Assembly: GCA_021775915.1 (NCBI GenBank)
Contig: JAJFGW010000018.1
Span: forward strand, 1 to 64,000
Direction of reading: 5' to 3'
Source of the DNA: Alphaproteobacteria bacterium
GTDB lineage: Bacteria > Pseudomonadota > Alphaproteobacteria > Micavibrionales > Micavibrionaceae
Length of the DNA stretch: 64,000 bases
In this document: piece after piece, positions 1 through 64,000 of the stretch
Position numbering within the stretch: position 1 is the first letter of the stretch
Layout: the number at the start of each line of letters is the position of its first letter
Position numbers and translations under genes: made by a program
Notes under the pieces: model-generated
What the model was told of the DNA's origin: nothing
Databases searched by the model: none
The model's input: the letters and a program-made list of their open reading frames with translations, nothing else

Positions 1-898
1 CTTCACATTAACGACTGACATAGCAGGCGGCGGCGGTGGCGGCAATAACGCACCTACCGTTACCGCTAATGATCTAACACTGGATGTTAACGTCACGGTT
101 CTGGCTTCCTCCACTCTCACGCCTGCCGATGTCGATGGTGATACACTCACCTACGAAGTCTGGGACAGCGGCACCAAAAACAATTCCGGCTATTTTGAAC
201 TCAATGGCGTAAATCTGGCTGCCGGAAGAGGACATAACCTGACACAGGGAGAGTTTGATGTTCTTAACATTGTCGGAGGCAATCAAAGCGGTGCGGAAAC
301 GCTCTGGGTCAGGGTGTCAGATGGCGCCGATACTACCGCCTGGGAAAGCTTTACCTTAACCACAACGGTCGGCTCCGGTGGCGGCAGCAGCAACAATACA
401 CCTGTCGCCACTGCCAACAATTTATCTCTAGGCCTAGAGAGCGCGGCCCTCGCCTCAACAACTATCACAGCGACCGATGCTGATGGCGACACACTAAGCT
501 ATGAAGTCTGGGACAGCGGAACAAAAAACAGTTCCGGCTATTTTGAATTAAACGGCACAAAACTAAACGCCGGTGTAAATAATTACCTGACGCAAGCACA
601 GTTTGATGTTCTTAACATTGTCGGCGGAAAGCAAAATGGCAGTGAGACGCTCTGGGTCAGGGTGTCAGATGGCGCCGATACTACCGCCTGGGAAAGTTTT
701 ACCTTAACCACAAGCGATGCTCTTTCTTTGGAAGTTTCAGATATTCTGGATATGGGCAGTCCGGATGATATAGGCTCAGCCATTGACTCCCTATCTGCAC
801 CAGACGAAATCGCGCCACCCGACCTTTATGCCGGAACCGATGTGTTCAGCCCTATCGATCCACTTATCGACAGCCCTGTCGTTGATCCTATACTATAA
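1..898 (+). CDS. C-terminal part of a tandem-repeat, cadherin-like surface or secreted protein (5' end outside window)
   Basis: The reading frame is open from base 2 to the TAA at 896-898, so only the last ~298 residues are visible. It holds two copies of a ~116-residue unit. Each unit has an acidic Asp-x-Asp-Gly-Asp motif (DVDGDTL, DADGDTL) of the kind that binds calcium in cadherin-like or tandem-95 repeats, a YEVWDSGTK(N) strand, and a closing VSDGADTTAWESFTLTT segment. Units are joined by Gly/Ser/Asn-rich linkers. The last ~60 residues are rich in Asp, Pro and Ser and end in a short hydrophobic VVDPIL, which could be a type I secretion tail. No catalytic domain is visible. By analogy with such repeats it is probably a large extracellular adhesin or RTX-type protein; that role is inference. 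Confidence 0.75.
   Translation, partial: FTLTTDIAGGGGGGNNAPTVTANDLTLDVNVTVLASSTLTPADVDGDTLTYEVWDSGTKNNSGYFELNGVNLAAGRGHNLTQGEFDVLNIVGGNQSGAETLWVRVSDGADTTAWESFTLTTTVGSGGGSSNNTPVATANNLSLGLESAALASTTITATDADGDTLSYEVWDSGTKNSSGYFELNGTKLNAGVNNYLTQAQFDVLNIVGGKQNGSETLWVRVSDGADTTAWESFTLTTSDALSLEVSDILDMGSPDDIGSAIDSLSAPDEIAPPDLYAGTDVFSPIDPLIDSPVVDPIL
13..715 (+). repeat. Tandem 348-bp coding repeat, two visible copies
   Basis: Matching words recur at exactly 348 bp (116 codons). For example, GTTTGATGTTCTTAACATTG is at 253 and 601, and the block starting GCTCTGGGTCAGGGTGTC is at 301 and 649 and stays almost identical for about 65 bases. The first halves of the units have diverged more than the last ~110 bp. 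This suggests recent duplication or ongoing gene conversion at the distal end of each unit. Confidence 0.85.
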
Positions 899-899
899 A

Positions 900-1304
900 T
901 TAGTTGAGCAGAACCTCCATGCCCTGATGGAAAATAATGTAAATACCAATATTCAAAATAAACATCACTGTTGCGATCTTCAGAATTTTCCCGGCAGTTT
1001 TCTTTTTCGTGCCGCAAGGCCCATGAACACAGCCCGTATCATGACAGTCCAGCTTTTCCGAAACATAATGGATAACCCAGCCCAGAAACACGAACACACC
1101 TGAAAACAAAATCACCGGCACTTCCCAATGATGAAGGGTTTCATGTAACGTGGTCAGCCCCGCCGGCACAACAGCAATCAGACCCAAACCGGCCGCAAGC
1201 GTTATGAAGCTAAACAGAGTCGGCAAGACACAGCAAAAGACATGGCTGGTCTCCGAAGCTATAATGGCCCAGCTCAGGGATTTTTGAACGCGTTCAATAT
1301 TCAT
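900..1304 (-). CDS. Small multi-pass membrane protein, MerC-like
   Basis: About 134 residues when started at the ATG at 1304 (MNIERVQ); the frame is open further upstream to 1358, but that would run toward the divergent exchanger gene. It has four probable membrane segments. A Cys-Cys pair sits just before the first (SHVFCCVLPTLFSF), and a soluble loop carries several His and Cys residues (HDTGCVHGPC). The paired cysteines in the first helix and the small size resemble MerC-type metal-transport membrane proteins, but I recognise this only by pattern. It is divergently arranged with a histidine-rich cation exchanger, which fits a role in metal handling. Its stop lies 1 bp past the end of the repeat protein, on the opposite strand. 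Confidence 0.6.
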   Translation of the reverse strand: MNIERVQKSLSWAIIASETSHVFCCVLPTLFSFITLAAGLGLIAVVPAGLTTLHETLHHWEVPVILFSGVFVFLGWVIHYVSEKLDCHDTGCVHGPCGTKKKTAGKILKIATVMFILNIGIYIIFHQGMEVLLN

Positions 1305-1398
1305 AAATTTCACTTTCCACAAGCCGCAATTCATAACGGTTTTATCCGTAAATTGCAAGAACTTGATATTTTATGAAAAACAACATACTCTGCGCCGC

Positions 1399-2700
1399 AT
1401 GTCAGACCATAAGAAAAATAAACAATTCTCGGCCAAAAGCGCTTTTCAAAGCGTGGCGCAATACGTGCGTGAAAATAAACTGCAATCGGGCGCGCTTTTA
1501 ACCTCCCTCCTTCTAGGCACAACCGCGCTTTCTACGCCTTTAATCTCAACCCCAATCGGGGCGAGCGCAGTCCTTGGCGGCGCTTTTTTCCTGTTATTGC
1601 AAAATACTAAAACAACCGTTCCAAACATGCTGGCACTGGGAAGTAAATGGGGTCTGTCAGCCATGTCGCTTGGACTTCTTATTGGCGCGATCAACACCGT
1701 ACCGGAAATGATGGTGTCACTGGGCTCGGCCTTTCACGGTGCTATTGACCTTGGTGTCGGTAATATCGTCGGTTCCAATATAGCCCATACATTACTTATT
1801 TTAGGAGCAACGGCTGCTATCGCAGGGGTTAGCAAGGCAAAGGATTTAAGTTGGAAATTTAACAGCTATGTTATGGCCGGGACAACAGCACTATTTGGTT
1901 CTCAACTTATTTACGGCACACTTTCGCCGATTGTCGGACTAGCCATGCTGGCAAGTGGCGGCTACTACATCAAAGATCGTCTTTTTTCCGGTCAAAAAAA
2001 TGATCATGACCACCATCATGACCACGACCATGATCATGAAGAAGAAATAGGCACATGCCTGTTCCATGACCATGACGATGATGAAGACATTCAAAAAGCA
2101 AAAGAGCGACCGCGCTGGTTAAATACGGTGCTGGCTGGCGGAGGAATGTTGTGTCTTGTTACCGACTCCGATCTGATCGTGCGCAGCGGCGTCAGCCTTG
2201 CTAATGATTTCAACATGTCCTCTTTTGGCCTGACCGAGGCCGCCATTGGCACCGTCATTGTCGCAATCGGCACATCTCTGCCGGAACTATCAATCAATCT
2301 CAAAGCGATTAAAAACAAACATTCAGACCTCGCCATCGGCAATGTGCTGGGCTGTAGCATTACAAACACCCTCATCGCAGGCGGCGTTATCAGCCTGACC
2401 GGCGCGCCCGTCCCAGAGGCCTTTAACCCGAGCACCGCCATGGGGATGGTCAACACAAGTGTCTTTATGGGATCAGCCGCGCTATTGACCGCTACATTAC
2501 TAGCAACAAAAGGCGCGATGACACGCTGGATGGGCGGACTGGCATTGGCCGGTTACGCCGCCTACATTACAAGCGCGCTTATGCTAGGTGATGGTAAAGC
2601 GCCGGAAATTCACCAGCATGGAAAAATAGAAAGCCCCGCGCTTACAATGACTACCGTTCACTCTAAGCCGAAATTTTCTCAACTTGCGTACCTTCCATAG
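1399..2700 (+). CDS. Cation/Ca2+ exchanger family (CaCA) membrane protein with histidine-rich loop
   Basis: About 433 residues from ATG 1399; an upstream TTG at 1363 is possible but less likely. The protein shows the two alpha-repeats of sodium/calcium exchangers. Alpha-1 has NTVPEMM (Glu near residue 103) followed by GNIVGSNIAHTLLILGA. Alpha-2 has GTSLPEL (Glu near 296) followed by AIGNVLGCSITNTL. Between them is a cytoplasmic-type loop (about residues 202-232) packed with His and Asp (NDHDHHHDHDHDHEEE, FHDHDDDED), a likely metal-sensing or metal-binding segment. The alpha-1 motif has lost the usual Gly-Thr-Ser in front of Pro-Glu. Transport of a divalent cation across the inner membrane is the expected role; the ion is not determined. 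Its 3' end overlaps convergent recJ by 38 bp. Confidence 0.8.
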   Translation: MSDHKKNKQFSAKSAFQSVAQYVRENKLQSGALLTSLLLGTTALSTPLISTPIGASAVLGGAFFLLLQNTKTTVPNMLALGSKWGLSAMSLGLLIGAINTVPEMMVSLGSAFHGAIDLGVGNIVGSNIAHTLLILGATAAIAGVSKAKDLSWKFNSYVMAGTTALFGSQLIYGTLSPIVGLAMLASGGYYIKDRLFSGQKNDHDHHHDHDHDHEEEIGTCLFHDHDDDEDIQKAKERPRWLNTVLAGGGMLCLVTDSDLIVRSGVSLANDFNMSSFGLTEAAIGTVIVAIGTSLPELSINLKAIKNKHSDLAIGNVLGCSITNTLIAGGVISLTGAPVPEAFNPSTAMGMVNTSVFMGSAALLTATLLATKGAMTRWMGGLALAGYAAYITSALMLGDGKAPEIHQHGKIESPALTMTTVHSKPKFSQLAYLP

Positions 2701-4492
2701 CCATCGCCGCATCCTGAATATGCATTTCAACGCGCTCTTGCCCGCTCCAATCATCAATCTTGAAATATCCGGCAATGTGAAAAGGCTGGTCTTTTGCATG
2801 CTTCAGCATGGCCCGACCCACTTCCGTGTCAGCAGCGCGAAAAGCCATCGCCTTCATACGTGACCCGCCTTCCCAGTCACTCACCATGGCCCGCACATGG
2901 TCCTTTCCTACAACGTCAACATTATGCAGGCGCACATTAGGCAGGACGAATAACGGCTCAGAATTTTCCTGCCCGAACGGGCCGAGATGGTCTTGAATAA
3001 TTTTCACAAAATCAACCGTCGCGCCACGCACACTCAAAACACCATCAATCATAGTTTCGGTAACAGGGACCTCTCCACCAAGCTGTTTTTCAACATGGGC
3101 TGTCAGGAACACAGTCAGTTCATCAACTTTATCCGGCGCAACAGTAAAGCCTGCCGCCATCGCATGCCCGCCGCCTTTAATCAAAATCCCTGCATTCCGC
3201 GCATCAATAAAGGCCGCGCCCATATTAACGCCGGGGATAGAACGACCAGATCCGCGCCCTTCCAGTGCGCTTTCCGGCCCCGGCGCATAAGTGACACACA
3301 CGGCAGGCCTGCCGTATTTTTCTTTCAAATTTCCGGCGACAAGACCGGACAAGCCCGGATGCCAGTCCTCATGCCCTACAATAATAATCGGATTATTCTG
3401 TAGACCACCCTCTTCCACCATATTGACGGCATGGTCATTCATTTCCGCCTGAATTTCCTTACGCTTCTCATTACAATCATTAAGCGTCCAGGCAATATTC
3501 TTTGCCTCTTCCGAATCATCTGTAGATAAAAGCTTTGCGCCGAGGTCGGCCTTATGAATGCGTGACCCGGCATTGATCCGTGGTCCGATAATGAACCCCG
3601 CATGATACGGTGTTGGATCACTAGAAACTTTTGCAACGGCGCATAACGCCGCAATGCCGGGATTGGCCAATTTTGCCATCTGCTGAAAACCGACGCGCAC
3701 AAGCAAACGGTTTACGCCAATCAACGGCACCATGTCACACACTGTCCCAAGCGCCACAATGTCCAGCCATTCCTTAAGTGGCGGTTCGCTTATGCCCTTT
3801 TCCTCAAAATATTTCTTCGCGCGCAGCTTCGCATTCAGCGCGACACAGGCCATAAAAACCACACCGCAAGCCGCCAGCATTTGCAGGCCGGAGGTGTCAT
3901 CTTTGCGTTTGGGATTAATCACATAAGCGGCTTCAGGCAGCTTGTCTTCTGCTTCGTGGTGATCAAGGATACATATCTCAAGCTCCATGTCCCGCCCCGC
4001 CGCAATCACATCAAAAGACGTCGTGCCGCAATCACAAATCAGAACAATTTCCGCACCTTGATCCTTTAAAACCTTCAGCGCATTTTCATTCGGCCCGTAA
4101 CCTTCCTTAAGGCGATCAGGAATATAAAACGGCACTTCAATACCAAGATGCCGGAAAAATCGTACCAGAATGGCGGTCGAAGTCGCGCCATCAACATCAA
4201 AGTCACCGAACACGGCAATCTTGCGGCCAGAAATAATGGCCTGCGCCAAAAACTCAGCCATATCTTCCATACCAACCATAGAAAGAGGGTCAGGAAAATC
4301 CTTTGATAAACGCGGGTAGAGAAAACTATTTACGTCCTCCGGCGCTACCCCGCGCGCATTCAAGAGCCGCGCAACAATTTCAGGTAATTCATGCTGACGC
4401 GCAATTTGCGTAACAATGTCTTGCTCTGTTTGCGGCATGCCCCACCGCGCCTGCCCCAGAGACTGTTCAACATCTAGTGCAAATTCAGCCAT
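2663..4492 (-). CDS. recJ: Single-stranded-DNA-specific exonuclease RecJ
   Basis: RecJ is a 5'-to-3' single-strand DNA exonuclease used in recombination and mismatch repair. The 609-residue protein has the DHH-phosphoesterase motifs: DFDVDG near residues 97-102, CDCGT near 153-157 and DHH at 177-179. A central DHHA1 domain with the glycine-rich GGGHAMAAG follows, then a C-terminal OB-like domain with QDHLGPFGQEN. Length is normal for the family. The gene starts 8 bp inside the end of glpX, so the two are translationally coupled. The hom-glpX-recJ order is a familiar alphaproteobacterial arrangement. No key residue looks lost. Confidence 0.95.
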   Translation of the reverse strand: MAEFALDVEQSLGQARWGMPQTEQDIVTQIARQHELPEIVARLLNARGVAPEDVNSFLYPRLSKDFPDPLSMVGMEDMAEFLAQAIISGRKIAVFGDFDVDGATSTAILVRFFRHLGIEVPFYIPDRLKEGYGPNENALKVLKDQGAEIVLICDCGTTSFDVIAAGRDMELEICILDHHEAEDKLPEAAYVINPKRKDDTSGLQMLAACGVVFMACVALNAKLRAKKYFEEKGISEPPLKEWLDIVALGTVCDMVPLIGVNRLLVRVGFQQMAKLANPGIAALCAVAKVSSDPTPYHAGFIIGPRINAGSRIHKADLGAKLLSTDDSEEAKNIAWTLNDCNEKRKEIQAEMNDHAVNMVEEGGLQNNPIIIVGHEDWHPGLSGLVAGNLKEKYGRPAVCVTYAPGPESALEGRGSGRSIPGVNMGAAFIDARNAGILIKGGGHAMAAGFTVAPDKVDELTVFLTAHVEKQLGGEVPVTETMIDGVLSVRGATVDFVKIIQDHLGPFGQENSEPLFVLPNVRLHNVDVVGKDHVRAMVSDWEGGSRMKAMAFRAADTEVGRAMLKHAKDQPFHIAGYFKIDDWSGQERVEMHIQDAAMAMEGTQVEKISA

Positions 4493-5522
4493 CTACAGAG
4501 CCAGAGCCTGATTTTCGCGTAAAGTTATGACGCCCTTCTACATAGCGGATCGTGCCGGATTTTGAGCGCATAATGATGGAATGTGTAATGGCTGAACCGG
4601 CAGAGCGGCGCACACCGCGCAGCATCGTACCATCCGTAACGCCGGTAGCAGCAAACATAACGTTACCGGGTTTGGCCAGCTCATCTGTCGTGTAAATTTT
4701 AGAGCGGTCTTTAATCCCCCAACGATCAGCGCGCGCAATTTCATCATCATTGCGAAACACCAGCCGTCCCAGCATAGAACCGCCCGTACATTGCAGCGCC
4801 GCCGCCGCCAAAACGCCTTCCGGCGCGCCGCCCGTACCAACATACATATCAATATCAGTGTCCGGTTCAGTAGTCGCAATTACGGCACTAACATCGCCGT
4901 CCTGTATCAGATTAATACGCGCTCCAGCAGCACGCACAGCCTTCATGATCTCCTCATGACGCGGGCGATCAAGAATACACACCAGTAAATCCTCTACGCT
5001 CTCACCTTTGGCTTTCGCAATTTTTTGTAAAATGTCACCGAGCGGCGCATCAAGATCCAGAACATCACCAGGAATACTCGGCCCCACGGCCATCTTTTCC
5101 ATGTAAACATCCGGCGCATTCAAAAAGCCGCCTTTATCAGTCATCGCAATCACAGCCAAAGCATTATGACCTCCTTTTGCCGTGATTGTGGTCCCTTCCA
5201 GAGGGTCAAGCGCTATATCAATCTCCGGGCCACCGGCACCGACTTCTTCGCCGATATACAGCATCGGCGCTTCATCGCGCTCGCCTTCGCCAATTACAAC
5301 CGTGCCGCTGATTTGCAAACTGTTGAATGCTTCACGCATCGCGTCAACAGCCGCGCGGTCTGCTTCCTTTTCATCGCCGCGCCCCACCAAACGCGATGCC
5401 GCAAGCGCCGCCGCCTCGGTAACCCGCACAGCTTCTAAGGCTAAGTTACGATCCATAGAGAATTTTTCATCGTGTGGTGTGATATGTGTGTATTGTTCCT
5501 GCATACTTTGACCTGCTGACAT
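4485..5522 (-). CDS. glpX: Class II fructose-1,6-bisphosphatase
   Basis: GlpX hydrolyses fructose 1,6-bisphosphate to fructose 6-phosphate in gluconeogenesis. The protein is 345 residues, or ~323 if the internal ATG of MDRNLALEAV is used. It has the metal and substrate motifs GEGERDEAPM (residues 78-87) and DPLEGT (106-111), and the family-specific YVGTGGAPEGVLAAAAL and ATGVTDGTMLRGVRR segments. It sits between hom and recJ, overlapping recJ by 8 bp. The N-terminal 22 residues before MDRN are not typical of the family, so the true start may be the later ATG. A divergent small gene begins about 100 bp upstream. Confidence 0.95.
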   Translation of the reverse strand: MSAGQSMQEQYTHITPHDEKFSMDRNLALEAVRVTEAAALAASRLVGRGDEKEADRAAVDAMREAFNSLQISGTVVIGEGERDEAPMLYIGEEVGAGGPEIDIALDPLEGTTITAKGGHNALAVIAMTDKGGFLNAPDVYMEKMAVGPSIPGDVLDLDAPLGDILQKIAKAKGESVEDLLVCILDRPRHEEIMKAVRAAGARINLIQDGDVSAVIATTEPDTDIDMYVGTGGAPEGVLAAAALQCTGGSMLGRLVFRNDDEIARADRWGIKDRSKIYTTDELAKPGNVMFAATGVTDGTMLRGVRRSAGSAITHSIIMRSKSGTIRYVEGRHNFTRKSGSGSVDG

Positions 5523-5592
5523 TGCTCTGCCCCCCGTTTTGGTGAATTCGGCCTTAGCTTAAAGAGGAAAACACCTACATTCAATCACAGAT

Positions 5593-5622
5593 TTGACAAA
5601 ATACCCTCTTTTTCTTTATAAG
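5593..5622 (+). promoter_or_regulatory. Sigma-70-type promoter of a probably leaderless gene
   Basis: TTGACA lies at 5593-5598 and TATAAG at 5617-5622, with an 18-base spacer (TTATAA at 5616 with 17 bases is the alternative register). Only six bases separate the -10 box from the ATG at 5629, so the expected transcription start falls on the start codon itself. Confidence 0.65.
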
Positions 5623-5628
5623 TATTCT

Positions 5629-5916
5629 ATGAAAAGAACATTGAAACTTAGCGATGTCTTTAAAAAATATGCCGACATTCTGCTTGGAAAAGCCAAGTCC
5701 GGTCAGGCTTACGCCGTTCTTATTTCCGACTCTGACAAACAAAGAGCGCCCGAGTCATTTGCCACATACGAAGAAGCGAATAAAAAAGTTATCGCGCTTC
5801 ACGAAAAAAGCGTCGGCGCTGCTGTAGTCAAAACCGACCCTCACGCCGAAGATCTGAGCACCGGCTACAAACTCTATATCAGACCGGTTCGCGGTTACGA
5901 TACTTTTGGCTCTTAA
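5629..5916 (+). CDS. Small uncharacterised soluble protein
   Basis: 95 residues from ATG 5629. The frame can be extended to a TTG at 5593, but that TTG is the -35 box of the promoter, so the short form is preferred. The protein is Lys-rich and has no membrane segment or Cys. It has an alpha/beta look with YAVLISDSDKQRAPESFATYEEANKKVIALHEKSV in its middle, reminiscent of small proteins whose name-giving domain I cannot identify. There is no Shine-Dalgarno sequence in front of the ATG, as expected if the mRNA is leaderless. It is convergent with hom, with 9 bp between the stops. Function unknown. Confidence 0.65.
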   Translation: MKRTLKLSDVFKKYADILLGKAKSGQAYAVLISDSDKQRAPESFATYEEANKKVIALHEKSVGAAVVKTDPHAEDLSTGYKLYIRPVRGYDTFGS

Positions 5917-5925
5917 ACAAAAATT

Positions 5926-7218
5926 CTAAAAATTTTCAATCCGCAAAAGAGTGGGGTTTTTAACAACAAAATCCAGAGATTCTATTTTAGCAACGGCCTT
6001 ATGAATCTCCGCCTGCTTTGTGCTATGACTGGTAATCACAACAGAAGCCGAATTCTCAGGGTCACGCCCTCTTTGAAGCACGTCCTCCATAGACACATCA
6101 TGATCGCGCATAATCGCCGTAATCTCAGCAAGTACGCCTGGTTTGTCAATCACAGTCAAATGAATATAAAACCGGCTTTCCATCTCCCCCGGATCGCCTT
6201 TATTCGCATCAGCAAGCATAAGCGCCGGAATGCCAAAAGCCGGAACCTTATACCCTCGCGCGAGATCAATAATATCGGCAACAATCGCTGAGGCTGTAGG
6301 CCCCTCTCCTGCACCCCTGCCAATTTGCAATTCCGTGCCAACAAAGTCACCTTCAACAAAGACCGCGTTAAACACCCCTTCCACAGCCCCCATTGTGCTG
6401 GATTCTGACACCAGGCAAGGCTCAACCATCTGTATAATAGTGCCGTCTATCTGCCTGGAAATCCCCAATAATTTAATCCTGTATCCAAGCTCTTGCGCAT
6501 AAGAAATATCAGCGGCGGTAATGTGGCTAATTCCCTGCGCTTTCAGGGTCTGAAAGTCAGGTTTAACACCAAAGGCCAAACTACTTAAAAGACAGAGCTT
6601 GTGAGCAGAATCTATGCCCTCAATATCAAATTCCGGATCAGCCTCGGCATAGCCCTTATCTTGCGCTTCTTTTAAAACGTCAGAAAAGGGTCTTCCCGTT
6701 TCACGCATCTCCGTCAAAATATAATTACACGTGCCGTTCAGAATACCATAAACGGCCTCAATCTCGTTCGCGGCAAAGCCTTCGCGCAATGACTTAATGA
6801 TGGGTATCCCGCCGGCCACCGCCGCTTCATACATAAGAGACACATTGTTTTCTTCCGCAAGAACAGCGAGGTCATAGCCGTGATGGGCGAGCAGCGCCTT
6901 GTTCGCCGTAACAAAAGAAATGCCATTATCAAGAGCATTACGCGCCAGCTCAAGTGCATCGCCCTCTTCGCCACCAATAAGCTCTACAACCGCGTCCAGA
7001 TCATCTCTACCTGCCAGTGAAGCGGCCTTGTCTAACCACTCATAACGAGAAAGATCAACGCCTCTGTCTTTGGATTTATCACGAGCAGACACAGCAACAA
7101 TTTCCACAGAGCACCCGGCCCGGCCACTAATCATAGTCTGATGAGTTTGAAGAATTTTAATGACACCGGCGCCAACTGTCCCCAGACCGGCAATGCCTAT
7201 ACGAAAACTGTCTACCAC
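5926..7218 (-). CDS. hom: Homoserine dehydrogenase
   Basis: The enzyme reduces aspartate semialdehyde to homoserine with NAD(P)H, the branch point to threonine and methionine. The 430-residue protein has the Rossmann GLGTVG at residues 11-16, the catalytic-domain signature NGTCNYILTEM, and AEADPEFDIEGIDSAHKL, which carries the substrate-binding Glu and Asp residues. A C-terminal ACT domain (about 350-425, starting FYIHLTVIDKPGVLAEI) is expected to give feedback control by threonine. It starts 12 bp after the stop of an OmpA-type lipoprotein on the same strand and lies upstream of glpX and recJ. Confidence 0.95.
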   Translation of the reverse strand: MVDSFRIGIAGLGTVGAGVIKILQTHQTMISGRAGCSVEIVAVSARDKSKDRGVDLSRYEWLDKAASLAGRDDLDAVVELIGGEEGDALELARNALDNGISFVTANKALLAHHGYDLAVLAEENNVSLMYEAAVAGGIPIIKSLREGFAANEIEAVYGILNGTCNYILTEMRETGRPFSDVLKEAQDKGYAEADPEFDIEGIDSAHKLCLLSSLAFGVKPDFQTLKAQGISHITAADISYAQELGYRIKLLGISRQIDGTIIQMVEPCLVSESSTMGAVEGVFNAVFVEGDFVGTELQIGRGAGEGPTASAIVADIIDLARGYKVPAFGIPALMLADANKGDPGEMESRFYIHLTVIDKPGVLAEITAIMRDHDVSMEDVLQRGRDPENSASVVITSHSTKQAEIHKAVAKIESLDFVVKNPTLLRIENF

Positions 7219-7230
7219 AACAAGAACAAC

Positions 7231-8157
7231 CTAGTAATAACGGGCCAAGGGCGGCACAGGAGCCACCGGCGCGTCTAACGGCACAGGCATAACGCTATGA
7301 GGAGGAGGCGCATAAATATTGGTCACAGACACAGGAGGCTGCGGATTTAACGCTGTATAAATTTCAACACGGCGGCTGGCCGCTTCCTGATCCACCCCAG
7401 CAAGCGCTGCGGCCGGTCTTGTTGCCCCGTAAGCTTTGGTTTCAATGGAACCTGCCGGAACACCGCTACGGATCAACTTACTTGAAACTTTAAATGCCCG
7501 GTCCATCGACATTTTTAAATTAACAATACTGCGCTCCACCGGATCATGAATTTCCGCACGCTGGCTGGCATGGCCTTCCACCGAAATTTTTCCACCTTTG
7601 CTACCAATAAAATTAGCAACCTGCTCGCCCGTAGTATTCAGACTAGATGAGCCGTGGCTATAATAAATCCGCGACATAGCTGCACCTGGTGATTGAAGCG
7701 GCTGAAGCAGCTCAAGCGGCGCGACCACCGGTACATAAGAAGAAGAGCTACTACGCTCAGGCATTTGCATAGGCGTTTGTATTGGCCCGCCAAAAGGAGA
7801 CTCCAACGGCCTGAACTTCTCCGATGGTGGTACCAAAGTAGGTCTCTGTGCTTGCGTTTGCGACTGCTGCACACTCCCGCCATCATCAAATGGATAAACG
7901 GTCACATTCGGATCAACAGATGAGGGCACGCCACCATCCTGATAAACGGGGGAATATAAAGCAGAAGGCGTAACCGGATCATCCAAACCGTATATCTGCA
8001 CACTCCCGTTTGACATCTCCCGTGCCATCTCCGGGTATGTCATGGCAATATCCGCATCATAATAAACGACCTCACGAGGGCCATCTTCACCTGTGGAACA
8101 GCCGGATATAAACAGGCAACTTACAGCAGCAAGTACAATTTTTTTCAATGAAGGCAA
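7231..8157 (-). CDS. OmpA-domain outer-membrane lipoprotein
   Basis: About 308 residues if started at the TTG at 8157, which has a GGGAG Shine-Dalgarno 8 bases upstream; other in-frame TTG codons lie at 8184 and 8148 and no ATG is available. The N-terminus is a signal peptide ending in the lipobox FISGC, so it should be lipidated at Cys 20. A low-complexity Pro/Ser/Gln-rich middle region follows. An OmpA/Pal-type peptidoglycan-binding domain then contains ISVEGHAS and KAYGATRPA ... SRRVEIYTAL. The last ~35 residues are again Pro-rich. It probably tethers the outer membrane to peptidoglycan. The gene precedes hom by 12 bp. Confidence 0.8.
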   Translation of the reverse strand: MPSLKKIVLAAVSCLFISGCSTGEDGPREVVYYDADIAMTYPEMAREMSNGSVQIYGLDDPVTPSALYSPVYQDGGVPSSVDPNVTVYPFDDGGSVQQSQTQAQRPTLVPPSEKFRPLESPFGGPIQTPMQMPERSSSSSYVPVVAPLELLQPLQSPGAAMSRIYYSHGSSSLNTTGEQVANFIGSKGGKISVEGHASQRAEIHDPVERSIVNLKMSMDRAFKVSSKLIRSGVPAGSIETKAYGATRPAAALAGVDQEAASRRVEIYTALNPQPPVSVTNIYAPPPHSVMPVPLDAPVAPVPPLARYY

Positions 8158-8323
8158 GGAAATAGCTCCCGCTTGAGACAACAAGTAAAACTGACCTTCA
8201 TCGTGGCCTAATTATCCGTAATTTTCAAGCCGTTCATCATAAAAAATCAAAAGCCCATAACCAGATTGCTATTTTATTCAAAATATGGCAGATTTTAAGG
8301 CCTTTTGAGCTATGGAGCCCGCT

Positions 8324-10159
8324 ATGAAAAACTCATCGTCTAAGAAACAAAAACCACCTAATGAGTCTTCTGGCCATGACGCCAGATTAACCGACCCGGT
8401 TGCACTGGGAAATATCCTCATTAATGTAACAGAACGGGCGCAACCTTTACTCAAAGAGTTCTTTGAAAAATACGAATTTGATCTGGATGAAGCGGCGCTT
8501 GACCCGTTGCATACTCGTGAAGCTTATATGGAGTTTCTACAACATCTTTGGTCTGACCCTCAAAAACTAGCGGCCATGCAAATGGAGTATTGGCAAGATG
8601 CCATGAGTCTATGGCAGGAAAGCAGCGTCCGCTTTATGGGAGGGGAAAGCAAAGAGCTGTTCACTCCTGAAAAAGGAGACCGCCGCTTTAAAGCAGATTC
8701 CTGGCAAGACAGCGCTGTCTTTGACTTTATCAAGCAATCCTACCTTCTAACCAGCCGCTGGATGGAGCACGTTGTAGAAGAGACGGAAGGGCTTGATGAC
8801 GAAACAAAAAAGAAAGTGAATTTTTCAACACAGCAATTTGCAAATGCCATGGCGCCCGGTAACTTTCTCATGACAAACCCTGAAGTCCTTCAGGAAACAC
8901 TGGATACCGGCGGCGAAAACTTGCTGCGCGGTTTAGAAAACCTGATTGAAGATTTCGAGCGCGGCGGTGGTCAACTGCGGATCAGTACCACTGACTATGA
9001 TGCCTTTGAAGTTGGTGAAAATCTCGCCACAACGCCAGGAAAAGTTGTCTACCAAAATGATTTAATGCAACTAATCCAGTATGAGGCGACGACTAAAAAA
9101 ACGTTTAAACGCCCGCTTCTGATTGTACCGCCATGGATCAATAAATTTTATATTCTGGATCTGCGCCCTGATAACTCCTTCATCAAGTGGCTGGTTGAAC
9201 AGGGGCATACTGTCTTTACCATTTCATGGGTCAACCCGGATCGCAAACTAACCAAAAAACGCTTTGAAGACTATATGGAAGAAGGCGTTTTTGATGCGCT
9301 GAAACAGGTCAAGAAGATCACTGGCGAGCCAGACACAAACATGATCGGCTATTGCCTCGGCGGCACGCTTTTGGCTATCACACTGGCCTGGCTGGCGACA
9401 AAGAAGAAGGACTCCCATATAGCCTCTGTGACCTTTCTAACATCACTGATTGATTTTGAAGAAGCCGGCGACATGCTGCTTTTCACGGATGATGCGCAAA
9501 TTGAAACACTGAACAAACAAATGAAGGAGCAAGGGTTTCTCGATGCTGACCATATGCGTAAAACATTCTCGCTGCTGCGCGCCAATGACATGATCTGGTC
9601 TTTTGTGATCAATAATTATCTGATGGGGAAAGAGCCATTCCCCTTCGACCTGCTTTACTGGAACGACGACGCCACGAACATGCCCGCCGCTATGCATGAT
9701 TTTTACCTGCGCAAGCTCTATCGCGACAATTTGCTAGTCAAACCGGGCGGTGTGAGCATGAACGGCGAGAAGCTTGATATCACCAAAGTCAAAACACCCT
9801 GCTATTTCCTATCGACAAAAGAAGACCATATAGCGCCGTGGCAGGCCACATACGCCGGAGCGCAGCTTTTAGAAAAGGGAAACACCACCTTCACCCTCGC
9901 CGCTTCCGGTCACGTTGCCGGTGTCGTCAACCCGCCGGATAAAAACAAATACTGCTACTGGGCGTCAGATAAAATACAGGAAACACCGGACAAATGGTTT
10001 GAGAGTGCCCAAAGCCATGACGGCTCATGGTGGCCTCACTGGCAGAAATGGGTCAAAGACTATGCCGGAGAAAAAGTTCCCGCCCGTAAAATTGGCGGTG
10101 GCAAACTCGAACCCATCGAAGATGCCCCCGGCTCATACGTTAAAATGAAGGCGGATTAA
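8324..10159 (+). CDS. phaC: Class I poly(3-hydroxyalkanoate) synthase
   Basis: PhaC polymerises (R)-3-hydroxyacyl-CoA into polyhydroxyalkanoate granules. The protein is ~611 residues from ATG 8324, preferred because GGAG lies 6 bases upstream; an ATG at 8312 is the alternative. It has the N-terminal PhaC domain and an alpha/beta-hydrolase domain with the lipase-like box GYCLGG. The catalytic triad is visible as Cys 344 in that box, Asp 501 in KEDHIAPW and His 530 in SGHVAGVVNPP, with the spacing usual for the class. The subunit length and lack of a phaE or phaR partner fit class I. The thiolase and reductase genes lie at the other end of the window. Confidence 0.95.
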   Translation: MKNSSSKKQKPPNESSGHDARLTDPVALGNILINVTERAQPLLKEFFEKYEFDLDEAALDPLHTREAYMEFLQHLWSDPQKLAAMQMEYWQDAMSLWQESSVRFMGGESKELFTPEKGDRRFKADSWQDSAVFDFIKQSYLLTSRWMEHVVEETEGLDDETKKKVNFSTQQFANAMAPGNFLMTNPEVLQETLDTGGENLLRGLENLIEDFERGGGQLRISTTDYDAFEVGENLATTPGKVVYQNDLMQLIQYEATTKKTFKRPLLIVPPWINKFYILDLRPDNSFIKWLVEQGHTVFTISWVNPDRKLTKKRFEDYMEEGVFDALKQVKKITGEPDTNMIGYCLGGTLLAITLAWLATKKKDSHIASVTFLTSLIDFEEAGDMLLFTDDAQIETLNKQMKEQGFLDADHMRKTFSLLRANDMIWSFVINNYLMGKEPFPFDLLYWNDDATNMPAAMHDFYLRKLYRDNLLVKPGGVSMNGEKLDITKVKTPCYFLSTKEDHIAPWQATYAGAQLLEKGNTTFTLAASGHVAGVVNPPDKNKYCYWASDKIQETPDKWFESAQSHDGSWWPHWQKWVKDYAGEKVPARKIGGGKLEPIEDAPGSYVKMKAD

Positions 10160-10178
10160 GCGTTCAGCAAAAGGAATT

Positions 10179-10814
10179 CTATTTTCGTAAAACATTTCCA
10201 ACTATTTTGGACTTAAATAAGTCTTCCGGCACATCAAATTGATGCGCTTCCCACCCAGCAGCAAGGGCTCCATCAACAACACTTTGGTTATCATCAAACA
10301 GAATGATTTTCTCCCCTTTCTGCCGACAAAGAAGCCCTTCAACTCTTTCATAGAACTTTCTGTCAGGCTTCATATAACCGACACGAGCCGAATTAAAAAT
10401 GTCTTGAAAATAACGACTAAAACCCACTTCCTCCATGAGATATTGAGCACGAACATTTTCCTGATTAGTTGCTATAAATAATGAAACATCCGGTAATTTA
10501 GATAGTTTTTCAACATACGGAATTAACTCTGTATTTATGTTGGAATCTTTTTTCATCCAGTAATCTATTAGTAACTGCGGGTCATCACTATGACCAATAC
10601 TTGGCAAAACTTCCTGCAATGCTGAATATAAATCACGCTTTCCTGTCAAAACCTCTGCCTCAAAAACTCCTCGAATAAAATGCTTTGTAAAATCAGAACG
10701 AGAGATAAAAAAATCTTCTTCCAGGTTTTCATCCCAGCATTTTCTAAACTCCGGCTTGGCGTGATAACCGTGCATAAGAACACCATCCACATCAAACAGA
10801 ACAATGGTCATCAT
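10179..10814 (-). CDS. HAD-superfamily hydrolase
   Basis: 211 residues with the four haloacid-dehalogenase motifs: FDVDGV at the N-terminus (nucleophile Asp 8, acid Asp 10), ATNQE (motif II), KPDRKFYERV (motif III Lys) and ILFDDNQSVVDGA (motif IV acidic pair). The helical cap between motifs I and II fits subfamily IA. A phosphatase is likely; the substrate cannot be read from sequence. A strong Shine-Dalgarno (AAGGAG) precedes the start. It overlaps the carbonic-anhydrase-like gene upstream by 23 bp, so the two are probably cotranscribed. Confidence 0.8.
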   Translation of the reverse strand: MMTIVLFDVDGVLMHGYHAKPEFRKCWDENLEEDFFISRSDFTKHFIRGVFEAEVLTGKRDLYSALQEVLPSIGHSDDPQLLIDYWMKKDSNINTELIPYVEKLSKLPDVSLFIATNQENVRAQYLMEEVGFSRYFQDIFNSARVGYMKPDRKFYERVEGLLCRQKGEKIILFDDNQSVVDGALAAGWEAHQFDVPEDLFKSKIVGNVLRK

Positions 10815-11322
10815 TATACTCCTTAGCCAGTTTCACATAGTGCGCAGAAGACCACACCATATACTCACGGTCTTTATCGCTAATCTCGCGCATATATTTC
10901 GCAGGGCTTCCGCCCCAAAGTTGCCCTGAAGGCACCACTTTCCCCGGCGTAACCAAGGCTCCGGCAGCGACCATCGCGCCACTTTCCACGACAGCGCCAT
11001 CCATGACACAGGCCTTCATCCCGACAAAAGCCCCATCCTCAATCGTGCAGGCATGCAGCAGCGCCATATGACCAACCGTAACGTCATTACCAACAATCGT
11101 GGGGTGTCCGAACGAGGAAACATGGATCATACTGTGGTCCTGAATATTAGTGCGCGCGCCAATCCTAATTTTATCGACATCACCACGTAACGTGCAGCCG
11201 AACCAGATACTACTATCCTCTCCAACCTCAACATCGCCTGCAATAACCGCACTTTCAGCAATAAAAGCTGTACTGGCAATCGCCGGGCTTTTCTCTTTAT
11301 AAGGTAGGATCAATCTACTCAT
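10792..11322 (-). CDS. Gamma-class carbonic anhydrase family protein
   Basis: 176 residues forming a left-handed beta helix of hexapeptide repeats. The metal-binding histidines expected of gamma carbonic anhydrases are present in DHSMIHV and in VGHMALLHAC. The C-terminal helix starts after GSPAKYMREIS. Proteins of this YrdA/PaaY-like group are zinc or iron trimers; some hydrate CO2 and others have no known substrate. It lies between rpsI and the HAD hydrolase. Confidence 0.85.
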   Translation of the reverse strand: MSRLILPYKEKSPAIASTAFIAESAVIAGDVEVGEDSSIWFGCTLRGDVDKIRIGARTNIQDHSMIHVSSFGHPTIVGNDVTVGHMALLHACTIEDGAFVGMKACVMDGAVVESGAMVAAGALVTPGKVVPSGQLWGGSPAKYMREISDKDREYMVWSSAHYVKLAKEYNDDHCSV

Positions 11323-11336
11323 AGCGCACTATAGAC

Positions 11337-11367
11337 AAAAGGCGCTCCGTAAACCAGAGCGCCTTTT
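11337..11367. terminator. Bidirectional Rho-independent terminator
   Basis: A 7-bp GC-rich stem (GGCGCTC at 11341-11347 with GAGCGCC at 11357-11363) has a 9-base loop. It is flanked by AAAA on the left and TTTT on the right. It lies just past the rpsI stop and would end rplM-rpsI transcription on the minus strand. Confidence 0.85.
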
Positions 11368-11390
11368 CGAAAACATATAGAAGATAAAGC

Positions 11391-12068
11391 TTAACGCTTT
11401 GCCCACTGTTTGGAACGACGGGCCTTGTGCTTACCGATTTTCTTACGCTCAACCGTACGCGCATCACGTGTCAGCATCCCGGCTTTTTTCAGAGCCGGGC
11501 GAAGTTCCGGATCAAAATTTTCCAAAGCCCGTGAAATACCATGACGCACAGCACCAGCTTGACCGGATAAACCACCGCCCTTAACCGTACACATAACATC
11601 AAAGTGACCCACTTTATCAGAAATCAAGAACGGCTGATTTAAGATCAGGCGTTGTGTTTGGCGCGCAAAATAAATCGTTTGATCTCTGCCATTCACAATA
11701 ACAGCACCCTTACCCGGCTTAAGCCAAACACGAGCGACAGCATCTTTACGTCTGCCTGTTGCATAAGAACGACCCAGCTTATCAAGCTTAGGTTCGCGTT
11801 TCTTTTCTTCTGCAACTTCTTCTGAGATCACTTCTTTAGCCTTGGGAGCTTCGGACGTTACAGCGTCTTTAAGATCCTTCAGATCTTTAATCGGCGCGTC
11901 TTTAACTGCAGCTTTAGGAGCTTTTGTCTTTTTGACTTCCACTTCAACAGGCTTTTTAGCTTTTGCCGGCGCTTTTTTAGCGGCGGCCTTCTTGGCAGGC
12001 GCTTTCTTTTCTTTTTTAGCGTCTACTTTGGCGTCTTCAGCTTTTGCGTCATCATCTTTTTTAGCCAT
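11391..12068 (-). CDS. rpsI: 30S ribosomal protein S9 (uS9) with long basic N-terminal extension
   Basis: The C-terminal ~130 residues are a normal uS9: [21 protein letters not shown] near the start of the core, [23 protein letters not shown], and the basic tail [17 protein letters not shown] that reaches the P-site tRNA. The first ~95 residues are an extra Lys/Ala/Pro-rich segment ([20 protein letters not shown] and similar), resembling histone H1 tails. It is followed by an acidic stretch, [15 protein letters not shown]. Typical uS9 is ~130-160 residues, so 225 is long. It follows rplM by 5 bp, the standard operon. Confidence 0.95.
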
Positions 12069-12073
12069 TGTGC

Positions 12074-12532
12074 TTACCTCTTATTTTTAGAATTCATTGC
12101 TGCAACATCCAGAACTTCCGGCTTCTGAGGCTCATGAGGATGATCAGTTCCGGCATAAACGCGCAGGTTTTTAAACACTCTCCTGCTCAAAGGGCCACGT
12201 GGCAACATACGCTCCACAGCCTTTTCAATAACGCGTTCCGGGTGCTTACCTTCCAGAATTTCGCCTTTGGTACGGCTTTTAATTCCGCCAGGATACCCTG
12301 TATGCCAATAAAAAATATCGCCGTCTTTTTTCTTACCTGTCAAGCGTACCTTTTCAGCATTAATAACAATTACATTATCGCCACAGTCGATATGGGGTGT
12401 GAATAACGGCTTATGCTTTCCACGCAGGCGCATGGCAATAATGCTGGCTAAACGCCCCAGCACAACGCCTTCGGCATCTACTATAATCCATTTTTTTCCG
12501 ACTTCATTTGGCTTTGCAGTATAAGTTTTCAT
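12074..12532 (-). CDS. rplM: 50S ribosomal protein L13 (uL13)
   Basis: 152 residues, normal length. Family features are [17 protein letters not shown] near the N-terminus, [37 protein letters not shown], and [29 protein letters not shown]. It is an early-assembly protein of the large subunit. First gene of the rplM-rpsI operon; its promoter must lie in the 206-bp interval shared with the divergent methionine-pathway gene. Confidence 0.97.
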
Positions 12533-12699
12533 TGCAATCCACTTTCTTTCTTTAGATAAACATTACTCAAACGCTGTATTTACAAGCTTCACTGCGTTTT
12601 ATAGAATAGCGTGCTTTATTGCAGATGATGAATGTTTTTGTCAACAAAAAAGAACAGAAAAACAGAAAAAAGTTATAAATTTCAGAGAGATATATAAAC

Positions 12700-12713
12700 G
12701 GTATTATAATACC
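12700..12713. promoter_or_regulatory. Palindrome over the -10 region of the sulfhydrylase gene
   Basis: GGTATTATAATACC is a perfect 14-bp palindrome that contains a consensus -10 box, TATAAT, at 12705-12710. The ATG of the downstream gene is at 12739 with a good GGAGG at 12726-12730. No convincing -35 box sits 16-18 bases upstream, so activation or relaxed recognition is possible. Operator function is inferred from position only. Confidence 0.4.
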
Positions 12714-12738
12714 ACAAACAAAAGCGGAGGCCTGAAAA

Positions 12739-14049
12739 ATGAAAAAACGGAACCCTATGAAATTTGAGACACTCTCGGTACATGCCGGAGCGGAGCCAGA
12801 TGCAACCACAGGAGCATGCGGCACACCCATCCATCAGTCCACAGCATACCAATTCAGGGATACGAAGCACGCAGCCGATGCTTTTAGCTTAAAGGAAAAA
12901 ACCTATATATATTCTCGCATTACCAATCCGACGGTTAACTCACTCGAAGAAAAAATGACGGCTCTGGAAGGGGGCGTCGGCGCAACTTGTACGCCTTCAG
13001 GTCTGGCTGCCAGCTTTTTAATTTTCTCGGCCCTGATGAACACTGGCGATGACTTTGTCTCTTCCTGCAAAATTTATGGCGGCACAGTAAGCCAGTTCCG
13101 CGACACATTTAAACGCGCTTTTGGCTGGAGTTGTAACTTTGTTGACCCAACAGACCCGGAAAACTTCGAACGCGCTATCACAGAAAAAACCAAAGTTCTC
13201 TTCGCCGAGAGCATTTCCAACCCGGAAGGCGTAGTAAGTGATATGGAAGCTATTGCCAAAATTGCCGATAAGCACGGTATTCCCCTTATTATAGACAATA
13301 CGGTCGCCACACCCTTTCTATGCCGCCCGTTTGAACATGGAGCATCGATAGTCACGCACTCGACAACAAAATACCTAAGCGGTCATGGCAACGCTATGGG
13401 TGGCGTTGTTGTGGATGGTGGTAAATTTGACTGGCTAAAACATGCCGATAAATTCCCTGCCCTAGGCAAAGAAGACCCGAGCTATCACGACACAGTTTTT
13501 GCCAAAACTTTTGCGGAAAACCCTGTGGCTGTGCACAACCATGCGGTCGGCCTGCGTGACCTGGGTATGAACCAGCAACCCATGAATGCCTATCTGACAA
13601 TGCTTGGCATTGAAACGCTGCACCTGCGTATGGAGCGGCATTGCGCAAACGCCTTAAAAATTGCGGAATATCTAGAAGGTCATCCGCAAGTGGCGTGGGT
13701 CAACTATACCGGCTTAGACAGTAGCCCCTACCATGAGCTGGCAAAGAAATATATGCGCGGTGGCGCCGGTAGTTCACTCTTTACCTTCGGCCTGAAGGCA
13801 GGATATGACGCCGCTGTTCGTGTTGTGGAGAGCGTAGAGCTCTTTACTCATCTTGCCAACCTCGGCGATACACGCAGCCTAATCATCCACCCGGCCTCAA
13901 CAACACACTCGGAATTGGATGAAGAGCAGAAAATAAAAGCTGGCGCTCTGCCTGAGGCTATCCGGGTATCCATCGGCCTTGAAAATATTGACGACCTGAT
14001 TGCCGACCTGGATCAGGCACTGGCACAAACGGAGGCACTGGCGGCATAA
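12739..14049 (+). CDS. O-acetylhomoserine (thiol)-lyase / Cys-Met-metabolism PLP enzyme
   Basis: 436 residues of the trans-sulfuration (Cys/Met metabolism) PLP family. Visible motifs are YSRITNPTVNSLEEKMTALEGG, the cofactor-phosphate region SGLAAS, IIDNTVATP with the cofactor-binding Asp, and the PLP lysine in HSTTKYLSGHGN. The length and the insert after the lysine (DWLKHADKFPALGKED) fit O-acetylhomoserine sulfhydrylase (MetY-like), which makes homocysteine from O-acetylhomoserine and sulfide. Methionine gamma-lyase cannot be fully excluded. Start at 12739 has GCGGAGG 8 bases upstream. Confidence 0.85.
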   Translation: MKKRNPMKFETLSVHAGAEPDATTGACGTPIHQSTAYQFRDTKHAADAFSLKEKTYIYSRITNPTVNSLEEKMTALEGGVGATCTPSGLAASFLIFSALMNTGDDFVSSCKIYGGTVSQFRDTFKRAFGWSCNFVDPTDPENFERAITEKTKVLFAESISNPEGVVSDMEAIAKIADKHGIPLIIDNTVATPFLCRPFEHGASIVTHSTTKYLSGHGNAMGGVVVDGGKFDWLKHADKFPALGKEDPSYHDTVFAKTFAENPVAVHNHAVGLRDLGMNQQPMNAYLTMLGIETLHLRMERHCANALKIAEYLEGHPQVAWVNYTGLDSSPYHELAKKYMRGGAGSSLFTFGLKAGYDAAVRVVESVELFTHLANLGDTRSLIIHPASTTHSELDEEQKIKAGALPEAIRVSIGLENIDDLIADLDQALAQTEALAA

Positions 14050-14122
14050 AAAACCTCTTTGCATATTCCATATGTAAGTGCTAATCTCCGCTGATACGTA
14101 CAGGGAGACACGGGGAAATACT

Positions 14123-14791
14123 GTGAAAAACATAGCATCAAAGGTTATAGCCCTGAGCCTTGCCGCCGCTTTTGCGCTGGCAACGCCGGCTTTTGCGCAA
14201 GGAAAAGAAGAAAAAGCGCCGGTAAATCCTTATGAGCAGCAATATAAAGACTTGAAAAAGCTGCTGAAGAACATGGGGGCCACACCAAGCCAAGCCTCTG
14301 CGACACAAACACAAAACGGAACTCTGCCGAATGTCTTTGCCAAAGCTATTCAGGGCTGCACAACTGACGGCTATGTTTTCAGAATGCCTTATAATCTGGT
14401 CTTTAATTTTGACGAGCTCGCTGCCCCTGCTGATAAAAACACACCGGAAAGTGAAAAGAGCCTGTTTTACAGAATGGTTCAACCGGCCCCGGACAGCATC
14501 CTCGGTGTTTCAGGAACAGACAAATTCATCGATGCTTTAAAAGCAATGACAAGTGGCATTCACACATCCATGAAAACTGTGGCTGGCCACCTGATTGATG
14601 AAGCACCATCTGAATTTATTACCCGGCCCATATTTAACGAACTCGCAGCATTGGCGGTTGAAAAAATTACAAAAGAATTTAGCGGAAGATATGGTGTTAC
14701 AATTAAAATAAGCCCCGAACAACCCCGCAAACAAGGCGGAAGATGTGCCACCGCAGAAGTTGTAGAAGTGCCCTCTGCTCCTGCGCCGTAA
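14123..14791 (+). CDS. Secreted protein of unknown function
   Basis: About 222 residues from the GTG at 14123, which has GGGGA upstream; earlier in-frame starts would put charged residues before the signal peptide. The N-terminus is a clean Sec signal peptide, with a hydrophobic core (VIALSLAAAFALA) ending TPAFAQ. The mature part has a Lys-rich helix (YKDLKKLLKNMG), one Cys near the middle (IQGCTTDGYVFRMPYNLVFN) and one near the end (GGRCATAEVVE), which could form a disulfide. I do not recognise a domain. It follows the sulfhydrylase gene by 73 bp with no visible terminator. Confidence 0.65.
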   Translation: MKNIASKVIALSLAAAFALATPAFAQGKEEKAPVNPYEQQYKDLKKLLKNMGATPSQASATQTQNGTLPNVFAKAIQGCTTDGYVFRMPYNLVFNFDELAAPADKNTPESEKSLFYRMVQPAPDSILGVSGTDKFIDALKAMTSGIHTSMKTVAGHLIDEAPSEFITRPIFNELAALAVEKITKEFSGRYGVTIKISPEQPRKQGGRCATAEVVEVPSAPAP

Positions 14792-14797
14792 TAAACG

Positions 14798-15112
14798 TTA
14801 AACTGTCTGCTCTTCAATCCACCTCAAAAAAGGCTCATGCCCTGCTATCACTGGCACAGCAACAATGCAGGGACAATCATAACTATGTAGGGCACAGATT
14901 TCCGCGCGCACCTGTTCAAACAAGCTGCCCTGCGTTTTCAGGATCATCGTTGTCTCTGCTCCCGTTTCAAATTTACCCTCCCATTTATACAAAGCTCGGT
15001 GCGGTGCCATAATATTAGCGCAAGCCACCAGTTCTTTTTCAACTAAATGACGGGCGATACGCTCTGCTTCATCATTATCACCACACATCACATATATGAG
15101 GATTTTACTCAT
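14798..15112 (-). CDS. cutA: CutA1 divalent-cation tolerance protein
   Basis: 104 residues, full length for CutA1, a trimeric ferredoxin-like protein linked to copper tolerance. Family features include CGDNDEAERIARHLVEKELVACANIM, the SYYKWEG-type strand seen here as HRALYKWEGKFE, and LHSYDCPCIVAVPV with the C-terminal WIEEQT helix. It overlaps the upstream proline iminopeptidase gene by 8 bp, so the pair is likely cotranscribed. Biochemical role in bacteria is still poorly defined. Confidence 0.92.
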   Translation of the reverse strand: MSKILIYVMCGDNDEAERIARHLVEKELVACANIMAPHRALYKWEGKFETGAETTMILKTQGSLFEQVRAEICALHSYDCPCIVAVPVIAGHEPFLRWIEEQTV

Positions 15113-16070
15113 TTCCTGTTCCCGCCATCCTGTCAGTCAATTCGACAATTTTTTCGGCTATATTCGGCTCACGAGCCGTATGACCTGTATCGGCCAAGAC
15201 ATGAATCTCGCTATTCGGAAAAGCGTCATGCAGCTCAAAAGCATTCTTCACAGGGCAAATAAGGTCATAACGGCCATGAATAATATGGCAGGGAATGTGC
15301 CCCAACCCCCGCACTCCTTCGAGAATTTTTGTCCTATTAGCTGTGCCTTTGTAATAATGATGAACAAAATGAAAGAATATCTTACAGAGCGGAATAAACT
15401 TTTCAGGATCTTCTTCAACCTCGCGGATGAGATCATGGTTAACCTTGAAGTATAAAAGCGCCGTATCCCAAACTGTAAAACACTTAACAGCTTCAATAAT
15501 TTCTTCTTCGCTGCCGCCGCACATAATCTCGCAATAAGCCTCCGCCAAACCACTTTGCCTCTTTTCTAGAGGAATGAGATCTCGATAAGACGCGAACCAT
15601 TCCGGCATTATTGCAGCAGCCCCGCCTTCTTCGGTCAGCCAATCAACACCCTGGTCGCCGTAAAATATACCAGACAACACCAAAGCAGTAATGGACTCAG
15701 AATATTCCTGCGCATAAAAAAGCGCCAAAGCCGACCCCCACGATCCACCAGCAACCAGCCATTTTTGGATGCCCAGATGGTTCCGAAGCTTTTCAATATC
15801 GGCCACAAGATGCTCAATAGAATTGTTTTCAAGAGAAGCAAAAGGTTTACTTTGACCAGAACCGCGCTGATCAAATAAAATGACCCGATAATGCACCGGG
15901 TCAAAAAAACGCCGCATATCCGTATGAGATCCTGCGCCCGGCCCACCATGCAGATAAACCGCCGGTGCACCGTCAGGGTTACCGCTTAATTCATAATAAA
16001 GCGCATGCCCGTCCCCGACATCAAGAAACCCCGTTTCATAAGGCTTAATGGATGGGTACATGGCGTTCAA
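15105..16070 (-). CDS. pip: Proline iminopeptidase (alpha/beta hydrolase, family S33)
   Basis: 321 residues. The enzyme cleaves N-terminal proline from peptides. It has the HGGPG oxyanion motif near residue 40 and FDQRGSGQS, both typical of S33 peptidases. The nucleophile serine is in GGSWGS. The acid is probably Asp in HGRYDLICPV and the histidine in DTGHTARE. Length is normal for the family. It sits 6 bp after an uncharacterised gene and overlaps cutA. Confidence 0.92.
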   Translation of the reverse strand: MNAMYPSIKPYETGFLDVGDGHALYYELSGNPDGAPAVYLHGGPGAGSHTDMRRFFDPVHYRVILFDQRGSGQSKPFASLENNSIEHLVADIEKLRNHLGIQKWLVAGGSWGSALALFYAQEYSESITALVLSGIFYGDQGVDWLTEEGGAAAIMPEWFASYRDLIPLEKRQSGLAEAYCEIMCGGSEEEIIEAVKCFTVWDTALLYFKVNHDLIREVEEDPEKFIPLCKIFFHFVHHYYKGTANRTKILEGVRGLGHIPCHIIHGRYDLICPVKNAFELHDAFPNSEIHVLADTGHTAREPNIAEKIVELTDRMAGTGNE

Positions 16071-16076
16071 TAACCT

Positions 16077-16778
16077 CTAAAGTCCATGTTTTTGGGATGG
16101 TGCCTGCGCGGGCTTTTCCTGAAGCAACATCTTATTAAATACACCTTCCAATATACTGTCTCCCCGCAAATGCGCCATTGCATCATTATCTATACCAACA
16201 GCCGCAGCCTCTATATCTGCCACAAGGAATTTAAGATTTTCCTTGGTTACACGAGCATATTCTTCTGCAAGACGCCCTCTCAATTCATAATGGTGACGCT
16301 CTTTTCCAGTGAAAACTTCTACAAAGTCATGATACTCATCAGACTGGGCCTCAAACGCTTCCTTGGCCTTGTCCATAAATTCAAGAAGCCCGACATCTGT
16401 TGGTTTTGGCCAAGCTTTTTCAAAAAACTTCTCTATACTGACCAGCTTTTTAAACTTTTGATTCAATTCATCATCGGGAAAAACATCTGCCAAATGGTCA
16501 GTGTCGGTAATATTGGTATAGCCCGCCAAGTCATCAATAAGCTCTTTTACATTTTCACTATTTACACCAGAAGAATATTTTTTTGAAAGCCTCTCCATCC
16601 ATTCAGCTTTATATTTTTTATCTCTAAAAAGAGCCTCAAAACACTCCCCATGAGGCTCTTCAGGTGGAGTTGACCAAAGGATAACATCTTCAAATGCTCC
16701 TATAACATTAGAAAAATCAACATTTACCTGTAATTGCTCATCTTTCTGATCACTAAAATTAGTTCTTAAATTTTTCAT
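16077..16778 (-). CDS. Uncharacterised acidic cytoplasmic protein
   Basis: About 233 residues from the ATG at 16778, chosen because a perfect AAGGAGG lies just upstream; the frame continues to 16832 but lacks such a site. The protein is acidic and mostly helical, with no signal peptide, no membrane segment and one Cys near the front. Segments such as WSTPPEEPHGECFEALFRDK and FTGKERHHYELRGRLAEEYARV do not recall a family I know. Its stop is 6 bp before pip. Confidence 0.6.
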   Translation of the reverse strand: MKNLRTNFSDQKDEQLQVNVDFSNVIGAFEDVILWSTPPEEPHGECFEALFRDKKYKAEWMERLSKKYSSGVNSENVKELIDDLAGYTNITDTDHLADVFPDDELNQKFKKLVSIEKFFEKAWPKPTDVGLLEFMDKAKEAFEAQSDEYHDFVEVFTGKERHHYELRGRLAEEYARVTKENLKFLVADIEAAAVGIDNDAMAHLRGDSILEGVFNKMLLQEKPAQAPSQKHGL

Positions 16779-16861
16779 GGCACCCTCCTTCTTGCAACTT
16801 TCATAGACAAGGCAACAAACTCTGATTAACATTTTGTAAATATGGGAATTAAGAGAGAGAA

Positions 16862-16939
<78 letters not shown>

Positions 16940-16998
16940 ATAAAGAGGATGTTTATAATATTTCAGAGTAAGGTGCAAATGTAAAAAACAGAAAGACT

Positions 16999-17514
16999 CT
17001 ACTGCTCTTCGCCCTTGAGCATATCGCGCAGCTCCTTCAGGTCACCCAGCATCGCCTGCAGAATAGAACGCTGCTTACCGCTCAAGCCTTCTTCTGTCAT
17101 AGTTTTCGGAGACTCTACCGATGATGATACCGGCCCAGGCGATTCGTTTGCCACGCGCTTGTCAGGTTCCCCAGCAATAATCTGCTGCTTGCCTTGACCT
17201 TTCAAAAGCTTTTGCACGCCCTTGATGGTGTAGCCTTCTGTGTAAAGAAGGTCATGAATCTTGTTAAGCAAGGCCACATCTTCTGGACGATAGTAACGAC
17301 GTCCACCGCCACGCTTCAGCGGTTTTACCTGAGAAAACTTTGTTTCCCAAAAGCGTAAGACGTGCTGCTGAACACCAAGCTCGTCAGCCACTTCACTAAT
17401 TGTACGAAAAGCAGTCGGTGATTTTTTAGATCTTGTCGGCGCGGACTTTACGGAGCTCTCTGGCTCCTTATTATCATCCACACCGGATTGTGCATTTTTT
17501 ATTGTACTCATCAT
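16999..17514 (-). CDS. MerR-family transcriptional regulator
   Basis: 171 residues. A winged helix-turn-helix of the MerR type is clear at about residues 35-105: [25 protein letters not shown], then the wing [17 protein letters not shown] and helix [15 protein letters not shown]. The C-terminal third is disordered then helical and has no Cys metal site. A MerR gene next to ihfA downstream of fabH is a conserved alphaproteobacterial arrangement. The effector is unknown. Confidence 0.9.
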
Positions 17515-17567
17515 TCCAATCCAGTTCCCTTAAGTTTCATCCCTGTTCAATTTTTTTATTTTATTTT

Positions 17568-17870
17568 TTAGTTTTGAGTTTTTCCGTTAATACGATCTTT
17601 CAAGACGTGAGACGCCCTGAACACCAGAACTTTACGTGGTAAAATAGGCACTTCCACGCCCGTTTTAGGGTTACGGCCCACACGTTCGCCCTTTTGACGT
17701 ACTGAAAAACTGCCAAAAGAAGAAATTTTGACGTTCTCGCCCTTAACAAGCGCACCCATCATTTCATCCAGAACAGCTTCCACTAAGTCAGAAGAATCAT
17801 TGCGAGACAGACCCACTTCTTCATAAACCGCCTCGGCCAAATCGGCCCTTGTCATAGTACGACCAGTCAT
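17568..17870 (-). CDS. ihfA: Integration host factor alpha subunit
   Basis: 100 residues from the ATG at 17870, which has AAGGGG upstream; the longer open frame to 17942 has no counterpart in the family. IHF is a sequence-specific DNA-bending heterodimer. Features are [32 protein letters not shown] at the N-terminus, the [26 protein letters not shown] beta-arm region with the DNA-intercalating proline, and [15 protein letters not shown]. The beta subunit is not in this window. Part of the bamE-to-merR block. Confidence 0.93.
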
Positions 17871-18012
17871 TATAACCCCTTTCGGTGTCACCTTTTTTAA
17901 TGTGAATACAAAAACATTACCCTTAAGCATCGCGCTCGTCAACTTTCGAACGCAAAAAACTGATTCAATTCAAATAGTAACAGGATTTTCTTAAAATTAG
18001 GTTCAGGAGTTC

Positions 18013-18990
18013 TTAAAATCGCACTAGTGCCGCGCCCCATGTTAAACCGGCCCCTAACGCTTCTATCAGCAACAGGTCTCCCTGTTTTACTCTCCCCTGC
18101 TCCACCGCTTCGGCCAAAGCCAGGGGGATAGACGCCGCCGACGTATTGCCGTGCCGATCGACCGTTACGATCACTTTATCCATGCTCATGCCCAGCTTTT
18201 TGGCAGCGGCCTCAAGAATCCGAATATTGGCCTGATGGGGCAAAAGCCAGTCAATCTGCTCTGAAGTAATTTGATTACATTCAAGCACCTCAGCAACAAC
18301 TCCTGACATGTACTTAACAGCGCTACGAAAAACTTCTTTGCCTTCCATAACGATATGACCACTTTCCCCGGTTGTTGCCGGGCCGCCATTAACGTAGAGA
18401 ATGTCTTTCTGTGTACCGTCAGCGTATAAATGCGTTGAAAGTATGCCGCGATCATCAACGGTTCCCTGCCCGCTTTCATCGGCTTCAAGCACAACAGCCC
18501 CGGCGCCATCGCCGAATAAAACACAGGTCGTACGATCATTCCAGTCAACGATGGATGAAAACTTTTCCGCGCCAATAAGCAGCATCCGGCGCGCCTGCCC
18601 CGTTTTGATAAACATATCAGCAACGCTCAAGCCATAGACAAAGCCGGAGCACACCGCCTGCAAATCAAAAGCCGGGCCAATCCGAAGATTTAAGGCCGCC
18701 TGCACTTCCGCAGCGACCGAAGGGAAAGTATGGTTCGGCGTTGAAGTGCAAACGATAACACCGTCAATATCACTTCCTTCGTAACCACTGCGCGTAAGCG
18801 CTTCCTGCCCTGCTTTAACAGCCATATCGACCGTTGTTTCGCCTTCAGCAGCAATGCGCCGCTCACGAATGCCGGAACGCTGCACAATCCACTCATCGGA
18901 CGTATCAACCATTTTTTCAAGATCTGCATTCGTCAGTATCTTTTCCGGCAAATAAGCGCCGCAAGCTTTTATTACGGATCTAACAGTCAT
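18013..18990 (-). CDS. fabH: 3-oxoacyl-[acyl-carrier-protein] synthase III (KAS III)
   Basis: FabH condenses acetyl-CoA with malonyl-ACP to start fatty-acid synthesis. The 325-residue protein has the thiolase-fold triad: Cys 114 in DLQAVCSGF, His in LLPHQANIRI and Asn in HGNTSAAS. The C-terminal GAGLTWGAALVRF is typical. It overlaps plsX by 4 bp, the usual plsX-fabH coupling. Confidence 0.97.
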   Translation of the reverse strand: MTVRSVIKACGAYLPEKILTNADLEKMVDTSDEWIVQRSGIRERRIAAEGETTVDMAVKAGQEALTRSGYEGSDIDGVIVCTSTPNHTFPSVAAEVQAALNLRIGPAFDLQAVCSGFVYGLSVADMFIKTGQARRMLLIGAEKFSSIVDWNDRTTCVLFGDGAGAVVLEADESGQGTVDDRGILSTHLYADGTQKDILYVNGGPATTGESGHIVMEGKEVFRSAVKYMSGVVAEVLECNQITSEQIDWLLPHQANIRILEAAAKKLGMSMDKVIVTVDRHGNTSAASIPLALAEAVEQGRVKQGDLLLIEALGAGLTWGAALVRF

Positions 18991-20054
18991 GAAAAACCCT
19001 CTGATTGTCCGGCCATACCAGAGAAAAACGATTCCTGTCCCATAAGCTGCTCTATTTCATAGGCAACACGCTTATTATAACCTTGCTCTACAAGATTTGC
19101 GGCAACAAGAATTGCCTGAGAAAAACCGTAAACATCCATTCCGCCGTGACTTTTAACGCAAATACCGTTCAGCCCCAAAAACATCCCGCCATTATAAAAA
19201 CGCGGATCAACGCGTTTCTTAAGACGTTTTAAGGCGCCATACCCCAGCACTGCACTCAATCTGGAAAACAGCGAAGACATAAAGGCCTCTTTCAGAAAAT
19301 GCCCCGTCAAATCACCAACACCTTCCGCAACCTTCAGGGCCACATTGCCGGTAAAGCCATCGGTGACAACGACATTAACCGTACCGTTCGTGATATCGTG
19401 CCCCTCCACAAAACCACGGAAACGCCCTGGGAAATCAACATTTGATAAAATAGCCGCCGCTTCGCGTAATTGGTCCGGCCCCTTCATATCTTCCGAACCA
19501 ATATTCAACAGGCCGACACTGGGATTGTCCTGCCCTTTAATGATCCGCGCGCAAACGGCACCAAGCACCGCAAACTGCACCAAAATATGAGCATCGCAAG
19601 CCAGATTAGCGCCAAGGTCCAGCATAACCGTATCTTTTTGTTTTGACGGAAAGACACCGGCAATCGCCGGTCTATTAATACCGGGCAAACATTTAAGCAC
19701 CATTTTAGCCGTAGCCATAAGTGCCCCTGTATTGCCGGCGGAAACAATGCTCTGTGCTTCCCCCGATTTAACAGCATTAATAGCCATACGCATACTGGTA
19801 TCTTTCCGGCGTATTGCAGCCGAAAGTTTTTCATTATTTCCAATCGCCTGATCTGTATGACGAATTTCAGCAATAGCTTTTAGTTCGCTGTGTTTATCAA
19901 GAAAGGCCTGTATTTTGCGCTCATCGCCATAAAGGAGGAATTTTACCCCGCCGCCCAGCTCTTTTAAAGCTGTCGCCGCTGCGGGCACAACGACTTCCGG
20001 GCCAAAGTCTCCGCCCATAGCATCCAAAGCAATGGTTTGATTGTATGGTGTCAT
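18987..20054 (-). CDS. plsX: Phosphate acyltransferase PlsX
   Basis: PlsX converts acyl-ACP to acyl-phosphate for glycerolipid synthesis at the inner face of the membrane. 355 residues with the family hallmarks IALDAMGGDFGPEVVV at the N-terminus, SAGNTGALMATAKMVLKCLPGI, MLDLGANLACDAHILVQFAVLG and VVTDGFTGNVALKVAEG. It follows rpmF by 27 bp and overlaps fabH by 4 bp. Confidence 0.97.
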   Translation of the reverse strand: MTPYNQTIALDAMGGDFGPEVVVPAAATALKELGGGVKFLLYGDERKIQAFLDKHSELKAIAEIRHTDQAIGNNEKLSAAIRRKDTSMRMAINAVKSGEAQSIVSAGNTGALMATAKMVLKCLPGINRPAIAGVFPSKQKDTVMLDLGANLACDAHILVQFAVLGAVCARIIKGQDNPSVGLLNIGSEDMKGPDQLREAAAILSNVDFPGRFRGFVEGHDITNGTVNVVVTDGFTGNVALKVAEGVGDLTGHFLKEAFMSSLFSRLSAVLGYGALKRLKKRVDPRFYNGGMFLGLNGICVKSHGGMDVYGFSQAILVAANLVEQGYNKRVAYEIEQLMGQESFFSGMAGQSEGFS

Positions 20055-20081
20055 AAGCCCCTCGGGAGGGAAGGATCTGGG

Positions 20082-20261
20082 TTAATCTTGTTCTTCAATA
20101 ACCTGACGGCCCTTATACATACCGGTCGTCATATCAATATGATGACGGCGTACAGGTTCGCCCGTATTCTGGTCTTCGACCCAGTTTACGGTTTTCAGGG
20201 CATGGTGAGAACGACGTTTGTCACGCCGCGCTTTTGAAATTTTTCTCTTTGGAACAGCCAT
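20082..20261 (-). CDS. rpmF: 50S ribosomal protein L32
   Basis: 59 residues from the ATG at 20261, with AAAGGAT upstream. Starts [22 protein letters not shown], the invariant bL32 N-terminus, followed by a short C-terminal part typical of alphaproteobacteria that lacks the zinc-binding Cys set. It sits between the DUF177 gene and plsX, the common arrangement. Confidence 0.95.
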
Positions 20262-20341
20262 TATTATATCCTTTAAAATCTGCCCTTTAAAATCTGAGTG
20301 GCTTTGATAGCGGAAAATCAAGGCTGGCGCAAGGAAATTCT

Positions 20342-20950
20342 CTAACTTTCCCTGCCCTCCTTCTTTTTCCAGTTCTTTAACGCAGCAAAGGGATTTTGCC
20401 TTACCTTTGGTATTTTTCCCTCATCCTGCTCATTGGCGCCTTCAAAAACCACGCCTTCCTTATGAGGAAAAGGGTTTAGAACCAAAGACAGATGCTGCGT
20501 TACCAGCTCCCCGAGATCAATCTGCCCGTCTATCACAGGCTCCGGATCGTCTTTTTCCTCCAATATAACAAGCTCGGCATCAACAGTACGCCCCTGCCTT
20601 TCGTGACGCGCCCTTGTTATAGACACCGCGCTATCAGGGTTAGCGAACCAACCTTCGACAGGTGCCTCTATCTCTTCCTCGACAAGGTCAAGAGACACAA
20701 CACAGGACTGCGTCACCTTGGCTTTTAAAGCGCCGGTAACATGAAGAACAAGGTTCCCCGGATTGCGCTCAAGGGTCAACTTAGCCTCCAGAGAGTCTAC
20801 GGAAACAACCTGCAACCGCCGCGCAAGGTCTTTACGCTCCTGAGGTGACGCAGAAATAGAGGTTCGTAAAGGGGTCGAACCAATGTCATCAGCGTCAATT
20901 TTATGCGGCCATTCCGGTAATGTTTTTTCTACCATCTTCGCTTTCTTCAT
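20342..20950 (-). CDS. DUF177 / YceD-family protein
   Basis: Up to 202 residues; an internal ATG at 20935 is an alternative start. The domain (PF02620, YceD) is recognised by context upstream of rpmF and by features such as [36 protein letters not shown] and the acidic [32 protein letters not shown]. The conserved Cys in QSCVV is present. The family is linked to ribosomal RNA accumulation in other organisms. Its start lies up to 50 bp inside the preceding chaperone gene. Confidence 0.88.
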
Positions 20951-21485
20951 AATTTATTGTTTTAAATTCAAGACAACCTTGCGCAAGCACTTCCCACGAC
21001 TGGCTCTTCAAATGAGCCGTACTTTCATGCATATAAAGCGCTATAATTTTTGCATGGTCTTCCTCTATCTTCGAAACAGAGCCATAAAGGTTCCTTTGCA
21101 CAGTCTCAACCAATTTAGAAGGGTCATCTTCGCGAATCGCTTTCTGATAGGAAATAGCCCGACCATTAAACCCCTTCATCATACGTTTCATATGCTTCGG
21201 AACGCCTAAATCACCAATACCCATTTCACGTAAGCTAAGATCCATCTCGCGAAACATCCGATCAAACAAGGCCTGCGCCAGCTTTTCGCCCTGCTTCCCT
21301 TCATCATGAAGGCGGTCCATCACCAAGAAAGCATGCAAGCACATCAGATCAAAACGCCCTGTGGTCGTATCAGGCACACCATATAATTCATAAAAAACAG
21401 GCTGACGGGACTGTTTAATGACGGCCTCATAAAGCCTTTCTGCAACCTGATTCTTTTCCTTTTTTCTTCTTAAAAGTGCAAACAT
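20901..21485 (-). CDS. Ubiquinol-cytochrome c chaperone-domain protein (CBP3-like)
   Basis: About 194 residues from the ATG at 21485 (MFALLRRKKEKN). It has the helical domain of the CBP3/UQCC1 family (PF03981), which helps assemble cytochrome b of the bc1 complex. Typical stretches are RLYEAVIKQSRQPVFYELYGVPDTTTGRFDLMCLH, LFDRMFREMDLSLREMGIGDLGVPKHMKRM and the FNGRAISYQKAI segment. It is divergent from bamE and its 3' end overlaps the DUF177 gene by up to 50 bp, a longer overlap than usual. Confidence 0.87.
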   Translation of the reverse strand: MFALLRRKKEKNQVAERLYEAVIKQSRQPVFYELYGVPDTTTGRFDLMCLHAFLVMDRLHDEGKQGEKLAQALFDRMFREMDLSLREMGIGDLGVPKHMKRMMKGFNGRAISYQKAIREDDPSKLVETVQRNLYGSVSKIEEDHAKIIALYMHESTAHLKSQSWEVLAQGCLEFKTINYEESEDGRKNITGMAA

Positions 21486-21574
21486 GTATACAAATCTCTT
21501 TTGCTTGATTGATTGTAGCGGCAATTAGCGCTATATCTCGAAACGGATATAACATGATCTTGATAAGAGAAGCT

Positions 21575-22027
21575 ATGAAAAAAATTTACCGCTTAACCCG
21601 TATCGCGCTTGGAGTAACTGTGGCAGCAACCTTTATCGGTGGCTGCACCCCCACACACAACGTACACGGCAACATGGTGCAGGACTATCAGCTCACCGAA
21701 GTTGCCACAGGCCAAGACAGCCGTACGGATGTATTAAGGAAGCTGGGGTCCCCCACAACCAAGGCTCCGTTTAATGACAATGTCTGGTACTATCTCGGAC
21801 AAAAAATGGAAAAGCGCGGCATTCTTGATTCAAAAGTCACCGAAGAACGCATTGTTGTTGTTTCTTTTGACGAAGACGGCATTGTCCAGAACATAGAAGA
21901 CATTGATAACGAACGCATTGCCCTGCCTTATGAACGTGGCAAGACTCCAACCTCTGGCAATGAGATGACTGTCCTGCAACAACTTTTGGGCAATCTTGGC
22001 AAATTTAATAGAGAAGAAACTGAATAA
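21575..22027 (+). CDS. bamE: BamE-like outer-membrane assembly lipoprotein (SmpA/OmlA)
   Basis: About 150 residues from the ATG at 21575; upstream in-frame starts precede a normal signal peptide and are rejected. The signal peptide ends in the lipobox FIGGC, so Cys 24 should be lipidated. The SmpA/OmlA fold shows in VATGQDSRTDVLRKLGSPTTKAPFNDNVWYYLG and in IVVVSFDEDGIVQNI. BamE is an accessory part of the beta-barrel assembly machine at the inner leaflet of the outer membrane. It is divergent from the bc1 chaperone gene and followed by a terminator. Confidence 0.92.
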   Translation: MKKIYRLTRIALGVTVAATFIGGCTPTHNVHGNMVQDYQLTEVATGQDSRTDVLRKLGSPTTKAPFNDNVWYYLGQKMEKRGILDSKVTEERIVVVSFDEDGIVQNIEDIDNERIALPYERGKTPTSGNEMTVLQQLLGNLGKFNREETE

Positions 22028-22071
22028 ATTATTTTACTTCTACGCCTCCGGAACTCCTCCAGAGTAAATAT

Positions 22072-22104
22072 AAAAAAAGCCCTGCCATTACAGCAGGGCT
22101 TTTC
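22072..22104. terminator. Bidirectional Rho-independent terminator between bamE and hppA
   Basis: An 8-bp stem (AGCCCTGC at 22078-22085 with GCAGGGCT at 22093-22100) closes a 7-base loop, with a run of A on the left and TTTT on the right. It lies between two convergent genes and can serve both. Confidence 0.9.
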
Positions 22105-22132
22105 TAATTTTTATTTAAAGCAACGCGCTGCG

Positions 22133-24232
22133 TTAACCCACGAAATACTTCGCTACAATCGCTACCAACAAAATAGCAACAATATTAACGATTTTGATCA
22201 GCGGGTTTATAGCAGGTCCAGCTGTGTCTTTGTATGGGTCACCAACTGTATCACCGGTTATGGCAGCTTTGTGAGCCTCAGAGCCCTTACCGCCGTAATT
22301 ACCGTCTTCAATCAGTTTCTTGGCATTGTCCCAGCAACCGCCGCCTGATGTCATCGAAAGAGCAACAAATAAACCGGTTACAATCGTGCCTAGCAACATG
22401 CCACCCAGAGCCTGAAAGGCGGGAACCATCGAGCCGCTAACACCCCATGCCACACCGAAAAGAATAACAGGGGCAACAATAGGAAGCAGAGAAGGAACAA
22501 CCATCTCCTTGATCGCAGCGCGGGTCAAAAGGTCTACAGCTTTGCCGTATTCCGGCTTGGCTTTGCCTTCCATGATACCCTTGATTTCCTTGAACTGACG
22601 ACGCACTTCAACAACCACACTAGCAGCCGCACGGCCAACAGCCTTCATTGATAACGCTCCAAACAAATAAGGAAGCATACCACCCATGAACAAGCCAATG
22701 ACCACAAAAGGATCTTGCAGCGGGAACGTGATGCCTGCCAGATCAGGCAAGTAATGCTTGATCTCTTCTGTATAGGCCGCAAACAGTACCAGAGCCGCAA
22801 GACCGGCAGAACCAATAGCATAGCCTTTGGTTACAGCCTTTGTCGTGTTACCGACAGCATCCAGAGCATCTGTCGTTTCTCTGACTTTCTTCGGCAAATC
22901 AGCCATCTCGGCAATACCACCGGCATTATCCGTTACAGGACCGTAAGCATCCAGAGCCACAACCATTCCAGCCAATGACAGCATAGTCGTTGCCGCAATA
23001 GCGATACCATAGATACCGGCCTGTGAATAAGCGAAGAAAATTCCACCGCAAATCACAATCACAGGAAGCGCAGTGGCCTCCATAGACACAGCCAGCCCCT
23101 GGATCACATTAGTGCCGTGACCCGTTTCAGATGCTTTGGCAACCGATATAACCGGACGGTAATTTGTGCCCGTGTAATATTCAGTGATCCAAATAATCAG
23201 ACCGGTAACACTCAGACCCGTTAAGACACACCAGAATAACTTCACGCAGTTAATCAGCGAGCCATCTGCCAGAGGTATAGGACTGTAAACATTGAAATTT
23301 GCCAGCATCATGGCAATCAAGATACCTGCAAATAAAGCACTGGCAATGAACCCCTTATAAAGAGCCCACATAATGTTAGTGCTACCATTTTCAAGGTTCA
23401 CAAAGAATGTGCCACCTATCGAAGCAAGGATACAAAGAGCGCCAATCATCAACGGTAACATCATCATCGGCATAATTGCTTCCGGAGCAAAGACACTTGA
23501 TGCAATCAACATTGTTGCGACAATTGTCACAGCATATGTTTCAAAAAGGTCAGCGGCCATACCTGCACAATCGCCAACATTATCACCAACATTGTCAGCA
23601 ATCGTTGCCGGGTTGCGTGGATCATCTTCAGGGATACCTGCTTCAACCTTACCAACCATATCACCGCCAACATCAGCACCTTTAGTAAAGATACCGCCGC
23701 CAAGACGGGCAAAAATAGAAATAAGAGAAGCCCCGAACCCGAGACCAACAAGACCTTCCAGAATGCCGCGCACATCAAATGCCAGATATTCCAGCACCAT
23801 ATAGTAGACACCCACTCCCAAAAGACCGAGCCCCACAACCAGCATACCGGTCACCGCACCTGATTTAAATGCCACGTTCAAGGCTTCGGTGATGCTCGTT
23901 CTCGCAGCCTGTGCCGTACGCACATTAGCTCTGACAGAAACATGCATGCCAATATATCCGGCAAGACCTGAAAGAACGGCACCGATAATAAAGCCAGCAG
24001 AAACATGCGCCCCCAGTAACAGGAACAACAAAAATGCAACAACAACACCAACTATGGCAATCGTTTTATATTGACGGTTCAGATAGGCCATAGCCCCTTC
24101 TTGAATAGCAGAAGCAATTTCCTGCATCCGTTCTGTACCTGCGTCATAAGCCAAAACTTTACGGGCCGTGTATTGCCCGTAAATCAAGGCCAGAACCCCG
24201 GCACATAAAACCATAAGATAAATTTCTATCAT
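22133..24232 (-). CDS. hppA: Membrane-bound proton-pumping pyrophosphatase, K+-independent type
   Basis: The 699-residue protein couples pyrophosphate hydrolysis to proton pumping. It has about 16 membrane segments and the catalytic motif [22 protein letters not shown], the paired acidic motifs [18 protein letters not shown], and a second acidic set near the C-terminus ([27 protein letters not shown]). In [10 protein letters not shown] the Lys and Thr at the positions that define ion dependence mark it as K+-independent. It should recycle pyrophosphate from biosynthesis to keep up the proton gradient. A GAGGG sequence precedes the start. Confidence 0.95.
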
Positions 24233-24354
24233 TTCATTCCCTCTTTTTTTCCTTTTTTGTTAGGAAAACCAATAGTTAAAGACGGTTGAAAATGCACAAT
24301 TCCGGGCAACAAGGCAAGTCTGTTTTTGCCAATTTCTGTATTTCCCCAAAAATA

Positions 24355-24381
24355 AATAAAAAAAGCCCGGAATTTCCGGGC
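24355..24381 (-). terminator. Rho-independent terminator downstream of fliL
   Basis: GCCCGGAA at 24365-24372 and TTCCGGGC at 24374-24381 form a strong stem. On the minus strand it is followed by a T-rich tract (A-rich on the plus strand at 24346-24364). It lies 24 bp past the fliL stop. Confidence 0.8.
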
Positions 24382-24405
24382 CTGTGACGAGAATTATAAA
24401 CTCAC

Positions 24406-24930
24406 TTATATAGGGCGCTGCTGCACAACCTGTAACAAAACATCCTTAACCACATCATCTCCCATGACCCTGTTACTTATAGAACCAAGACGCTTTTTAA
24501 TGACTCCCACTTGCAGAACCCCACCGCGAAGAGCCGCGTGCTTATTTAACACGCCATATAAATCCTGAATAAAAGCATCCTTCAAGCGCGGTTCAAGATT
24601 TCTTACCTTCCCGGCATCCTTATCGCTACCCACTTCTATAACCACAACAATGATGACAGTCTGGCTGACACCATTTTGATCCACAATAGGAAGAACAAGG
24701 GGGGAAAGCTCTACAAATTCATGTTTATTGGCTTCACTCGCATCGACACCATGACCGCCTTTTGCCTCTTTAGCTTCTTTAGCTTCTTTGTGATCTCCAT
24801 TCTCACCAATAGCCGCTTCAGCGGGCTGCTGAAAATAGAAATAAGCCCCGGCAGCACCGCCACCGAGGATTAGAACAACCATCAAAGCCAGAAAAGCTAA
24901 TTTCATTAAACGCCCTACTCCAAAAAACAT
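24406..24930 (-). CDS. fliL: Flagellar basal-body-associated protein FliL
   Basis: 174 residues from the ATG at 24930, with GAAGGG just upstream; an internal ATG at 24906 is possible. A single N-terminal membrane anchor (LAFLALMVVLILGGGAAG) is followed by a charged EAKEAKEAKGGHG linker. A periplasmic FliL domain ends with the typical LKDAFIQDLYGVLNKH and IKKRLGSISNRVMGDDVVKDVLLQ. FliL surrounds the stator units and supports torque under load. It stands alone here with no fliM or fliN next to it; motA and motB are 12 kb away. Confidence 0.85.
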   Translation of the reverse strand: MFFGVGRLMKLAFLALMVVLILGGGAAGAYFYFQQPAEAAIGENGDHKEAKEAKEAKGGHGVDASEANKHEFVELSPLVLPIVDQNGVSQTVIIVVVIEVGSDKDAGKVRNLEPRLKDAFIQDLYGVLNKHAALRGGVLQVGVIKKRLGSISNRVMGDDVVKDVLLQVVQQRPI

Positions 24931-24971
24931 AAACCCTTCTACATTCTCAAGAATAACGTGATATATTTAAT

Positions 24972-24987
24972 TTAATCTTAGGTTAAC
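24972..24987 (-). promoter_or_regulatory. CtrA-type binding site upstream of fliL
   Basis: TTAATCTTAGGTTAAC matches the full CtrA consensus TTAA-N7-TTAAC without mismatch. It lies 42 bp upstream of the fliL start, where CtrA would contact a flagellar promoter. Reading is from the consensus known in Caulobacter and relatives. Confidence 0.7.
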
Positions 24988-24996
24988 AAAGCATTT

Positions 24997-25012
24997 GATT
25001 TAAATTTAAATC
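24997..25012. repeat. Perfect 16-bp AT palindrome upstream of fliL
   Basis: GATTTAAATTTAAATC is identical to its reverse complement and lies 10 bp beyond the CtrA-type site. It could be an additional protein-binding site, or chance in a very AT-rich spacer. Confidence 0.5.
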
Positions 25013-25092
25013 TAAAAATATGAACAAAAGCTAATAGAAATAAAAACATATAAATATCAAAGACTTAAATGGAAGTATTCTCTCAGCTGATC

Positions 25093-25956
25093 CTACTTCA
25101 TGACCTTTAGCTTTTCACTCTCTGAGGTTGCATTGTAAGCATGTTCCGCACCCGGAAAACGACGCGCCCTGACATCATCAGCATAGAGGGTTATTGCCTT
25201 CTCAATATCCAAAGATACGTTCGTATATTGTTTAACAAATTTCGGCACATTATGACCTACCCCATGACCCGAAAGGCCAATCATATCCTCAGTGACCAAA
25301 ATTTGCCCGTCACACACGGAAGACGCACCTATTCCAATGGTCGGAATGGATATGTCTTGCGTCACTTTTGCCGCCAGATCTGTGTCTACACACTCAAGAA
25401 CAAGACCAAACGCACCGGCTTTTTCTATAGCACGGGCATCATTCATGATCTTATCTTGCTCCCGATCAGTACGCCCCATGACCCGGTAGCCTCCTGTCGC
25501 ATGCACCGATTGCGGCTGAAGACCTATATGCCCCATAACCGCAATGCCACGGCTCGATAAAAACGCCACGGTCTCAGCCATCTCCGCGCCACCTTCCAAC
25601 TTCACAGCAGCAGCGCCCGTCTCTTTCATAATCAGCGCCGCATTATGAAATGCCTGTGAAGCACTCTCCTGATAAGAGCCAAAAGGCATATCAACAACAA
25701 CAAGCGCCTTTTCCGTTGCCCCAACAACGGCGCGCCCATGGTTCACCATCATATCAACTGACACTGGAACGGTGCTCTCCATACCGTAGAGAACCATGCC
25801 TAAACTATCACCGACCAGAACCAGGTCAGCATGCTGATCCGCCATACGTGCAACAGGCGCCGTATAAGCCGTCAGACAAACAATCGGATCACGCCCCTTC
25901 TTTTGAGCAATGCCCCTAATTGTCGTGCGTTTTACGCCTGTTTTCTGCGTACTCAT
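25093..25956 (-). CDS. panB: 3-methyl-2-oxobutanoate hydroxymethyltransferase
   Basis: PanB adds a hydroxymethyl group from methylene-tetrahydrofolate to ketoisovalerate, the first step to pantothenate and CoA. The 287-residue protein shows the metal-binding region LVLVGDSLGMVLYG, VDMPFGSYQ, AAAVKLEGG, and the C-terminal TIGIGASSVCDGQILV. It lies 10 bp downstream of nusB on the same strand. Confidence 0.96.
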   Translation of the reverse strand: MSTQKTGVKRTTIRGIAQKKGRDPIVCLTAYTAPVARMADQHADLVLVGDSLGMVLYGMESTVPVSVDMMVNHGRAVVGATEKALVVVDMPFGSYQESASQAFHNAALIMKETGAAAVKLEGGAEMAETVAFLSSRGIAVMGHIGLQPQSVHATGGYRVMGRTDREQDKIMNDARAIEKAGAFGLVLECVDTDLAAKVTQDISIPTIGIGASSVCDGQILVTEDMIGLSGHGVGHNVPKFVKQYTNVSLDIEKAITLYADDVRARRFPGAEHAYNATSESEKLKVMK

Positions 25957-25966
25957 AAAAACACCC

Positions 25967-26455
25967 TTAAATATCCCGTACGGTCTTGCTTACATTATCA
26001 AGAATACCATTCACAAGTTTGGATTCGCCGCCCTCATAAAAAGCATGAGTAACCTCCAGGTAATCCGAAATAATAATCGGCGCATCTATGTCATGATGTG
26101 CAAGCAACTCAAAAGCACCACAAAGCAAAACGCTCCCCAAAAGAGGTTCCATAGAATCGAGGGAAGCAGAGGATTTGGATTTATTTTGCTCCGACAAAAG
26201 AGTATCAATGACCTCTTTAATATCACTCTGACGATCGCTTACACCATCAACAATACCCTCAAAAAGAATACCATCAGGCAGCACCATTTCCTGCTCCTCT
26301 AACGGCACCCCCATACGATGAGCCTTAAACTCACTAATCACAGATTTTGCGCTCTGATCATTCGCTTTCATTTGGTACACAGCCTGTACAGCAGCCAAAC
26401 GCGCCGCTGTTTGGCGCGCTATTTTCGATCCCTTATTCTTATTACTCTGACTCAT
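25967..26455 (-). CDS. nusB: Transcription antitermination factor NusB
   Basis: 162 residues, all helical. NusB binds boxA RNA with S10 to prevent early termination in rRNA operons. Features are ARQTAARLAAVQAVYQM at the N-terminus, DTLLSEQNKSK, LLGSVLLCGAFELLAHHDIDAPIIISDYLEVTHAFYEGGESKLVNGILD, the last being the most diagnostic. AAGGGTG lies before the ATG. The upstream side is the 811-bp gap described separately. Confidence 0.92.
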   Translation of the reverse strand: MSQSNKNKGSKIARQTAARLAAVQAVYQMKANDQSAKSVISEFKAHRMGVPLEEQEMVLPDGILFEGIVDGVSDRQSDIKEVIDTLLSEQNKSKSSASLDSMEPLLGSVLLCGAFELLAHHDIDAPIIISDYLEVTHAFYEGGESKLVNGILDNVSKTVRDI

Positions 26456-26994
26456 ATAATAGACACCCTTAAAAAAACACGCTTTGCTTTAACATCTTTT
26501 GGCAGTCTTAGCAGCAAAAACATGCCGAAATAAGAAATACAAATTAAAAAAGCATTTTAGAGCCTGAACGATCCAGACCTCTTTTTAAGATAGCCTGAGA
26601 TAACTCCAGAACCATCACAACAAAAACAACTTTACAGAACATTGAGGTAGTCAAAAAAACAGCGCTTTAGCATCAAAGCGGCAAAAAAAGATCAAATAAG
26701 CATCAAATCGAGATCAAAATATACAGCAAAACAAGGCCATGACTTCAATGAAACTTTCACAACAAGTCTTTTGATTTTAAAAAATCCAACCTTTTGTTTT
26801 CAATAACAATAGTGACTGGGCTTGCTTTCCTCTTAAAATCTTTCTAACTAACTTATAAATATAGAGTTTCATTAAAACCCAATGGGTTTCAGGGAGAGGC
26901 AACGCCTCTTAATATAGCAGAGTTGGTTTAACTTGTTTCATCGCCTCTATTCTCAATCCTCTTTGAAAATAAGGAAGAAGGCGTAATCGCATCA

Positions 26995-27027
26995 AAAACA
27001 AGGCTCCTATACTCTTTGTATAGAGCC
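26995..27027 (-). terminator. Hairpin with T-rich tail, probable terminator of the nrdR transcript
   Basis: GGCT-C-CTATAC at 27002-27012 pairs with GTATAG-AGCC at 27018-27027 (10 bp with one bulged base, 5-base loop). On the minus strand the stem is followed by TTGTTTTTG. It lies 240 bp past the nrdR stop, so transcription may run that far before ending. Confidence 0.5.
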
Positions 27028-27118
27028 ATTTGAAACAATAACAATCCGATATAAACCTTATTTGAAACAACAGAATCAATCCAAAAAACGACCTCTTTAC
27101 AACGCGCACATAAGGTCA

Positions 27119-27140
27119 GCTCTTTTCCTCTAAAAAGAGC
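27119..27140. repeat. Hairpin GCTCTTTT / AAAAGAGC
   Basis: An 8-bp perfect inverted repeat (27119-27126 with 27133-27140) has a 6-base loop, in the gene-free gap downstream of nrdR. No T-tract follows on either strand, so it is not an obvious terminator. Role unknown. Confidence 0.5.
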
Positions 27141-27266
27141 ATAATCACGTCACAAAAAAGGATCATAAATTTAAAATAAGAAAAAATGGCCGCTGAGGCA
27201 ATAATACGCTGCCTTATAAACGACCACAAGAGGCGCGATGAAACTAAAATGAAATGGTCGCAGCCT

Positions 27267-27743
27267 CTATTCTGCTGCTTCCTGCGTCTGTTGCATGCTA
27301 TCCAGCTCATCAACAAGGCTATTAAAGTCCTCAGGCTTGCTGAAATCCTTATACACAGAGGCATAGCGAATATAAGCGATGGTATCCAGACGGGCCAAAG
27401 CCTTCATAACCAGCTCACCGATCTGTCCGGAAGGTACTTCAGAGTCGCCCATACTTTCCAGTTGCCGGACGATTGAATTAGCAGATTTCTCAATTTGTTC
27501 AAGCTCTACCGGCCTTTTCCTCAAGGCAATCTGCATGGATTTTGTGATTTTATCCCGGTCAAAAGGCTGACGGCGATCACCGGCCTTCAGCACAGTCATT
27601 TCACGCAGCTGAACGCGCTCAAAGGTCGTAAAGCGCGCGCCACAATCAGGGCACGCTCTACGGCGTCGTATGGCCGCATTCTCCTCGGTCGGACGAGAAT
27701 CCTTAACCTGAGACTCCTCACTACTACAAAAAGGGCAGCGCAT
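27267..27743 (-). CDS. nrdR: Transcriptional repressor NrdR
   Basis: 158 residues. NrdR is a zinc-ribbon, ATP-cone regulator that represses ribonucleotide reductase genes. The zinc ribbon is MRCPFC ... [14 protein letters not shown], with four cysteines in two CxxC pairs. The ATP cone follows from [29 protein letters not shown], with [13 protein letters not shown] near its end. It lies 2 bp after glyA, the usual alphaproteobacterial order. Confidence 0.96.
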
Positions 27744-27745
27744 AA

Positions 27746-29059
27746 TTACTTCACCTCATAGGTTGGAAAACGATCACAAAGCACCTGAACTTTGCTCCAT
27801 ATCTCCTTCTCAACGCTGGCATTTCCTTCCGGGCCATTGGCCGCCAGACCATCCAGCACAGTCACAATCATCTCTCCTACCTGACGGAATTCTTCAATAC
27901 CGAAACCGCGCGTTGTTGCCGCCGGTGTCCCCAAACGAATACCGCTGGCCACCATGGGCTTCTCAGGGTCGAACGGTACGGCATTCTTGTTACAGGTCAT
28001 TCCTGCATTCTCCAGTGATACTTCCGAAATATCCCCTGTCAGCCCCTTCGGACGCAAATCCATCAACACAAGGTGACTGTCAGTCCCGCCGGAAACAATA
28101 TCCAGCCCGCCATTTTTAATGGCTTCTGCCAGAACTTTGGCATTAGCAGCAACATCTTGTGCATATTGCTTAAAGTCCGGCTTTAAAGCCTCGCCAAAAC
28201 AAACGGCTTTGGCCGCGATAACATGCATCAGCGGCCCACCTTGCAGGCCGGGGAATATCGCGGAATTCAGCTTCTTATGAATTTCAAGATCATTGGTAAG
28301 AATAAGCCCGCCGCGCGGTCCGCGTAGGGTCTTGTGCGTCGTTGTGGTACTCACATGCGCATGCTCTATAGGACTTGGATAACACCCCCCCGCAACGAGA
28401 CCGGCATAATGCGCCATATCCACCATCAAATAAGCACCCACACTATCAGCAATCTCCCGAAACCGCGCCCAATCTATGACACGAGGATAAGCAGAGGCAC
28501 CGGCAATGATCATCTTCGGCTTATGCTCAGCAGCCAGTTTTACCACCTCATCATAGTCAATCAGCGCGTCTTCCTCGCGCACGCCATATTGAATAGCGTT
28601 AAACCACTTGCCGGACTCATTTGGTGCCGCACCATGCGTTAAATGCCCACCAGCCGCCAGAGACATGCCTAAAATCGTATCGCCCGGCTGCAGTAAAGCC
28701 AGCATAACGCCCTGATTAGCCTGCGAGCCTGAATGGGGCTGCACATTGGCATATTTAGCGCCAAATAGCGCTTTTGCCCGGTCCCGCGCCAATTCCTCAG
28801 CGACATCGACATACTCACAGCCGCCGTAATAACGCCGCCCCGGATAACCTTCTGCGTATTTATTCGTCATCACACTGCCCTGCGCTTCCATCACAGCGCG
28901 AGAAGCCATGTTTTCAGAAGCAATTAGCTCAATATATTGATGCTGGCGCTTAAGTTCTTTGCCAATCGCATCATAAATTTCAGGATCCGTGGATTGAAGA
29001 TCTCCATTATAAAAACTGTCCGTATCGTTTTCCATTATTTTCCTTGCTGCTTCAGTCAT
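27746..29059 (-). CDS. glyA: Serine hydroxymethyltransferase
   Basis: 437 residues. GlyA interconverts serine and glycine with transfer of a one-carbon unit to tetrahydrofolate. Diagnostic stretches: [63 protein letters not shown], and the PLP lysine in [14 protein letters not shown]. The start at 29059 has GAGGG upstream; ATG 29035 is an alternative. It lies between rpiB and nrdR. Confidence 0.97.
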
Positions 29060-29093
29060 TTAGCTGCCCTCGTTAAAGCTGTTAATATACCTT

Positions 29094-29525
29094 TTATGTA
29101 CTCTTATTCAGTTTTTCAACCCGGCGCGCATGGCGACCGCCCTCAAACTCCGTGGTCATAAACGCGTCAATACAATCCATGACCACCTCTATCCCCGTGA
29201 TTCTACTACCAAAAGCAATAACGTTTGCGTCATTATGAGCCCTTGAGAGGCGCGCCATCGTAGCATTATTGCACAATGCCGCCCGCACTTTCGGGTTTCT
29301 ATTTGCGGCTATGGAAATACCGATGCCGCTACCGCAAACCAAAACACCCTTTTCAGCCTGCCCGCTGGCAATCGCCTCACCCATAGCATGGCCAAAATCA
29401 GGGTAATCGACAGAATCTGGTGAATTTGTACCAAGATCCAGCCATTCAACCTTATCAGAGAGCGCTTCTTTCAGCGCCTCTTTCATCTCATAACCGGCAT
29501 GATCGGATGCTATCGCTAGTTTCAC
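29094..29525 (-). CDS. rpiB: Ribose-5-phosphate isomerase B
   Basis: 143 residues of the RpiB/LacA-LacB family, starting with GTG at 29525 behind AAGGAG. It interconverts ribose 5-phosphate and ribulose 5-phosphate. Motifs are ASDHAGYEMKE at the N-terminus, the anion hole and catalytic Cys in VLVCGSGIGISIAANR, and the basic C-terminal GGRHARRVEKL. It precedes glyA by 34 bp. Confidence 0.93.
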   Translation of the reverse strand: MKLAIASDHAGYEMKEALKEALSDKVEWLDLGTNSPDSVDYPDFGHAMGEAIASGQAEKGVLVCGSGIGISIAANRNPKVRAALCNNATMARLSRAHNDANVIAFGSRITGIEVVMDCIDAFMTTEFEGGRHARRVEKLNKST

Positions 29526-29587
29526 TACCCTTTTCTCCTTCTGTTAAACTCAATATATAGGGGTTAGAGCCCCCCTAAATCAACCTC

Positions 29588-29788
29588 TTAAATGAGGCCC
29601 TTCTTTTTCAGAACATATTCCAGACGCTTCACAGCATTGGCCTCCAAAGTCTTCTGAGGTGCTGCTTTAGGGCCCTGAATAACAACTTCGGTCAAAGTTT
29701 TAATGTCCATGGCCGACACACGCACCAGGTTTCCCACCGGTGCAAATTCAATAATAACTTCTCTGCCTTTTAAAGGAACATCAGACAT
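29588..29788 (-). CDS. Small conserved-looking protein of unknown function
   Basis: About 66 residues from the ATG at 29788; the frame extends to ATG 29803 and TTG 29806. It is predicted to fold as a short beta-rich unit (VIIEFAPVGNLVRVSAMDIKTLTEVVIQGP) followed by a C-terminal helix with LEANAVKRLEYVLKKKGL. I have the impression of small alphaproteobacterial proteins of this type but cannot assign a family. It may be cotranscribed with rpiB and glyA, 62 bp upstream of rpiB. Confidence 0.6.
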   Translation of the reverse strand: MSDVPLKGREVIIEFAPVGNLVRVSAMDIKTLTEVVIQGPKAAPQKTLEANAVKRLEYVLKKKGLI

Positions 29789-29801
29789 AGTAGTTTTTAC
29801 C

Positions 29802-29863
29802 ATCAAGGCACGACGACACCAAGGGCTTGAAAAAAATATTTCTTAATGTCTTAGTGTCTTGGT
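29802..29863. repeat. Imperfect inverted repeat with CACCAAG / CTTGGT-type arms
   Basis: Arms of ~23 nt (29802-29824 and 29841-29863) pair at about 16 positions around an AT-rich centre. The words GGCACGACGACACCAAGG and CTTAGTGTCTTGGT look like a degenerate copy of a short intergenic repeat that I recall from many unrelated bacteria (forms like CAAGGCACGAAGACACCAAG). The 5' end may touch the start of the small gene at 29588. Confidence 0.45.
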
Positions 29864-29883
29864 AGTTTAAAAAAGAAGAAAGA

Positions 29884-31101
29884 ATGTTCACCATGACAGC
29901 GGAAGTGAAAGTAATGGCAACAGCAAAAAATCTAAAACCGGAATTCAAATGGGAAGACCCTCTGTGCCTCGATGAGCTGCTCAGTGAGGAAGACCGTATG
30001 ATTAGAGATACGGCGCATAGCTATTGCCAGGACAAACTCATGCCGCGCATCCTTGAAGCCAACCGCCATGAGAAATTTGACCCCTCCATTATGAAAGAAA
30101 TGGGCGCCCTAGGTCTTCTTGGGCCTTTTATTGACGGCTATGGTTGCCCCGGCGTCAGCCAGATTGCTTATGGCCTGATTGCCCGCGAGGTTGAGCGCGT
30201 TGATTCATCCTACCGCTCCGCTATGTCCGTACAATCCTCGCTGGTCATGTACCCGATTTACACCTTCGGATCCGAAGAGCTGAAAGAAAAATACCTGCCC
30301 GGCCTTGCTAGCGGCGAGCTTATTGGCTGCTTCGGCCTGACAGAGCCGAACGGCGGCTCCGACCCTGGCGGCATGACAACGCGCGCGAAATCAGTAGACG
30401 GCGGCTACAAACTCTCCGGTTCAAAGCAATGGATAACCAACTCCCCGATAGCCGATGTCTTTGTTGTCTGGGCCAAAAATGATGACGATAAAATCATTGG
30501 ACTGGTTCTTGATAAAGATACGGAAGGGCTAAGTGCCCCCAAGATCAAGGGTAAGTTTTCGCTACGTGCTTCGATCACAGGCGGCATTGCCATGGATGAA
30601 GTCTTCGTGCCGGAAGGAAACAAACTGGACGTTGCCGGACTTACAGGGCCCTTTTCCTGCCTGAACAGCGCGCGCTACGGCATTGCCTGGGGCACCATCG
30701 GTGCCGCAGAAGCCTGCTGGCATATTGCGCGTGACTATGTCATGGACCGCGTTCTCTTTGGCAAACCTCTGGCCGCACAACAACTGATCCAGAAAAAACT
30801 GGCTGATATGCAAACGGAAATCACCCTCGGCCTGCATGCCGCCCACAGGCTGGGCACCCTGCGCGATCAAAAGCGCGCTGCTCCCGAAGCCATTTCAATG
30901 CTCAAACGTAATAACTGCGGTAAAGCTTTGGACATCGCACGGCAAGCGCGTGACATGCTCGGTGGTAACGGTATTTCTGATGAATATAATGTCATTCGCC
31001 ATGTTATGAATCTGGAAGCGGTCAACACCTATGAAGGGACACATGACATTCATGCTCTCATTCTGGGTCGTGCTCAAACAGGAATACAGGCGTTTTCGTA
31101 A
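29884..31101 (+). CDS. gcdH: Glutaryl-CoA dehydrogenase
   Basis: 405 residues. GCDH is an FAD enzyme that oxidises and decarboxylates glutaryl-CoA to crotonyl-CoA in lysine and tryptophan breakdown. Acyl-CoA dehydrogenase signatures are [34 protein letters not shown], and the catalytic Glu in [20 protein letters not shown]; this last motif is the GCDH form. The start at 29884 follows AGAAGAAAGA; in-frame ATGs at 29893 and 29914 are possible. It is convergent with the next gene, 3 bp away. Confidence 0.92.
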
Positions 31102-31104
31102 CAC

Positions 31105-31764
31105 TTAAACTTTTTCAGCGGCCTTATGTTTTCCTATAGCAACATTAAGCCGCAATACGTTTCCAAGCTGTTTGGCATAGTCTCCAGCCTCTTCCGTACT
31201 GGGAAAGCTTTTTATATTGATGGTTTTGCCTTTATCCGTAGCATGAACCAAATAAACGGCATAAGAGCTTTTTCCCTTTTTATCGACAACAAGACCTGTT
31301 GTTAACCCCATAAACTTACCTACATCAACCAACTCACCTTTGCCTCTAATACCAAGCCCCAATGTTGTTAAAGGATAAAAAACAACCTGATTTTCATGAA
31401 TAATATAACGCCCATAATTTGCTTGCCGAGGAATAACCACTATTAAAAAGAAGAAATATGCCAAAACCAAAAGGAAAACAAGGCCACCCAGCATCATGCC
31501 AAGCTGCTGAATTTCAACAAAACCATCATCATCAGTTAAAAAATGAAAAACGGCGGCCATAATAATGACACTCAGCATGGTAAAAAAAGCTATACCACGC
31601 ATAACAGAAACCCACTCTGACTCACCTTCAATAGGGAAACCATCAGCAGACGGGGACAGAGGCGGTGCTGAAACTACATCAGACTCAGCATCCTCAACCT
31701 TATCAATGTCCTGATTATCTTCCGGAGCGCCTTGCTCTGCTGCCGCCTGCTCTTTGTCGGCCAT
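31105..31764 (-). CDS. Uncharacterised inner-membrane protein with acidic N-terminal tail
   Basis: 219 residues. The first ~48 are acidic, Glu/Asp/Pro-rich and probably disordered. Two membrane segments follow (GIAFFTMLSVIIMAAVFHFL and GMMLGGLVFLLVLAYFFFLIVVI). The last ~100 residues are a cytoplasmic domain with IIHENQVVFYPLTTLGLG, KGELVDVGKFMGLTTGLVVD and a C-terminal KSFPSTEEAGDYAKQLGNVL. That part recalls a PH-like membrane domain, but I cannot assign it firmly. It lies downstream of the MarR regulator (17 bp). Confidence 0.65.
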   Translation of the reverse strand: MADKEQAAAEQGAPEDNQDIDKVEDAESDVVSAPPLSPSADGFPIEGESEWVSVMRGIAFFTMLSVIIMAAVFHFLTDDDGFVEIQQLGMMLGGLVFLLVLAYFFFLIVVIPRQANYGRYIIHENQVVFYPLTTLGLGIRGKGELVDVGKFMGLTTGLVVDKKGKSSYAVYLVHATDKGKTINIKSFPSTEEAGDYAKQLGNVLRLNVAIGKHKAAEKV

Positions 31765-31781
31765 TGCAATATCTCACTGGT

Positions 31782-32258
31782 TTATTCGTTTATAGAAGCC
31801 AGTCCCGTGAAGTCAGTCTGACCAGCCCAAAATTTCTCCATCATGCGCATCGTGTTATTCATATCACTCAAACGCTCGGCCGTAAGCTCTGTTCCTTCAA
31901 TCTTCTGTTCATGGCGCGTGAACATATCAGTAATCATATCACGAAGCTCAATCCCTTTTTCAGAAAGCTTAACCCGAATAGACCGCTTATCATGCACGGA
32001 ACGCTCTTGCGCAAGGTAGCCATTCTCAACCATTTTTTTGACGTTATAGGAAACATTTGATCCGAGGTAATACCCTCGAATTGTCAATTCACCAACCGTG
32101 AGTTCATCACTGCCAATATTATAAAGGATCATGCTTTGCACGTTATTAATATCCTGAACGCCCTTGCGGTCGAGTTCTACCTTCAAGACATCAAGAAAAT
32201 GACGGTGCAACCGTTCAATCATCTGTATTGTATCGTAATATGGTGTGGTGTCTGTCAC
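31782..32258 (-). CDS. MarR-type winged-helix regulator, LdtR-like
   Basis: 158 residues. The winged helix shows in LTVGELTIRGYYLGSNVSYNVKKMVENGYLAQERSVHDKRSIRVKLSEKG. The recognition-helix region with GYYLGSNVSYNVKKMV is, to my recollection, close to LdtR, a regulator known in Liberibacter and Sinorhizobium that controls an L,D-transpeptidase gene. An L,D-transpeptidase gene is in this window 15 kb away at 46996. The regulon and ligand are not shown by sequence. Confidence 0.8.
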   Translation of the reverse strand: MTDTTPYYDTIQMIERLHRHFLDVLKVELDRKGVQDINNVQSMILYNIGSDELTVGELTIRGYYLGSNVSYNVKKMVENGYLAQERSVHDKRSIRVKLSEKGIELRDMITDMFTRHEQKIEGTELTAERLSDMNNTMRMMEKFWAGQTDFTGLASINE

Positions 32259-32337
32259 GTTCTGGCCCCTAAATTGTGCGCGAGATTGTCACGCTGATAA
32301 ATCCTTAACAATACAATAGATACCTTTACCAAAGGGA

Positions 32338-33420
32338 TCAAGCGGCAATTTCATCTAAACTCATGCCGGCGGGTCTGAAATAATCGTGAACCATATCGGA
32401 TGTAATTTCATCAAGCCGCCCCGGCTCCCATTGAGGCTGCTGATCCTTATCAACCAGCACCGCCCTGACACCCTCATAGAAGTCATGACCCTTCATGAAG
32501 TGCTGGGACAAAACAAAGTCCTGGGCCGTAACCTCATCAAAATCCATGTTCTTCGCCATCCTCAAATGAGCCAGCGATACTTTCAAGCTAAGAGGAGAAC
32601 GACCTTCAATTACATCCGCCTGCTGTGCGGCCCACAAATCTTCACTTGCCCGCAGAGAATCAATGATGGCCTGAACGTCATTGCCCCTAAAGCACTCATC
32701 GACAATGGCTCTGTTTTTTTGTAAGTTGCCTTCCTTTTCAGGGGCTTTCTGAAACGCCGCTAAAACACTATCAACATCACCCCCGCCAGCTACCACCTCG
32801 CGAAGCTGCTGCTGGCAGGCTTGCTGCTGCCCCAAAGGAATGTAATGAGATGCCAGCCCACAAAACATCATATCTTCCGCCGCTATTCTGCCTCCCGTTA
32901 ACGCAAGATAAGTGCCTGCCTCTCCCGGACAACGATTCAGGAAATAGGTACTACCCACATCCGGGAAGAATCCTATCGCGACTTCCGGCATGGCAAAGAC
33001 CGTATTTTCCGCCGCTATTCTATGAGAGCACGGCCCGGCAATACCAAAACCGCCGCCCATAGTAATACCGCTCATAAAAGAAAAAGTCGGCTTTTTAAAA
33101 TGGAAAAGCTGGCGATTCAGGCAATATTCTTCACCATAAAATAAAGAAACAATACGCTCGTCAACCTCGCCTCGGCGATAAGAGAGCCCTGTCCTGTAAG
33201 TGCTCTTAACATCACCACCCGCACAAAAAGCACGGTCTTCACTGCCCTTGATAAAGACAGCTTTCACACTGTCGTCCTCTTCCCACTGCGGTAGCTTTGC
33301 CGAGAGAATACGAATCATTTCCAGACTAAGGGCGTTCAACACCGCAGGCCGGTTCATTGTCACCTGAACTACCGAGCCTTCTTGCTGGACAATAAGTTCT
33401 ATATCGCTATTATCTGACAT
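32338..33420 (-). CDS. 3-hydroxyisobutyryl-CoA hydrolase (enoyl-CoA hydratase superfamily)
   Basis: 360 residues with the crotonase fold. It is expected to hydrolyse 3-hydroxyisobutyryl-CoA in valine breakdown. The oxyanion glycine region is SGITMGGGFGIAG, and MPEVAIGFFPDVGSTYFL carries the Glu and Asp pair typical of the hydrolase branch rather than plain hydratases. The C-terminal helical region PLSLKVSLAHLRMAKNMDFDE and FVLSQHFMKGHDFYEGVRAVLVDKD is also family-typical. It is divergent from hemB, 42 bp away. Confidence 0.9.
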   Translation of the reverse strand: MSDNSDIELIVQQEGSVVQVTMNRPAVLNALSLEMIRILSAKLPQWEEDDSVKAVFIKGSEDRAFCAGGDVKSTYRTGLSYRRGEVDERIVSLFYGEEYCLNRQLFHFKKPTFSFMSGITMGGGFGIAGPCSHRIAAENTVFAMPEVAIGFFPDVGSTYFLNRCPGEAGTYLALTGGRIAAEDMMFCGLASHYIPLGQQQACQQQLREVVAGGGDVDSVLAAFQKAPEKEGNLQKNRAIVDECFRGNDVQAIIDSLRASEDLWAAQQADVIEGRSPLSLKVSLAHLRMAKNMDFDEVTAQDFVLSQHFMKGHDFYEGVRAVLVDKDQQPQWEPGRLDEITSDMVHDYFRPAGMSLDEIAA

Positions 33421-33462
33421 AAGATTAATGACTGTTTTGCAATGCTGAAAAGGGTTTAAAAG

Positions 33463-34512
33463 ATGGCGCAGGTAGAAATTTTAAAGAAAAAATCCACTAC
33501 AAGCAAAGAGAATTTACAAACAGACCGGCAAACCGGACAATTCCCGCGCACGCGCATGCGCAGAGGGCGCCGTACAGAAGGCATCCGTAACCTTGTAAGA
33601 GAAAATATACTGGAGACCCGCAACCTGATTCTTCCTGTCTTTGTTGAAGAAGGGCTGGATGAACGCGTAGCGATAAAATCTATGCCCGGCGTTTTTCGTG
33701 AAACAGAAACCTCTGTTGTTGATATTGCAAAAACAGCTCAGAAAGAAAAGCTTGGTGCTTTAATGTTGTTCGGCGTGTCCCATCACAAAGACAATACAGG
33801 CAGCGACAGCATGCGCAGCGGTGGACTGCTGGGCAGAATGGTCAGCCGCGTACGCGATGCCTGCCCTGATCTCGTTGTTATGGCAGATCTTTGTTTTTGC
33901 GAATATACCGATCACGGCCATTGCGGCCCCTTAACAAAAAGCGGCACGGTTGATAATGATGCCACACTGGAAAATATCAGCCGCCAGGCTGTTATAGCGG
34001 CCGAGGCCGGAGCAGACATCGTCGCGCCTTCCGGCATGATGGACGGCCAGGTTGGCGCTATTCGCGATGCCCTTGATGGATCCGGCTTTGATGAAACGGC
34101 CATTCTGGCTTATGCCGCCAAATATGCCTCTAATTTCTACGGCCCGTTCAGAGACGCCGCCGGGTGCAGCCTGCAAAAAGGCGACCGTAAAACTTACCAG
34201 ATGGATTCCGCCAATGGTGACGAGGCTCTGCGCGAAGTCGCGCTGGATATTGCCGAAGGTGCGGACATGGTAATGGTTAAGCCCGGACTGCCCTACATGG
34301 ATATTATCTGGCGCGTTAAACAAGAGTTCCGCATGCCAACCTTTGCCTATAACGTCAGCGGCGAATACGCCATGTTGCGTTTTGCTGCCGAAGCCGGAGC
34401 GCTTGACTACGAAAAAACCATGATGGAAATGCTGCTTGGCTTTAAACGCGCCGGGGCCGATGGAATTCTCTCCTACGCCGCACTGGATGCTGCCCGTATT
34501 TTACAGAGATAA
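33463..34512 (+). CDS. hemB: Delta-aminolevulinic acid dehydratase (porphobilinogen synthase)
   Basis: 349 residues. HemB joins two 5-aminolevulinates to porphobilinogen in heme synthesis. The Schiff-base lysines are Lys 220 (AYAAKYASNFYGPFR) and Lys 273 (MVMVKPGLPYMD). The metal site reads DLCFCEYTDHGHCGPL with Cys 144, 146 and 154, the zinc-binding form, not the Asp-rich magnesium form reported in some alphaproteobacteria such as Bradyrhizobium. The first ~35 residues before the core are a basic extension. Confidence 0.96.
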   Translation: MAQVEILKKKSTTSKENLQTDRQTGQFPRTRMRRGRRTEGIRNLVRENILETRNLILPVFVEEGLDERVAIKSMPGVFRETETSVVDIAKTAQKEKLGALMLFGVSHHKDNTGSDSMRSGGLLGRMVSRVRDACPDLVVMADLCFCEYTDHGHCGPLTKSGTVDNDATLENISRQAVIAAEAGADIVAPSGMMDGQVGAIRDALDGSGFDETAILAYAAKYASNFYGPFRDAAGCSLQKGDRKTYQMDSANGDEALREVALDIAEGADMVMVKPGLPYMDIIWRVKQEFRMPTFAYNVSGEYAMLRFAAEAGALDYEKTMMEMLLGFKRAGADGILSYAALDAARILQR

Positions 34513-34590
34513 ATTTCATCTAAGTCATTTTAACCAATAATAAATCAGCCACTGCGCATAGTAAAAGTGTGATAAACTTTTAAGAGCGCG

Positions 34591-36249
34591 ATGACAGATC
34601 AAAAAAACATAAAAACACAGAGAGACCGCTTCCTGGCCTTCTCTTTTGCATCATCCGATCTCTTTATCGAGATAACGGAGGAGGGAAAGGTGAGCTTTGC
34701 CACAGGGGCAGCCAAAAGCCTGACGGGCATTGATTACAGCGCTTTGATTGGTTGCAGCTGGACGGACATGTTTTCTAAAAGCGACCGCGCCACACTGGTC
34801 GGTATGCGTAAACGCGCCCGTGACGGAGAGCGCTGCGGCCCTCTTCAGGTTAAAATGGACGATGAACTTGGCAATGGACGAGAAATCATCCTTACGGGCA
34901 TCAAAATGCCGGATAACGATAGCTTCTATGTCACTGCCAGCTTCCCCAATGAATTAATGATGAAACTGGCCGGTGTTACCAGGCAACAAGAAGAAATGGA
35001 GCTTCTGGACAAAGATAGTTTTCTTCATGCCGCGACAGAGGCCTTTGATATGGCCCGGTCTATGGGCGAAGACATCGACATCACATTGCTCGATATTCCC
35101 AAAACGCAGCAAGTTAAAGAAAAACTGGGTGATGAATTATGGGGGAAGTTCACCGCCTCCGTTACTGAAATCCTTGGTGAAAACTCAATTGATGGTATGG
35201 CTGCCGCACAAATACAAGATGGCCGCTATAGCGTTATTCACGACAAAGATATAGATTCCGATACGCTTCGTAACCAATTGTCAGAGCTTAGTAAAGAAAC
35301 CGACCCCGAAGGCGAAGGCTTTGAAGTTACAAGTAAAATCGTCTCTGCCGATCTGGCCAGCCTTAGCGAAAGAGAAACAACCAAAGCACTCATTTACACC
35401 ATTAATGAATTTGAACGAAAAGGCACCACCCTCAGTATCGAGACACTGAACTCAGGATTTAAAGCCTATGTCAGCGCCAACGCCCAAAAAATCCATCAGC
35501 TCAAAACAGTGATAGAGCAATTGAACTTTGACATAGAGTTTCAGCCTATCGTTGATATGAAAAAAATGGAACTTTCCCACTTTGAAATTCTGTCAAGGTT
35601 CAGAGAGGAAGGCTCAACTCAGGAATGGATTGTTTTTGGCGAAGATATTGGTATGGCTGCCGATTTTGATATAGCCGTCTGTGAGCGCGTTATTAACTAC
35701 CTGCTCTACAAAGCCGCCAATAATCGCATGAAATTTGCCATGAATCTTTCAGGCCAATCGATGCAAAATGAACAATTCTTCAAAACTTTAGTAGCTAAAC
35801 TCGACCTCCATAGCGAACTGGCGCAGCGCATGGTCTTTGAAATTACCGAATCCACCACGATTCAGGAACTAGACATGGTGAATCATTTTATCGAAACCCT
35901 GCAAGGCAAGGGCTACAAAATGTGTCTCGATGATTTTGGCGCCGGTGCTGCCTCTTTCCAGTCTCTCCAAAAACTTCATGTGGATTACGTAAAAATAGAC
36001 GGGCAATATACAAGAAAAATTCTGACATCCCATCGTGATCAGGTTCTTGTTAAAAACCTTACCCAAATGTGCACCGACTTAAACATAGGCGTTATAGCAG
36101 AGCAAATGGAACAAGAAGAACAAACGGAGCAAATGAAGGGATTAGGAATTACATACGGACAAGGCTATTATTTCGGTTACCCGACAGCAGCCCCGGAATT
36201 CAACCCTGAAAAACTTCCCGCACAACCACCAGAAGGATACTCTCGGTGA
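34591..36249 (+). CDS. PAS-EAL domain protein, probable c-di-GMP phosphodiesterase
   Basis: 552 residues. Domains: a PAS-like sensor at about 10-120, a degenerate middle domain (about 130-280) that lacks a GGDEF motif, and an EAL domain at about 300-540. The EAL signature reads FEILSRF, so Ala is replaced by Ile, but the catalytic set looks kept: Glu in FEIL, Asn in MNLSGQ, Glu in ITEST, the Asp pair in LDDFGAG, Lys in VKIDGQ, Glu in IAEQ and Gln in GQGYYFGYP. Loop 6 is DFGAGAAS rather than DFGTGYSS. It lies 90 bp upstream of motA, suggesting control of motility through c-di-GMP. Confidence 0.88.
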   Translation: MTDQKNIKTQRDRFLAFSFASSDLFIEITEEGKVSFATGAAKSLTGIDYSALIGCSWTDMFSKSDRATLVGMRKRARDGERCGPLQVKMDDELGNGREIILTGIKMPDNDSFYVTASFPNELMMKLAGVTRQQEEMELLDKDSFLHAATEAFDMARSMGEDIDITLLDIPKTQQVKEKLGDELWGKFTASVTEILGENSIDGMAAAQIQDGRYSVIHDKDIDSDTLRNQLSELSKETDPEGEGFEVTSKIVSADLASLSERETTKALIYTINEFERKGTTLSIETLNSGFKAYVSANAQKIHQLKTVIEQLNFDIEFQPIVDMKKMELSHFEILSRFREEGSTQEWIVFGEDIGMAADFDIAVCERVINYLLYKAANNRMKFAMNLSGQSMQNEQFFKTLVAKLDLHSELAQRMVFEITESTTIQELDMVNHFIETLQGKGYKMCLDDFGAGAASFQSLQKLHVDYVKIDGQYTRKILTSHRDQVLVKNLTQMCTDLNIGVIAEQMEQEEQTEQMKGLGITYGQGYYFGYPTAAPEFNPEKLPAQPPEGYSR

Positions 36250-36339
36250 TCCCCTTGAAATTCAATAAAAAAAAGGCGAATATGGTTACGGTCTGTTAAG
36301 AGGTTTCTGGCAGGCTGTAATCAGGAGTAACTCCACGTC

Positions 36340-37206
36340 ATGAAAATTCTAGGTTTTATAATTGTTATCGTCGGCGTTTTTTCTGGCTACATATTGGCCG
36401 GTGGCCATATGGACCCTATCCTTAAGGCCCTCCCTTTTGAAATGCTGACCATTGGCGGCGCCGCTGTAGGGGCTTTTTTAATCGCTAATACGACTCATGT
36501 CATAAAAGATACGATGAAGAGCATGAATTGCCTCATTAAGCCGGAGGCTCATAACAAAGAATCTTATATGGAGCTACTCAGTGTTTTATATATGCTTTTT
36601 AAACTGGCGCGCACAAAAGGCTGGCTGACCTTGGAATCCCATATCGAGGAGCCTGAAGAAAGTGAGCTATTTAAACAATTTCCCGGGTTTCACGGCAACC
36701 ATCATGCCATAACCTTTTTATGTGACTATCTGCGCATTATTTCTTTAGGCAACGAAAACCCCTATGAAATAGAAGCCCTGATGGACGCAGAGATTGAAAC
36801 ACTGGAACAGGAAAAAATGCACCCCTCCCATGCCATGAGCACCATGGCAGACGGCGTTCCGGCCCTTGGTATCGTGGCTGCGGTTCTGGGCGTCATTAAA
36901 ACCATGGGGTCTATTTCCGAACCGCCGGAAGTGCTGGGGAAAATGATCGGCGGCGCTTTGGTAGGAACATTTCTCGGTGTGTTCCTTGCTTATGGATTTA
37001 TTGGCCCCATTGCCGGCGCTCTTGGCGCGCGCGGAGAATCCGAGATTCTCTATTACAAATGTATAAAAGTTGCCGTTCTGGCTTTTCTGAACGGCGCTGC
37101 GCCGCAAATCGCCGTGGAGTTCTCACGAAAGTTTCTGCCTCATCATATCCAGCCCTCTTTTAGCGAACTGGAAGAGAAACTAAACGAACTACCTAGCCCA
37201 GGATAA
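36340..37206 (+). CDS. motA: Flagellar motor stator protein MotA
   Basis: 288 residues with four membrane segments. MotA forms the proton channel with MotB and pushes on the rotor. The N-terminus (ILGFIIVIVGVFSGYILAGGHM, FEMLTIGGAAVGAFLIAN), the large cytoplasmic loop and the channel region GIVAAVLGVIKTMGSISEPPEVLGKMIGGALVGTFLGV with GIV and the conserved Pro residues are as in the family. AGGAG lies 12 bases before the ATG. motB follows 4 bp later. Confidence 0.96.
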   Translation: MKILGFIIVIVGVFSGYILAGGHMDPILKALPFEMLTIGGAAVGAFLIANTTHVIKDTMKSMNCLIKPEAHNKESYMELLSVLYMLFKLARTKGWLTLESHIEEPEESELFKQFPGFHGNHHAITFLCDYLRIISLGNENPYEIEALMDAEIETLEQEKMHPSHAMSTMADGVPALGIVAAVLGVIKTMGSISEPPEVLGKMIGGALVGTFLGVFLAYGFIGPIAGALGARGESEILYYKCIKVAVLAFLNGAAPQIAVEFSRKFLPHHIQPSFSELEEKLNELPSPG

Positions 37207-37210
37207 TTTT

Positions 37211-38263
37211 ATGGCCAAAGGTGGCAAACAAGACGAAATGCAAGCGATCATCATAAAAAAGGTGATCAAAAAGGGCGGTGGGCACCACGGCGGCGCCTGG
37301 AAAGTAGCTTACGCCGACTTTGTGACCGCCATGATGGCCTTCTTCCTGCTGCTCTGGCTTCTAAACGTCAGCACCGATGAAGCATTAGAAGTTATATCCA
37401 GTTATTTTGATCCCTCCCATCCCAAAATTGCCGACACAAGAAGCGGTGCCGGTGGCATAATGGGCGGCCTTACCATGTCAAAAGAAGGGGCCATGGCCGA
37501 AGACAGACAACCACCTGTGGCACAGCAAAACACAGGAACAGACCGCAAAACTATGGAAGTCAACAAACAAGGCGGAATAGCCGACTCAGACGGCCTGAAA
37601 AAACTCGAAGATGAATTACGCAACAAAGAAGAAACCCGCTTCAAAGAAGCTCAGAAAGCCCTCGAAAAAGCCCTGCAAAGTAGCGAAGAATTAAAAGAAC
37701 TAGCCAAACATTTACAAATCGACGTCACGCCGGAAGGACTACGTATCCAGATCATCGATCAGGAAGGCGAGCCCATGTTCAGAAGCGGTAGCGCCGATAT
37801 GGTTGCCAAAGCCAGAACATTAATGGAAACAGTCGCCGACGTTATTCAAACCATGCCCAATGATATTTCCGTCCGCGGTCACACAGACAGCCATAAATAT
37901 TCGCCGGGCGCAACCTATACAAACTGGGAGCTTTCAGCCGACCGCGCCAATGCCGCCCGCCGCGTTCTGCTTGAAAAAAGCGTTGCTATTTCCCGCCTGA
38001 ACGACGTCATGGGTAAGGCCGACCGGGAGCACCTGATTGCTGAAAATCCGCTCGATGCCCGCAACAGGCGTATTAGCATTATCATGCTGAGGGAAACCGT
38101 GGAACACGCCTTCCGGCGCGGGGCCTTTGACGATCAAATTCCTGAAGATAACAGGCTTGAAGATTATGACGATTTTGAAGATTACGAAGATAATCTACCG
38201 CTCATCAACGACAAACCCGCAGGCACCTTCCAAAAAAGTCCCGGGAATGTGTATTTCCCTTAA
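37211..38263 (+). CDS. motB: Flagellar motor stator protein MotB
   Basis: 350 residues. A Lys-rich N-terminus (KKVIKKGGGHHGGAWKVAYADF) precedes the single membrane segment; Asp 36 in YADFVTAMMAFF is the proton-carrying residue. A periplasmic linker with a coiled part (LRNKEETRFKEAQKALEKAL) leads to an OmpA-type peptidoglycan-binding domain with SVRGHTDSHKY, NWELSADRANAARRVLL and ARNRRISIIML. The C-terminal ~50 residues are acidic (DNRLEDYDDFEDYEDN), an unusual extension. Confidence 0.95.
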   Translation: MAKGGKQDEMQAIIIKKVIKKGGGHHGGAWKVAYADFVTAMMAFFLLLWLLNVSTDEALEVISSYFDPSHPKIADTRSGAGGIMGGLTMSKEGAMAEDRQPPVAQQNTGTDRKTMEVNKQGGIADSDGLKKLEDELRNKEETRFKEAQKALEKALQSSEELKELAKHLQIDVTPEGLRIQIIDQEGEPMFRSGSADMVAKARTLMETVADVIQTMPNDISVRGHTDSHKYSPGATYTNWELSADRANAARRVLLEKSVAISRLNDVMGKADREHLIAENPLDARNRRISIIMLRETVEHAFRRGAFDDQIPEDNRLEDYDDFEDYEDNLPLINDKPAGTFQKSPGNVYFP

Positions 38264-38358
38264 ATTCGTTCCCCTATCACCTCGTACCCCTTACTGTTAT
38301 CTCAATGAAGGCCGCAACCTTTAGTAATGCAAATATAAGACATAACAGTATTTTTTTG

Positions 38359-38398
38359 TTGACATAATTTTACATCAAATGGTACATTGTGCACCATT
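38359..38398 (+). promoter_or_regulatory. Promoter with palindromic operator candidate
   Basis: TTGACA is at 38359-38364 and TACATT at 38383-38388 (18-base spacer). An inverted repeat with arms AATGGTACA (38378-38386) and TGCACCATT (38390-38398), 8 of 9 positions paired around TTG, covers the -10 box and the expected transcription start. It stands ~32 bp before the ATG at 38430. Confidence 0.55.
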
Positions 38399-38429
38399 AT
38401 CATTAACCACAGAATTTTTGGACTATAAA

Positions 38430-39185
38430 ATGAGTAAGACAAACGGCAACATTACCAACAATCAGGCAGTAAAGCCGTCTCGCAAAACAGATAAAACAAC
38501 AGGATATCTTTTCGCTGGTTTGGGAGCGTTCAATGCACTAACTGGAATGTTTAATTTTTTTACAGCCAATTATACATATACTCTTCTTGGTCTTGCCACG
38601 GCTTCTCTTTGCGGTTTAGTGGCGGCATCAGAAGGCATTGCCGGAGATATGCTACAACAAAAATCAGATATTATTTTAAAGTCTTTAAAAAATAAGGCTT
38701 CTAAAACCATAAATGCGGTAACCAACACCTTTAACAAATTCGCAGGAGCAGACAAAAATAAATATAGCTTGATATCTGTTCTGCCTTTACCAGCAATGGT
38801 TACTTGGTTCGGTGCCGCTTATGATAAGACTGATGGCATGATTAGCCACCCTCTATCTGCAACACCGCATGCTATAACTTATATGCTCCTGGCCGGAGCA
38901 AGCCACCTTGCTCTTACAAGAAAAGTATTACCTATGTTTTCCGAACCTGACAAGCCAACAGACGGAAGGGACTTGATGATGTACTATGCCTTCCCAATGC
39001 TTGCCCTCCAACCTCTCATAACACATCTATTAACGGGAAACCTAGCTGCAGCTGCTATTAATCTCATTCCTGTCGGTGCCGCCGCCGTCGCAATAAGCAC
39101 AGTCGTCTATGGAACAGAAGAAGAAAAAGAAATTAAAGAAAGAGAATCCACTTCTGAAACCAAACAGACGCTATCGCTAAAGTAA
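38430..39185 (+). CDS. Uncharacterised multi-pass membrane protein
   Basis: About 251 residues from the ATG at 38430; an ATG at 38379 lies inside the promoter region and is rejected. Five or so membrane segments are visible, among them YLFAGLGAFNALTGMFNFFTA, TLLGLATASLCGLVAA, AITYMLLAGASHLAL, FPMLALQPLITHLLTG and NLIPVGAAAVAISTVVYG, with a charged tail EEEKEIKERESTSETK. No family recognised. It is preceded by a promoter with a palindromic operator candidate and is convergent with parC (8 bp). Confidence 0.65.
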   Translation: MSKTNGNITNNQAVKPSRKTDKTTGYLFAGLGAFNALTGMFNFFTANYTYTLLGLATASLCGLVAASEGIAGDMLQQKSDIILKSLKNKASKTINAVTNTFNKFAGADKNKYSLISVLPLPAMVTWFGAAYDKTDGMISHPLSATPHAITYMLLAGASHLALTRKVLPMFSEPDKPTDGRDLMMYYAFPMLALQPLITHLLTGNLAAAAINLIPVGAAAVAISTVVYGTEEEKEIKERESTSETKQTLSLK

Positions 39186-39193
39186 AAAACGGC

Positions 39194-41434
39194 TCAACTA
39201 AATCTATTATTCTTCGGGAATCCGTTCGGCGGCAAGCGCCCTGCCTGAGCGCGTTTACCGACCCAGGGGTTAATATCTTCAACAATCGTTTCTCCCGCGC
39301 CATATTTGAAGGTCAGCCCCTCGTCCCAGTTAAACGGCTTAACATCCGATAAACCGCCATCCTTGAAACGCTGCAGGATCACGCCCTTACCTCTGGACAT
39401 TTCCGGCACTTCTTCGAGCGCAAAAACAAGCATCTTACGGTTTGTCCCCATAACAGCCAGATGATCGGCGTTGTCCGCCACGGGAATACATATTTTGGCC
39501 TCCACGGGAGCTTTCACATTCAAAACCATCTTGCCAGTCTTGGTCTGTGCCAGCACATCTTTTTCTGCGACAACAAAGCCTCGCCCATCATCAGACGCGA
39601 CCAAAAGCTTTCCTTCCGGTTCAAAGACCTTCATTTCCCCGATGTCAGCATCATTGGGTAAATCCACCATCAAGCGCAACGGTTCACCGAACCCCCGGCC
39701 AGAGGGCAATTTATCGCAGCCCACCGTATAAAAGCGCCCGTTAGTGCCAAACAGCAGCAACTTATCTGTGGTCTGCGCTTCCAGCACAAATTTACCTCGG
39801 TCGCCGTCTTTATATTTCAAATCTTTCGGATTATGCCCGTGACCGCGAAACGCCCTGATCCAGCCCTTAGAGGAATAAATCACTGTCACAGGCTCTTTCT
39901 CAATCATTGACTCTTCAAGTACCTCAATATCAACCGGTGCAGGCGCCTTACCAATAAGCGTCCGGCGCTTACCCAAGTCAGTCTTTGGCCCGAACATTTC
40001 CTTTAGTTCACCAATTTGCTTGCGAATTTCTTTCCACTGCCGCGCTTCAGATTTAATCAGCGCCTGCAATTTATCGCGCTCCTTAACGAGCCCGTCATGC
40101 TCCTTGCGGATCTCTATCTCTTCAAGCTTACGCAAACTCCGCAAACGCATATTGAGCACAGCATCCGCCTGAATTTCAGTCAAATCGAACGTTTTAATCA
40201 GTTCCATTTTCGGGTCATCTTCCTCGCGAACGATCCGTATGACCTCGTCCATATTCAGGTAAACGACCAGATAACCGTCTAATACCTCAATGCGATACAC
40301 GACCTTTTCCAGCCTGTAAGATGCGCGCCGCACCAGCACAACCTGCCTATGATCCAGCCAGGAACGCAGCACGTCTTTGAGGTTCATGACCTTCGGCACA
40401 ACCCCACCATCCAGCACATTCATATTCAGGTTAAAGCGCGTTTCAAGGTCAGTGTGACGGAACAGCGCTTCCATCAAGAGCGCCGGCGCTACATTACGGT
40501 TTTTAGGAACCAGCACCAGCCGGATGTCCTCGGCACTTTCGTCACGCACATCATCCAGCATCGGCAATTTGCGGGCATGGATATGCTCGGCAATGCGCTC
40601 GACAATCTTTGATTTCTGCACCTGATAAGGAATTTCAGTGACAATAATCTGATATTGCCCCTGTTTCAGCTCCTCTTTTTCCCAACGCGCCCGCAGACGA
40701 AATGCGCCGCGTCCGGTTTCATAAGCCTTGATAATATCTTCTTTCGCTTCAACCAAAGTCCCGCCAGTCGGAAAATCCGGGCCTTTGACAACAGAAACAA
40801 GCTTTTTCACCGGCGCATCTTCATCGAGAAGCAACTCACAAGCCGCCAGCAATTCATGCGCATTGTGCGGCGGAATGTTGGTTGCCATCCCCACGGCAAT
40901 GCCCGATGACCCGTTAGCCAGCAAATTCGGGAAATTGCCGGGCATAACAATTGGTTCAGAGCCATCACCATCATATGTCGCGCGGAAATCAACCGCGTCT
41001 TCATCAATGCCCTCAAGAATGAGCCCGGCAACCGCCGTTAGCTTTGCCTCTGTGTACCGCATAGCCGCCGCATTATCGCCGTCAATATTACCGAAGTTCC
41101 CCTGCCCGTCGACGAGCGGATACCTTACAGCAAAGTCCTGCGCCAGCCGTACCATGGCATCGTAAACCGCCGTATCGCCGTGCGGGTGAAACTTACCGAT
41201 CACATCACCGACAACCCGCGCCGACTTTTTGGGACCGCTTTCGGGCGAAAGGCGTAATTGATACATCGCATATAAAAGGCGCCTGTGGACGGGCTTAAGT
41301 CCATCGCGCACATCCGGCAACGCCCGGTCCATAATCGTGGACAGCGCATAAGACAAATACCGGTCAGAGAGTATCTCTCCAATCGGCTGGTCTATAATAG
41401 ATTGTTCCGGAACTATGTTACCCTTTTTCGCCAT
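39194..41434 (-). CDS. parC: DNA topoisomerase IV subunit A
   Basis: 746 residues, normal for ParC. It decatenates daughter chromosomes with ParE. The catalytic tyrosine is Tyr 127 in [10 protein letters not shown]. The quinolone-determining region reads [12 protein letters not shown], with Thr 88 and Asp 92 at the positions of E. coli Ser80 and Glu84. The [10 protein letters not shown] motif and a short C-terminal beta-pinwheel ([45 protein letters not shown]) separate it from GyrA. No parE is near. Confidence 0.95.
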
Positions 41435-41498
41435 GGCGAAGACTTTAACGCCTTCGCTCTAGGAAAATCAAGGGCTAGGTTAGTTTAGAGATGTATTT

Positions 41499-42074
41499 TT
41501 AAACATTGGGCACAATAGAATTAATATTCTGTGCAGAATCAATTATTGATTTGCCTTCATTACCAATTAAAGGCTTGATTTTAGATACATCAACACCTCC
41601 GGATTCTGCCTCGGCAAAACGACCCATAGCGCCCTTAAAAGCCTTGTTCGCCGCCCCTCTCTCAGCTCCAATCGCGGCAGCATTTTTATCAGCTTCTCCG
41701 TTAAACACGCTCTTAAATAAAGCCCCTATCAGTTTTCCAAAATCCATATTCTTTAGATCTGACATCTGAAATTCGCCATCAGGCCCCAGCATTTCCTTCC
41801 AGATTTTGCTAACGCCACTATTTTCCTGTGCCAAAGCGGAATCCATCTCTAGCTTTTCCGCCTTAGCTGTATGAAGTAACATTGATTGAAGCTCTCCGGC
41901 AAACTTTTCCAAAACCGGGTCTTTTGACTCTATAGCCTGATCAAAGGCCTTTTTAACATTGGCAAACTGCACCGAGACTCCCTTGGATAGTTCCTCATCT
42001 TTAGCCATAAACAGGGCCGAGGTAAACCCCTCAGCATTGTTGTTTTCAAGAAGCTCTTTCAGATTTAATGACAT
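41499..42074 (-). CDS. Uncharacterised helical protein
   Basis: 191 residues, almost wholly helical, no signal peptide or membrane segment. N-terminus MSLNLKELLENNNAEGF; middle VKKAFDQAIESKDPVLEKFAGELQSMLLHTAKAEKLEM; C-terminal Gly/Ala/Lys-rich part with FNGEADKNAAAIGAERGAANKAF and a tail rich in Asn. No family recognised. It is downstream of the next small gene (27 bp) on the same strand and upstream of parC. Confidence 0.6.
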   Translation of the reverse strand: MSLNLKELLENNNAEGFTSALFMAKDEELSKGVSVQFANVKKAFDQAIESKDPVLEKFAGELQSMLLHTAKAEKLEMDSALAQENSGVSKIWKEMLGPDGEFQMSDLKNMDFGKLIGALFKSVFNGEADKNAAAIGAERGAANKAFKGAMGRFAEAESGGVDVSKIKPLIGNEGKSIIDSAQNINSIVPNV

Positions 42075-42101
42075 TATTACACCCTCTATCTCACTCTTAA
42101 A

Positions 42102-42368
42102 TTAACACACTTCCAAAGGCACCAAAGACGATGCCAGCATCCGCTCCTTATAGAAAAAACCAAGACCGCAAATGGCCTGCTGCGCGACCGCCCGAATCAT
42201 TTCATCATCCACGGGGCAATCAAGCTCGACCTCATCGCCAGATCTTTTGAAAATAAATTTGAAAAGATGCGTCTTTTTGCTCAGGACGACCTTCTCAAGC
42301 GGTTCGGTAAAAATACCGTCACACTTAAAGGCCAGATACCCATCTTTAACATACGCCTTAATTTCCAT
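42102..42368 (-). CDS. Small uncharacterised protein
   Basis: About 88 residues from the ATG at 42368. Strand-rich (IKAYVKDGYLAFKCDGIF, VVLSKKTHLFKFIFKRSGDEVELDCPV) with a C-terminal helix MIRAVAQQAICGLGFFYKERM. Three or four Cys residues are spread along it with no metal-site pattern. No family recognised. Probably in one transcript with the gene at 41499. Confidence 0.55.
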   Translation of the reverse strand: MEIKAYVKDGYLAFKCDGIFTEPLEKVVLSKKTHLFKFIFKRSGDEVELDCPVDDEMIRAVAQQAICGLGFFYKERMLASSLVPLEVC

Positions 42369-42464
42369 ATTTGAATTATACCGCCTTATTTTGCTATAGT
42401 GCAAATCCACCCTAAAAACGCTTATGGAATTACTGTAATGTCAAAGGGTTAACAAACTCTTACT

Positions 42465-43223
42465 TTATGCTTGTAGAAGCCCTTTTTCCGCGCTTTTCTC
42501 ACAATATCTTGTAAAACGCTCCTGAAAACGCAAACGCTGCTCCGGTACGCCTTTGCTATGATGGGCAAAGGCCCACTGCTCAAAGAAGTACCCGGTCATT
42601 TCAATGCCTTTCAGCACTTCCTCTGCCATTACTTCCGTCTTTTTCGGCCTTAAAAAACCCGCTAAAGGCAGTAACTTATCCTTATAAGGCTCCCCCGCTT
42701 CCGCACTCACCGCATGACCCGATTTTGGGCTAACATAGGCAAGCGTTTTCGGGTCACCGCCTCCGGCGCACCTTGTAAGGTTAAGCGCAAAGCCCAACTC
42801 CTTAAGCAGCGCAATCTCCCACATCACATAGGCCGCGCCCCATATTTCGCTGTCCATGGCGTCCATCAACGCCATAAACCCGTGAAATAGCCCCGGATGC
42901 CCTTCTCGTTCCGGCAGCGCCGCATCACACAAGCTACAAGCCGCCAGCAACGCCCCCAGCTTCAGAGAATCATCCATCAGGCCGCTAGCCAGATACCTGT
43001 CCTGCTCAAGCGCATAAGTCCCGAGATTACCTTCCGCCCGCGTTTGCCAATTCGCGCCGACAAGGTTGCCCGGCTCTAAAATCCCGCGCATTTTTGAGGA
43101 GTGCGCGCCGCGCACATAACCGGCATGACGGCCATGCTCCTCCGTCAGCAAAGACACCACCGCGCCGCTCTCCCCGTGAGCCCGTGCCGAAAGCACTATG
43201 CCTTGATCCTGCCATTGTTCCAT
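42465..43223 (-). CDS. recO: DNA repair protein RecO
   Basis: About 252 residues from the ATG at 43223 (MEQWQDQGIVLSARAHGESGAV), which matches the family N-terminal OB fold; the longer frame to 43283 runs into the divergent gene. RecO loads RecA on SSB-coated DNA with RecR. The helical domain with LLAACSLCDAALPEREGHPGLFHGFMALMD and LLKELGFALNLTRCAGGGDPKTLAYVSPKSGHAVS fits; only one zinc-type Cys (TRCAGGG) is seen, as in many alphaproteobacteria. Confidence 0.93.
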   Translation of the reverse strand: MEQWQDQGIVLSARAHGESGAVVSLLTEEHGRHAGYVRGAHSSKMRGILEPGNLVGANWQTRAEGNLGTYALEQDRYLASGLMDDSLKLGALLAACSLCDAALPEREGHPGLFHGFMALMDAMDSEIWGAAYVMWEIALLKELGFALNLTRCAGGGDPKTLAYVSPKSGHAVSAEAGEPYKDKLLPLAGFLRPKKTEVMAEEVLKGIEMTGYFFEQWAFAHHSKGVPEQRLRFQERFTRYCEKSAEKGLLQA

Positions 43224-43270
43224 GGCACTTATTATGAGCGCCAAAACCACACTTGAACAGAGTAAAACAC

Positions 43271-43909
43271 ATGATCCCCGCAAAAGCTTTCTACCTGATC
43301 CGTCACGGCGAAACCGAAGCCAATGCCAGCCACATCACAGCGGGCGGAGAACTTGATACACCACTAACCAGAGCAGGACAGCAGCAAGCCAGAAATATAG
43401 CGCAGGTTATTCACCAACTTGAAATCAAGGCCTCAAAAATCATTCACAGCCCAATGAGTCGCGCCAAAGATACGGCAGACCTCATTAATGATGCGCTAAA
43501 ATTAGCCATGCACAAAGTCGACGATTTCCGCGAACATATAGTCGGTGAATGGGAGGGGAAACCATGGGAAGAGGTCAGACCACATTTAGAAGCCAATGTC
43601 CGCCCAGTAGGTGGTGAAAACAAAGATGATTTCGGACGTAGAGTGAAACAGGTCTTAACCAACACTCTTGAAACACATAATGACCCGGTAATGATTGTAG
43701 CGCATGGCGGTATTTTTTATTCTATCCTGCACCTTTACGAACAGCCCTTTGACCACAATATCCAAAACTGCCACCTCCACTATTTTGAACCTTGCAACGA
43801 CCACGGCGCTTTTCCGTGGCGAGTCTGGCAATTTGATATTGAGGACGATAATCTGGTTAAAAGCCCCGCGCCATTCTGCAGTACGCACTACACAGACAAA
43901 ACAGACTAA
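43271..43909 (+). CDS. Histidine phosphatase family protein (phosphoglycerate-mutase-like)
   Basis: 212 residues from the ATG at 43271; a TTG at 43253 is an upstream alternative. Branch-1 histidine phosphatase motifs: YLIRHGETEAN with the phosphorylated His, SPMSRAKDTADLI, EHIVGEWEGKPWEEV with the acid, and VAHGGIFYSIL with the second His. The substrate is not evident. It is divergent from recO and convergent with the next gene (4-bp overlap). Confidence 0.85.
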   Translation: MIPAKAFYLIRHGETEANASHITAGGELDTPLTRAGQQQARNIAQVIHQLEIKASKIIHSPMSRAKDTADLINDALKLAMHKVDDFREHIVGEWEGKPWEEVRPHLEANVRPVGGENKDDFGRRVKQVLTNTLETHNDPVMIVAHGGIFYSILHLYEQPFDHNIQNCHLHYFEPCNDHGAFPWRVWQFDIEDDNLVKSPAPFCSTHYTDKTD

Positions 43910-44754
43910 GGCTTAAGGGTATTTATACCGGGATCCATTTGAGAAAAAGCATTGTATTTTGCCTGACTATCCACCCCCGGCGCGGTACTTTCCATTTGCG
44001 TTATGCCGCTTGCACTGGCATTGAACTGATCGCTAACTCCCTCACCCCTAAATACTGTCATTGTTATTTCCGAAGCGCCATTCGAACGATAAGAGCTTTC
44101 TATTTCTATGCCCGTTGTCTTGTTAAGATCAGAAGACGATGCCACCGCTACCCTGTCACCATCATGACGTACCTCATATTCACCTCCACGACTTTCTACG
44201 CCGCCAACAGCCAGATCACGTCCAGAACTTTTCTCAAACGCAGCAATCAATGACGGCGAACCTGATACAGAACCCGCAATATCGGCAAACTGTTTTACCA
44301 GACTGCTATAAGCGCCCTGCTCATCATTAGCCGTCGTGTCCCACCCCCTCCCCTGTTCCATCTGAGAAGTAATAGAACCATCGGGATCAATCGTTACATT
44401 CTCGGTAAAAACATAAGTTCGCGGATTTCTGCCCTGCACAAAAGCCACGTAATGTATGCTACCGCTATTGGGGTCATTAGGGTCTTGCTCCGCCAGCGCG
44501 ACTGTCGCCGCATTAATTGTCTGATTAAGCGCAACACTGTCCACGTCTACCGAGGAAAGGTTTTTTGCAACGGACAAAGCATAAGCCTTGTTATGATCTG
44601 TCATGCCATGAGCAAAACCCGGGTTCTGCTTTAAAGACTCTGCGTCAAAATGCGGTCCGTATTGATAACTGTTTTGTTGTACAAAATCATCAAAGCCGCT
44701 GTAGCCGGTTGTAATACTGCCGCTAGTTTCTGCTGATATTGTTGATTTTCCCAT
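43906..44754 (-). CDS. Uncharacterised Ser/Thr/Gly-rich protein
   Basis: About 282 residues from the ATG at 44754 (MGKSTISAETSGSITTGYSG); the open frame continues to 44799 but overlaps the promoter region. The protein is polar and acidic, without signal peptide, membrane segment or Cys. It has many Asp/Asn turns, for example LAEQDPNDPNSGSIHYVAF, NVTIDPDGSITSQMEQGRGWD and VESRGGEYEVRHDGDRVAV. No family recognised. The composition recalls secreted or structural proteins, but there is no visible export signal. Confidence 0.55.
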   Translation of the reverse strand: MGKSTISAETSGSITTGYSGFDDFVQQNSYQYGPHFDAESLKQNPGFAHGMTDHNKAYALSVAKNLSSVDVDSVALNQTINAATVALAEQDPNDPNSGSIHYVAFVQGRNPRTYVFTENVTIDPDGSITSQMEQGRGWDTTANDEQGAYSSLVKQFADIAGSVSGSPSLIAAFEKSSGRDLAVGGVESRGGEYEVRHDGDRVAVASSSDLNKTTGIEIESSYRSNGASEITMTVFRGEGVSDQFNASASGITQMESTAPGVDSQAKYNAFSQMDPGINTLKP

Positions 44755-44792
44755 AAACACATCATAGAGAAATATGGTTAATAAATTGCCTA

Positions 44793-44821
44793 TTGACACT
44801 ATAGGAATGCCGTCCTATAAT
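44793..44821 (+). promoter_or_regulatory. Perfect-consensus sigma-70 promoter with an inverted repeat in its spacer
   Basis: TTGACA at 44793-44798 and TATAAT at 44816-44821 are both exact consensus with the optimal 17-base spacer. TATAGGA (44800-44806) and TCCTATA (44813-44819) form a perfect 7+6+7 inverted repeat that fills the spacer and enters the -10 box. The promoter points right, into an interval with no annotated gene, toward the 3' end of folP. Confidence 0.8.
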
Positions 44822-44827
44822 AAGACA

Positions 44828-44990
44828 TAAACTCCCGAAACTACGTTATCATTTCGAACGGCATGTGAGAAATCTCAATCCACAGGCATGAGATCCCTCA
44901 TATTTATTCGGGATAACAACAGAGACAGGGAGGACGAGAGAATAAAAAAAGTGACGAACAAACTGAATAACCACTTATTTAAAAGCTAAA
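44828..44990 (+). ncRNA. Candidate small RNA or short-ORF transcript
   Basis: The interval after the consensus promoter can fold. TCCCGAA at 44833-44839 pairs with TTCGGGA at 44907-44913, and inside it lies a hairpin of TGAG-ATCTCA (44866-44877) with TGAGAT-CTCA (44889-44900), with an 11-base loop and a symmetric internal loop. No clear terminator with a T-tract is visible on this strand, so the 3' end is uncertain. No RNA family recognised. Confidence 0.35.
44888..44989 (+). CDS. Possible 33-residue basic/acidic small protein
   Basis: An ATG at 44888 opens a 33-codon frame to TAA at 44987, starting MRSLIFIRDNN and rich in Arg, Asp, Glu, Lys and Asn. The ribosome-binding site is poor (ACAGG, 1-2 bases from ideal), and the ATG is buried in the predicted hairpin. 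It is listed because it lies 60 bp downstream of a perfect promoter; it may be chance. Confidence 0.2.
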   Translation: MRSLIFIRDNNRDREDERIKKVTNKLNNHLFKS

Positions 44991-44998
44991 ACAAAGCG

Positions 44999-45808
44999 TT
45001 ACAAATTATTTATCGCCTCAAAAACAGCAAAGGCCTGCTTTGTTTCGGCTAGATCATGAACACGGAAAATGTCCACACCCTGTTGCAAGCCCCAAAGCGC
45101 CGCTGCTAGTGACCCCGGCAAACGCTTGTCCGTCGCCGCATCAGAGCATATTTTTTCGATGAAGCTCTTGCGGGACGCCCCTAAAAGCACGGGAACGCCT
45201 AATGATTTAAACGTAGCTATGTTCTTTAAAAGAGCGAGATTATGCTCCAAAGTCTTACCAAAACCAATACCGGGATCAATGATGATCCGATTCTTTGGAA
45301 TCCCGGCGTCAAGGCAGACTTTAATGCGCCCAGCCAGAAAAGCGCTAATATCGGCAACAACATCGTTATAATCTGGATTTTGCTGCATCGTTTGCGGCTG
45401 CCCCTGCATATGCATCAGACATACCGGCAAATTGCTGCGCGCCACAACAGACAAGCTCTCTGGGTCACCTTGCAGCGCGGTAATATCGTTAATCATGGAG
45501 GCCCCGGCCTGCGCAGTCGCGCGCATAGTTTCAGCATGCCTTGTATCAACGGAAAGCATCGCGCCGCTGTTTTTTAGCCCTTCAATAACGGGAAGCACGC
45601 GATCCATTTCCTGCTGCGGCGAAACAGAGGCAGCGCCCGGACGTGTTGATTCACCCCCAATATCAAGGATGTCAGCACCTTGCTCTATTAATTTAAGTCC
45701 GTGATCTATGGCCTTGCCGGCCTCGCTAAACTGTCCGCCGTCAGAAAAACTATCAGGAGTCACATTGATGACCCCCATAATATACGGCCCTTTGCTAAAC
45801 ATACTCAC
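44999..45808 (-). CDS. folP: Dihydropteroate synthase
   Basis: 269 residues. FolP joins p-aminobenzoate to dihydropterin pyrophosphate; it is the sulfonamide target. Motifs: MGVINVTPDSFSDGGQF at the N-terminus, ILDIGGESTRPGA, MINDITAL, CLMHMQGQP, and IIIDPGIGFGKTLEHN. The C-terminus has FRVHDLAETKQAF. It overlaps folK by 14 bp. Confidence 0.96.
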   Translation of the reverse strand: MSMFSKGPYIMGVINVTPDSFSDGGQFSEAGKAIDHGLKLIEQGADILDIGGESTRPGAASVSPQQEMDRVLPVIEGLKNSGAMLSVDTRHAETMRATAQAGASMINDITALQGDPESLSVVARSNLPVCLMHMQGQPQTMQQNPDYNDVVADISAFLAGRIKVCLDAGIPKNRIIIDPGIGFGKTLEHNLALLKNIATFKSLGVPVLLGASRKSFIEKICSDAATDKRLPGSLAAALWGLQQGVDIFRVHDLAETKQAFAVFEAINNL

Positions 45809-46295
45809 CTTCCATGAGTACGGCCTCCTGGCCTTCCGGAAGGTTCATTATAAAGTCATCAAGGGTCACACCTAAAACCGGATGCTCCCAATCCTTTATA
45901 AGCTCCCGCATAGGAAGAAGAACAAAAGCCCGTTTATGCATACGGGGGTGCGGCACAATAAGTTCGGGCTTGTTCAGGATTTCATTGTGGTAAGCGATCA
46001 GGTCAAGATCAAGGATACGCGCCGCATTACGCACCGTCCGCACACGGCCAAACTCGTTTTCGATGTCCTGTAAAATATCTAAAAGCTGGAAAGGAGAGCT
46101 ATCGGTTTCAACGCAGACCACTTCATTATGATACCAGGGCTGGTCTGATACAGGCACCGGAGCACTCAGCCACGTTCCAGACTCGCCACAAACGGTAATA
46201 CCCTTGTCCTGCATGGCAAGCTTTGCGGCCTGTAATGTTTCACAAGGCGACCCAAAACGGCTCGGCAAATTAGCTCCTAAAGCTACAAATATCAA
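45795..46295 (-). CDS. folK: 2-amino-4-hydroxy-6-hydroxymethyldihydropteridine pyrophosphokinase
   Basis: 166 residues. FolK transfers pyrophosphate from ATP to hydroxymethyl-dihydropterin, the step before FolP. Motifs are VALGANLPSRFG, SAPVPVSDQPWYHNEVVCVET, and the RILDLDLIAYHNEI and PHPRMHKRAFVLLPM segments with the ATP-binding and metal Asp residues. Overlap with folP suggests translational coupling. Confidence 0.94.
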   Translation of the reverse strand: MIFVALGANLPSRFGSPCETLQAAKLAMQDKGITVCGESGTWLSAPVPVSDQPWYHNEVVCVETDSSPFQLLDILQDIENEFGRVRTVRNAARILDLDLIAYHNEILNKPELIVPHPRMHKRAFVLLPMRELIKDWEHPVLGVTLDDFIMNLPEGQEAVLMEGEYV

Positions 46296-46323
46296 AAGAT
46301 TGTCCCTTTAAGTTTCTTTCGCG

Positions 46324-46899
46324 TCAGGACCAACGACGCACTTTACCAGTATCCAGATGCACAAAATTACTCTTCGCATAGTAACCGGCCCCGCCAGCAC
46401 GCAACTGCCCCGCCAGATTGTAAATCTTTCTGGTCGAATGACCGGGCAAACGCAAATCAATTGCCTGTCCTGTCATATGCAGAGAGTTTTCAGCAACGCC
46501 ATCACTGACCCGGCGCAAATATGCATTGGTTTTTTGCGAACGGTAACCGGATAAAATCTCAAAAGAGTCGTTTGTATTAATGTTATCACGCATTACAAAC
46601 ATAATATCTACGAGACGCGGATCGATCGGAAACTCTTCGCCAGACCTAAAATCGCGCAAAACTCTGTTAATTTGTTCAAATGCCTCTGGCATATAACGGT
46701 TTCCGACTCGGTAAACACCATTAAAGCTTTCACCTGTATGCTGATTCCTAAAGGCCACTTTCATGGCACCGGCACCTTCCGGCACAACCAGCCGTGTTGC
46801 CGCCTGCACGGGCGCGCTTGCCATAGCTGGCAATAACAGGCCGCCAAGCACCCCGGCCTTCAATATATCGCGGCGCGTTATAGTTTTTTGATCAGGCAT
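46324..46899 (-). CDS. DUF882 (YcbK-type) putative peptidoglycan hydrolase, Tat-exported
   Basis: About 191 residues from the ATG at 46899, with AGAGGTG upstream. The N-terminus is a Tat signal: TRRDILKAGVLGGLLLPAMASAPVQA. The mature part is the DUF882 / M15-like domain with LSGYRSQKTNAYLRRVSDGVAENSLHMTGQAIDLRLPG, which holds the His and Asp of LAS-type metallopeptidases, and NFVHLDTGKVRRW at the end. It should act on peptidoglycan in the periplasm. It is directly downstream of an L,D-transpeptidase gene, a pairing often seen in this class. Confidence 0.88.
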   Translation of the reverse strand: MPDQKTITRRDILKAGVLGGLLLPAMASAPVQAATRLVVPEGAGAMKVAFRNQHTGESFNGVYRVGNRYMPEAFEQINRVLRDFRSGEEFPIDPRLVDIMFVMRDNINTNDSFEILSGYRSQKTNAYLRRVSDGVAENSLHMTGQAIDLRLPGHSTRKIYNLAGQLRAGGAGYYAKSNFVHLDTGKVRRWS

Positions 46900-46995
46900 G
46901 TGAACACCTCTCTTTATATCTTTGTGGATAATCCAAGGAGAAGGTTTTAGCAGAGAGTGCCAAACCAAGTAAAGACTGATCTCAGTATAATATTT

Positions 46996-48759
46996 TTACT
47001 TATTATAAGCAAGCATAGCGCCGCTCTCATCAACAGAGGCGTAATGAGCATCACTCATCGTCGGCAGCTTATAGCCGTCCATCCCACTCAGAACCTCAAT
47101 CAGTTCTTTATCGCGCTTATAAACATCCGGGCCAAAAACAAGGCTACCCTTACCATCCAGCCATATTGACTGGTAAATGATATAAGCAGGGAACGGTGTG
47201 TCCGCGTCAACTTCAACGGTCTTGTGACCTACAGTCAGGGCATCCATCTCGCTGTCAGACCAATCCTGATTACGGCGCAAAACAAAGCTGGCCACCTTCT
47301 TCGGCTTTTCAAGGCGTACGCAGCCTGAACTATATGTTCTCTGTCCTCTTTCGAAAAACTCAGGATGGTTTGTGTCATGCATATATATGTTATAGCCGTT
47401 CTGCATCAGGATACGGACCCGGCCAAGAGCATTATGATCGCCGGGGGTCTGAACAAAACGCATCTTGCCCATTTTCTTCCAGCCCACGCTGTGCCAGTCA
47501 ATCGCCATCGGATCAAGCGTTATGGCATCACGACCATAGCCTTTTATAACTTCAATCTTTTTCTCGGTCAGATACGAAGGGTCCTTCTTAAGTTTCGGCA
47601 AAAAATCTGACATCTTTATGCTCTGAGGTACCGTCCATGTCGGGTTAAAACGTACGCCCGTAACCTCGGTTTTAAAGTCCTTGGTACGGCGCCACGGCAT
47701 ACCAACCACAACTTTCTGCTCTTCGATAACCTTACCATTTTCAACCGCCCACAATAATTGCTGCGGAATATTAACAAGAATGTAGCGATCCGGGCGCTCC
47801 TGCTCCAACCAGCGTAAACGCTCGAGATTAGCCACAATCTGTTCCATACGGTTCTTTTTAGTACGATTTAAAACAGCCAGACTTTGTGGCCCGATAATGC
47901 CATCCGGTTCCAGATTATGATTTCTCTGAAACTTCATAACAGCGCTGGATATATGATCATCATAATAGTGCGGTGAACCGTGCGCCGCTTTGTGCTCTAC
48001 ACCAAGACGAAGACGCAGAGCCGTAACATCTTTATGTTTCTGGCCGGGCGTAAAGTGGTTGTCACCACCAAAACTCATCGGTAACACATGGTCGTAGTTA
48101 CTCTTTTCCTGACTCAGACTAATCAGCTCCTTTTGCAAGGCTTTGTATAATGCCGTGTTCGGCGCAATATTAGCCAATGCCTGCACAGGGTTTTCACTAC
48201 CACTAACCGCCTTGGCGACATCAAGCCCTGTCATAGGCTCACGCCAGAACTCAGCCTTTTGCTTGATAGTATTAGGGTCAATTCTCATGCCACTAAGATC
48301 GCGGCCATAGCGCATAACAGCATCGGAAACAAAAAGCTCCAGTCGCGCTTTGTCAGTATAAACCGGGTTATTCAGGAGTTTGCGTATCTGCGCGGTATGG
48401 TAATTTTCGGGATTCAAACCATGCACCCATGATGCTTCAAGAATTTCAAGCACATCTGCGGCCCGCCCCGTGTCACCATCATCACTAACCCACAGAGGCG
48501 TATGCCCCCTGTCTCCGTAAAAGGACTTCATAGCGCTCGTATCAGAAAAACTAATTCTGGTGAAGCCACGATTGACACTTCCTGCGCTCAAACCGTTCTT
48601 CATTATTATTTTGTAAATAAGCGATGGCACCCCGGAATTAGGTATCTGACTATCATGATGCTGCGCATTTGATGTTAGCGTATAGCCGAGGCTAAGCCCT
48701 AAAATCGTAAATAAAATCAGAAACTTGTTTTTGTAATTCTTATATATGAGGTGTGCCAT
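46996..48759 (-). CDS. L,D-transpeptidase (YcbB/LdtD-like)
   Basis: 587 residues. The N-terminal segment FLILFTILGLSLGYTLTSNA is a signal peptide or anchor. A scaffold domain and a peptidoglycan-binding-1 motif (ISSAVMKFQRNHNLEPDGIIGPQSLAVLNR) precede the YkuD catalytic domain. The catalytic Cys is in YSSGCVRLEKP with the His in YMHDTNHPEFF. The enzyme makes 3-3 cross-links in peptidoglycan from tetrapeptide donors. It is upstream of the DUF882 gene; an LdtR-like regulator gene lies at 31782. Confidence 0.93.
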   Translation of the reverse strand: MAHLIYKNYKNKFLILFTILGLSLGYTLTSNAQHHDSQIPNSGVPSLIYKIIMKNGLSAGSVNRGFTRISFSDTSAMKSFYGDRGHTPLWVSDDGDTGRAADVLEILEASWVHGLNPENYHTAQIRKLLNNPVYTDKARLELFVSDAVMRYGRDLSGMRIDPNTIKQKAEFWREPMTGLDVAKAVSGSENPVQALANIAPNTALYKALQKELISLSQEKSNYDHVLPMSFGGDNHFTPGQKHKDVTALRLRLGVEHKAAHGSPHYYDDHISSAVMKFQRNHNLEPDGIIGPQSLAVLNRTKKNRMEQIVANLERLRWLEQERPDRYILVNIPQQLLWAVENGKVIEEQKVVVGMPWRRTKDFKTEVTGVRFNPTWTVPQSIKMSDFLPKLKKDPSYLTEKKIEVIKGYGRDAITLDPMAIDWHSVGWKKMGKMRFVQTPGDHNALGRVRILMQNGYNIYMHDTNHPEFFERGQRTYSSGCVRLEKPKKVASFVLRRNQDWSDSEMDALTVGHKTVEVDADTPFPAYIIYQSIWLDGKGSLVFGPDVYKRDKELIEVLSGMDGYKLPTMSDAHYASVDESGAMLAYNK

Positions 48760-48878
48760 TGAAATGTCCTAAAAAGGGTTTCGATAGCCTCATAGTGCAG
48801 CAAAATAGTTAACAGAGTTTTACCAAAACCCAGTGTTTTCAGAAAATTAGAGGGGGTTTTTAATGGTTAATATACCTG

Positions 48879-49949
48879 TTAGTGATTTTTCGGAGAAAAA
48901 TCTGATTTAGGCGGCAATACTTCTTCTGTCTGCGCTCTTGCAATCAAACCCGCAGGATTGTGATCAATAAACCTGACCCGCTCTTTGCTAATTTGATCTT
49001 TGGAGATTTTCTTAACGCCGCCTTTGCCCTTTAAGGCAATGACATCACCGACCTGGAATATCTGATAGTTTCCCCCACAGCCTATACTAAATGGTTCCTC
49101 TACGACTTTATAAGGCATCGGATTTTCTACGAAAGCAAAAACATTCGGAGACTCTGTCGCCTCATATACACCATCTCCATAACCACTATCTTTGCCGTCT
49201 ACATATACGCCCGCTTCACCAAGATGCGTAAATGTTATTCTTTTATCAGGATTTAGAACATCTTCATTCGTCAACTGATCAAAATAACCTTCGGCAGCAT
49301 ATTCAGCCAATATCAGCGCCTGATTTTCTTCAGCAATCTCCTTACTAAACTCTTGATCTCCTACAACCGTTATAACCTCCTGCCCCGGCTCCACAGGAAC
49401 CACCCGTGCTAAAGACAAAGCACTCAATTCAGGGCAACCTTCAAAATCCAGTTGGGAAGGACGAACATATTTATATTGAGGATTGCCAGCGCTCTCGTAT
49501 TCTAACGCCTCCATTCCATTCTCACCCGGCACAATGATACGGCCATCTTCCTGTAAATAAACGCTGGTTTTCCATGGAAAAGCGGCTGGGTTTCTCTGCA
49601 AGCCCGCTTCGCATGCAGCCTCGGCCAATACGCCCATTGGATTATAATCAGTCTCAAGCTCAATATATTCCGAATTATCCAGATATGAACGCTTCAACCC
49701 ATTCCCTGTTCGAATGGCTTCTTCTATTTTTTTTGCAAGAATTTCGGTAAATTTCTCTGGAGATACAGGATCGGCAGTATACTGAAACTTACCACCTATC
49801 GCATCCGTTGCTTTCGAAGCCCTTTCTACAGAAGAAGGTAAGTTGGATAATACTCTTTTTTGTATTTCCGTCCGGCTAAAACCTGCACCAGGCAAACGCG
49901 CCGCCCACCAAGCAGCCGCCTGTATAAATTGATTTGGATCATGTGGCAT
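48879..49949 (-). CDS. Uncharacterised protein
   Basis: 356 residues, cytoplasmic by composition, with no signal peptide or membrane segment. N-terminus MPHDPNQFIQAAAWWAARLPGAGF; a helical front part (FTEILAKKIEEAIRTGNGLK) is followed by a strand-rich C-terminal two thirds with short turns (VYLQEDGRIIVPGENGM, ITFTHLGEAGVYVDGKDSG, YQIFQVGDVIALKGKGGVKKI). No family recognised. Divergent from the candidate zinc-peptidase gene, with overlapping promoters in the 178-bp interval. Confidence 0.6.
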   Translation of the reverse strand: MPHDPNQFIQAAAWWAARLPGAGFSRTEIQKRVLSNLPSSVERASKATDAIGGKFQYTADPVSPEKFTEILAKKIEEAIRTGNGLKRSYLDNSEYIELETDYNPMGVLAEAACEAGLQRNPAAFPWKTSVYLQEDGRIIVPGENGMEALEYESAGNPQYKYVRPSQLDFEGCPELSALSLARVVPVEPGQEVITVVGDQEFSKEIAEENQALILAEYAAEGYFDQLTNEDVLNPDKRITFTHLGEAGVYVDGKDSGYGDGVYEATESPNVFAFVENPMPYKVVEEPFSIGCGGNYQIFQVGDVIALKGKGGVKKISKDQISKERVRFIDHNPAGLIARAQTEEVLPPKSDFSPKNH

Positions 49950-50004
49950 AACTCAAAATCCCATACTTACTAAACAAACAATAACCGTCACGATACAACG
50001 ATAC

Positions 50005-50076
50005 TGACATTATGTCAACGTAAAAGCCCTGCCTTTAACACCAAATTTTGACATAAAAAACAATCTGTACTCTATT
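50005..50076. promoter_or_regulatory. Divergent promoters sharing a TGACAT-T-ATGTCA inverted repeat
   Basis: TGACAT (50005-50010) and ATGTCA (50012-50017) form a perfect inverted repeat around one base. Rightward: TTGACA 50048-50053, 17 bases, TCTATT 50071-50076. Leftward: TTGACA reading 50018-50013 on the minus strand, 17 bases, then TATCGT at 49995-49990. A third TGACAT half-site lies at 50049. This suggests coordinated control of the divergent genes at 48879 and 50128. Confidence 0.45.
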
Positions 50077-50127
50077 GCATAGCTAGATTATAGTAATAAA
50101 AAAATTATTTGCTCGGAACAGGGCTAA

Positions 50128-51225
50128 ATGGGAAAAGAAGAAAATAACAACAATAACAGCACGAATCCGTTCAATCGCGCGGCGAGAGGATTGGGCTGGC
50201 TGCTTAGTGCCTATGTCTGCCCCACTAGCCTGCAAAAGGCTGCCGTGGCGCTTCTTTTATCAAGCTGCATTATGATGCCAACGGCAAAACTGTTTCCTTC
50301 CGCCGAAGATATCTTAAAAAAGGAAGGTGTTGATCCCGCTATCCTGACGACACTAACAGACAGCGACGTCTACATTGGCTCTCAAGATCAAATGGAAAGG
50401 CTTTACTTTATACTCCGGGCGCCTCATATTCTGGCCCATCTGGGAATGGCTTATTATTATGATTACATCAAAAGCTCTCCCGGCAATGCCTATCTTGATA
50501 AAGCGAGCTTGTTTGATATTCGTTCCTGGCTTGGCGGGGAAGACTACTCCCTCCTCCTTCTCGTTGAAAAAGAGAATTTAAGCGCCGAACAACTCACATC
50601 CAATATCACGACAATACCGCGAGCCTACATCGAATATACGGGGGTCAGTGCACGGGATATATTTCTACATATGTTGCTGCATGAAATTCGTCACAGCGCT
50701 ACGGCCAACAAGAAACTCCCCAGACATCTTAAAGAGGCTGATGCTGACTACCATGCTTCCATTGCTTCTGTAGACGGCCTGTCAGGTAACCCTGAAATTA
50801 AAAAAGTGGCGGTGAACAATTATATCCTTATACAGTTCTTGCGCATTGCAGACCCCGCACAAGAGTCTCCGCATAATATAGCGCTTTATCTCGATGCCCG
50901 CTTCAGAGAGCTAGAGCCTCCCGACAAAGACGACGTCACCGCCGCAACGAGGGAAGCCTACGAAAAGATGAGACCTTACCTCCGCGCCGATGACAAGCGC
51001 GACAGATTTATCCGCTACACCGAGGCCTTCCGGCAGCTTTTGACTGATGACAAAACACTGCCCCCCCTCGCGCGCCGCACGGCGGAGCTCTATGTCGAGG
51101 CTGTGGAATACCACGCCCCAACCGCCGTTAACGGCAAAACACGGGAACAAACAATTTACGGTGGTCTAAAAAAAGAATTGGAAGTTGTTCAGCTACAGAC
51201 ACCCTCTCCACGCTTGGGAAGATAA
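50128..51225 (+). CDS. Candidate membrane-associated zinc metallopeptidase (HExxH)
   Basis: 365 residues. A hydrophobic segment at about residues 35-57 (KAAVALLLSSCIMM) could be an anchor or, less likely, a lipobox around LSSC. The motif HEIRH at residues 185-189 with Glu 203 14 residues after the second His, in the context LKEADADYHAS, fits a gluzincin-type HExxH ... E site. The rest is helical (DIFLHMLLHEIRHSA, EAYEKMRPYL). I cannot name a peptidase family. It stands divergent from the gene at 48879 and convergent with the PH-domain pair. Confidence 0.6.
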   Translation: MGKEENNNNNSTNPFNRAARGLGWLLSAYVCPTSLQKAAVALLLSSCIMMPTAKLFPSAEDILKKEGVDPAILTTLTDSDVYIGSQDQMERLYFILRAPHILAHLGMAYYYDYIKSSPGNAYLDKASLFDIRSWLGGEDYSLLLLVEKENLSAEQLTSNITTIPRAYIEYTGVSARDIFLHMLLHEIRHSATANKKLPRHLKEADADYHASIASVDGLSGNPEIKKVAVNNYILIQFLRIADPAQESPHNIALYLDARFRELEPPDKDDVTAATREAYEKMRPYLRADDKRDRFIRYTEAFRQLLTDDKTLPPLARRTAELYVEAVEYHAPTAVNGKTREQTIYGGLKKELEVVQLQTPSPRLGR

Positions 51226-51231
51226 CCGCCC

Positions 51232-51738
51232 CTACTTCTCGGTGTCCTTACCGGAAACACCGTCTTCATAGGCGGAGAGCATTTCATCCAGCTCATTACG
51301 AAACTCAAGCGCATCGGCGATATAAGGGATGGCCGTACGGCGGCTACCGGTGCCATAGATAACGACAGCAGCATAACCTAGTAACTGCCCCATGATGGTG
51401 CGTTCGGTTTCTACAGATTCAATGCGACTGTGCCGGATCTGAATAGTATCAACCCTCAATATTCCATGCCGCAAAAACACCCTCTTGTCTGTCAAAGCCA
51501 GCAACAGAAAATGCTTATACATCGTGGCAAAAGTAAGCATGATGACGGTCACAAGCGCAAAAAAGACCCCCAAATTAAAAAGGGGTGAAAACAACATCAA
51601 AAGCGTTATAACGCCGCAAAAAGCTGATTTCCAATAAATGCCCCAGTGAATAGAAGCAAAGCGTAGAACTTTTTCGTCGCCCCTGAGTAAAGACTGAACC
51701 TCCGGCGGCAATAGTGGTGCTGACACGCCAGAAGTCAT
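51232..51738 (-). CDS. Bacterial PH-domain (bPH2) membrane protein, second of pair
   Basis: 168 residues with two adjacent membrane segments (SAFCGVITLLMLFSPLFNLGVFFALVTVIMLTFATMY) and the bPH2 domain: FLLLALTDKRVFLRHGILRVDTIQIRHSRIESVETERTIMGQLLGYAAVVIYGTG. The T-(N/D)-R-(L/V) motif followed by a strand pair is typical of YdbS/YdbT-like proteins. Function of this family is unclear; a role in membrane stress has been suggested. It overlaps the next PH-domain gene by 4 bp, so the pair is coupled. Confidence 0.85.
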   Translation of the reverse strand: MTSGVSAPLLPPEVQSLLRGDEKVLRFASIHWGIYWKSAFCGVITLLMLFSPLFNLGVFFALVTVIMLTFATMYKHFLLLALTDKRVFLRHGILRVDTIQIRHSRIESVETERTIMGQLLGYAAVVIYGTGSRRTAIPYIADALEFRNELDEMLSAYEDGVSGKDTEK

Positions 51739-52265
51739 GATGTGCGCGCCGTTTCAATGGCCTTACGAAAAGCAATCGGATCCTGCAGCGGCGGCAACAC
51801 AACTTCGCCAACCCCCATACCGCGCACCATAACGCGGCCATACCCCAGAATACGGCCCAAAATGCCCTGCAGCACATTCACGCCCTCAATCCTGTCAATG
51901 CTCATCTCCCCGACATAACGGGCAACAAGACCGCGCTTATAGATCAAACGAGAGTTAGTAATAGCAATTTCCGTTGTCGCCTTAATAATCATGCGCTGAG
52001 CAAAGCTTAAAAGCCCCATAATAAAGACAAGGAACCCGGCCAGACGAATACCCGGATGCACTTCACGAACCATCCCCAGCCAGTTCCGCGCATAAAAACC
52101 GTCACCGTAATGTAGCTGAAAATAAATACCGCCCCAGATCACAGCGATACACCCAATAATACCCCAGACAATGCCCAAAATAGCGCCCAGAGTATACATC
52201 CAGTGGAAATGACCTACATGAATGAGTTCTTCATCCGCACTAAGCGATTCTTGAATATAGAGCAT
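51735..52265 (-). CDS. Bacterial PH-domain (bPH2) membrane protein, first of pair
   Basis: 176 residues. Membrane segments are LGAILGIVWGIIGCIAVIWGGIYF and GIRLAGFLVFIMGLLSFA. The bPH2 domain has EIAITNSRLIYKRGLVARYVGEMSIDRIEGVNVLQGILGRILGYGRVMVRGMGVG. The sequence is clearly a paralogue of the adjacent gene, with the same membrane-then-PH layout. It is the upstream gene of the pair and lies 33 bp from pfkA on the same strand. Confidence 0.85.
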   Translation of the reverse strand: MLYIQESLSADEELIHVGHFHWMYTLGAILGIVWGIIGCIAVIWGGIYFQLHYGDGFYARNWLGMVREVHPGIRLAGFLVFIMGLLSFAQRMIIKATTEIAITNSRLIYKRGLVARYVGEMSIDRIEGVNVLQGILGRILGYGRVMVRGMGVGEVVLPPLQDPIAFRKAIETARTS

Positions 52266-52298
52266 TCTTGACTAGTCTCCCGCCGTTAATCCCCGCCA

Positions 52299-53378
52299 CT
52301 AATCCCCGAGTGAAATACCCAGCGCCTTGGCTGTCTGAACCAATGTACCATCCAAATCCACTTGTTGATAGGCTGCAATTGCATCTTCTATGGCAACGTC
52401 TATGACCTGCCTGTTAGACCAGGCCACCATACGACCAAATTTGCCTTCCTGAATAAGGTCAACCGCCTTCACCCCAAAAGCAGAAGCGAGGAGACGGTCA
52501 TTATATGTTGGGGAGCAACCACGCTGCACATGACCCAAAATAGTCACGCGCGTTTCAAACCCGGTCGCTTCCGCAATTTTTTCACCCAGATAATGACCAA
52601 TCCCGCCATAGCGCTTCTCTCCGCCATGATAACTGACCTGAAACTTTTCTCCAGAAGGCGTTTTCACGGCCTCGGAAACGACAACGAGAGCAAAGTTGCG
52701 CCCTGATTCTTTTATGCTGAGAATTTTCTTCGCTACATTTTCAATCGAATAGTCAGCCTCCGGAATCAAAATCACATCAGCGCCACCGGCTATCCCTGCA
52801 CTTACAGCAATATGGCCTGCATCACGCCCCATAACTTCCAAAATCATGACCCTATCATGGCTGGCTGCCGTCGGCTGCAAGCGATCTAGCGCCTCTGTTG
52901 CCACAGCCACGGCCGTGTCAAAACCTACAGCCGCCTCCGTCATACCAATATCATTATCAATCGTCTTGGGAATGCCGACCAGATTAATGCCGCCCTTTTT
53001 TGCCAGCTTCTTAAGAATCGCAAAACTGCCATCACCGCCAATACCGATCACAGCATCCAGCCCCAAGGCCTTAAAACCATCAACAATTTTTCCTGACATA
53101 TCTTTCGTAGAGCCATCCGGCATAGGAAAAGCAAAGGGGTTGCCCTTATTCGTCGTGCCAAGAATTGTGCCGCCAAGCCTCATGATATTGCCATCAAATT
53201 CATGAGGATCAAGAACCCTGCATTCAGGCGGGTCTTGCAACAACCCGGCTGTACCGTCAATAATGCCGACCGTTTCCCAGTCCAGCAGATGAGCTCTGTG
53301 AACCACTGCCCGTATGGCCGCATTCAGCCCCGCACAATCACCACCGCTCGTTAATATACCAATACGCTTTTTCGCCAT
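52299..53378 (-). CDS. pfkA: 6-phosphofructokinase, mixed-signature (group III-like)
   Basis: 359 residues. The enzyme phosphorylates fructose 6-phosphate. The nucleotide-site motif GIGGDGS has Gly 117 at the position of E. coli Gly104, the ATP form, but GIPKTIDND has Lys 138 where ATP-dependent E. coli PfkA has Gly124, the form seen in PPi-dependent enzymes. Catalytic Asp 141 is present. The Gly-plus-Lys combination is known from group III enzymes, of which some use ATP; donor cannot be set from sequence. FETRVTILGHVQRGCSPTYNDRLLA is the family signature. Confidence 0.9.
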   Translation of the reverse strand: MAKKRIGILTSGGDCAGLNAAIRAVVHRAHLLDWETVGIIDGTAGLLQDPPECRVLDPHEFDGNIMRLGGTILGTTNKGNPFAFPMPDGSTKDMSGKIVDGFKALGLDAVIGIGGDGSFAILKKLAKKGGINLVGIPKTIDNDIGMTEAAVGFDTAVAVATEALDRLQPTAASHDRVMILEVMGRDAGHIAVSAGIAGGADVILIPEADYSIENVAKKILSIKESGRNFALVVVSEAVKTPSGEKFQVSYHGGEKRYGGIGHYLGEKIAEATGFETRVTILGHVQRGCSPTYNDRLLASAFGVKAVDLIQEGKFGRMVAWSNRQVIDVAIEDAIAAYQQVDLDGTLVQTAKALGISLGD

Positions 53379-53491
53379 GACACCCTTCTTGATTATTCTT
53401 TAAGTCCTGCCTGCTGATATACACTGCGCAGAGCCTCTCGAAAAGCATCATTTTTATTGACATAACTCAAAACCTTGTGATACAAACCATT

Positions 53492-54220
53492 ATGGCCAAA
53501 ATAATTGAGACTATAACAACGCAGCGCCAGCATCTGTTTGATGTCTCGCATAACATATGCGAAGCCGTTCCGCTTGAGCTTTTAAAAGATCCCAAAAACC
53601 CTGTAGTCATCAGCGTGCGTGGCACATATGGTGACGGAAAAAAAATCATTCCCGATGCAGCCATAGAAAAGTTATTCGGTGTCCCTGATACCTACAATAC
53701 AGTAGAGAACTTCTCATCCGGGAATATAACATTCGAAGGAAAGAAATTTTATGATGAGTACTGGACCGGAGAATATAAGGGAACAAAACTACAAATTACT
53801 TTTATGAATGTCGCCTTGGGATTTGCTTGCAAGCACCACAAAGCTATAAGCGAAGAAAGACCGGACACTTGTGATTATAATCATAAACGCGCTCTTAATT
53901 TTATCCCACTCCGCGAATATGGCGGGGTTTCTTTTATTCATAACTGTGAAAGTTTGGCCAAGAATGAGGCATGGGTAGATATATGGATAGAAAAGAAATA
54001 TGGAAGAGATGTCGGATTAGATCAGCACCATCCCGAAAAAGATGCTCATGCAGCAAATATCTTTGAAAACCTCACGCAAGCAGCAGCCAATGACAACGGC
54101 CGTGACTGGACTCGCTATCTCCGCATCAATGTCCGGCGGCCCGAACTTCTGGATTCTCCTACCTTTATGACAGCAATACAAAAGCTTAAACAGCCGGATT
54201 TCATATTTAAACCGCGCTAA
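53492..54220 (+). CDS. Uncharacterised protein with a weak P-loop-like motif
   Basis: About 242 residues from the ATG at 53492; an in-frame GTG at 53477 is the alternative. The segment VVISVRGTYGDGKKIIPDAA near residues 43-62 resembles a Walker A loop (GxxxxGK) but has Lys where Ser or Thr is expected. Later stretches (IFEGKKFYDEYW-like, QITFMNVALGFACKHHK, NFIPLREYGGVSFIHNCE) match no family I know. Soluble, no signal peptide. Divergent from pfkA, 113 bp apart. Confidence 0.55.
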   Translation: MAKIIETITTQRQHLFDVSHNICEAVPLELLKDPKNPVVISVRGTYGDGKKIIPDAAIEKLFGVPDTYNTVENFSSGNITFEGKKFYDEYWTGEYKGTKLQITFMNVALGFACKHHKAISEERPDTCDYNHKRALNFIPLREYGGVSFIHNCESLAKNEAWVDIWIEKKYGRDVGLDQHHPEKDAHAANIFENLTQAAANDNGRDWTRYLRINVRRPELLDSPTFMTAIQKLKQPDFIFKPR

Positions 54221-54297
54221 CAATTCCTTCTTATCAAACAAAGGATTATCTGATAGTATTCAGCACTCGGGGAAGGCACTTTAGGGTTTATCTACAA

Positions 54298-54501
54298 ATG
54301 GAAGATGAAGAAGAGTTACTGGAAGAGCGGCTCTACGAACTAGAGACCGAGCATAAAGATTTAGATGATGTCATCGACAAGCTCGTCGGCACACCGCCTG
54401 TCGACTTCCTGCAGGTACAACGACTGAAAAAACGTAAATTACAGCTCAAGGACGAAATCGGGCGCATAAAAAGCATGTTGCTGCCGGATATCATTGCATA
54501 G
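54298..54501 (+). CDS. DUF465 / YdcH-family small coiled-coil protein
   Basis: 67 residues, all helix with a charged heptad pattern: [23 protein letters not shown], a short [12 protein letters not shown] turn, then [20 protein letters not shown]. Length and pattern fit DUF465 (PF04325). Function is unknown in the family. It is 2 bp upstream of purE and likely in its operon. Confidence 0.85.
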
Positions 54502-54503
54502 CC

Positions 54504-54992
54504 ATGACTGAAAAAAATCCCCTTATTGGCATCATCATGGGTTCCCAATCAGACTGGGAAACAATGAAGAACGCCGCCTATATTCTTGAAGAGCTCGGTA
54601 TTCCATACGAAACCAAAATCGTTTCGGCGCACCGCACACCTGACCGCATGAACAATTACGCCAAGACAGCCAAAGAGCGCGGCCTTAAGGTTATTATTGC
54701 CGGCGCAGGTGGCGCGGCACACTTGCCGGGTATGGTTGCGGCCATGACCACGCTCCCTGTCCTTGGCGTCCCCGTAGAAAGCAAAGCGTTAAGCGGACTG
54801 GACAGCCTTCTCTCTATTGTACAAATGCCGGGCGGTATTCCCGTCGGCACGCTGGCTATCGGTGCGCCCGGCGCAAAGAATGCTGCCCTGCTCGCTGCCG
54901 CGATCCTTGGAACAAATGATGATGCGGTAGCGCAAAAGCTTGAAAATCACCGGCAAGCGCAAACCGACAGCGTTGCCGAACATCCGGAGTAA
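54504..54992 (+). CDS. purE: N5-carboxyaminoimidazole ribonucleotide mutase
   Basis: 162 residues. PurE converts N5-CAIR to CAIR in purine synthesis. Class I motifs: [68 protein letters not shown] and the [17 protein letters not shown] loop. It precedes purK by 8 bp, the normal pair. Confidence 0.97.
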
Positions 54993-55000
54993 CGCTCGGA

Positions 55001-56092
55001 ATGGAACTCGAATCAAAAATACTTGGCATTCTCGGCGGCGGACAATTAGGCCGCATGAGCGCTATGGCAGCGGCGCGCCTTGGTATTAAGACCCACATCT
55101 ATTGTCCGGAAGAAAGCTGCCCTGCCAGTCAGGTCGCAGCCAAAACTTTTACCGGTGCCTATGAAGACAAGCGTAAATTAAAGGCCTTTGCCGATTCCGT
55201 AGACGTTATTTCCTATGAATTTGAGAATATTCCGCTGGAAACGGTTCATTACTTGCAGCAAAGCAAGCCCGTCTACCCCGATGACCGCCTGCTGGAAGTG
55301 GCGCAGGACAGAGGGAAGGAGAAAAAATTCCTCAATGATATCGGCATTCCAACGGTGCAATGGGCCGTTGTGAACAGCGCCAAAGAGCTGCAGAACCGGG
55401 TTAACGATATAGGTCGTAGCGAATACATACTAAAAACGACCCGTTTCGGATATGACGGGAAAGGCCAGGCTTCCTTTAGGACTGGAGAAGATTCAAAGGC
55501 TAAGTGGAAACAGCTTAACTCCAAAGAGATCATTGTCGAAGAAAAGGCTGATTTTGCTTGTGAAATCTCGGTTATCATTGCCCGTGACAAACTAGCCCAG
55601 ACCGCCATCTATGGCCCCGTCCTGAATGAACACCATAATCACATCCTTGCCAAAAGTACGATCCCCGCCCCTATTCCCGACCACACGGCAGCGGAAGCCC
55701 GCAAACTCACCGAACATCTGGCTGATGCAGTTGACCTGATCGGCGTTCTGACGCTGGAAATGTTTGTGACAAAGGACGGGCGCCTTCTTGCCAACGAAAT
55801 TGCGCCGCGCACTCATAATTCAGGGCACTGGACGATTGATGCCTGCACTGTGTCCCAGTTTGAACAGCATGTGCGCGCCGTTTGCGATATGCCCATTGCA
55901 CCGCCGGGCCGCCATTCAGACGCCGTCATGACTAATTTGATCGGCAAAGACGCGAAAAAACTGGCACCGTGGCTGGAAATGCCCCGTGCCTGCCTGCATC
56001 TTTACGGTAAAGACGAAATCCGTGAAGGACGCAAGATGGGGCATGCTACAGTTTTAACTCCTATGACCGAAACTCTATCCTTAACAAAATAA
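55001..56092 (+). CDS. purK: N5-carboxyaminoimidazole ribonucleotide synthase
   Basis: 363 residues of the ATP-grasp family. PurK makes N5-CAIR from AIR, ATP and bicarbonate. Motifs: ILGGGQLGRMSAMAAARLG at the N-terminus, ISYEFENIPLETV, the ATP-binding TTRFGYDGKGQ, and EIAPRTHNSGHWTIDAC with HLYGKDEIREGRKMGHATVL at the C-terminus. Follows purE. Confidence 0.96.
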   Translation: MELESKILGILGGGQLGRMSAMAAARLGIKTHIYCPEESCPASQVAAKTFTGAYEDKRKLKAFADSVDVISYEFENIPLETVHYLQQSKPVYPDDRLLEVAQDRGKEKKFLNDIGIPTVQWAVVNSAKELQNRVNDIGRSEYILKTTRFGYDGKGQASFRTGEDSKAKWKQLNSKEIIVEEKADFACEISVIIARDKLAQTAIYGPVLNEHHNHILAKSTIPAPIPDHTAAEARKLTEHLADAVDLIGVLTLEMFVTKDGRLLANEIAPRTHNSGHWTIDACTVSQFEQHVRAVCDMPIAPPGRHSDAVMTNLIGKDAKKLAPWLEMPRACLHLYGKDEIREGRKMGHATVLTPMTETLSLTK

Positions 56093-56161
56093 AAAATGCC
56101 TCTTGCCGCCCGCGCCCGTGTAGTTTTAACTAGACACCTATATATTTAGGAAAGACTCAAA

Positions 56162-57580
56162 ATGACCACGGCCACACAAAAACAAACTGAAAATACCCGC
56201 ACCGAATCCGATTCCGTTGGAAACATTGAAGTTCCAGCCAGTCGTTACTGGGGCGCACAAACGCAGCGTAGCCTGCAGAACTTTGAAATCGGTATTGAGA
56301 AAATGCCCACGGCACTTGTCCGCGCTCTTGGCATTCAGAAAAAATCAGCTGCCCTGACCAATATGGATCTCGGTATTCTGGATAAAAAACAGGGCGATGC
56401 CATTATCAAGGCAGCCGGTGAAATTATTGACGGCACGCTAGCAGAAGAATTCCCCCTTGCCGTCTGGCAAACCGGTTCGGGGACTCAAAGCAACATGAAT
56501 GCAAACGAGGTCATCGCCAACCGCGCGATTGAAATCCTTGGCGGGGAGCGTGGCTCCAAAGACCCCGTACATCCCAATGATCACGTCAATATGAGTCAAT
56601 CCTCCAACGACACCTTTCCTACTGCCATGCATATCGCCGCCGCAGAGCAGGTTCATCACGACCTCATTCCGGCCCTTGAAGACCTCTATGCCGGGCTAAA
56701 TAACAAAGCAAATGAATTTAAAGATATCGTCAAAATTGGCCGCACACATATGCAAGACGCCACACCTATAACGCTGGGGCAGGAATTTTCCGGCTATGCG
56801 CAACAGGTGCAAAACGGGGTCACGCGCCTCAAAACTGCTCTCCCCCATATTATGGAGCTGGCACAAGGCGGCACAGCCGTAGGCACAGGCATTAATTGCA
56901 AAACCGGGTTTGCCGAAGAATTTGCCTCCCATGTTAGCGACATCACCGGACTTCCGTTTAAAACAGCACCGAACAAATTCGAAGCTCTGGCTGCGCATGA
57001 CGCGATGGTGGAGCTGTCCGGCGCGATGAATACAATCGCCGCCAGCCTGATGAAGATCGCCAATGATGTCCGGTTAATTGCCTCCGGCCCGCGCAGCGGT
57101 ATTGGCGAGATTATGCTACCCGCAAATGAGCCCGGCTCCTCTATTATGCCCGGCAAAGTCAACCCGACGCAGTGCGAAGCCCTGACGATGGTCTGCGCGC
57201 AAATCATGGGCAACCATGTGACCGTGACCGTGGCGGGTAGTAACGGCCACTTTGAGCTTAACGTCTTCAAACCCGTCATCATTTATAACGTCTTGCAATC
57301 AATCCGCCTGCTGGCCGATAGCGCCAACAGCTTCGCCGATAAATGTGTGGCAGGTATTGAGCCCAATAAAGAGCGCATCGACAAGCTGCTGCATGAAAGC
57401 CTGATGCTAGTCACGGCGTTAAACCCGCATATCGGCTATGATAACGCCGCCAAAATTGCCAAAAAAGCGCACAATGAAGGCACGACCCTCAAAGAGGCGG
57501 GCATTGCACTTGACCTTCTGACCGAAGAGCAATTTGCTGAATGGATTAATCCGGCAGCGATGACGCGCCCCTCTGACTAA
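56162..57580 (+). CDS. fumC: Class II fumarate hydratase
   Basis: 472 residues. FumC is the iron-free fumarase of the TCA cycle. Signatures: [68 protein letters not shown], and [20 protein letters not shown] with the catalytic serine loop. AGGAAAG lies before the ATG. The next gene starts on the last base of its stop codon. Confidence 0.97.
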
Positions 57581-57810
57581 TGAAAAAACGCTCCGTTAAA
57601 ATTAAAGGCCACGCCACCAGTGTTTCACTGGAAGAAGAATTCTGGGATGCTCTGAAAAAACTGGCGAAGGAGAAAAGCTGCTCTCTTAGCGGTCTAATTT
57701 CTGAAATCGACCATAACCGCTCCCGCCAAAATCTTTCCAGTGCCCTGCGGATTTACGTTTTAGCGGCACTAGAAAAAAAACTCACTGCCCCCCAAAAAGA
57801 CCATCGATAA
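57580..57810 (+). CDS. Ribbon-helix-helix domain protein
   Basis: 76 residues starting on the A of the fumC stop (TAATG overlap). The pattern KKRSVKIKGHATSVSLEEEFWDALKKLAKEKSCSLSGLISEID is the ribbon-helix-helix (RHH_4-type) fold: a basic strand then two helices. RLNLSSALRIYVLAALE-type C-terminus fits as well. Probably a small DNA-binding regulator or partner; the target is unknown. Its 3' end overlaps the convergent AsmA gene by 29 bp. A coupled fumC-RHH pair is common in alphaproteobacteria. Confidence 0.88.
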   Translation: MKKRSVKIKGHATSVSLEEEFWDALKKLAKEKSCSLSGLISEIDHNRSRQNLSSALRIYVLAALEKKLTAPQKDHR

Positions 57811-60800
57811 CACCGAAGATAGCATCCTCGGGCGTAATTTCCTTTTGCTGCGGCTTTTGTTGTTGCGGTTGTTTCTGCTGCTGCGCTTCAGGCTGAAGAA
57901 TTACTTCCGGCGCAGGTTGTTGTGGCTGTTTTGTGGGAGGAAGACCGAGAAGATTTTGCAACGCCCCTGAATCATCAATCTTATCCAGTAGCGGACTTAA
58001 AACAGCGCCCTCTATTTGCTTTTGGAAATATTGCTGCATGGCGTTCTCGCCAAATGTCTGCGCCGGTTTATCAATAGGGCCCTTAAATGACGCACGCAGC
58101 GGCGGCGCATCCACCGGATCCTTGAGCTGTACCGTACTTTCCAGGTCGACACTCCAGAGCGGCAAACTAACATTACCCCGCGTCACAACAGAAGCATCCG
58201 GCCCATCCATATCCAGCTTCTCAAACTTAATGACCCCCTCGGTAATCGTATAAGCACTGTCCAACGTATCAAATTTTGTATAACCGCCCCCCATGGACGC
58301 ATCCATCAGGCGCGTAAAGTTCTCGGTAAAGCTGCTGGACGGGTCAGCCAATGCGCGAGACAAACGCGCGAGATCAAACCCCTCAAACACAATGTCTTTA
58401 CCATTGGCCGTGCCTTTACCGTTCAAATCAAAGATCAGTGCCGCCGGGCTGAGCCCTGCGCTCTGCACCTTGGTTTCCAGAGACACGGCGCCCTTGGCCT
58501 TTACGAGCTGAGAGCCGCTAAATGATTTTACAAATTGCGCAAGATCAACCTCCTGCACCAGCAGATCACCAGCAAAAGAGAGCGGCTGGCGCGGCTGAGC
58601 CGACGACTTCAAACTACCCGTCATCGCCACATGACCACCATAAAGCCCGCCATCGAGCTGTTTAATATCAAGATTGCCGTCTTTAAGGTCAAGATTTACA
58701 CCGGCATTTGTAAAGTTCCAGTTACCGTAAGAAATCGTATTTGCCGTCGCCTTTAAGGCAATGTCGGCCACGTGCATGATTTCCGTATTGATAGCATCGC
58801 GCGACCACCTGACATCCTGCGTCTTACGCAAAGGCTGCGACCGTACAGAGCCGCCACCGCCACGACTTGTTCTAATTCCCAGCAAATCATCAATCGGCAA
58901 ATCTGTTAACTTTAGCGCCGCCGTGATCGCGGGTTTTTGCCCCGACACATCGGCAACGATATCACCTGTAATCCTGGCAGGCCCTATGGTCGCCTGTAAT
59001 TGCGTGAAGCTGTACACATCCTCCTTACGGCTCATACTGGCAAATATGTCCAAATTCTTCTTAATCGCCACACCGCTATTAAAAGACGGATTATATATCC
59101 GCGCCAGCTCTACATAGTTGGGGTGCTTAAGCCGCAACGTCAGGTCACTGACCTTCGCCGCACTCAGCGCATCAGCAATTTCCCCGGCAGCCTCCATGCT
59201 CGCGCGCATGGCCTTAAGGTTTGTTGTAAATGCCAAATTTTCAGGAGCGCCCTTAATTTCTGCCAAAAGCTCGGCGCGGCCAATCTTTCCGGGTAGCCGC
59301 TCCGTAGCAATTCCAAAGGACTCCAGCATCTGCACCAGATCCAGAATATTAGCCTGCAATGAAAAATCTATACCCTGCAAAGCACTAAGGTCCTTGACCC
59401 CACCCGCGACAACAAATGTATCACCGGCATTGCTTGTCAGTGAAAGCGTATCAAACAGTAATTGTGATTTAAGAAACTCTCCTTTGGTCGCAAATCTCGT
59501 GTAGTCCCGGCCTTTCAAGTGCACACTTTGTATATCGGCGAGAAACTCCATATCAAAAGGCAAGGCTATATTTTTTACAATCGCCGCAACATCAGGTTTT
59601 TGACCCTCCTTTGCCGCGTCAGAACCAGAATGACCTTTGATCTTTTTCATCCATTTATCTACATCCAGACCAAAGTTACTTACGGTTAAATTCAAGAGAT
59701 CACGCTGCCCTCCAGTGCCTAACGTGTATTTCCCCTTGGCATTCATCCGCGTTTCCGCCAGCTTTACAAATGAATCATTAATCTCAACCACACGCGGCTT
59801 GACACTAAAACGCGCCTCAGAAGTCAGCGCTTCCGAAAGTAAATTTTTTGTATTTTGCGATAACGGACCTTTTAAGAGAGCTTCAGATAAGACCAAAGGC
59901 TCTCCGCTTATCAAATTTGTTTCTATCACCATTTCCGGATCTGAAAATGTAACAGAGCCATCCTGTGCTGACTTTGACTGGGAAGCAAAACTGAGGCTGC
60001 TATTAACATCCAGGGCCGTCTTGCCCGGTGCCTTCAAATTAACCTGCGCCGTCCAACCTGTTTTTTTTCTCTCCAGACTAAAAGCAACATCCTTGAAACT
60101 TGTGCCGCCAAACTGCACCTCAGCAGATTTGATATTAACAGCACCGGTCATATCCTTCGGAATAGTAACGCTTTCAGGCAAAAACCCTTTAAGCCCTCCA
60201 TCCTGCTTTTCTGCGGCAGGGAGCAACTTTTCCAGTGCGTAAGGCTTTGTCACTTCAAGGTTAATATCAGCATCCAGCGGGCCTTTAGCATCCTTCTTAA
60301 AGTTTTTAAGAACGACATAACCCGCACTCTCGACCCCGGCAAAACCAAGCTTTAAATTTCTGTAGGCAAGCTCGTTCCCCATCAATGTCAGAATACCTTT
60401 AGATGAAAGCTGCTTTTTTAGATAAGCAGGGGCTTTCGTAGCGAAGGCTTCCAGAAAGGCCGCCATATCCTGTGCCTTAATCCCGGTCTCGCCCTGCAAT
60501 TCAAGCTGCTCCTTAACAGCAACAACGCCGGCATAACTTATTGATGCTCCTAAATCAGGAAAAGCGAGGTCAAGCTGAACCGCTATAGACTCAGCCAGAT
60601 TATCCAGCCTCCCCGAATTTAGCTTCAGCTCTGTTTTGTGATCATCATAAGCGAGCACACCGCTTAGGCTATAAGGACCATAAAGACTATCCCCCTGCAG
60701 GGTCATATTAATGTCAGCAAGCGCTACTTTGCGGCCTGACCTGAAATCCGTAAAAGAAAAACTGCCGTCTTTAATCGTTATTTCATTCAAGGCAACGGCA

Positions 60801-61246
60801 TTACCAAGGCCAGAAAACGCCCCGGAGCTATCCTGCTTCTTCCCGGTTTTATGCTTTAATATTGGCGTCATCCAGGACTGCGCGCCATTGGCACCAATGG
60901 CAATCTGAAACACAGGCTTTTCCAGCACAAGCTTGCTAACAACAACATCGCCGCTAAATAACGGGAAAAGAGCGAGTTGTACGGACGCTTTATCAAGCAC
61001 CAGCAAGTTATAAGACCCGGACGTTGTCGGCGTGGCAACGCTCAGCTTGCCTATAGAAACATGCGGGTAAGGCAAAACAGCCAGATCCAGTGCCCCTTCA
61101 ATGCTGTACTCATGCCCCGTCGCTTCATGAAGCTGCGCTAAAATCTGCGGCTTATATTTATTCCAGTCAACAAAACCCGGCGCAACGAATAGCGCGCCAA
61201 ACAGAAGAACAGCCAAAACACTGAATATAATGATAAAACGTTTCAC
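57782..61246 (-). CDS. AsmA-family protein (very large)
   Basis: 1154 residues. An N-terminal membrane anchor (FIIIFSVLAVLLFGALFVAPGFV) is followed by the AsmA domain start DWNKYKPQILAQLHEATGHEYSIEGALDLAVLPYPHVSIGKLSV. Long strand-rich repeats fill the middle. The C-terminal AsmA_2 region has AALIFDLNGKGTANGKDIVFEGFDLARLSRAL, and a Gln/Pro-rich tail ends in IFGVIDGLFGGQ. AsmA-like proteins are thought to form periplasmic bridges for phospholipid transport to the outer membrane. Convergent with the RHH gene. Confidence 0.93.
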   Translation of the reverse strand: MKRFIIIFSVLAVLLFGALFVAPGFVDWNKYKPQILAQLHEATGHEYSIEGALDLAVLPYPHVSIGKLSVATPTTSGSYNLLVLDKASVQLALFPLFSGDVVVSKLVLEKPVFQIAIGANGAQSWMTPILKHKTGKKQDSSGAFSGLGNAVALNEITIKDGSFSFTDFRSGRKVALADINMTLQGDSLYGPYSLSGVLAYDDHKTELKLNSGRLDNLAESIAVQLDLAFPDLGASISYAGVVAVKEQLELQGETGIKAQDMAAFLEAFATKAPAYLKKQLSSKGILTLMGNELAYRNLKLGFAGVESAGYVVLKNFKKDAKGPLDADINLEVTKPYALEKLLPAAEKQDGGLKGFLPESVTIPKDMTGAVNIKSAEVQFGGTSFKDVAFSLERKKTGWTAQVNLKAPGKTALDVNSSLSFASQSKSAQDGSVTFSDPEMVIETNLISGEPLVLSEALLKGPLSQNTKNLLSEALTSEARFSVKPRVVEINDSFVKLAETRMNAKGKYTLGTGGQRDLLNLTVSNFGLDVDKWMKKIKGHSGSDAAKEGQKPDVAAIVKNIALPFDMEFLADIQSVHLKGRDYTRFATKGEFLKSQLLFDTLSLTSNAGDTFVVAGGVKDLSALQGIDFSLQANILDLVQMLESFGIATERLPGKIGRAELLAEIKGAPENLAFTTNLKAMRASMEAAGEIADALSAAKVSDLTLRLKHPNYVELARIYNPSFNSGVAIKKNLDIFASMSRKEDVYSFTQLQATIGPARITGDIVADVSGQKPAITAALKLTDLPIDDLLGIRTSRGGGGSVRSQPLRKTQDVRWSRDAINTEIMHVADIALKATANTISYGNWNFTNAGVNLDLKDGNLDIKQLDGGLYGGHVAMTGSLKSSAQPRQPLSFAGDLLVQEVDLAQFVKSFSGSQLVKAKGAVSLETKVQSAGLSPAALIFDLNGKGTANGKDIVFEGFDLARLSRALADPSSSFTENFTRLMDASMGGGYTKFDTLDSAYTITEGVIKFEKLDMDGPDASVVTRGNVSLPLWSVDLESTVQLKDPVDAPPLRASFKGPIDKPAQTFGENAMQQYFQKQIEGAVLSPLLDKIDDSGALQNLLGLPPTKQPQQPAPEVILQPEAQQQKQPQQQKPQQKEITPEDAIFGVIDGLFGGQ

Positions 61247-61336
61247 AAATCACTCTTTCGCAGCCATAAAATACACATCCCCCAATATATACAGAAATGG
61301 GGCTACAATTAAAGGGATCAAGAGAGAAGGATTCAA

Positions 61337-61882
61337 TTAAAGCCCGTAAAGCTTTTTAAAATCTTCAACCGACTTTGTAAAAGCCTCCAGCCTTGGGTAA
61401 ACGGCGCGCTCCAGAGTGGTTTTTTGTTTCCCCTCCAAGCCTGCATGCACATTTTCATAGACAGTATTTGTTACCCCTATCAGGTCATCCAGGCTTTCTT
61501 TCTTGCCCATAACAGTATTATTAGATTCCTTAACCCGCTTCATAAGCATCGGCAGAATAGCCCGAATTGTCGGGTCGCTCTTTTTAAGCTTCTCGGCCAT
61601 CACCTCTCTGGAAATAACAATCAAATTACAATCCGTCAAAGCCTCGACAGTTGCGCTACGCGGCTCATCACTCATAAGAGCCATATCACCGAAAATCTGC
61701 CCGGCTTCCAGCGTCGCAAGCTCCATTATCTTACCTGCATTTTCAGCATAGACCCTGAGTTTTCCTGATTGCACCAGATAAGCAAGATTACCCTTCTCGC
61801 CCTGCTCTACAACAACAGAGCCTTTCGCAGCAAAGTGCCTGTGATGAATTGCCGTATCGTGATTGCTTTTTTTATCTGTCAT
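61337..61882 (-). CDS. Cyclic-nucleotide-binding-domain protein without HTH
   Basis: 181 residues. A CNB domain runs over about residues 15-120: VVVEQGEKGNLAYLVQSGKLRVYAENAGKIMELATLEAGQIFGDMALMSDEPRSATVEALTDCNLIVI. The phosphate-binding cassette reads FGDMALMSDEPRSATV, with the Arg in PRSAT kept and Asp in place of the usual Glu. The C-terminal part is helical and has no winged helix, so it is not a CRP-type regulator. It follows phaB by 6 bp in the pha operon. Ligand unknown. Confidence 0.85.
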   Translation of the reverse strand: MTDKKSNHDTAIHHRHFAAKGSVVVEQGEKGNLAYLVQSGKLRVYAENAGKIMELATLEAGQIFGDMALMSDEPRSATVEALTDCNLIVISREVMAEKLKKSDPTIRAILPMLMKRVKESNNTVMGKKESLDDLIGVTNTVYENVHAGLEGKQKTTLERAVYPRLEAFTKSVEDFKKLYGL

Positions 61883-61888
61883 ACAGCA

Positions 61889-62620
61889 TTAAACCATATA
61901 CTGGCCGCCATTGGCCGAAATGGTTGCCCCCGTAATAAAAGAAGCCTTTTCCGAAGTGAGAAAAGAAACAGTATCGGCAATTTCCTCCGGCTTACCCATC
62001 CGGGCCACGGGGATTTGCTTAACAATAGAATCCAGCACTTCCTGTTTCACAGAGCCCGTCATGTCCGTTTCAATGTAACCGGGGCACACAACATTAACAG
62101 TAACGCCTTTGGCTGCGCTTTCCAGTGCCAAAGCCTTGGTAAAGCCAATCATACCGGCCTTGGCCGCCGCATAATTGACCTGCCCGAACTGCCCCTTCTG
62201 ACCATTGATAGAGCTAATATTCACGATACGGCCATATTTACGCTCCCGCATCCCGGTCATAAGAGCGCGGGACATATTAAAGCAGGAATCCAGATTTGTT
62301 GAGATCACATCATGCCAGTTCTCTAACGGCATTTTGTGCAGCACGCCATCACGCGTAATCCCGGCATTATTAACAAGAACACTAACCTCACCGAGCTCTC
62401 TTTCAATTTCGGCGCAACTTCTTTCGCAAGCTTCATAGTTCGCAACATCGAACTTGAATGATTTTCCTTTATCACCAGCTTCCTCATCAAACCTGATCGC
62501 GGCTTCATTGTTACCAAAATAAACCGCAGCAACAATATGACCGTCACGAATAAGTGCTCTAGAAATCTCCAGCCCGATACCACGTGTTCCTCCCGTTACA
62601 ACTGCGACAGATGCCTTCAT
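61889..62620 (-). CDS. phaB: Acetoacetyl-CoA reductase
   Basis: 243 residues, a classical short-chain dehydrogenase. PhaB reduces acetoacetyl-CoA to (R)-3-hydroxybutyryl-CoA with NADPH. It has the cofactor motif TGGTRGIG, NNAGI, the catalytic Ser 137 (NISSINGQKGQFGQ), Tyr 150 and Lys 154 (YAAAK). The GQKGQFGQVNYAAAKAGMIGF segment is characteristic of PhaB rather than FabG. It overlaps the small gene upstream by 4 bp and is followed by the CNB-domain gene. Confidence 0.94.
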   Translation of the reverse strand: MKASVAVVTGGTRGIGLEISRALIRDGHIVAAVYFGNNEAAIRFDEEAGDKGKSFKFDVANYEACERSCAEIERELGEVSVLVNNAGITRDGVLHKMPLENWHDVISTNLDSCFNMSRALMTGMRERKYGRIVNISSINGQKGQFGQVNYAAAKAGMIGFTKALALESAAKGVTVNVVCPGYIETDMTGSVKQEVLDSIVKQIPVARMGKPEEIADTVSFLTSEKASFITGATISANGGQYMV

Positions 62621-62811
62621 GATAAACTCCTTTTATAAGCGGCCACATCCTGTTTCATGCCCTCTATTTGGCTTAACACACCATCTTTTTGCGCCTGCAA
62701 AATAACCGGATCCAGTCTAAGGTCAGGGTTTTTCTCCATCTCTTCAAAAGAGTTTTGAAGCGTACCAATCCACTCCTCGGTTAATTTAAGTTGTTTGTCA
62801 TTCTCAATCAT
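62617..62811 (-). CDS. Small helical protein inserted between phaA and phaB
   Basis: 64 residues, helical and charged (LKLTEEWIGTLQNSFEEMEKNPDLRLDPVILQAQKDGVLSQIEGMKQDVAAY), no Cys, no membrane segment. It lies 2 bp after phaA and overlaps phaB by 4 bp, so it is almost certainly translated with them. I do not recognise it. It could be a small partner of the PHA enzymes or of granules, but that is only suggested by position. Confidence 0.7.
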   Translation of the reverse strand: MIENDKQLKLTEEWIGTLQNSFEEMEKNPDLRLDPVILQAQKDGVLSQIEGMKQDVAAYKRSLS

Positions 62812-62813
62812 CG

Positions 62814-64000
62814 CTAAGCTACCTCTTTTAGATCCAGATCATCGCTACGCTCAACACACATAGCAATCCCCATACCGCCGCCAATACATAATGTAGCCAA
62901 ACCTTTTTGCACATCGCGCCGCGCCATTTCATGCAGCAACGTCACCATAATACGCGTGCCGGACGCCCCGATCGGATGACCGAGAGAAATCGCGCCGCCA
63001 TTGACATTGACCTTGTCTTCGTCAAAGCCCATTTCCTTCATCACGCAGCAAGCCTGCGCCGCAAAAGCCTCATTTGATTCAACCAGATCAAGGTCAGCAA
63101 CTGACCACCCGGCTTTCTCCAAAGCTTTACGCGATGCCGGTATCGGCCCCGTACCCATAACAGAAGGATCAACACCTGCTGTGGCCCATGATCTGATTTT
63201 ACCCAAGACCTTAAGCCCGCGTTTTTTAGCAATGCTGGCGCGCATTAAAACAACAGCCGCCGCGCCGTCATTAATGCCCGATGCATTGGCCGCCGTCACA
63301 GTACCGTCTTTCTTGAAAGCCGGACGTAATTTTGCCAGCCCTTCTGCTGTCACGCCTGCGCGCGGAAACTCGTCCTTATCAACGGTAATTTCTTCCTTGC
63401 GGGTTTTAATCGTCACAGGGACAATCTCGGACACGAACTTACCGTCATTAATGGCCTTCTCCGCTTTCTGTTGCGAAAGCGCTGCAAAATTGTCCTGATC
63501 CTGCCGCGTAATCTGGTATTTCTGCGCGATATTCTCCGCCGTGATCCCCATATGGTAATCATTGAAAATATCCCACAGCCCGTCACGGATCATAGTATCG
63601 ACAAAATCAACGTTACCGAATTTCACACCATCACGCATATGCATGCAGTGCGGTGCCATATTCATATTTTCCTGACCACCCGCAACAACCACTTCCGCAT
63701 CATCATTGGCAATGGCCTGCATACCGAGCGCAATCGTGCGCAAACCAGAGCCACAAACCTGATTGATTGTATAGGCTGTCTTTTCGTCAGGAACACCGGA
63801 AGCTATAGCCGCTTGCCGCGCAGGATTCTGCCCCGCGCCTGCCGTTAACACTTGCCCCATAATAACTTCGTCTACGTCTTCAGGCGCAACGCCGGAGTCA
63901 CTCAGAACGTCCTTGATAACACTCGCGCCTAACTCGTGAGCTGCCAATGTTTTAAGGCTACCGCCCAACGTGCCGATAGCTGTTCTTTTTGCCGAAACAA
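62814..64000 (-). CDS. phaA: Acetyl-CoA acetyltransferase (beta-ketothiolase), 5' end outside window
   Basis: At least 394 residues are visible; the frame is open through base 64000 and the window cuts the first few codons ([17 protein letters not shown] is the visible start). PhaA condenses two acetyl-CoA to acetoacetyl-CoA. Thiolase residues: nucleophile Cys in [14 protein letters not shown], His in [14 protein letters not shown] and Cys in [12 protein letters not shown]. The TTG at 63966-63968 is internal Leu, not a start. First gene of the phaA - small ORF - phaB - CNB operon. Confidence 0.95.

Follow-up and report, generated by a model that had tools for sequence, protein, structure and literature searches.

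A consensus promoter with an internal operator in a Micavibrionaceae genome is probably a stray member of a RogA-like repressor circuit

A promoter with perfect sigma-70 hexamers and an inverted repeat in its spacer lies at positions 44793 to 44821 of a 64,000-nucleotide stretch (here called the window) of contig JAJFGW010000018.1 from a Micavibrionaceae bacterium (assembly GCA_021775915.1). The repeat is probably the operator of a RogA-like repressor, by which this very strong promoter would be kept shut. Because the same operator precedes a phage-type capsid gene and a probable phage-type repressor gene, the copy at 44793 is probably a stray member of this switch and of the promoter-operator family that carries it. 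Sequence comparison established the promoter and the operator, the fixed register of the two, the family, the occurrence of the operator ahead of the regulator gene, and the linkage. An isolated promoter has in this way become evidence for a RogA-like circuit in a deep alphaproteobacterial order that includes Micavibrio and is represented here mainly by metagenome-assembled genomes. The circuit is directly testable, since candidates for the repressor, the operator, and the target genes can be named. If the reading is true, it explains why most perfect-consensus promoters of the window's taxonomic family contain the operator. The dispersal of the operator, before the capsid gene and on small multicopy units, bears on the silencing of phage-derived particles. 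The features in the window are listed below.

43909 to 44754, minus strand: gene for a 282-amino-acid (aa) protein, divergent from the promoter, within a 1.09-kb stretch between a phosphatase gene and folP
44793 to 44798, plus strand: -35 hexamer TTGACA, exact consensus
44800 to 44819, no strand: inverted repeat TATAGGA-N6-TCCTATA, with arms at 44800-44806 and 44813-44819
44802 to 44806 and 44813 to 44817, no strand: conserved operator core TAGGA-N6-TCCTA, defined by the family consensus; the exact core also precedes the regulator and capsid genes
44816 to 44821, plus strand: -10 hexamer TATAAT, into which the right arm of the inverted repeat extends
44827 to 44839, plus strand: predicted transcript start and first bases ATAAACTCCCGAA, resembling the leader block of the capsid gene
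44845 to 44917, no strand: imperfect palindromic repeat (GTTATC...GATAAC) forming a stable hairpin; partial arms were computed and the rest was read by eye
44944 to 44970, plus strand: remnant of the C-terminal end of ORF1 (KKSDEQTE, stop), with the same junction as in the intact unit on contig C4 and in other copies in the genome
44951 to 45002, plus strand: remnant of the ORF2 N terminus (VTNKLN..., stopped), similar as far as ..AAAACAAAGCGTTAC and overlapping the stop codon of folP

The preliminary description of this site reported exact TTGACA and TATAAT hexamers at the ideal spacing, with a 7+7 inverted repeat between them. All 12 hexamer bases indeed agree with the sigma-70 consensus, the spacer is 17 bp long, and TATAGGA-N6-TCCTATA is present letter for letter, with its right arm reaching over the -10 hexamer. 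Five sigma-70-like sites lie between 43500 and 46500, a number not above that in shuffled sequences (mean, 4.0), and the 44793 site is the only one among them with 12 of 12 bases. The 7+7 form holds for the window, whereas the family keeps a 5+5 core, TAGGA-N6-TCCTA (TAGGA-ATGCCG-TCCTA in the window), and conserves the outer pairs weakly: across 48 family sites, position 10 is T in 34, position 9 is A in 26, and position 8 is T in 18. A search for the repeat elsewhere in the genome, which had been suggested, recovered the exact core at four places in total (none in the reversed control). Base composition predicts about 2.5 such places, so the count by itself says little and is hardly above chance. 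Unlike their number, the identity of the places appears telling, with a regulator gene and a capsid gene beside the operator: they are the 44793 site, C12:5306 before the regulator gene, C12:9871 before the capsid gene, and C41:12525. At C41:12525 (positions 1501 to 1516 of locus L228), the operator is downstream of a small XRE-like ORF and close to where a 456-aa membrane-protein-like ORF begins.

For comparison, 38 genomes of the order were used, including the window genome. The 2.45-Mb window genome contains five perfect TTGACA-N17-TATAAT promoters (one in the reversed control), four of which share a spacer of the form AGGAAT/ATGAAT...(T)TCC. The combined pattern TTGACANNNNAKGAATNNNTTCCTATAAT, with up to three mismatches, was found at 7 places in this genome and in 21 of the 38 genomes, and the reversed control gave none in all 38. 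The six richest genomes have 7 to 24 matches each, a count that may score one palindromic place twice. When perfect promoters were searched for without the spacer as bait, the 38 genomes yielded 64, and the reversed pattern 12. The window's taxonomic family accounts for 43 of the 64; AGGA-N6-TCC stands in the fixed register in 35 of these, 26 with all 7 bases and 9 with 6. None of the 21 perfect promoters in other families of the order has the operator, with at most 3 of the 7 bases present. This order-wide family and the linked regulator described below lend good support to the view that an internal operator would hold such a strong promoter under repression.

When 84,980 species genomes were scanned for exact matches, 76 stretches were retrieved, of which 49 have an alphaproteobacterial or Micavibrio label and 27 are spread over other groups; one 282-base stretch (L056) was left out, and 48 alphaproteobacterial sites were analyzed. 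An ATG begins 4 to 7 bases after the -10 hexamer in 33 of the 48 (exactly 6 bases in 24) versus 2 of the 26 other sites, and a C precedes TTGACA in 38 of 48 versus 4 of 26, although some of the alphaproteobacterial sites are related copies within one genome and therefore not all are independent. The frequent ATG at the expected transcript start argues for genuine promoters whose mRNAs are almost without a leader. The 27 stretches from elsewhere (26 distinct sites, none with an ATG at offset 6) look like chance or unrelated promoters. Many family sites have unrelated housekeeping genes as neighbors, without a constant orientation, and the family is therefore not a classical regulon. Family promoters were also considered as drivers of tRNA or known RNA genes, a role that was rejected, with no tRNA and no Rfam match in loci L001 to L005.

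The capsid gene (PF19821) is present in 24 of the 38 genomes, once per genome except for one split gene (G027); L194, which holds the second part of the gene split at L191, was not counted. All capsid gene starts were placed by tblastn. In 16 of the 24 loci, which is 16 of the 22 with a full upstream stretch, the 450 nt before the gene contain a promoter-operator scoring at least 15 of 20; the reversed control reached 14 at most. The remaining eight have no site scoring 15, which counts against the proposed circuit; two of these are short of upstream DNA (203 nt are available at L186 and none at L192). In many loci the leader after the capsid promoter resembles ATCAACGCCCGAA, often with a terminator-like hairpin as read by eye. 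The capsid gene of the window genome lies on contig C12 among genes for a T7-type head-tail connector, a scaffold-like protein, a PilZ protein, and a tail protein. As judged from its genes, this T7-type cluster is possibly a domesticated podovirus-type or gene-transfer-agent-like element. It occupies positions 5378 to 12036 of locus L195, with the PilZ gene between the scaffold and capsid genes; the capsid loci of the order are L170 to L193.

The regulator gene is present as a single copy in 29 of the 38 genomes. The 300 nt ahead of this gene contain an operator with at least 9 of 10 bases in 25 of the 28 loci that were parsed (L222 was left out), compared with about 1% for single-base shuffles. 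Three of these operators match at 10 of 10, including that of the window genome, and most others have TATGA or TGGGA in place of TAGGA. In the window genome, the operator before the regulator gene sits in a weaker promoter. Among the 21 genomes with both the capsid and the regulator genes, the two lie 4.75 to 5.8 kb apart on one contig in 13, 79 kb apart in one, and on different contigs in 7. Sites matching TTGACANNNNAKGAATNNNTTCCTATAAT co-occur with the regulator: in genomes at least 90% complete, they were found in 19 of 27 with the regulator versus 0 of 5 without it (Fisher P = 0.006), and in all 38 genomes in 19 of 29 versus 2 of 9 (P = 0.028), both being raw genome counts that include kin. 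Some genomes count against this association. No regulator was found in G018 (84% complete), which has 16 matches at 15 places, or in G033 (64% complete), which also has sites, and ten genomes with the regulator have no site at three mismatches.

Twelve regulator relatives of 203 to 226 aa have an N-terminal helix-turn-helix (HTH)-like part and an S24-like part, and S24 was confirmed by Pfam in all four relatives tested (PF00717, E value of 9.8e-26 in L217). Of 29 regulators, 26 were aligned (L196, L197, and L222 were left out; L196 is the window genome's own regulator locus and was read separately), and these comprise 15 S24-like or shortened proteins, 7 with PyrE, and 4 with HTH only. The regulator of the window genome has 133 aa, no Pfam hit, and no S24 core, with only an S24-resembling end remaining, which makes its activity uncertain. 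In loci L203, L204, L206, L209, L210, L214, and L223, the HTH and an orotate phosphoribosyltransferase (PyrE) share a single open frame, as indicated by NF001729 in two of them (318 and 326 bits) and by alignment in the other five. This fusion is possibly a repressor that senses the pyrimidine or PRPP state.

Occlusion of a promoter by a repressor of the lambda CI or LexA type is a general mechanism. The system proposed here shares with that type an HTH and S24 repressor, an operator between -35 and -10, and an operator upstream of the repressor gene; it differs in operator sequence and in that the repressor of the window genome is without an S24 core. The promoter-operator recurs, in the same fixed register, in three settings: before the capsid gene, before a two-gene unit whose ORF1 usually begins at the transcript start, and in stray copies. 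The candidate RogA-like (LexA/CI-like) regulator would bind as a dimer on one face of the DNA, with half-sites 10 to 11 bp apart, and would cover the spacer and the -10 hexamer so that RNA polymerase is excluded. Through the operator before its own gene, the repressor may limit its own synthesis, and its loss or inactivation would allow the promoters to fire.

The closest likeness considered is RogA of Caulobacter crescentus. RogA is reported to be a 213-aa LexA-like repressor with an HTH and an S24-like domain lacking the catalytic residues; it silences gene transfer agent production by binding the gafYZ core promoter, which contains two inverted repeats, GGAA-N4-TTCC. It was enriched at no more than two promoters and exerts its effect through gafYZ (PMC9632790). 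The Caulobacter particle cluster is also reported to need anti-termination past terminators (PMC11150451). The domain plan and the length of about 213 aa match those of the full-length regulator relatives of the order, the RogA operator contains a GGA-N6-TCC dyad with spacing identical to that of the window core, and the position in a core promoter and the phage-like setting agree. The published GGAA-N4-TTCC is complete in other family members, such as those of L001 and L005, and is matched at 7 of 8 bases in the window (GGAA-TGCC-GTCC, with GTCC for TTCC). In contrast to the RogA operator, the operator here is scattered through the genomes and directly precedes both a T7-type capsid gene and the gene for the regulator, whose HTH in some genomes is joined to orotate phosphoribosyltransferase or stands alone. 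By analogy, the window operator may work like a RogA operator, the claim being likeness and not orthology. A literature search, mostly at the level of abstract openings, found no paper on this operator family in relatives of Micavibrio.

The two-gene unit consists of ORF1, often leaderless, and ORF2, and is found at L001 (763-1493), L035, L037, L045, L068, and L146 to L169. ORF2 has the pattern W-x2-ERR...KPWxxSTGPxTxxGKxxSxxNAxKHG. Neither ORF matched a Pfam or NCBIfam family above the cut-off, and PHROGs gave one weak match, of ORF2 to a family without an annotated function. Relatives of ORF2 were found in five plasmids and in no phages. A protein profile located ORF2 at 24 places in 15 of 55 genomes; a site scoring at least 15 lies upstream in 14 of the 24 (0 of 24 in the reversed control), or in 12 of 22 when L146 and L147, profile seeds taken from promoter hits, are both excluded. 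One ORF2 locus, L166, has only 34 nt upstream. AlphaFold models of both ORFs are helical, with low pTM values (0.52 for ORF1 and 0.40 for ORF2).

The frequent presence of the promoter before this unit (14 of 24 places) and the basic-rich, predicted helical character of ORF2 raise the alternative that the operator belongs to another regulator, for example, the protein of ORF1 or ORF2 acting on its own promoter or an SOS repressor of the LexA type, with the RogA-like gene as a mere co-target. Phage genes and antitoxin-like genes near the sites would fit an SOS-type regulon. However, the ORF2 profile found nothing in four genomes that have sites (G004, G010, G015, and G024), the regulator gene is very regularly preceded by the operator (25 of 28 loci), and the alphaproteobacterial LexA box, GTTC-N7-GTTC, differs in sequence from TAGGA-N6-TCCTA. 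We consider this alternative unlikely and prefer control by the RogA-like repressor.

Stray copies in the window genome consist of the promoter, sometimes decayed, followed 60 to 130 nt on by a short module that corresponds to the ORF1 end and ORF2 start in the intact unit of contig C4. Mobile units are generally known to leave MITE-like or decayed non-autonomous copies. Likewise, several truncated copies of the two-gene unit keep the left part, with the promoter, and a similar right limit (..AAAACAAagNgTTAC), although no transposase was seen in the unit.

The window copy looks stranded in the same way. As the preliminary description had stated, its promoter points right into 177 bp (44822-44998) ahead of the stop codon of the convergent folP, a dihydropteroate synthase gene (TIGR01496, 333 bits). 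The predicted first bases, ATAAACTCCCGAA, resemble the capsid leader block ATCAACGCCCGAA at 11 of 13 bases, a level that random window 30-mers reach in 0.05%; the block was picked after the likeness had been noticed, and 82 sites were scored. Farther on, the ORF1-end/ORF2-start module (44944-45002) has its best matches in other remnants (E values of 9e-7 and 2e-5) and a short, weak match to the intact two-gene unit (25 nt, E value of 0.076). No dedicated product was found in the interval, which holds the two-gene-unit remnants and the palindromic repeat. The copy thus appears to have no gene of its own, with unit remnants, a capsid-like leader, and a surrounding stretch that is missing from two congeners. 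A CAAACRAACT motif considered as a second regulatory element was rejected and corresponds to the ORF1-end/ORF2-start junction. The palindromic repeats at 44845-44917 of the window and at 1600-1648 of L001 can be read as protein-like strings (VIPNKYEGSH... and SLRGGVKRRRGNP), and such repeats are nested in several copies of the two-gene unit.

The fold of this interval bears on a second alternative, namely, that a strong promoter free of repression drives a small or antisense RNA directed toward folP and that the inverted repeat is incidental. The consensus is perfect, the promoter is aimed at the 3' end of folP, and the 172-nt region from 44827 to 44998 is more stably folded than 199 of 200 shuffled sequences (z = -3.84). 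The fold derives mainly from the palindromic repeat, however, a related sequence of which occurs elsewhere in the window genome (contig C45). No Rfam match was found for it, the window having only a distant tRNA-Pro, and the interval has no terminator-like site on the plus strand. In addition, the locus is not conserved in congeners, and the inverted repeat is kept in the same register in 35 of the 43 perfect promoters of the taxonomic family. This alternative is very doubtful. Under the preferred reading of a RogA-like operator, the window copy, if derepressed, would yield a structured non-coding RNA that runs in the direction of the folP 3' end and is probably antisense to it.

Conservation in relatives had been proposed as a test of the site; the motif is conserved as a family, but not at this locus, with no site around folP in any of the three congeners (about 3.8 kb each). 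In congeners G003 and G002, which have the same gene neighborhood, the phosphatase gene, recognized by its sequence, runs straight into folP, and in G001 folP lies in another setting. The 1,089-bp stretch from 43910 to 44998, with the orphan 282-aa gene and the promoter, is therefore either an insertion in the window genome or a loss in the two congeners that are without it. The intact promoter can be explained by recent arrival and need not mean selection at the locus.

The comparison with orthologues of the gene at 43906 that the preliminary description proposed found none to compare: the 282-aa gene has no relative at an E value of 0.001 in the 37 other genomes, no NCBIfam match, and only subthreshold Pfam matches. 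A tie between the promoter-operator and this gene was rejected, the gene being without relatives in the order. That the operator serves this divergent gene (start at 44754), with the left arm as a TATAGT -10-like box on the minus strand, is highly improbable: the arm lies about 40 bp ahead of the start codon and the minus-strand site has 8 of 8 operator bases, but its hexamers match at only 7 of 12, and family promoters point the other way, toward genes or leaders.

Beyond control by the RogA-like repressor itself, the dispersed promoter-operators, strays included, might form a distributed phage-type switch. Decoy operators would titrate the repressor and fire together at its failure, the number of strays would set the induction threshold of a domesticated T7-type head cluster, and the HTH-PyrE fusion of some genomes would sense pyrimidine or PRPP. 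We regard this extension as speculative and rather unlikely.

Two further observations concern the surroundings of family-like promoters. Solitary genes resembling Phd/YefM antitoxins adjoin a family promoter in L012, L017, L033, and L089; three of the four begin at most 8 bases from the -10 hexamer, and the two that were scanned are both below the Pfam cut-off. In five viral contigs (L116, L117, L118, L120, and L121), a common promoter (TTGACAAGTGAGGACCCGTGTCCTATAAT and relatives) with similar flanks has the same layout of -35 hexamer, AGGA-N6-TCC, and -10 hexamer; these promoters apparently represent an unrelated phage group.
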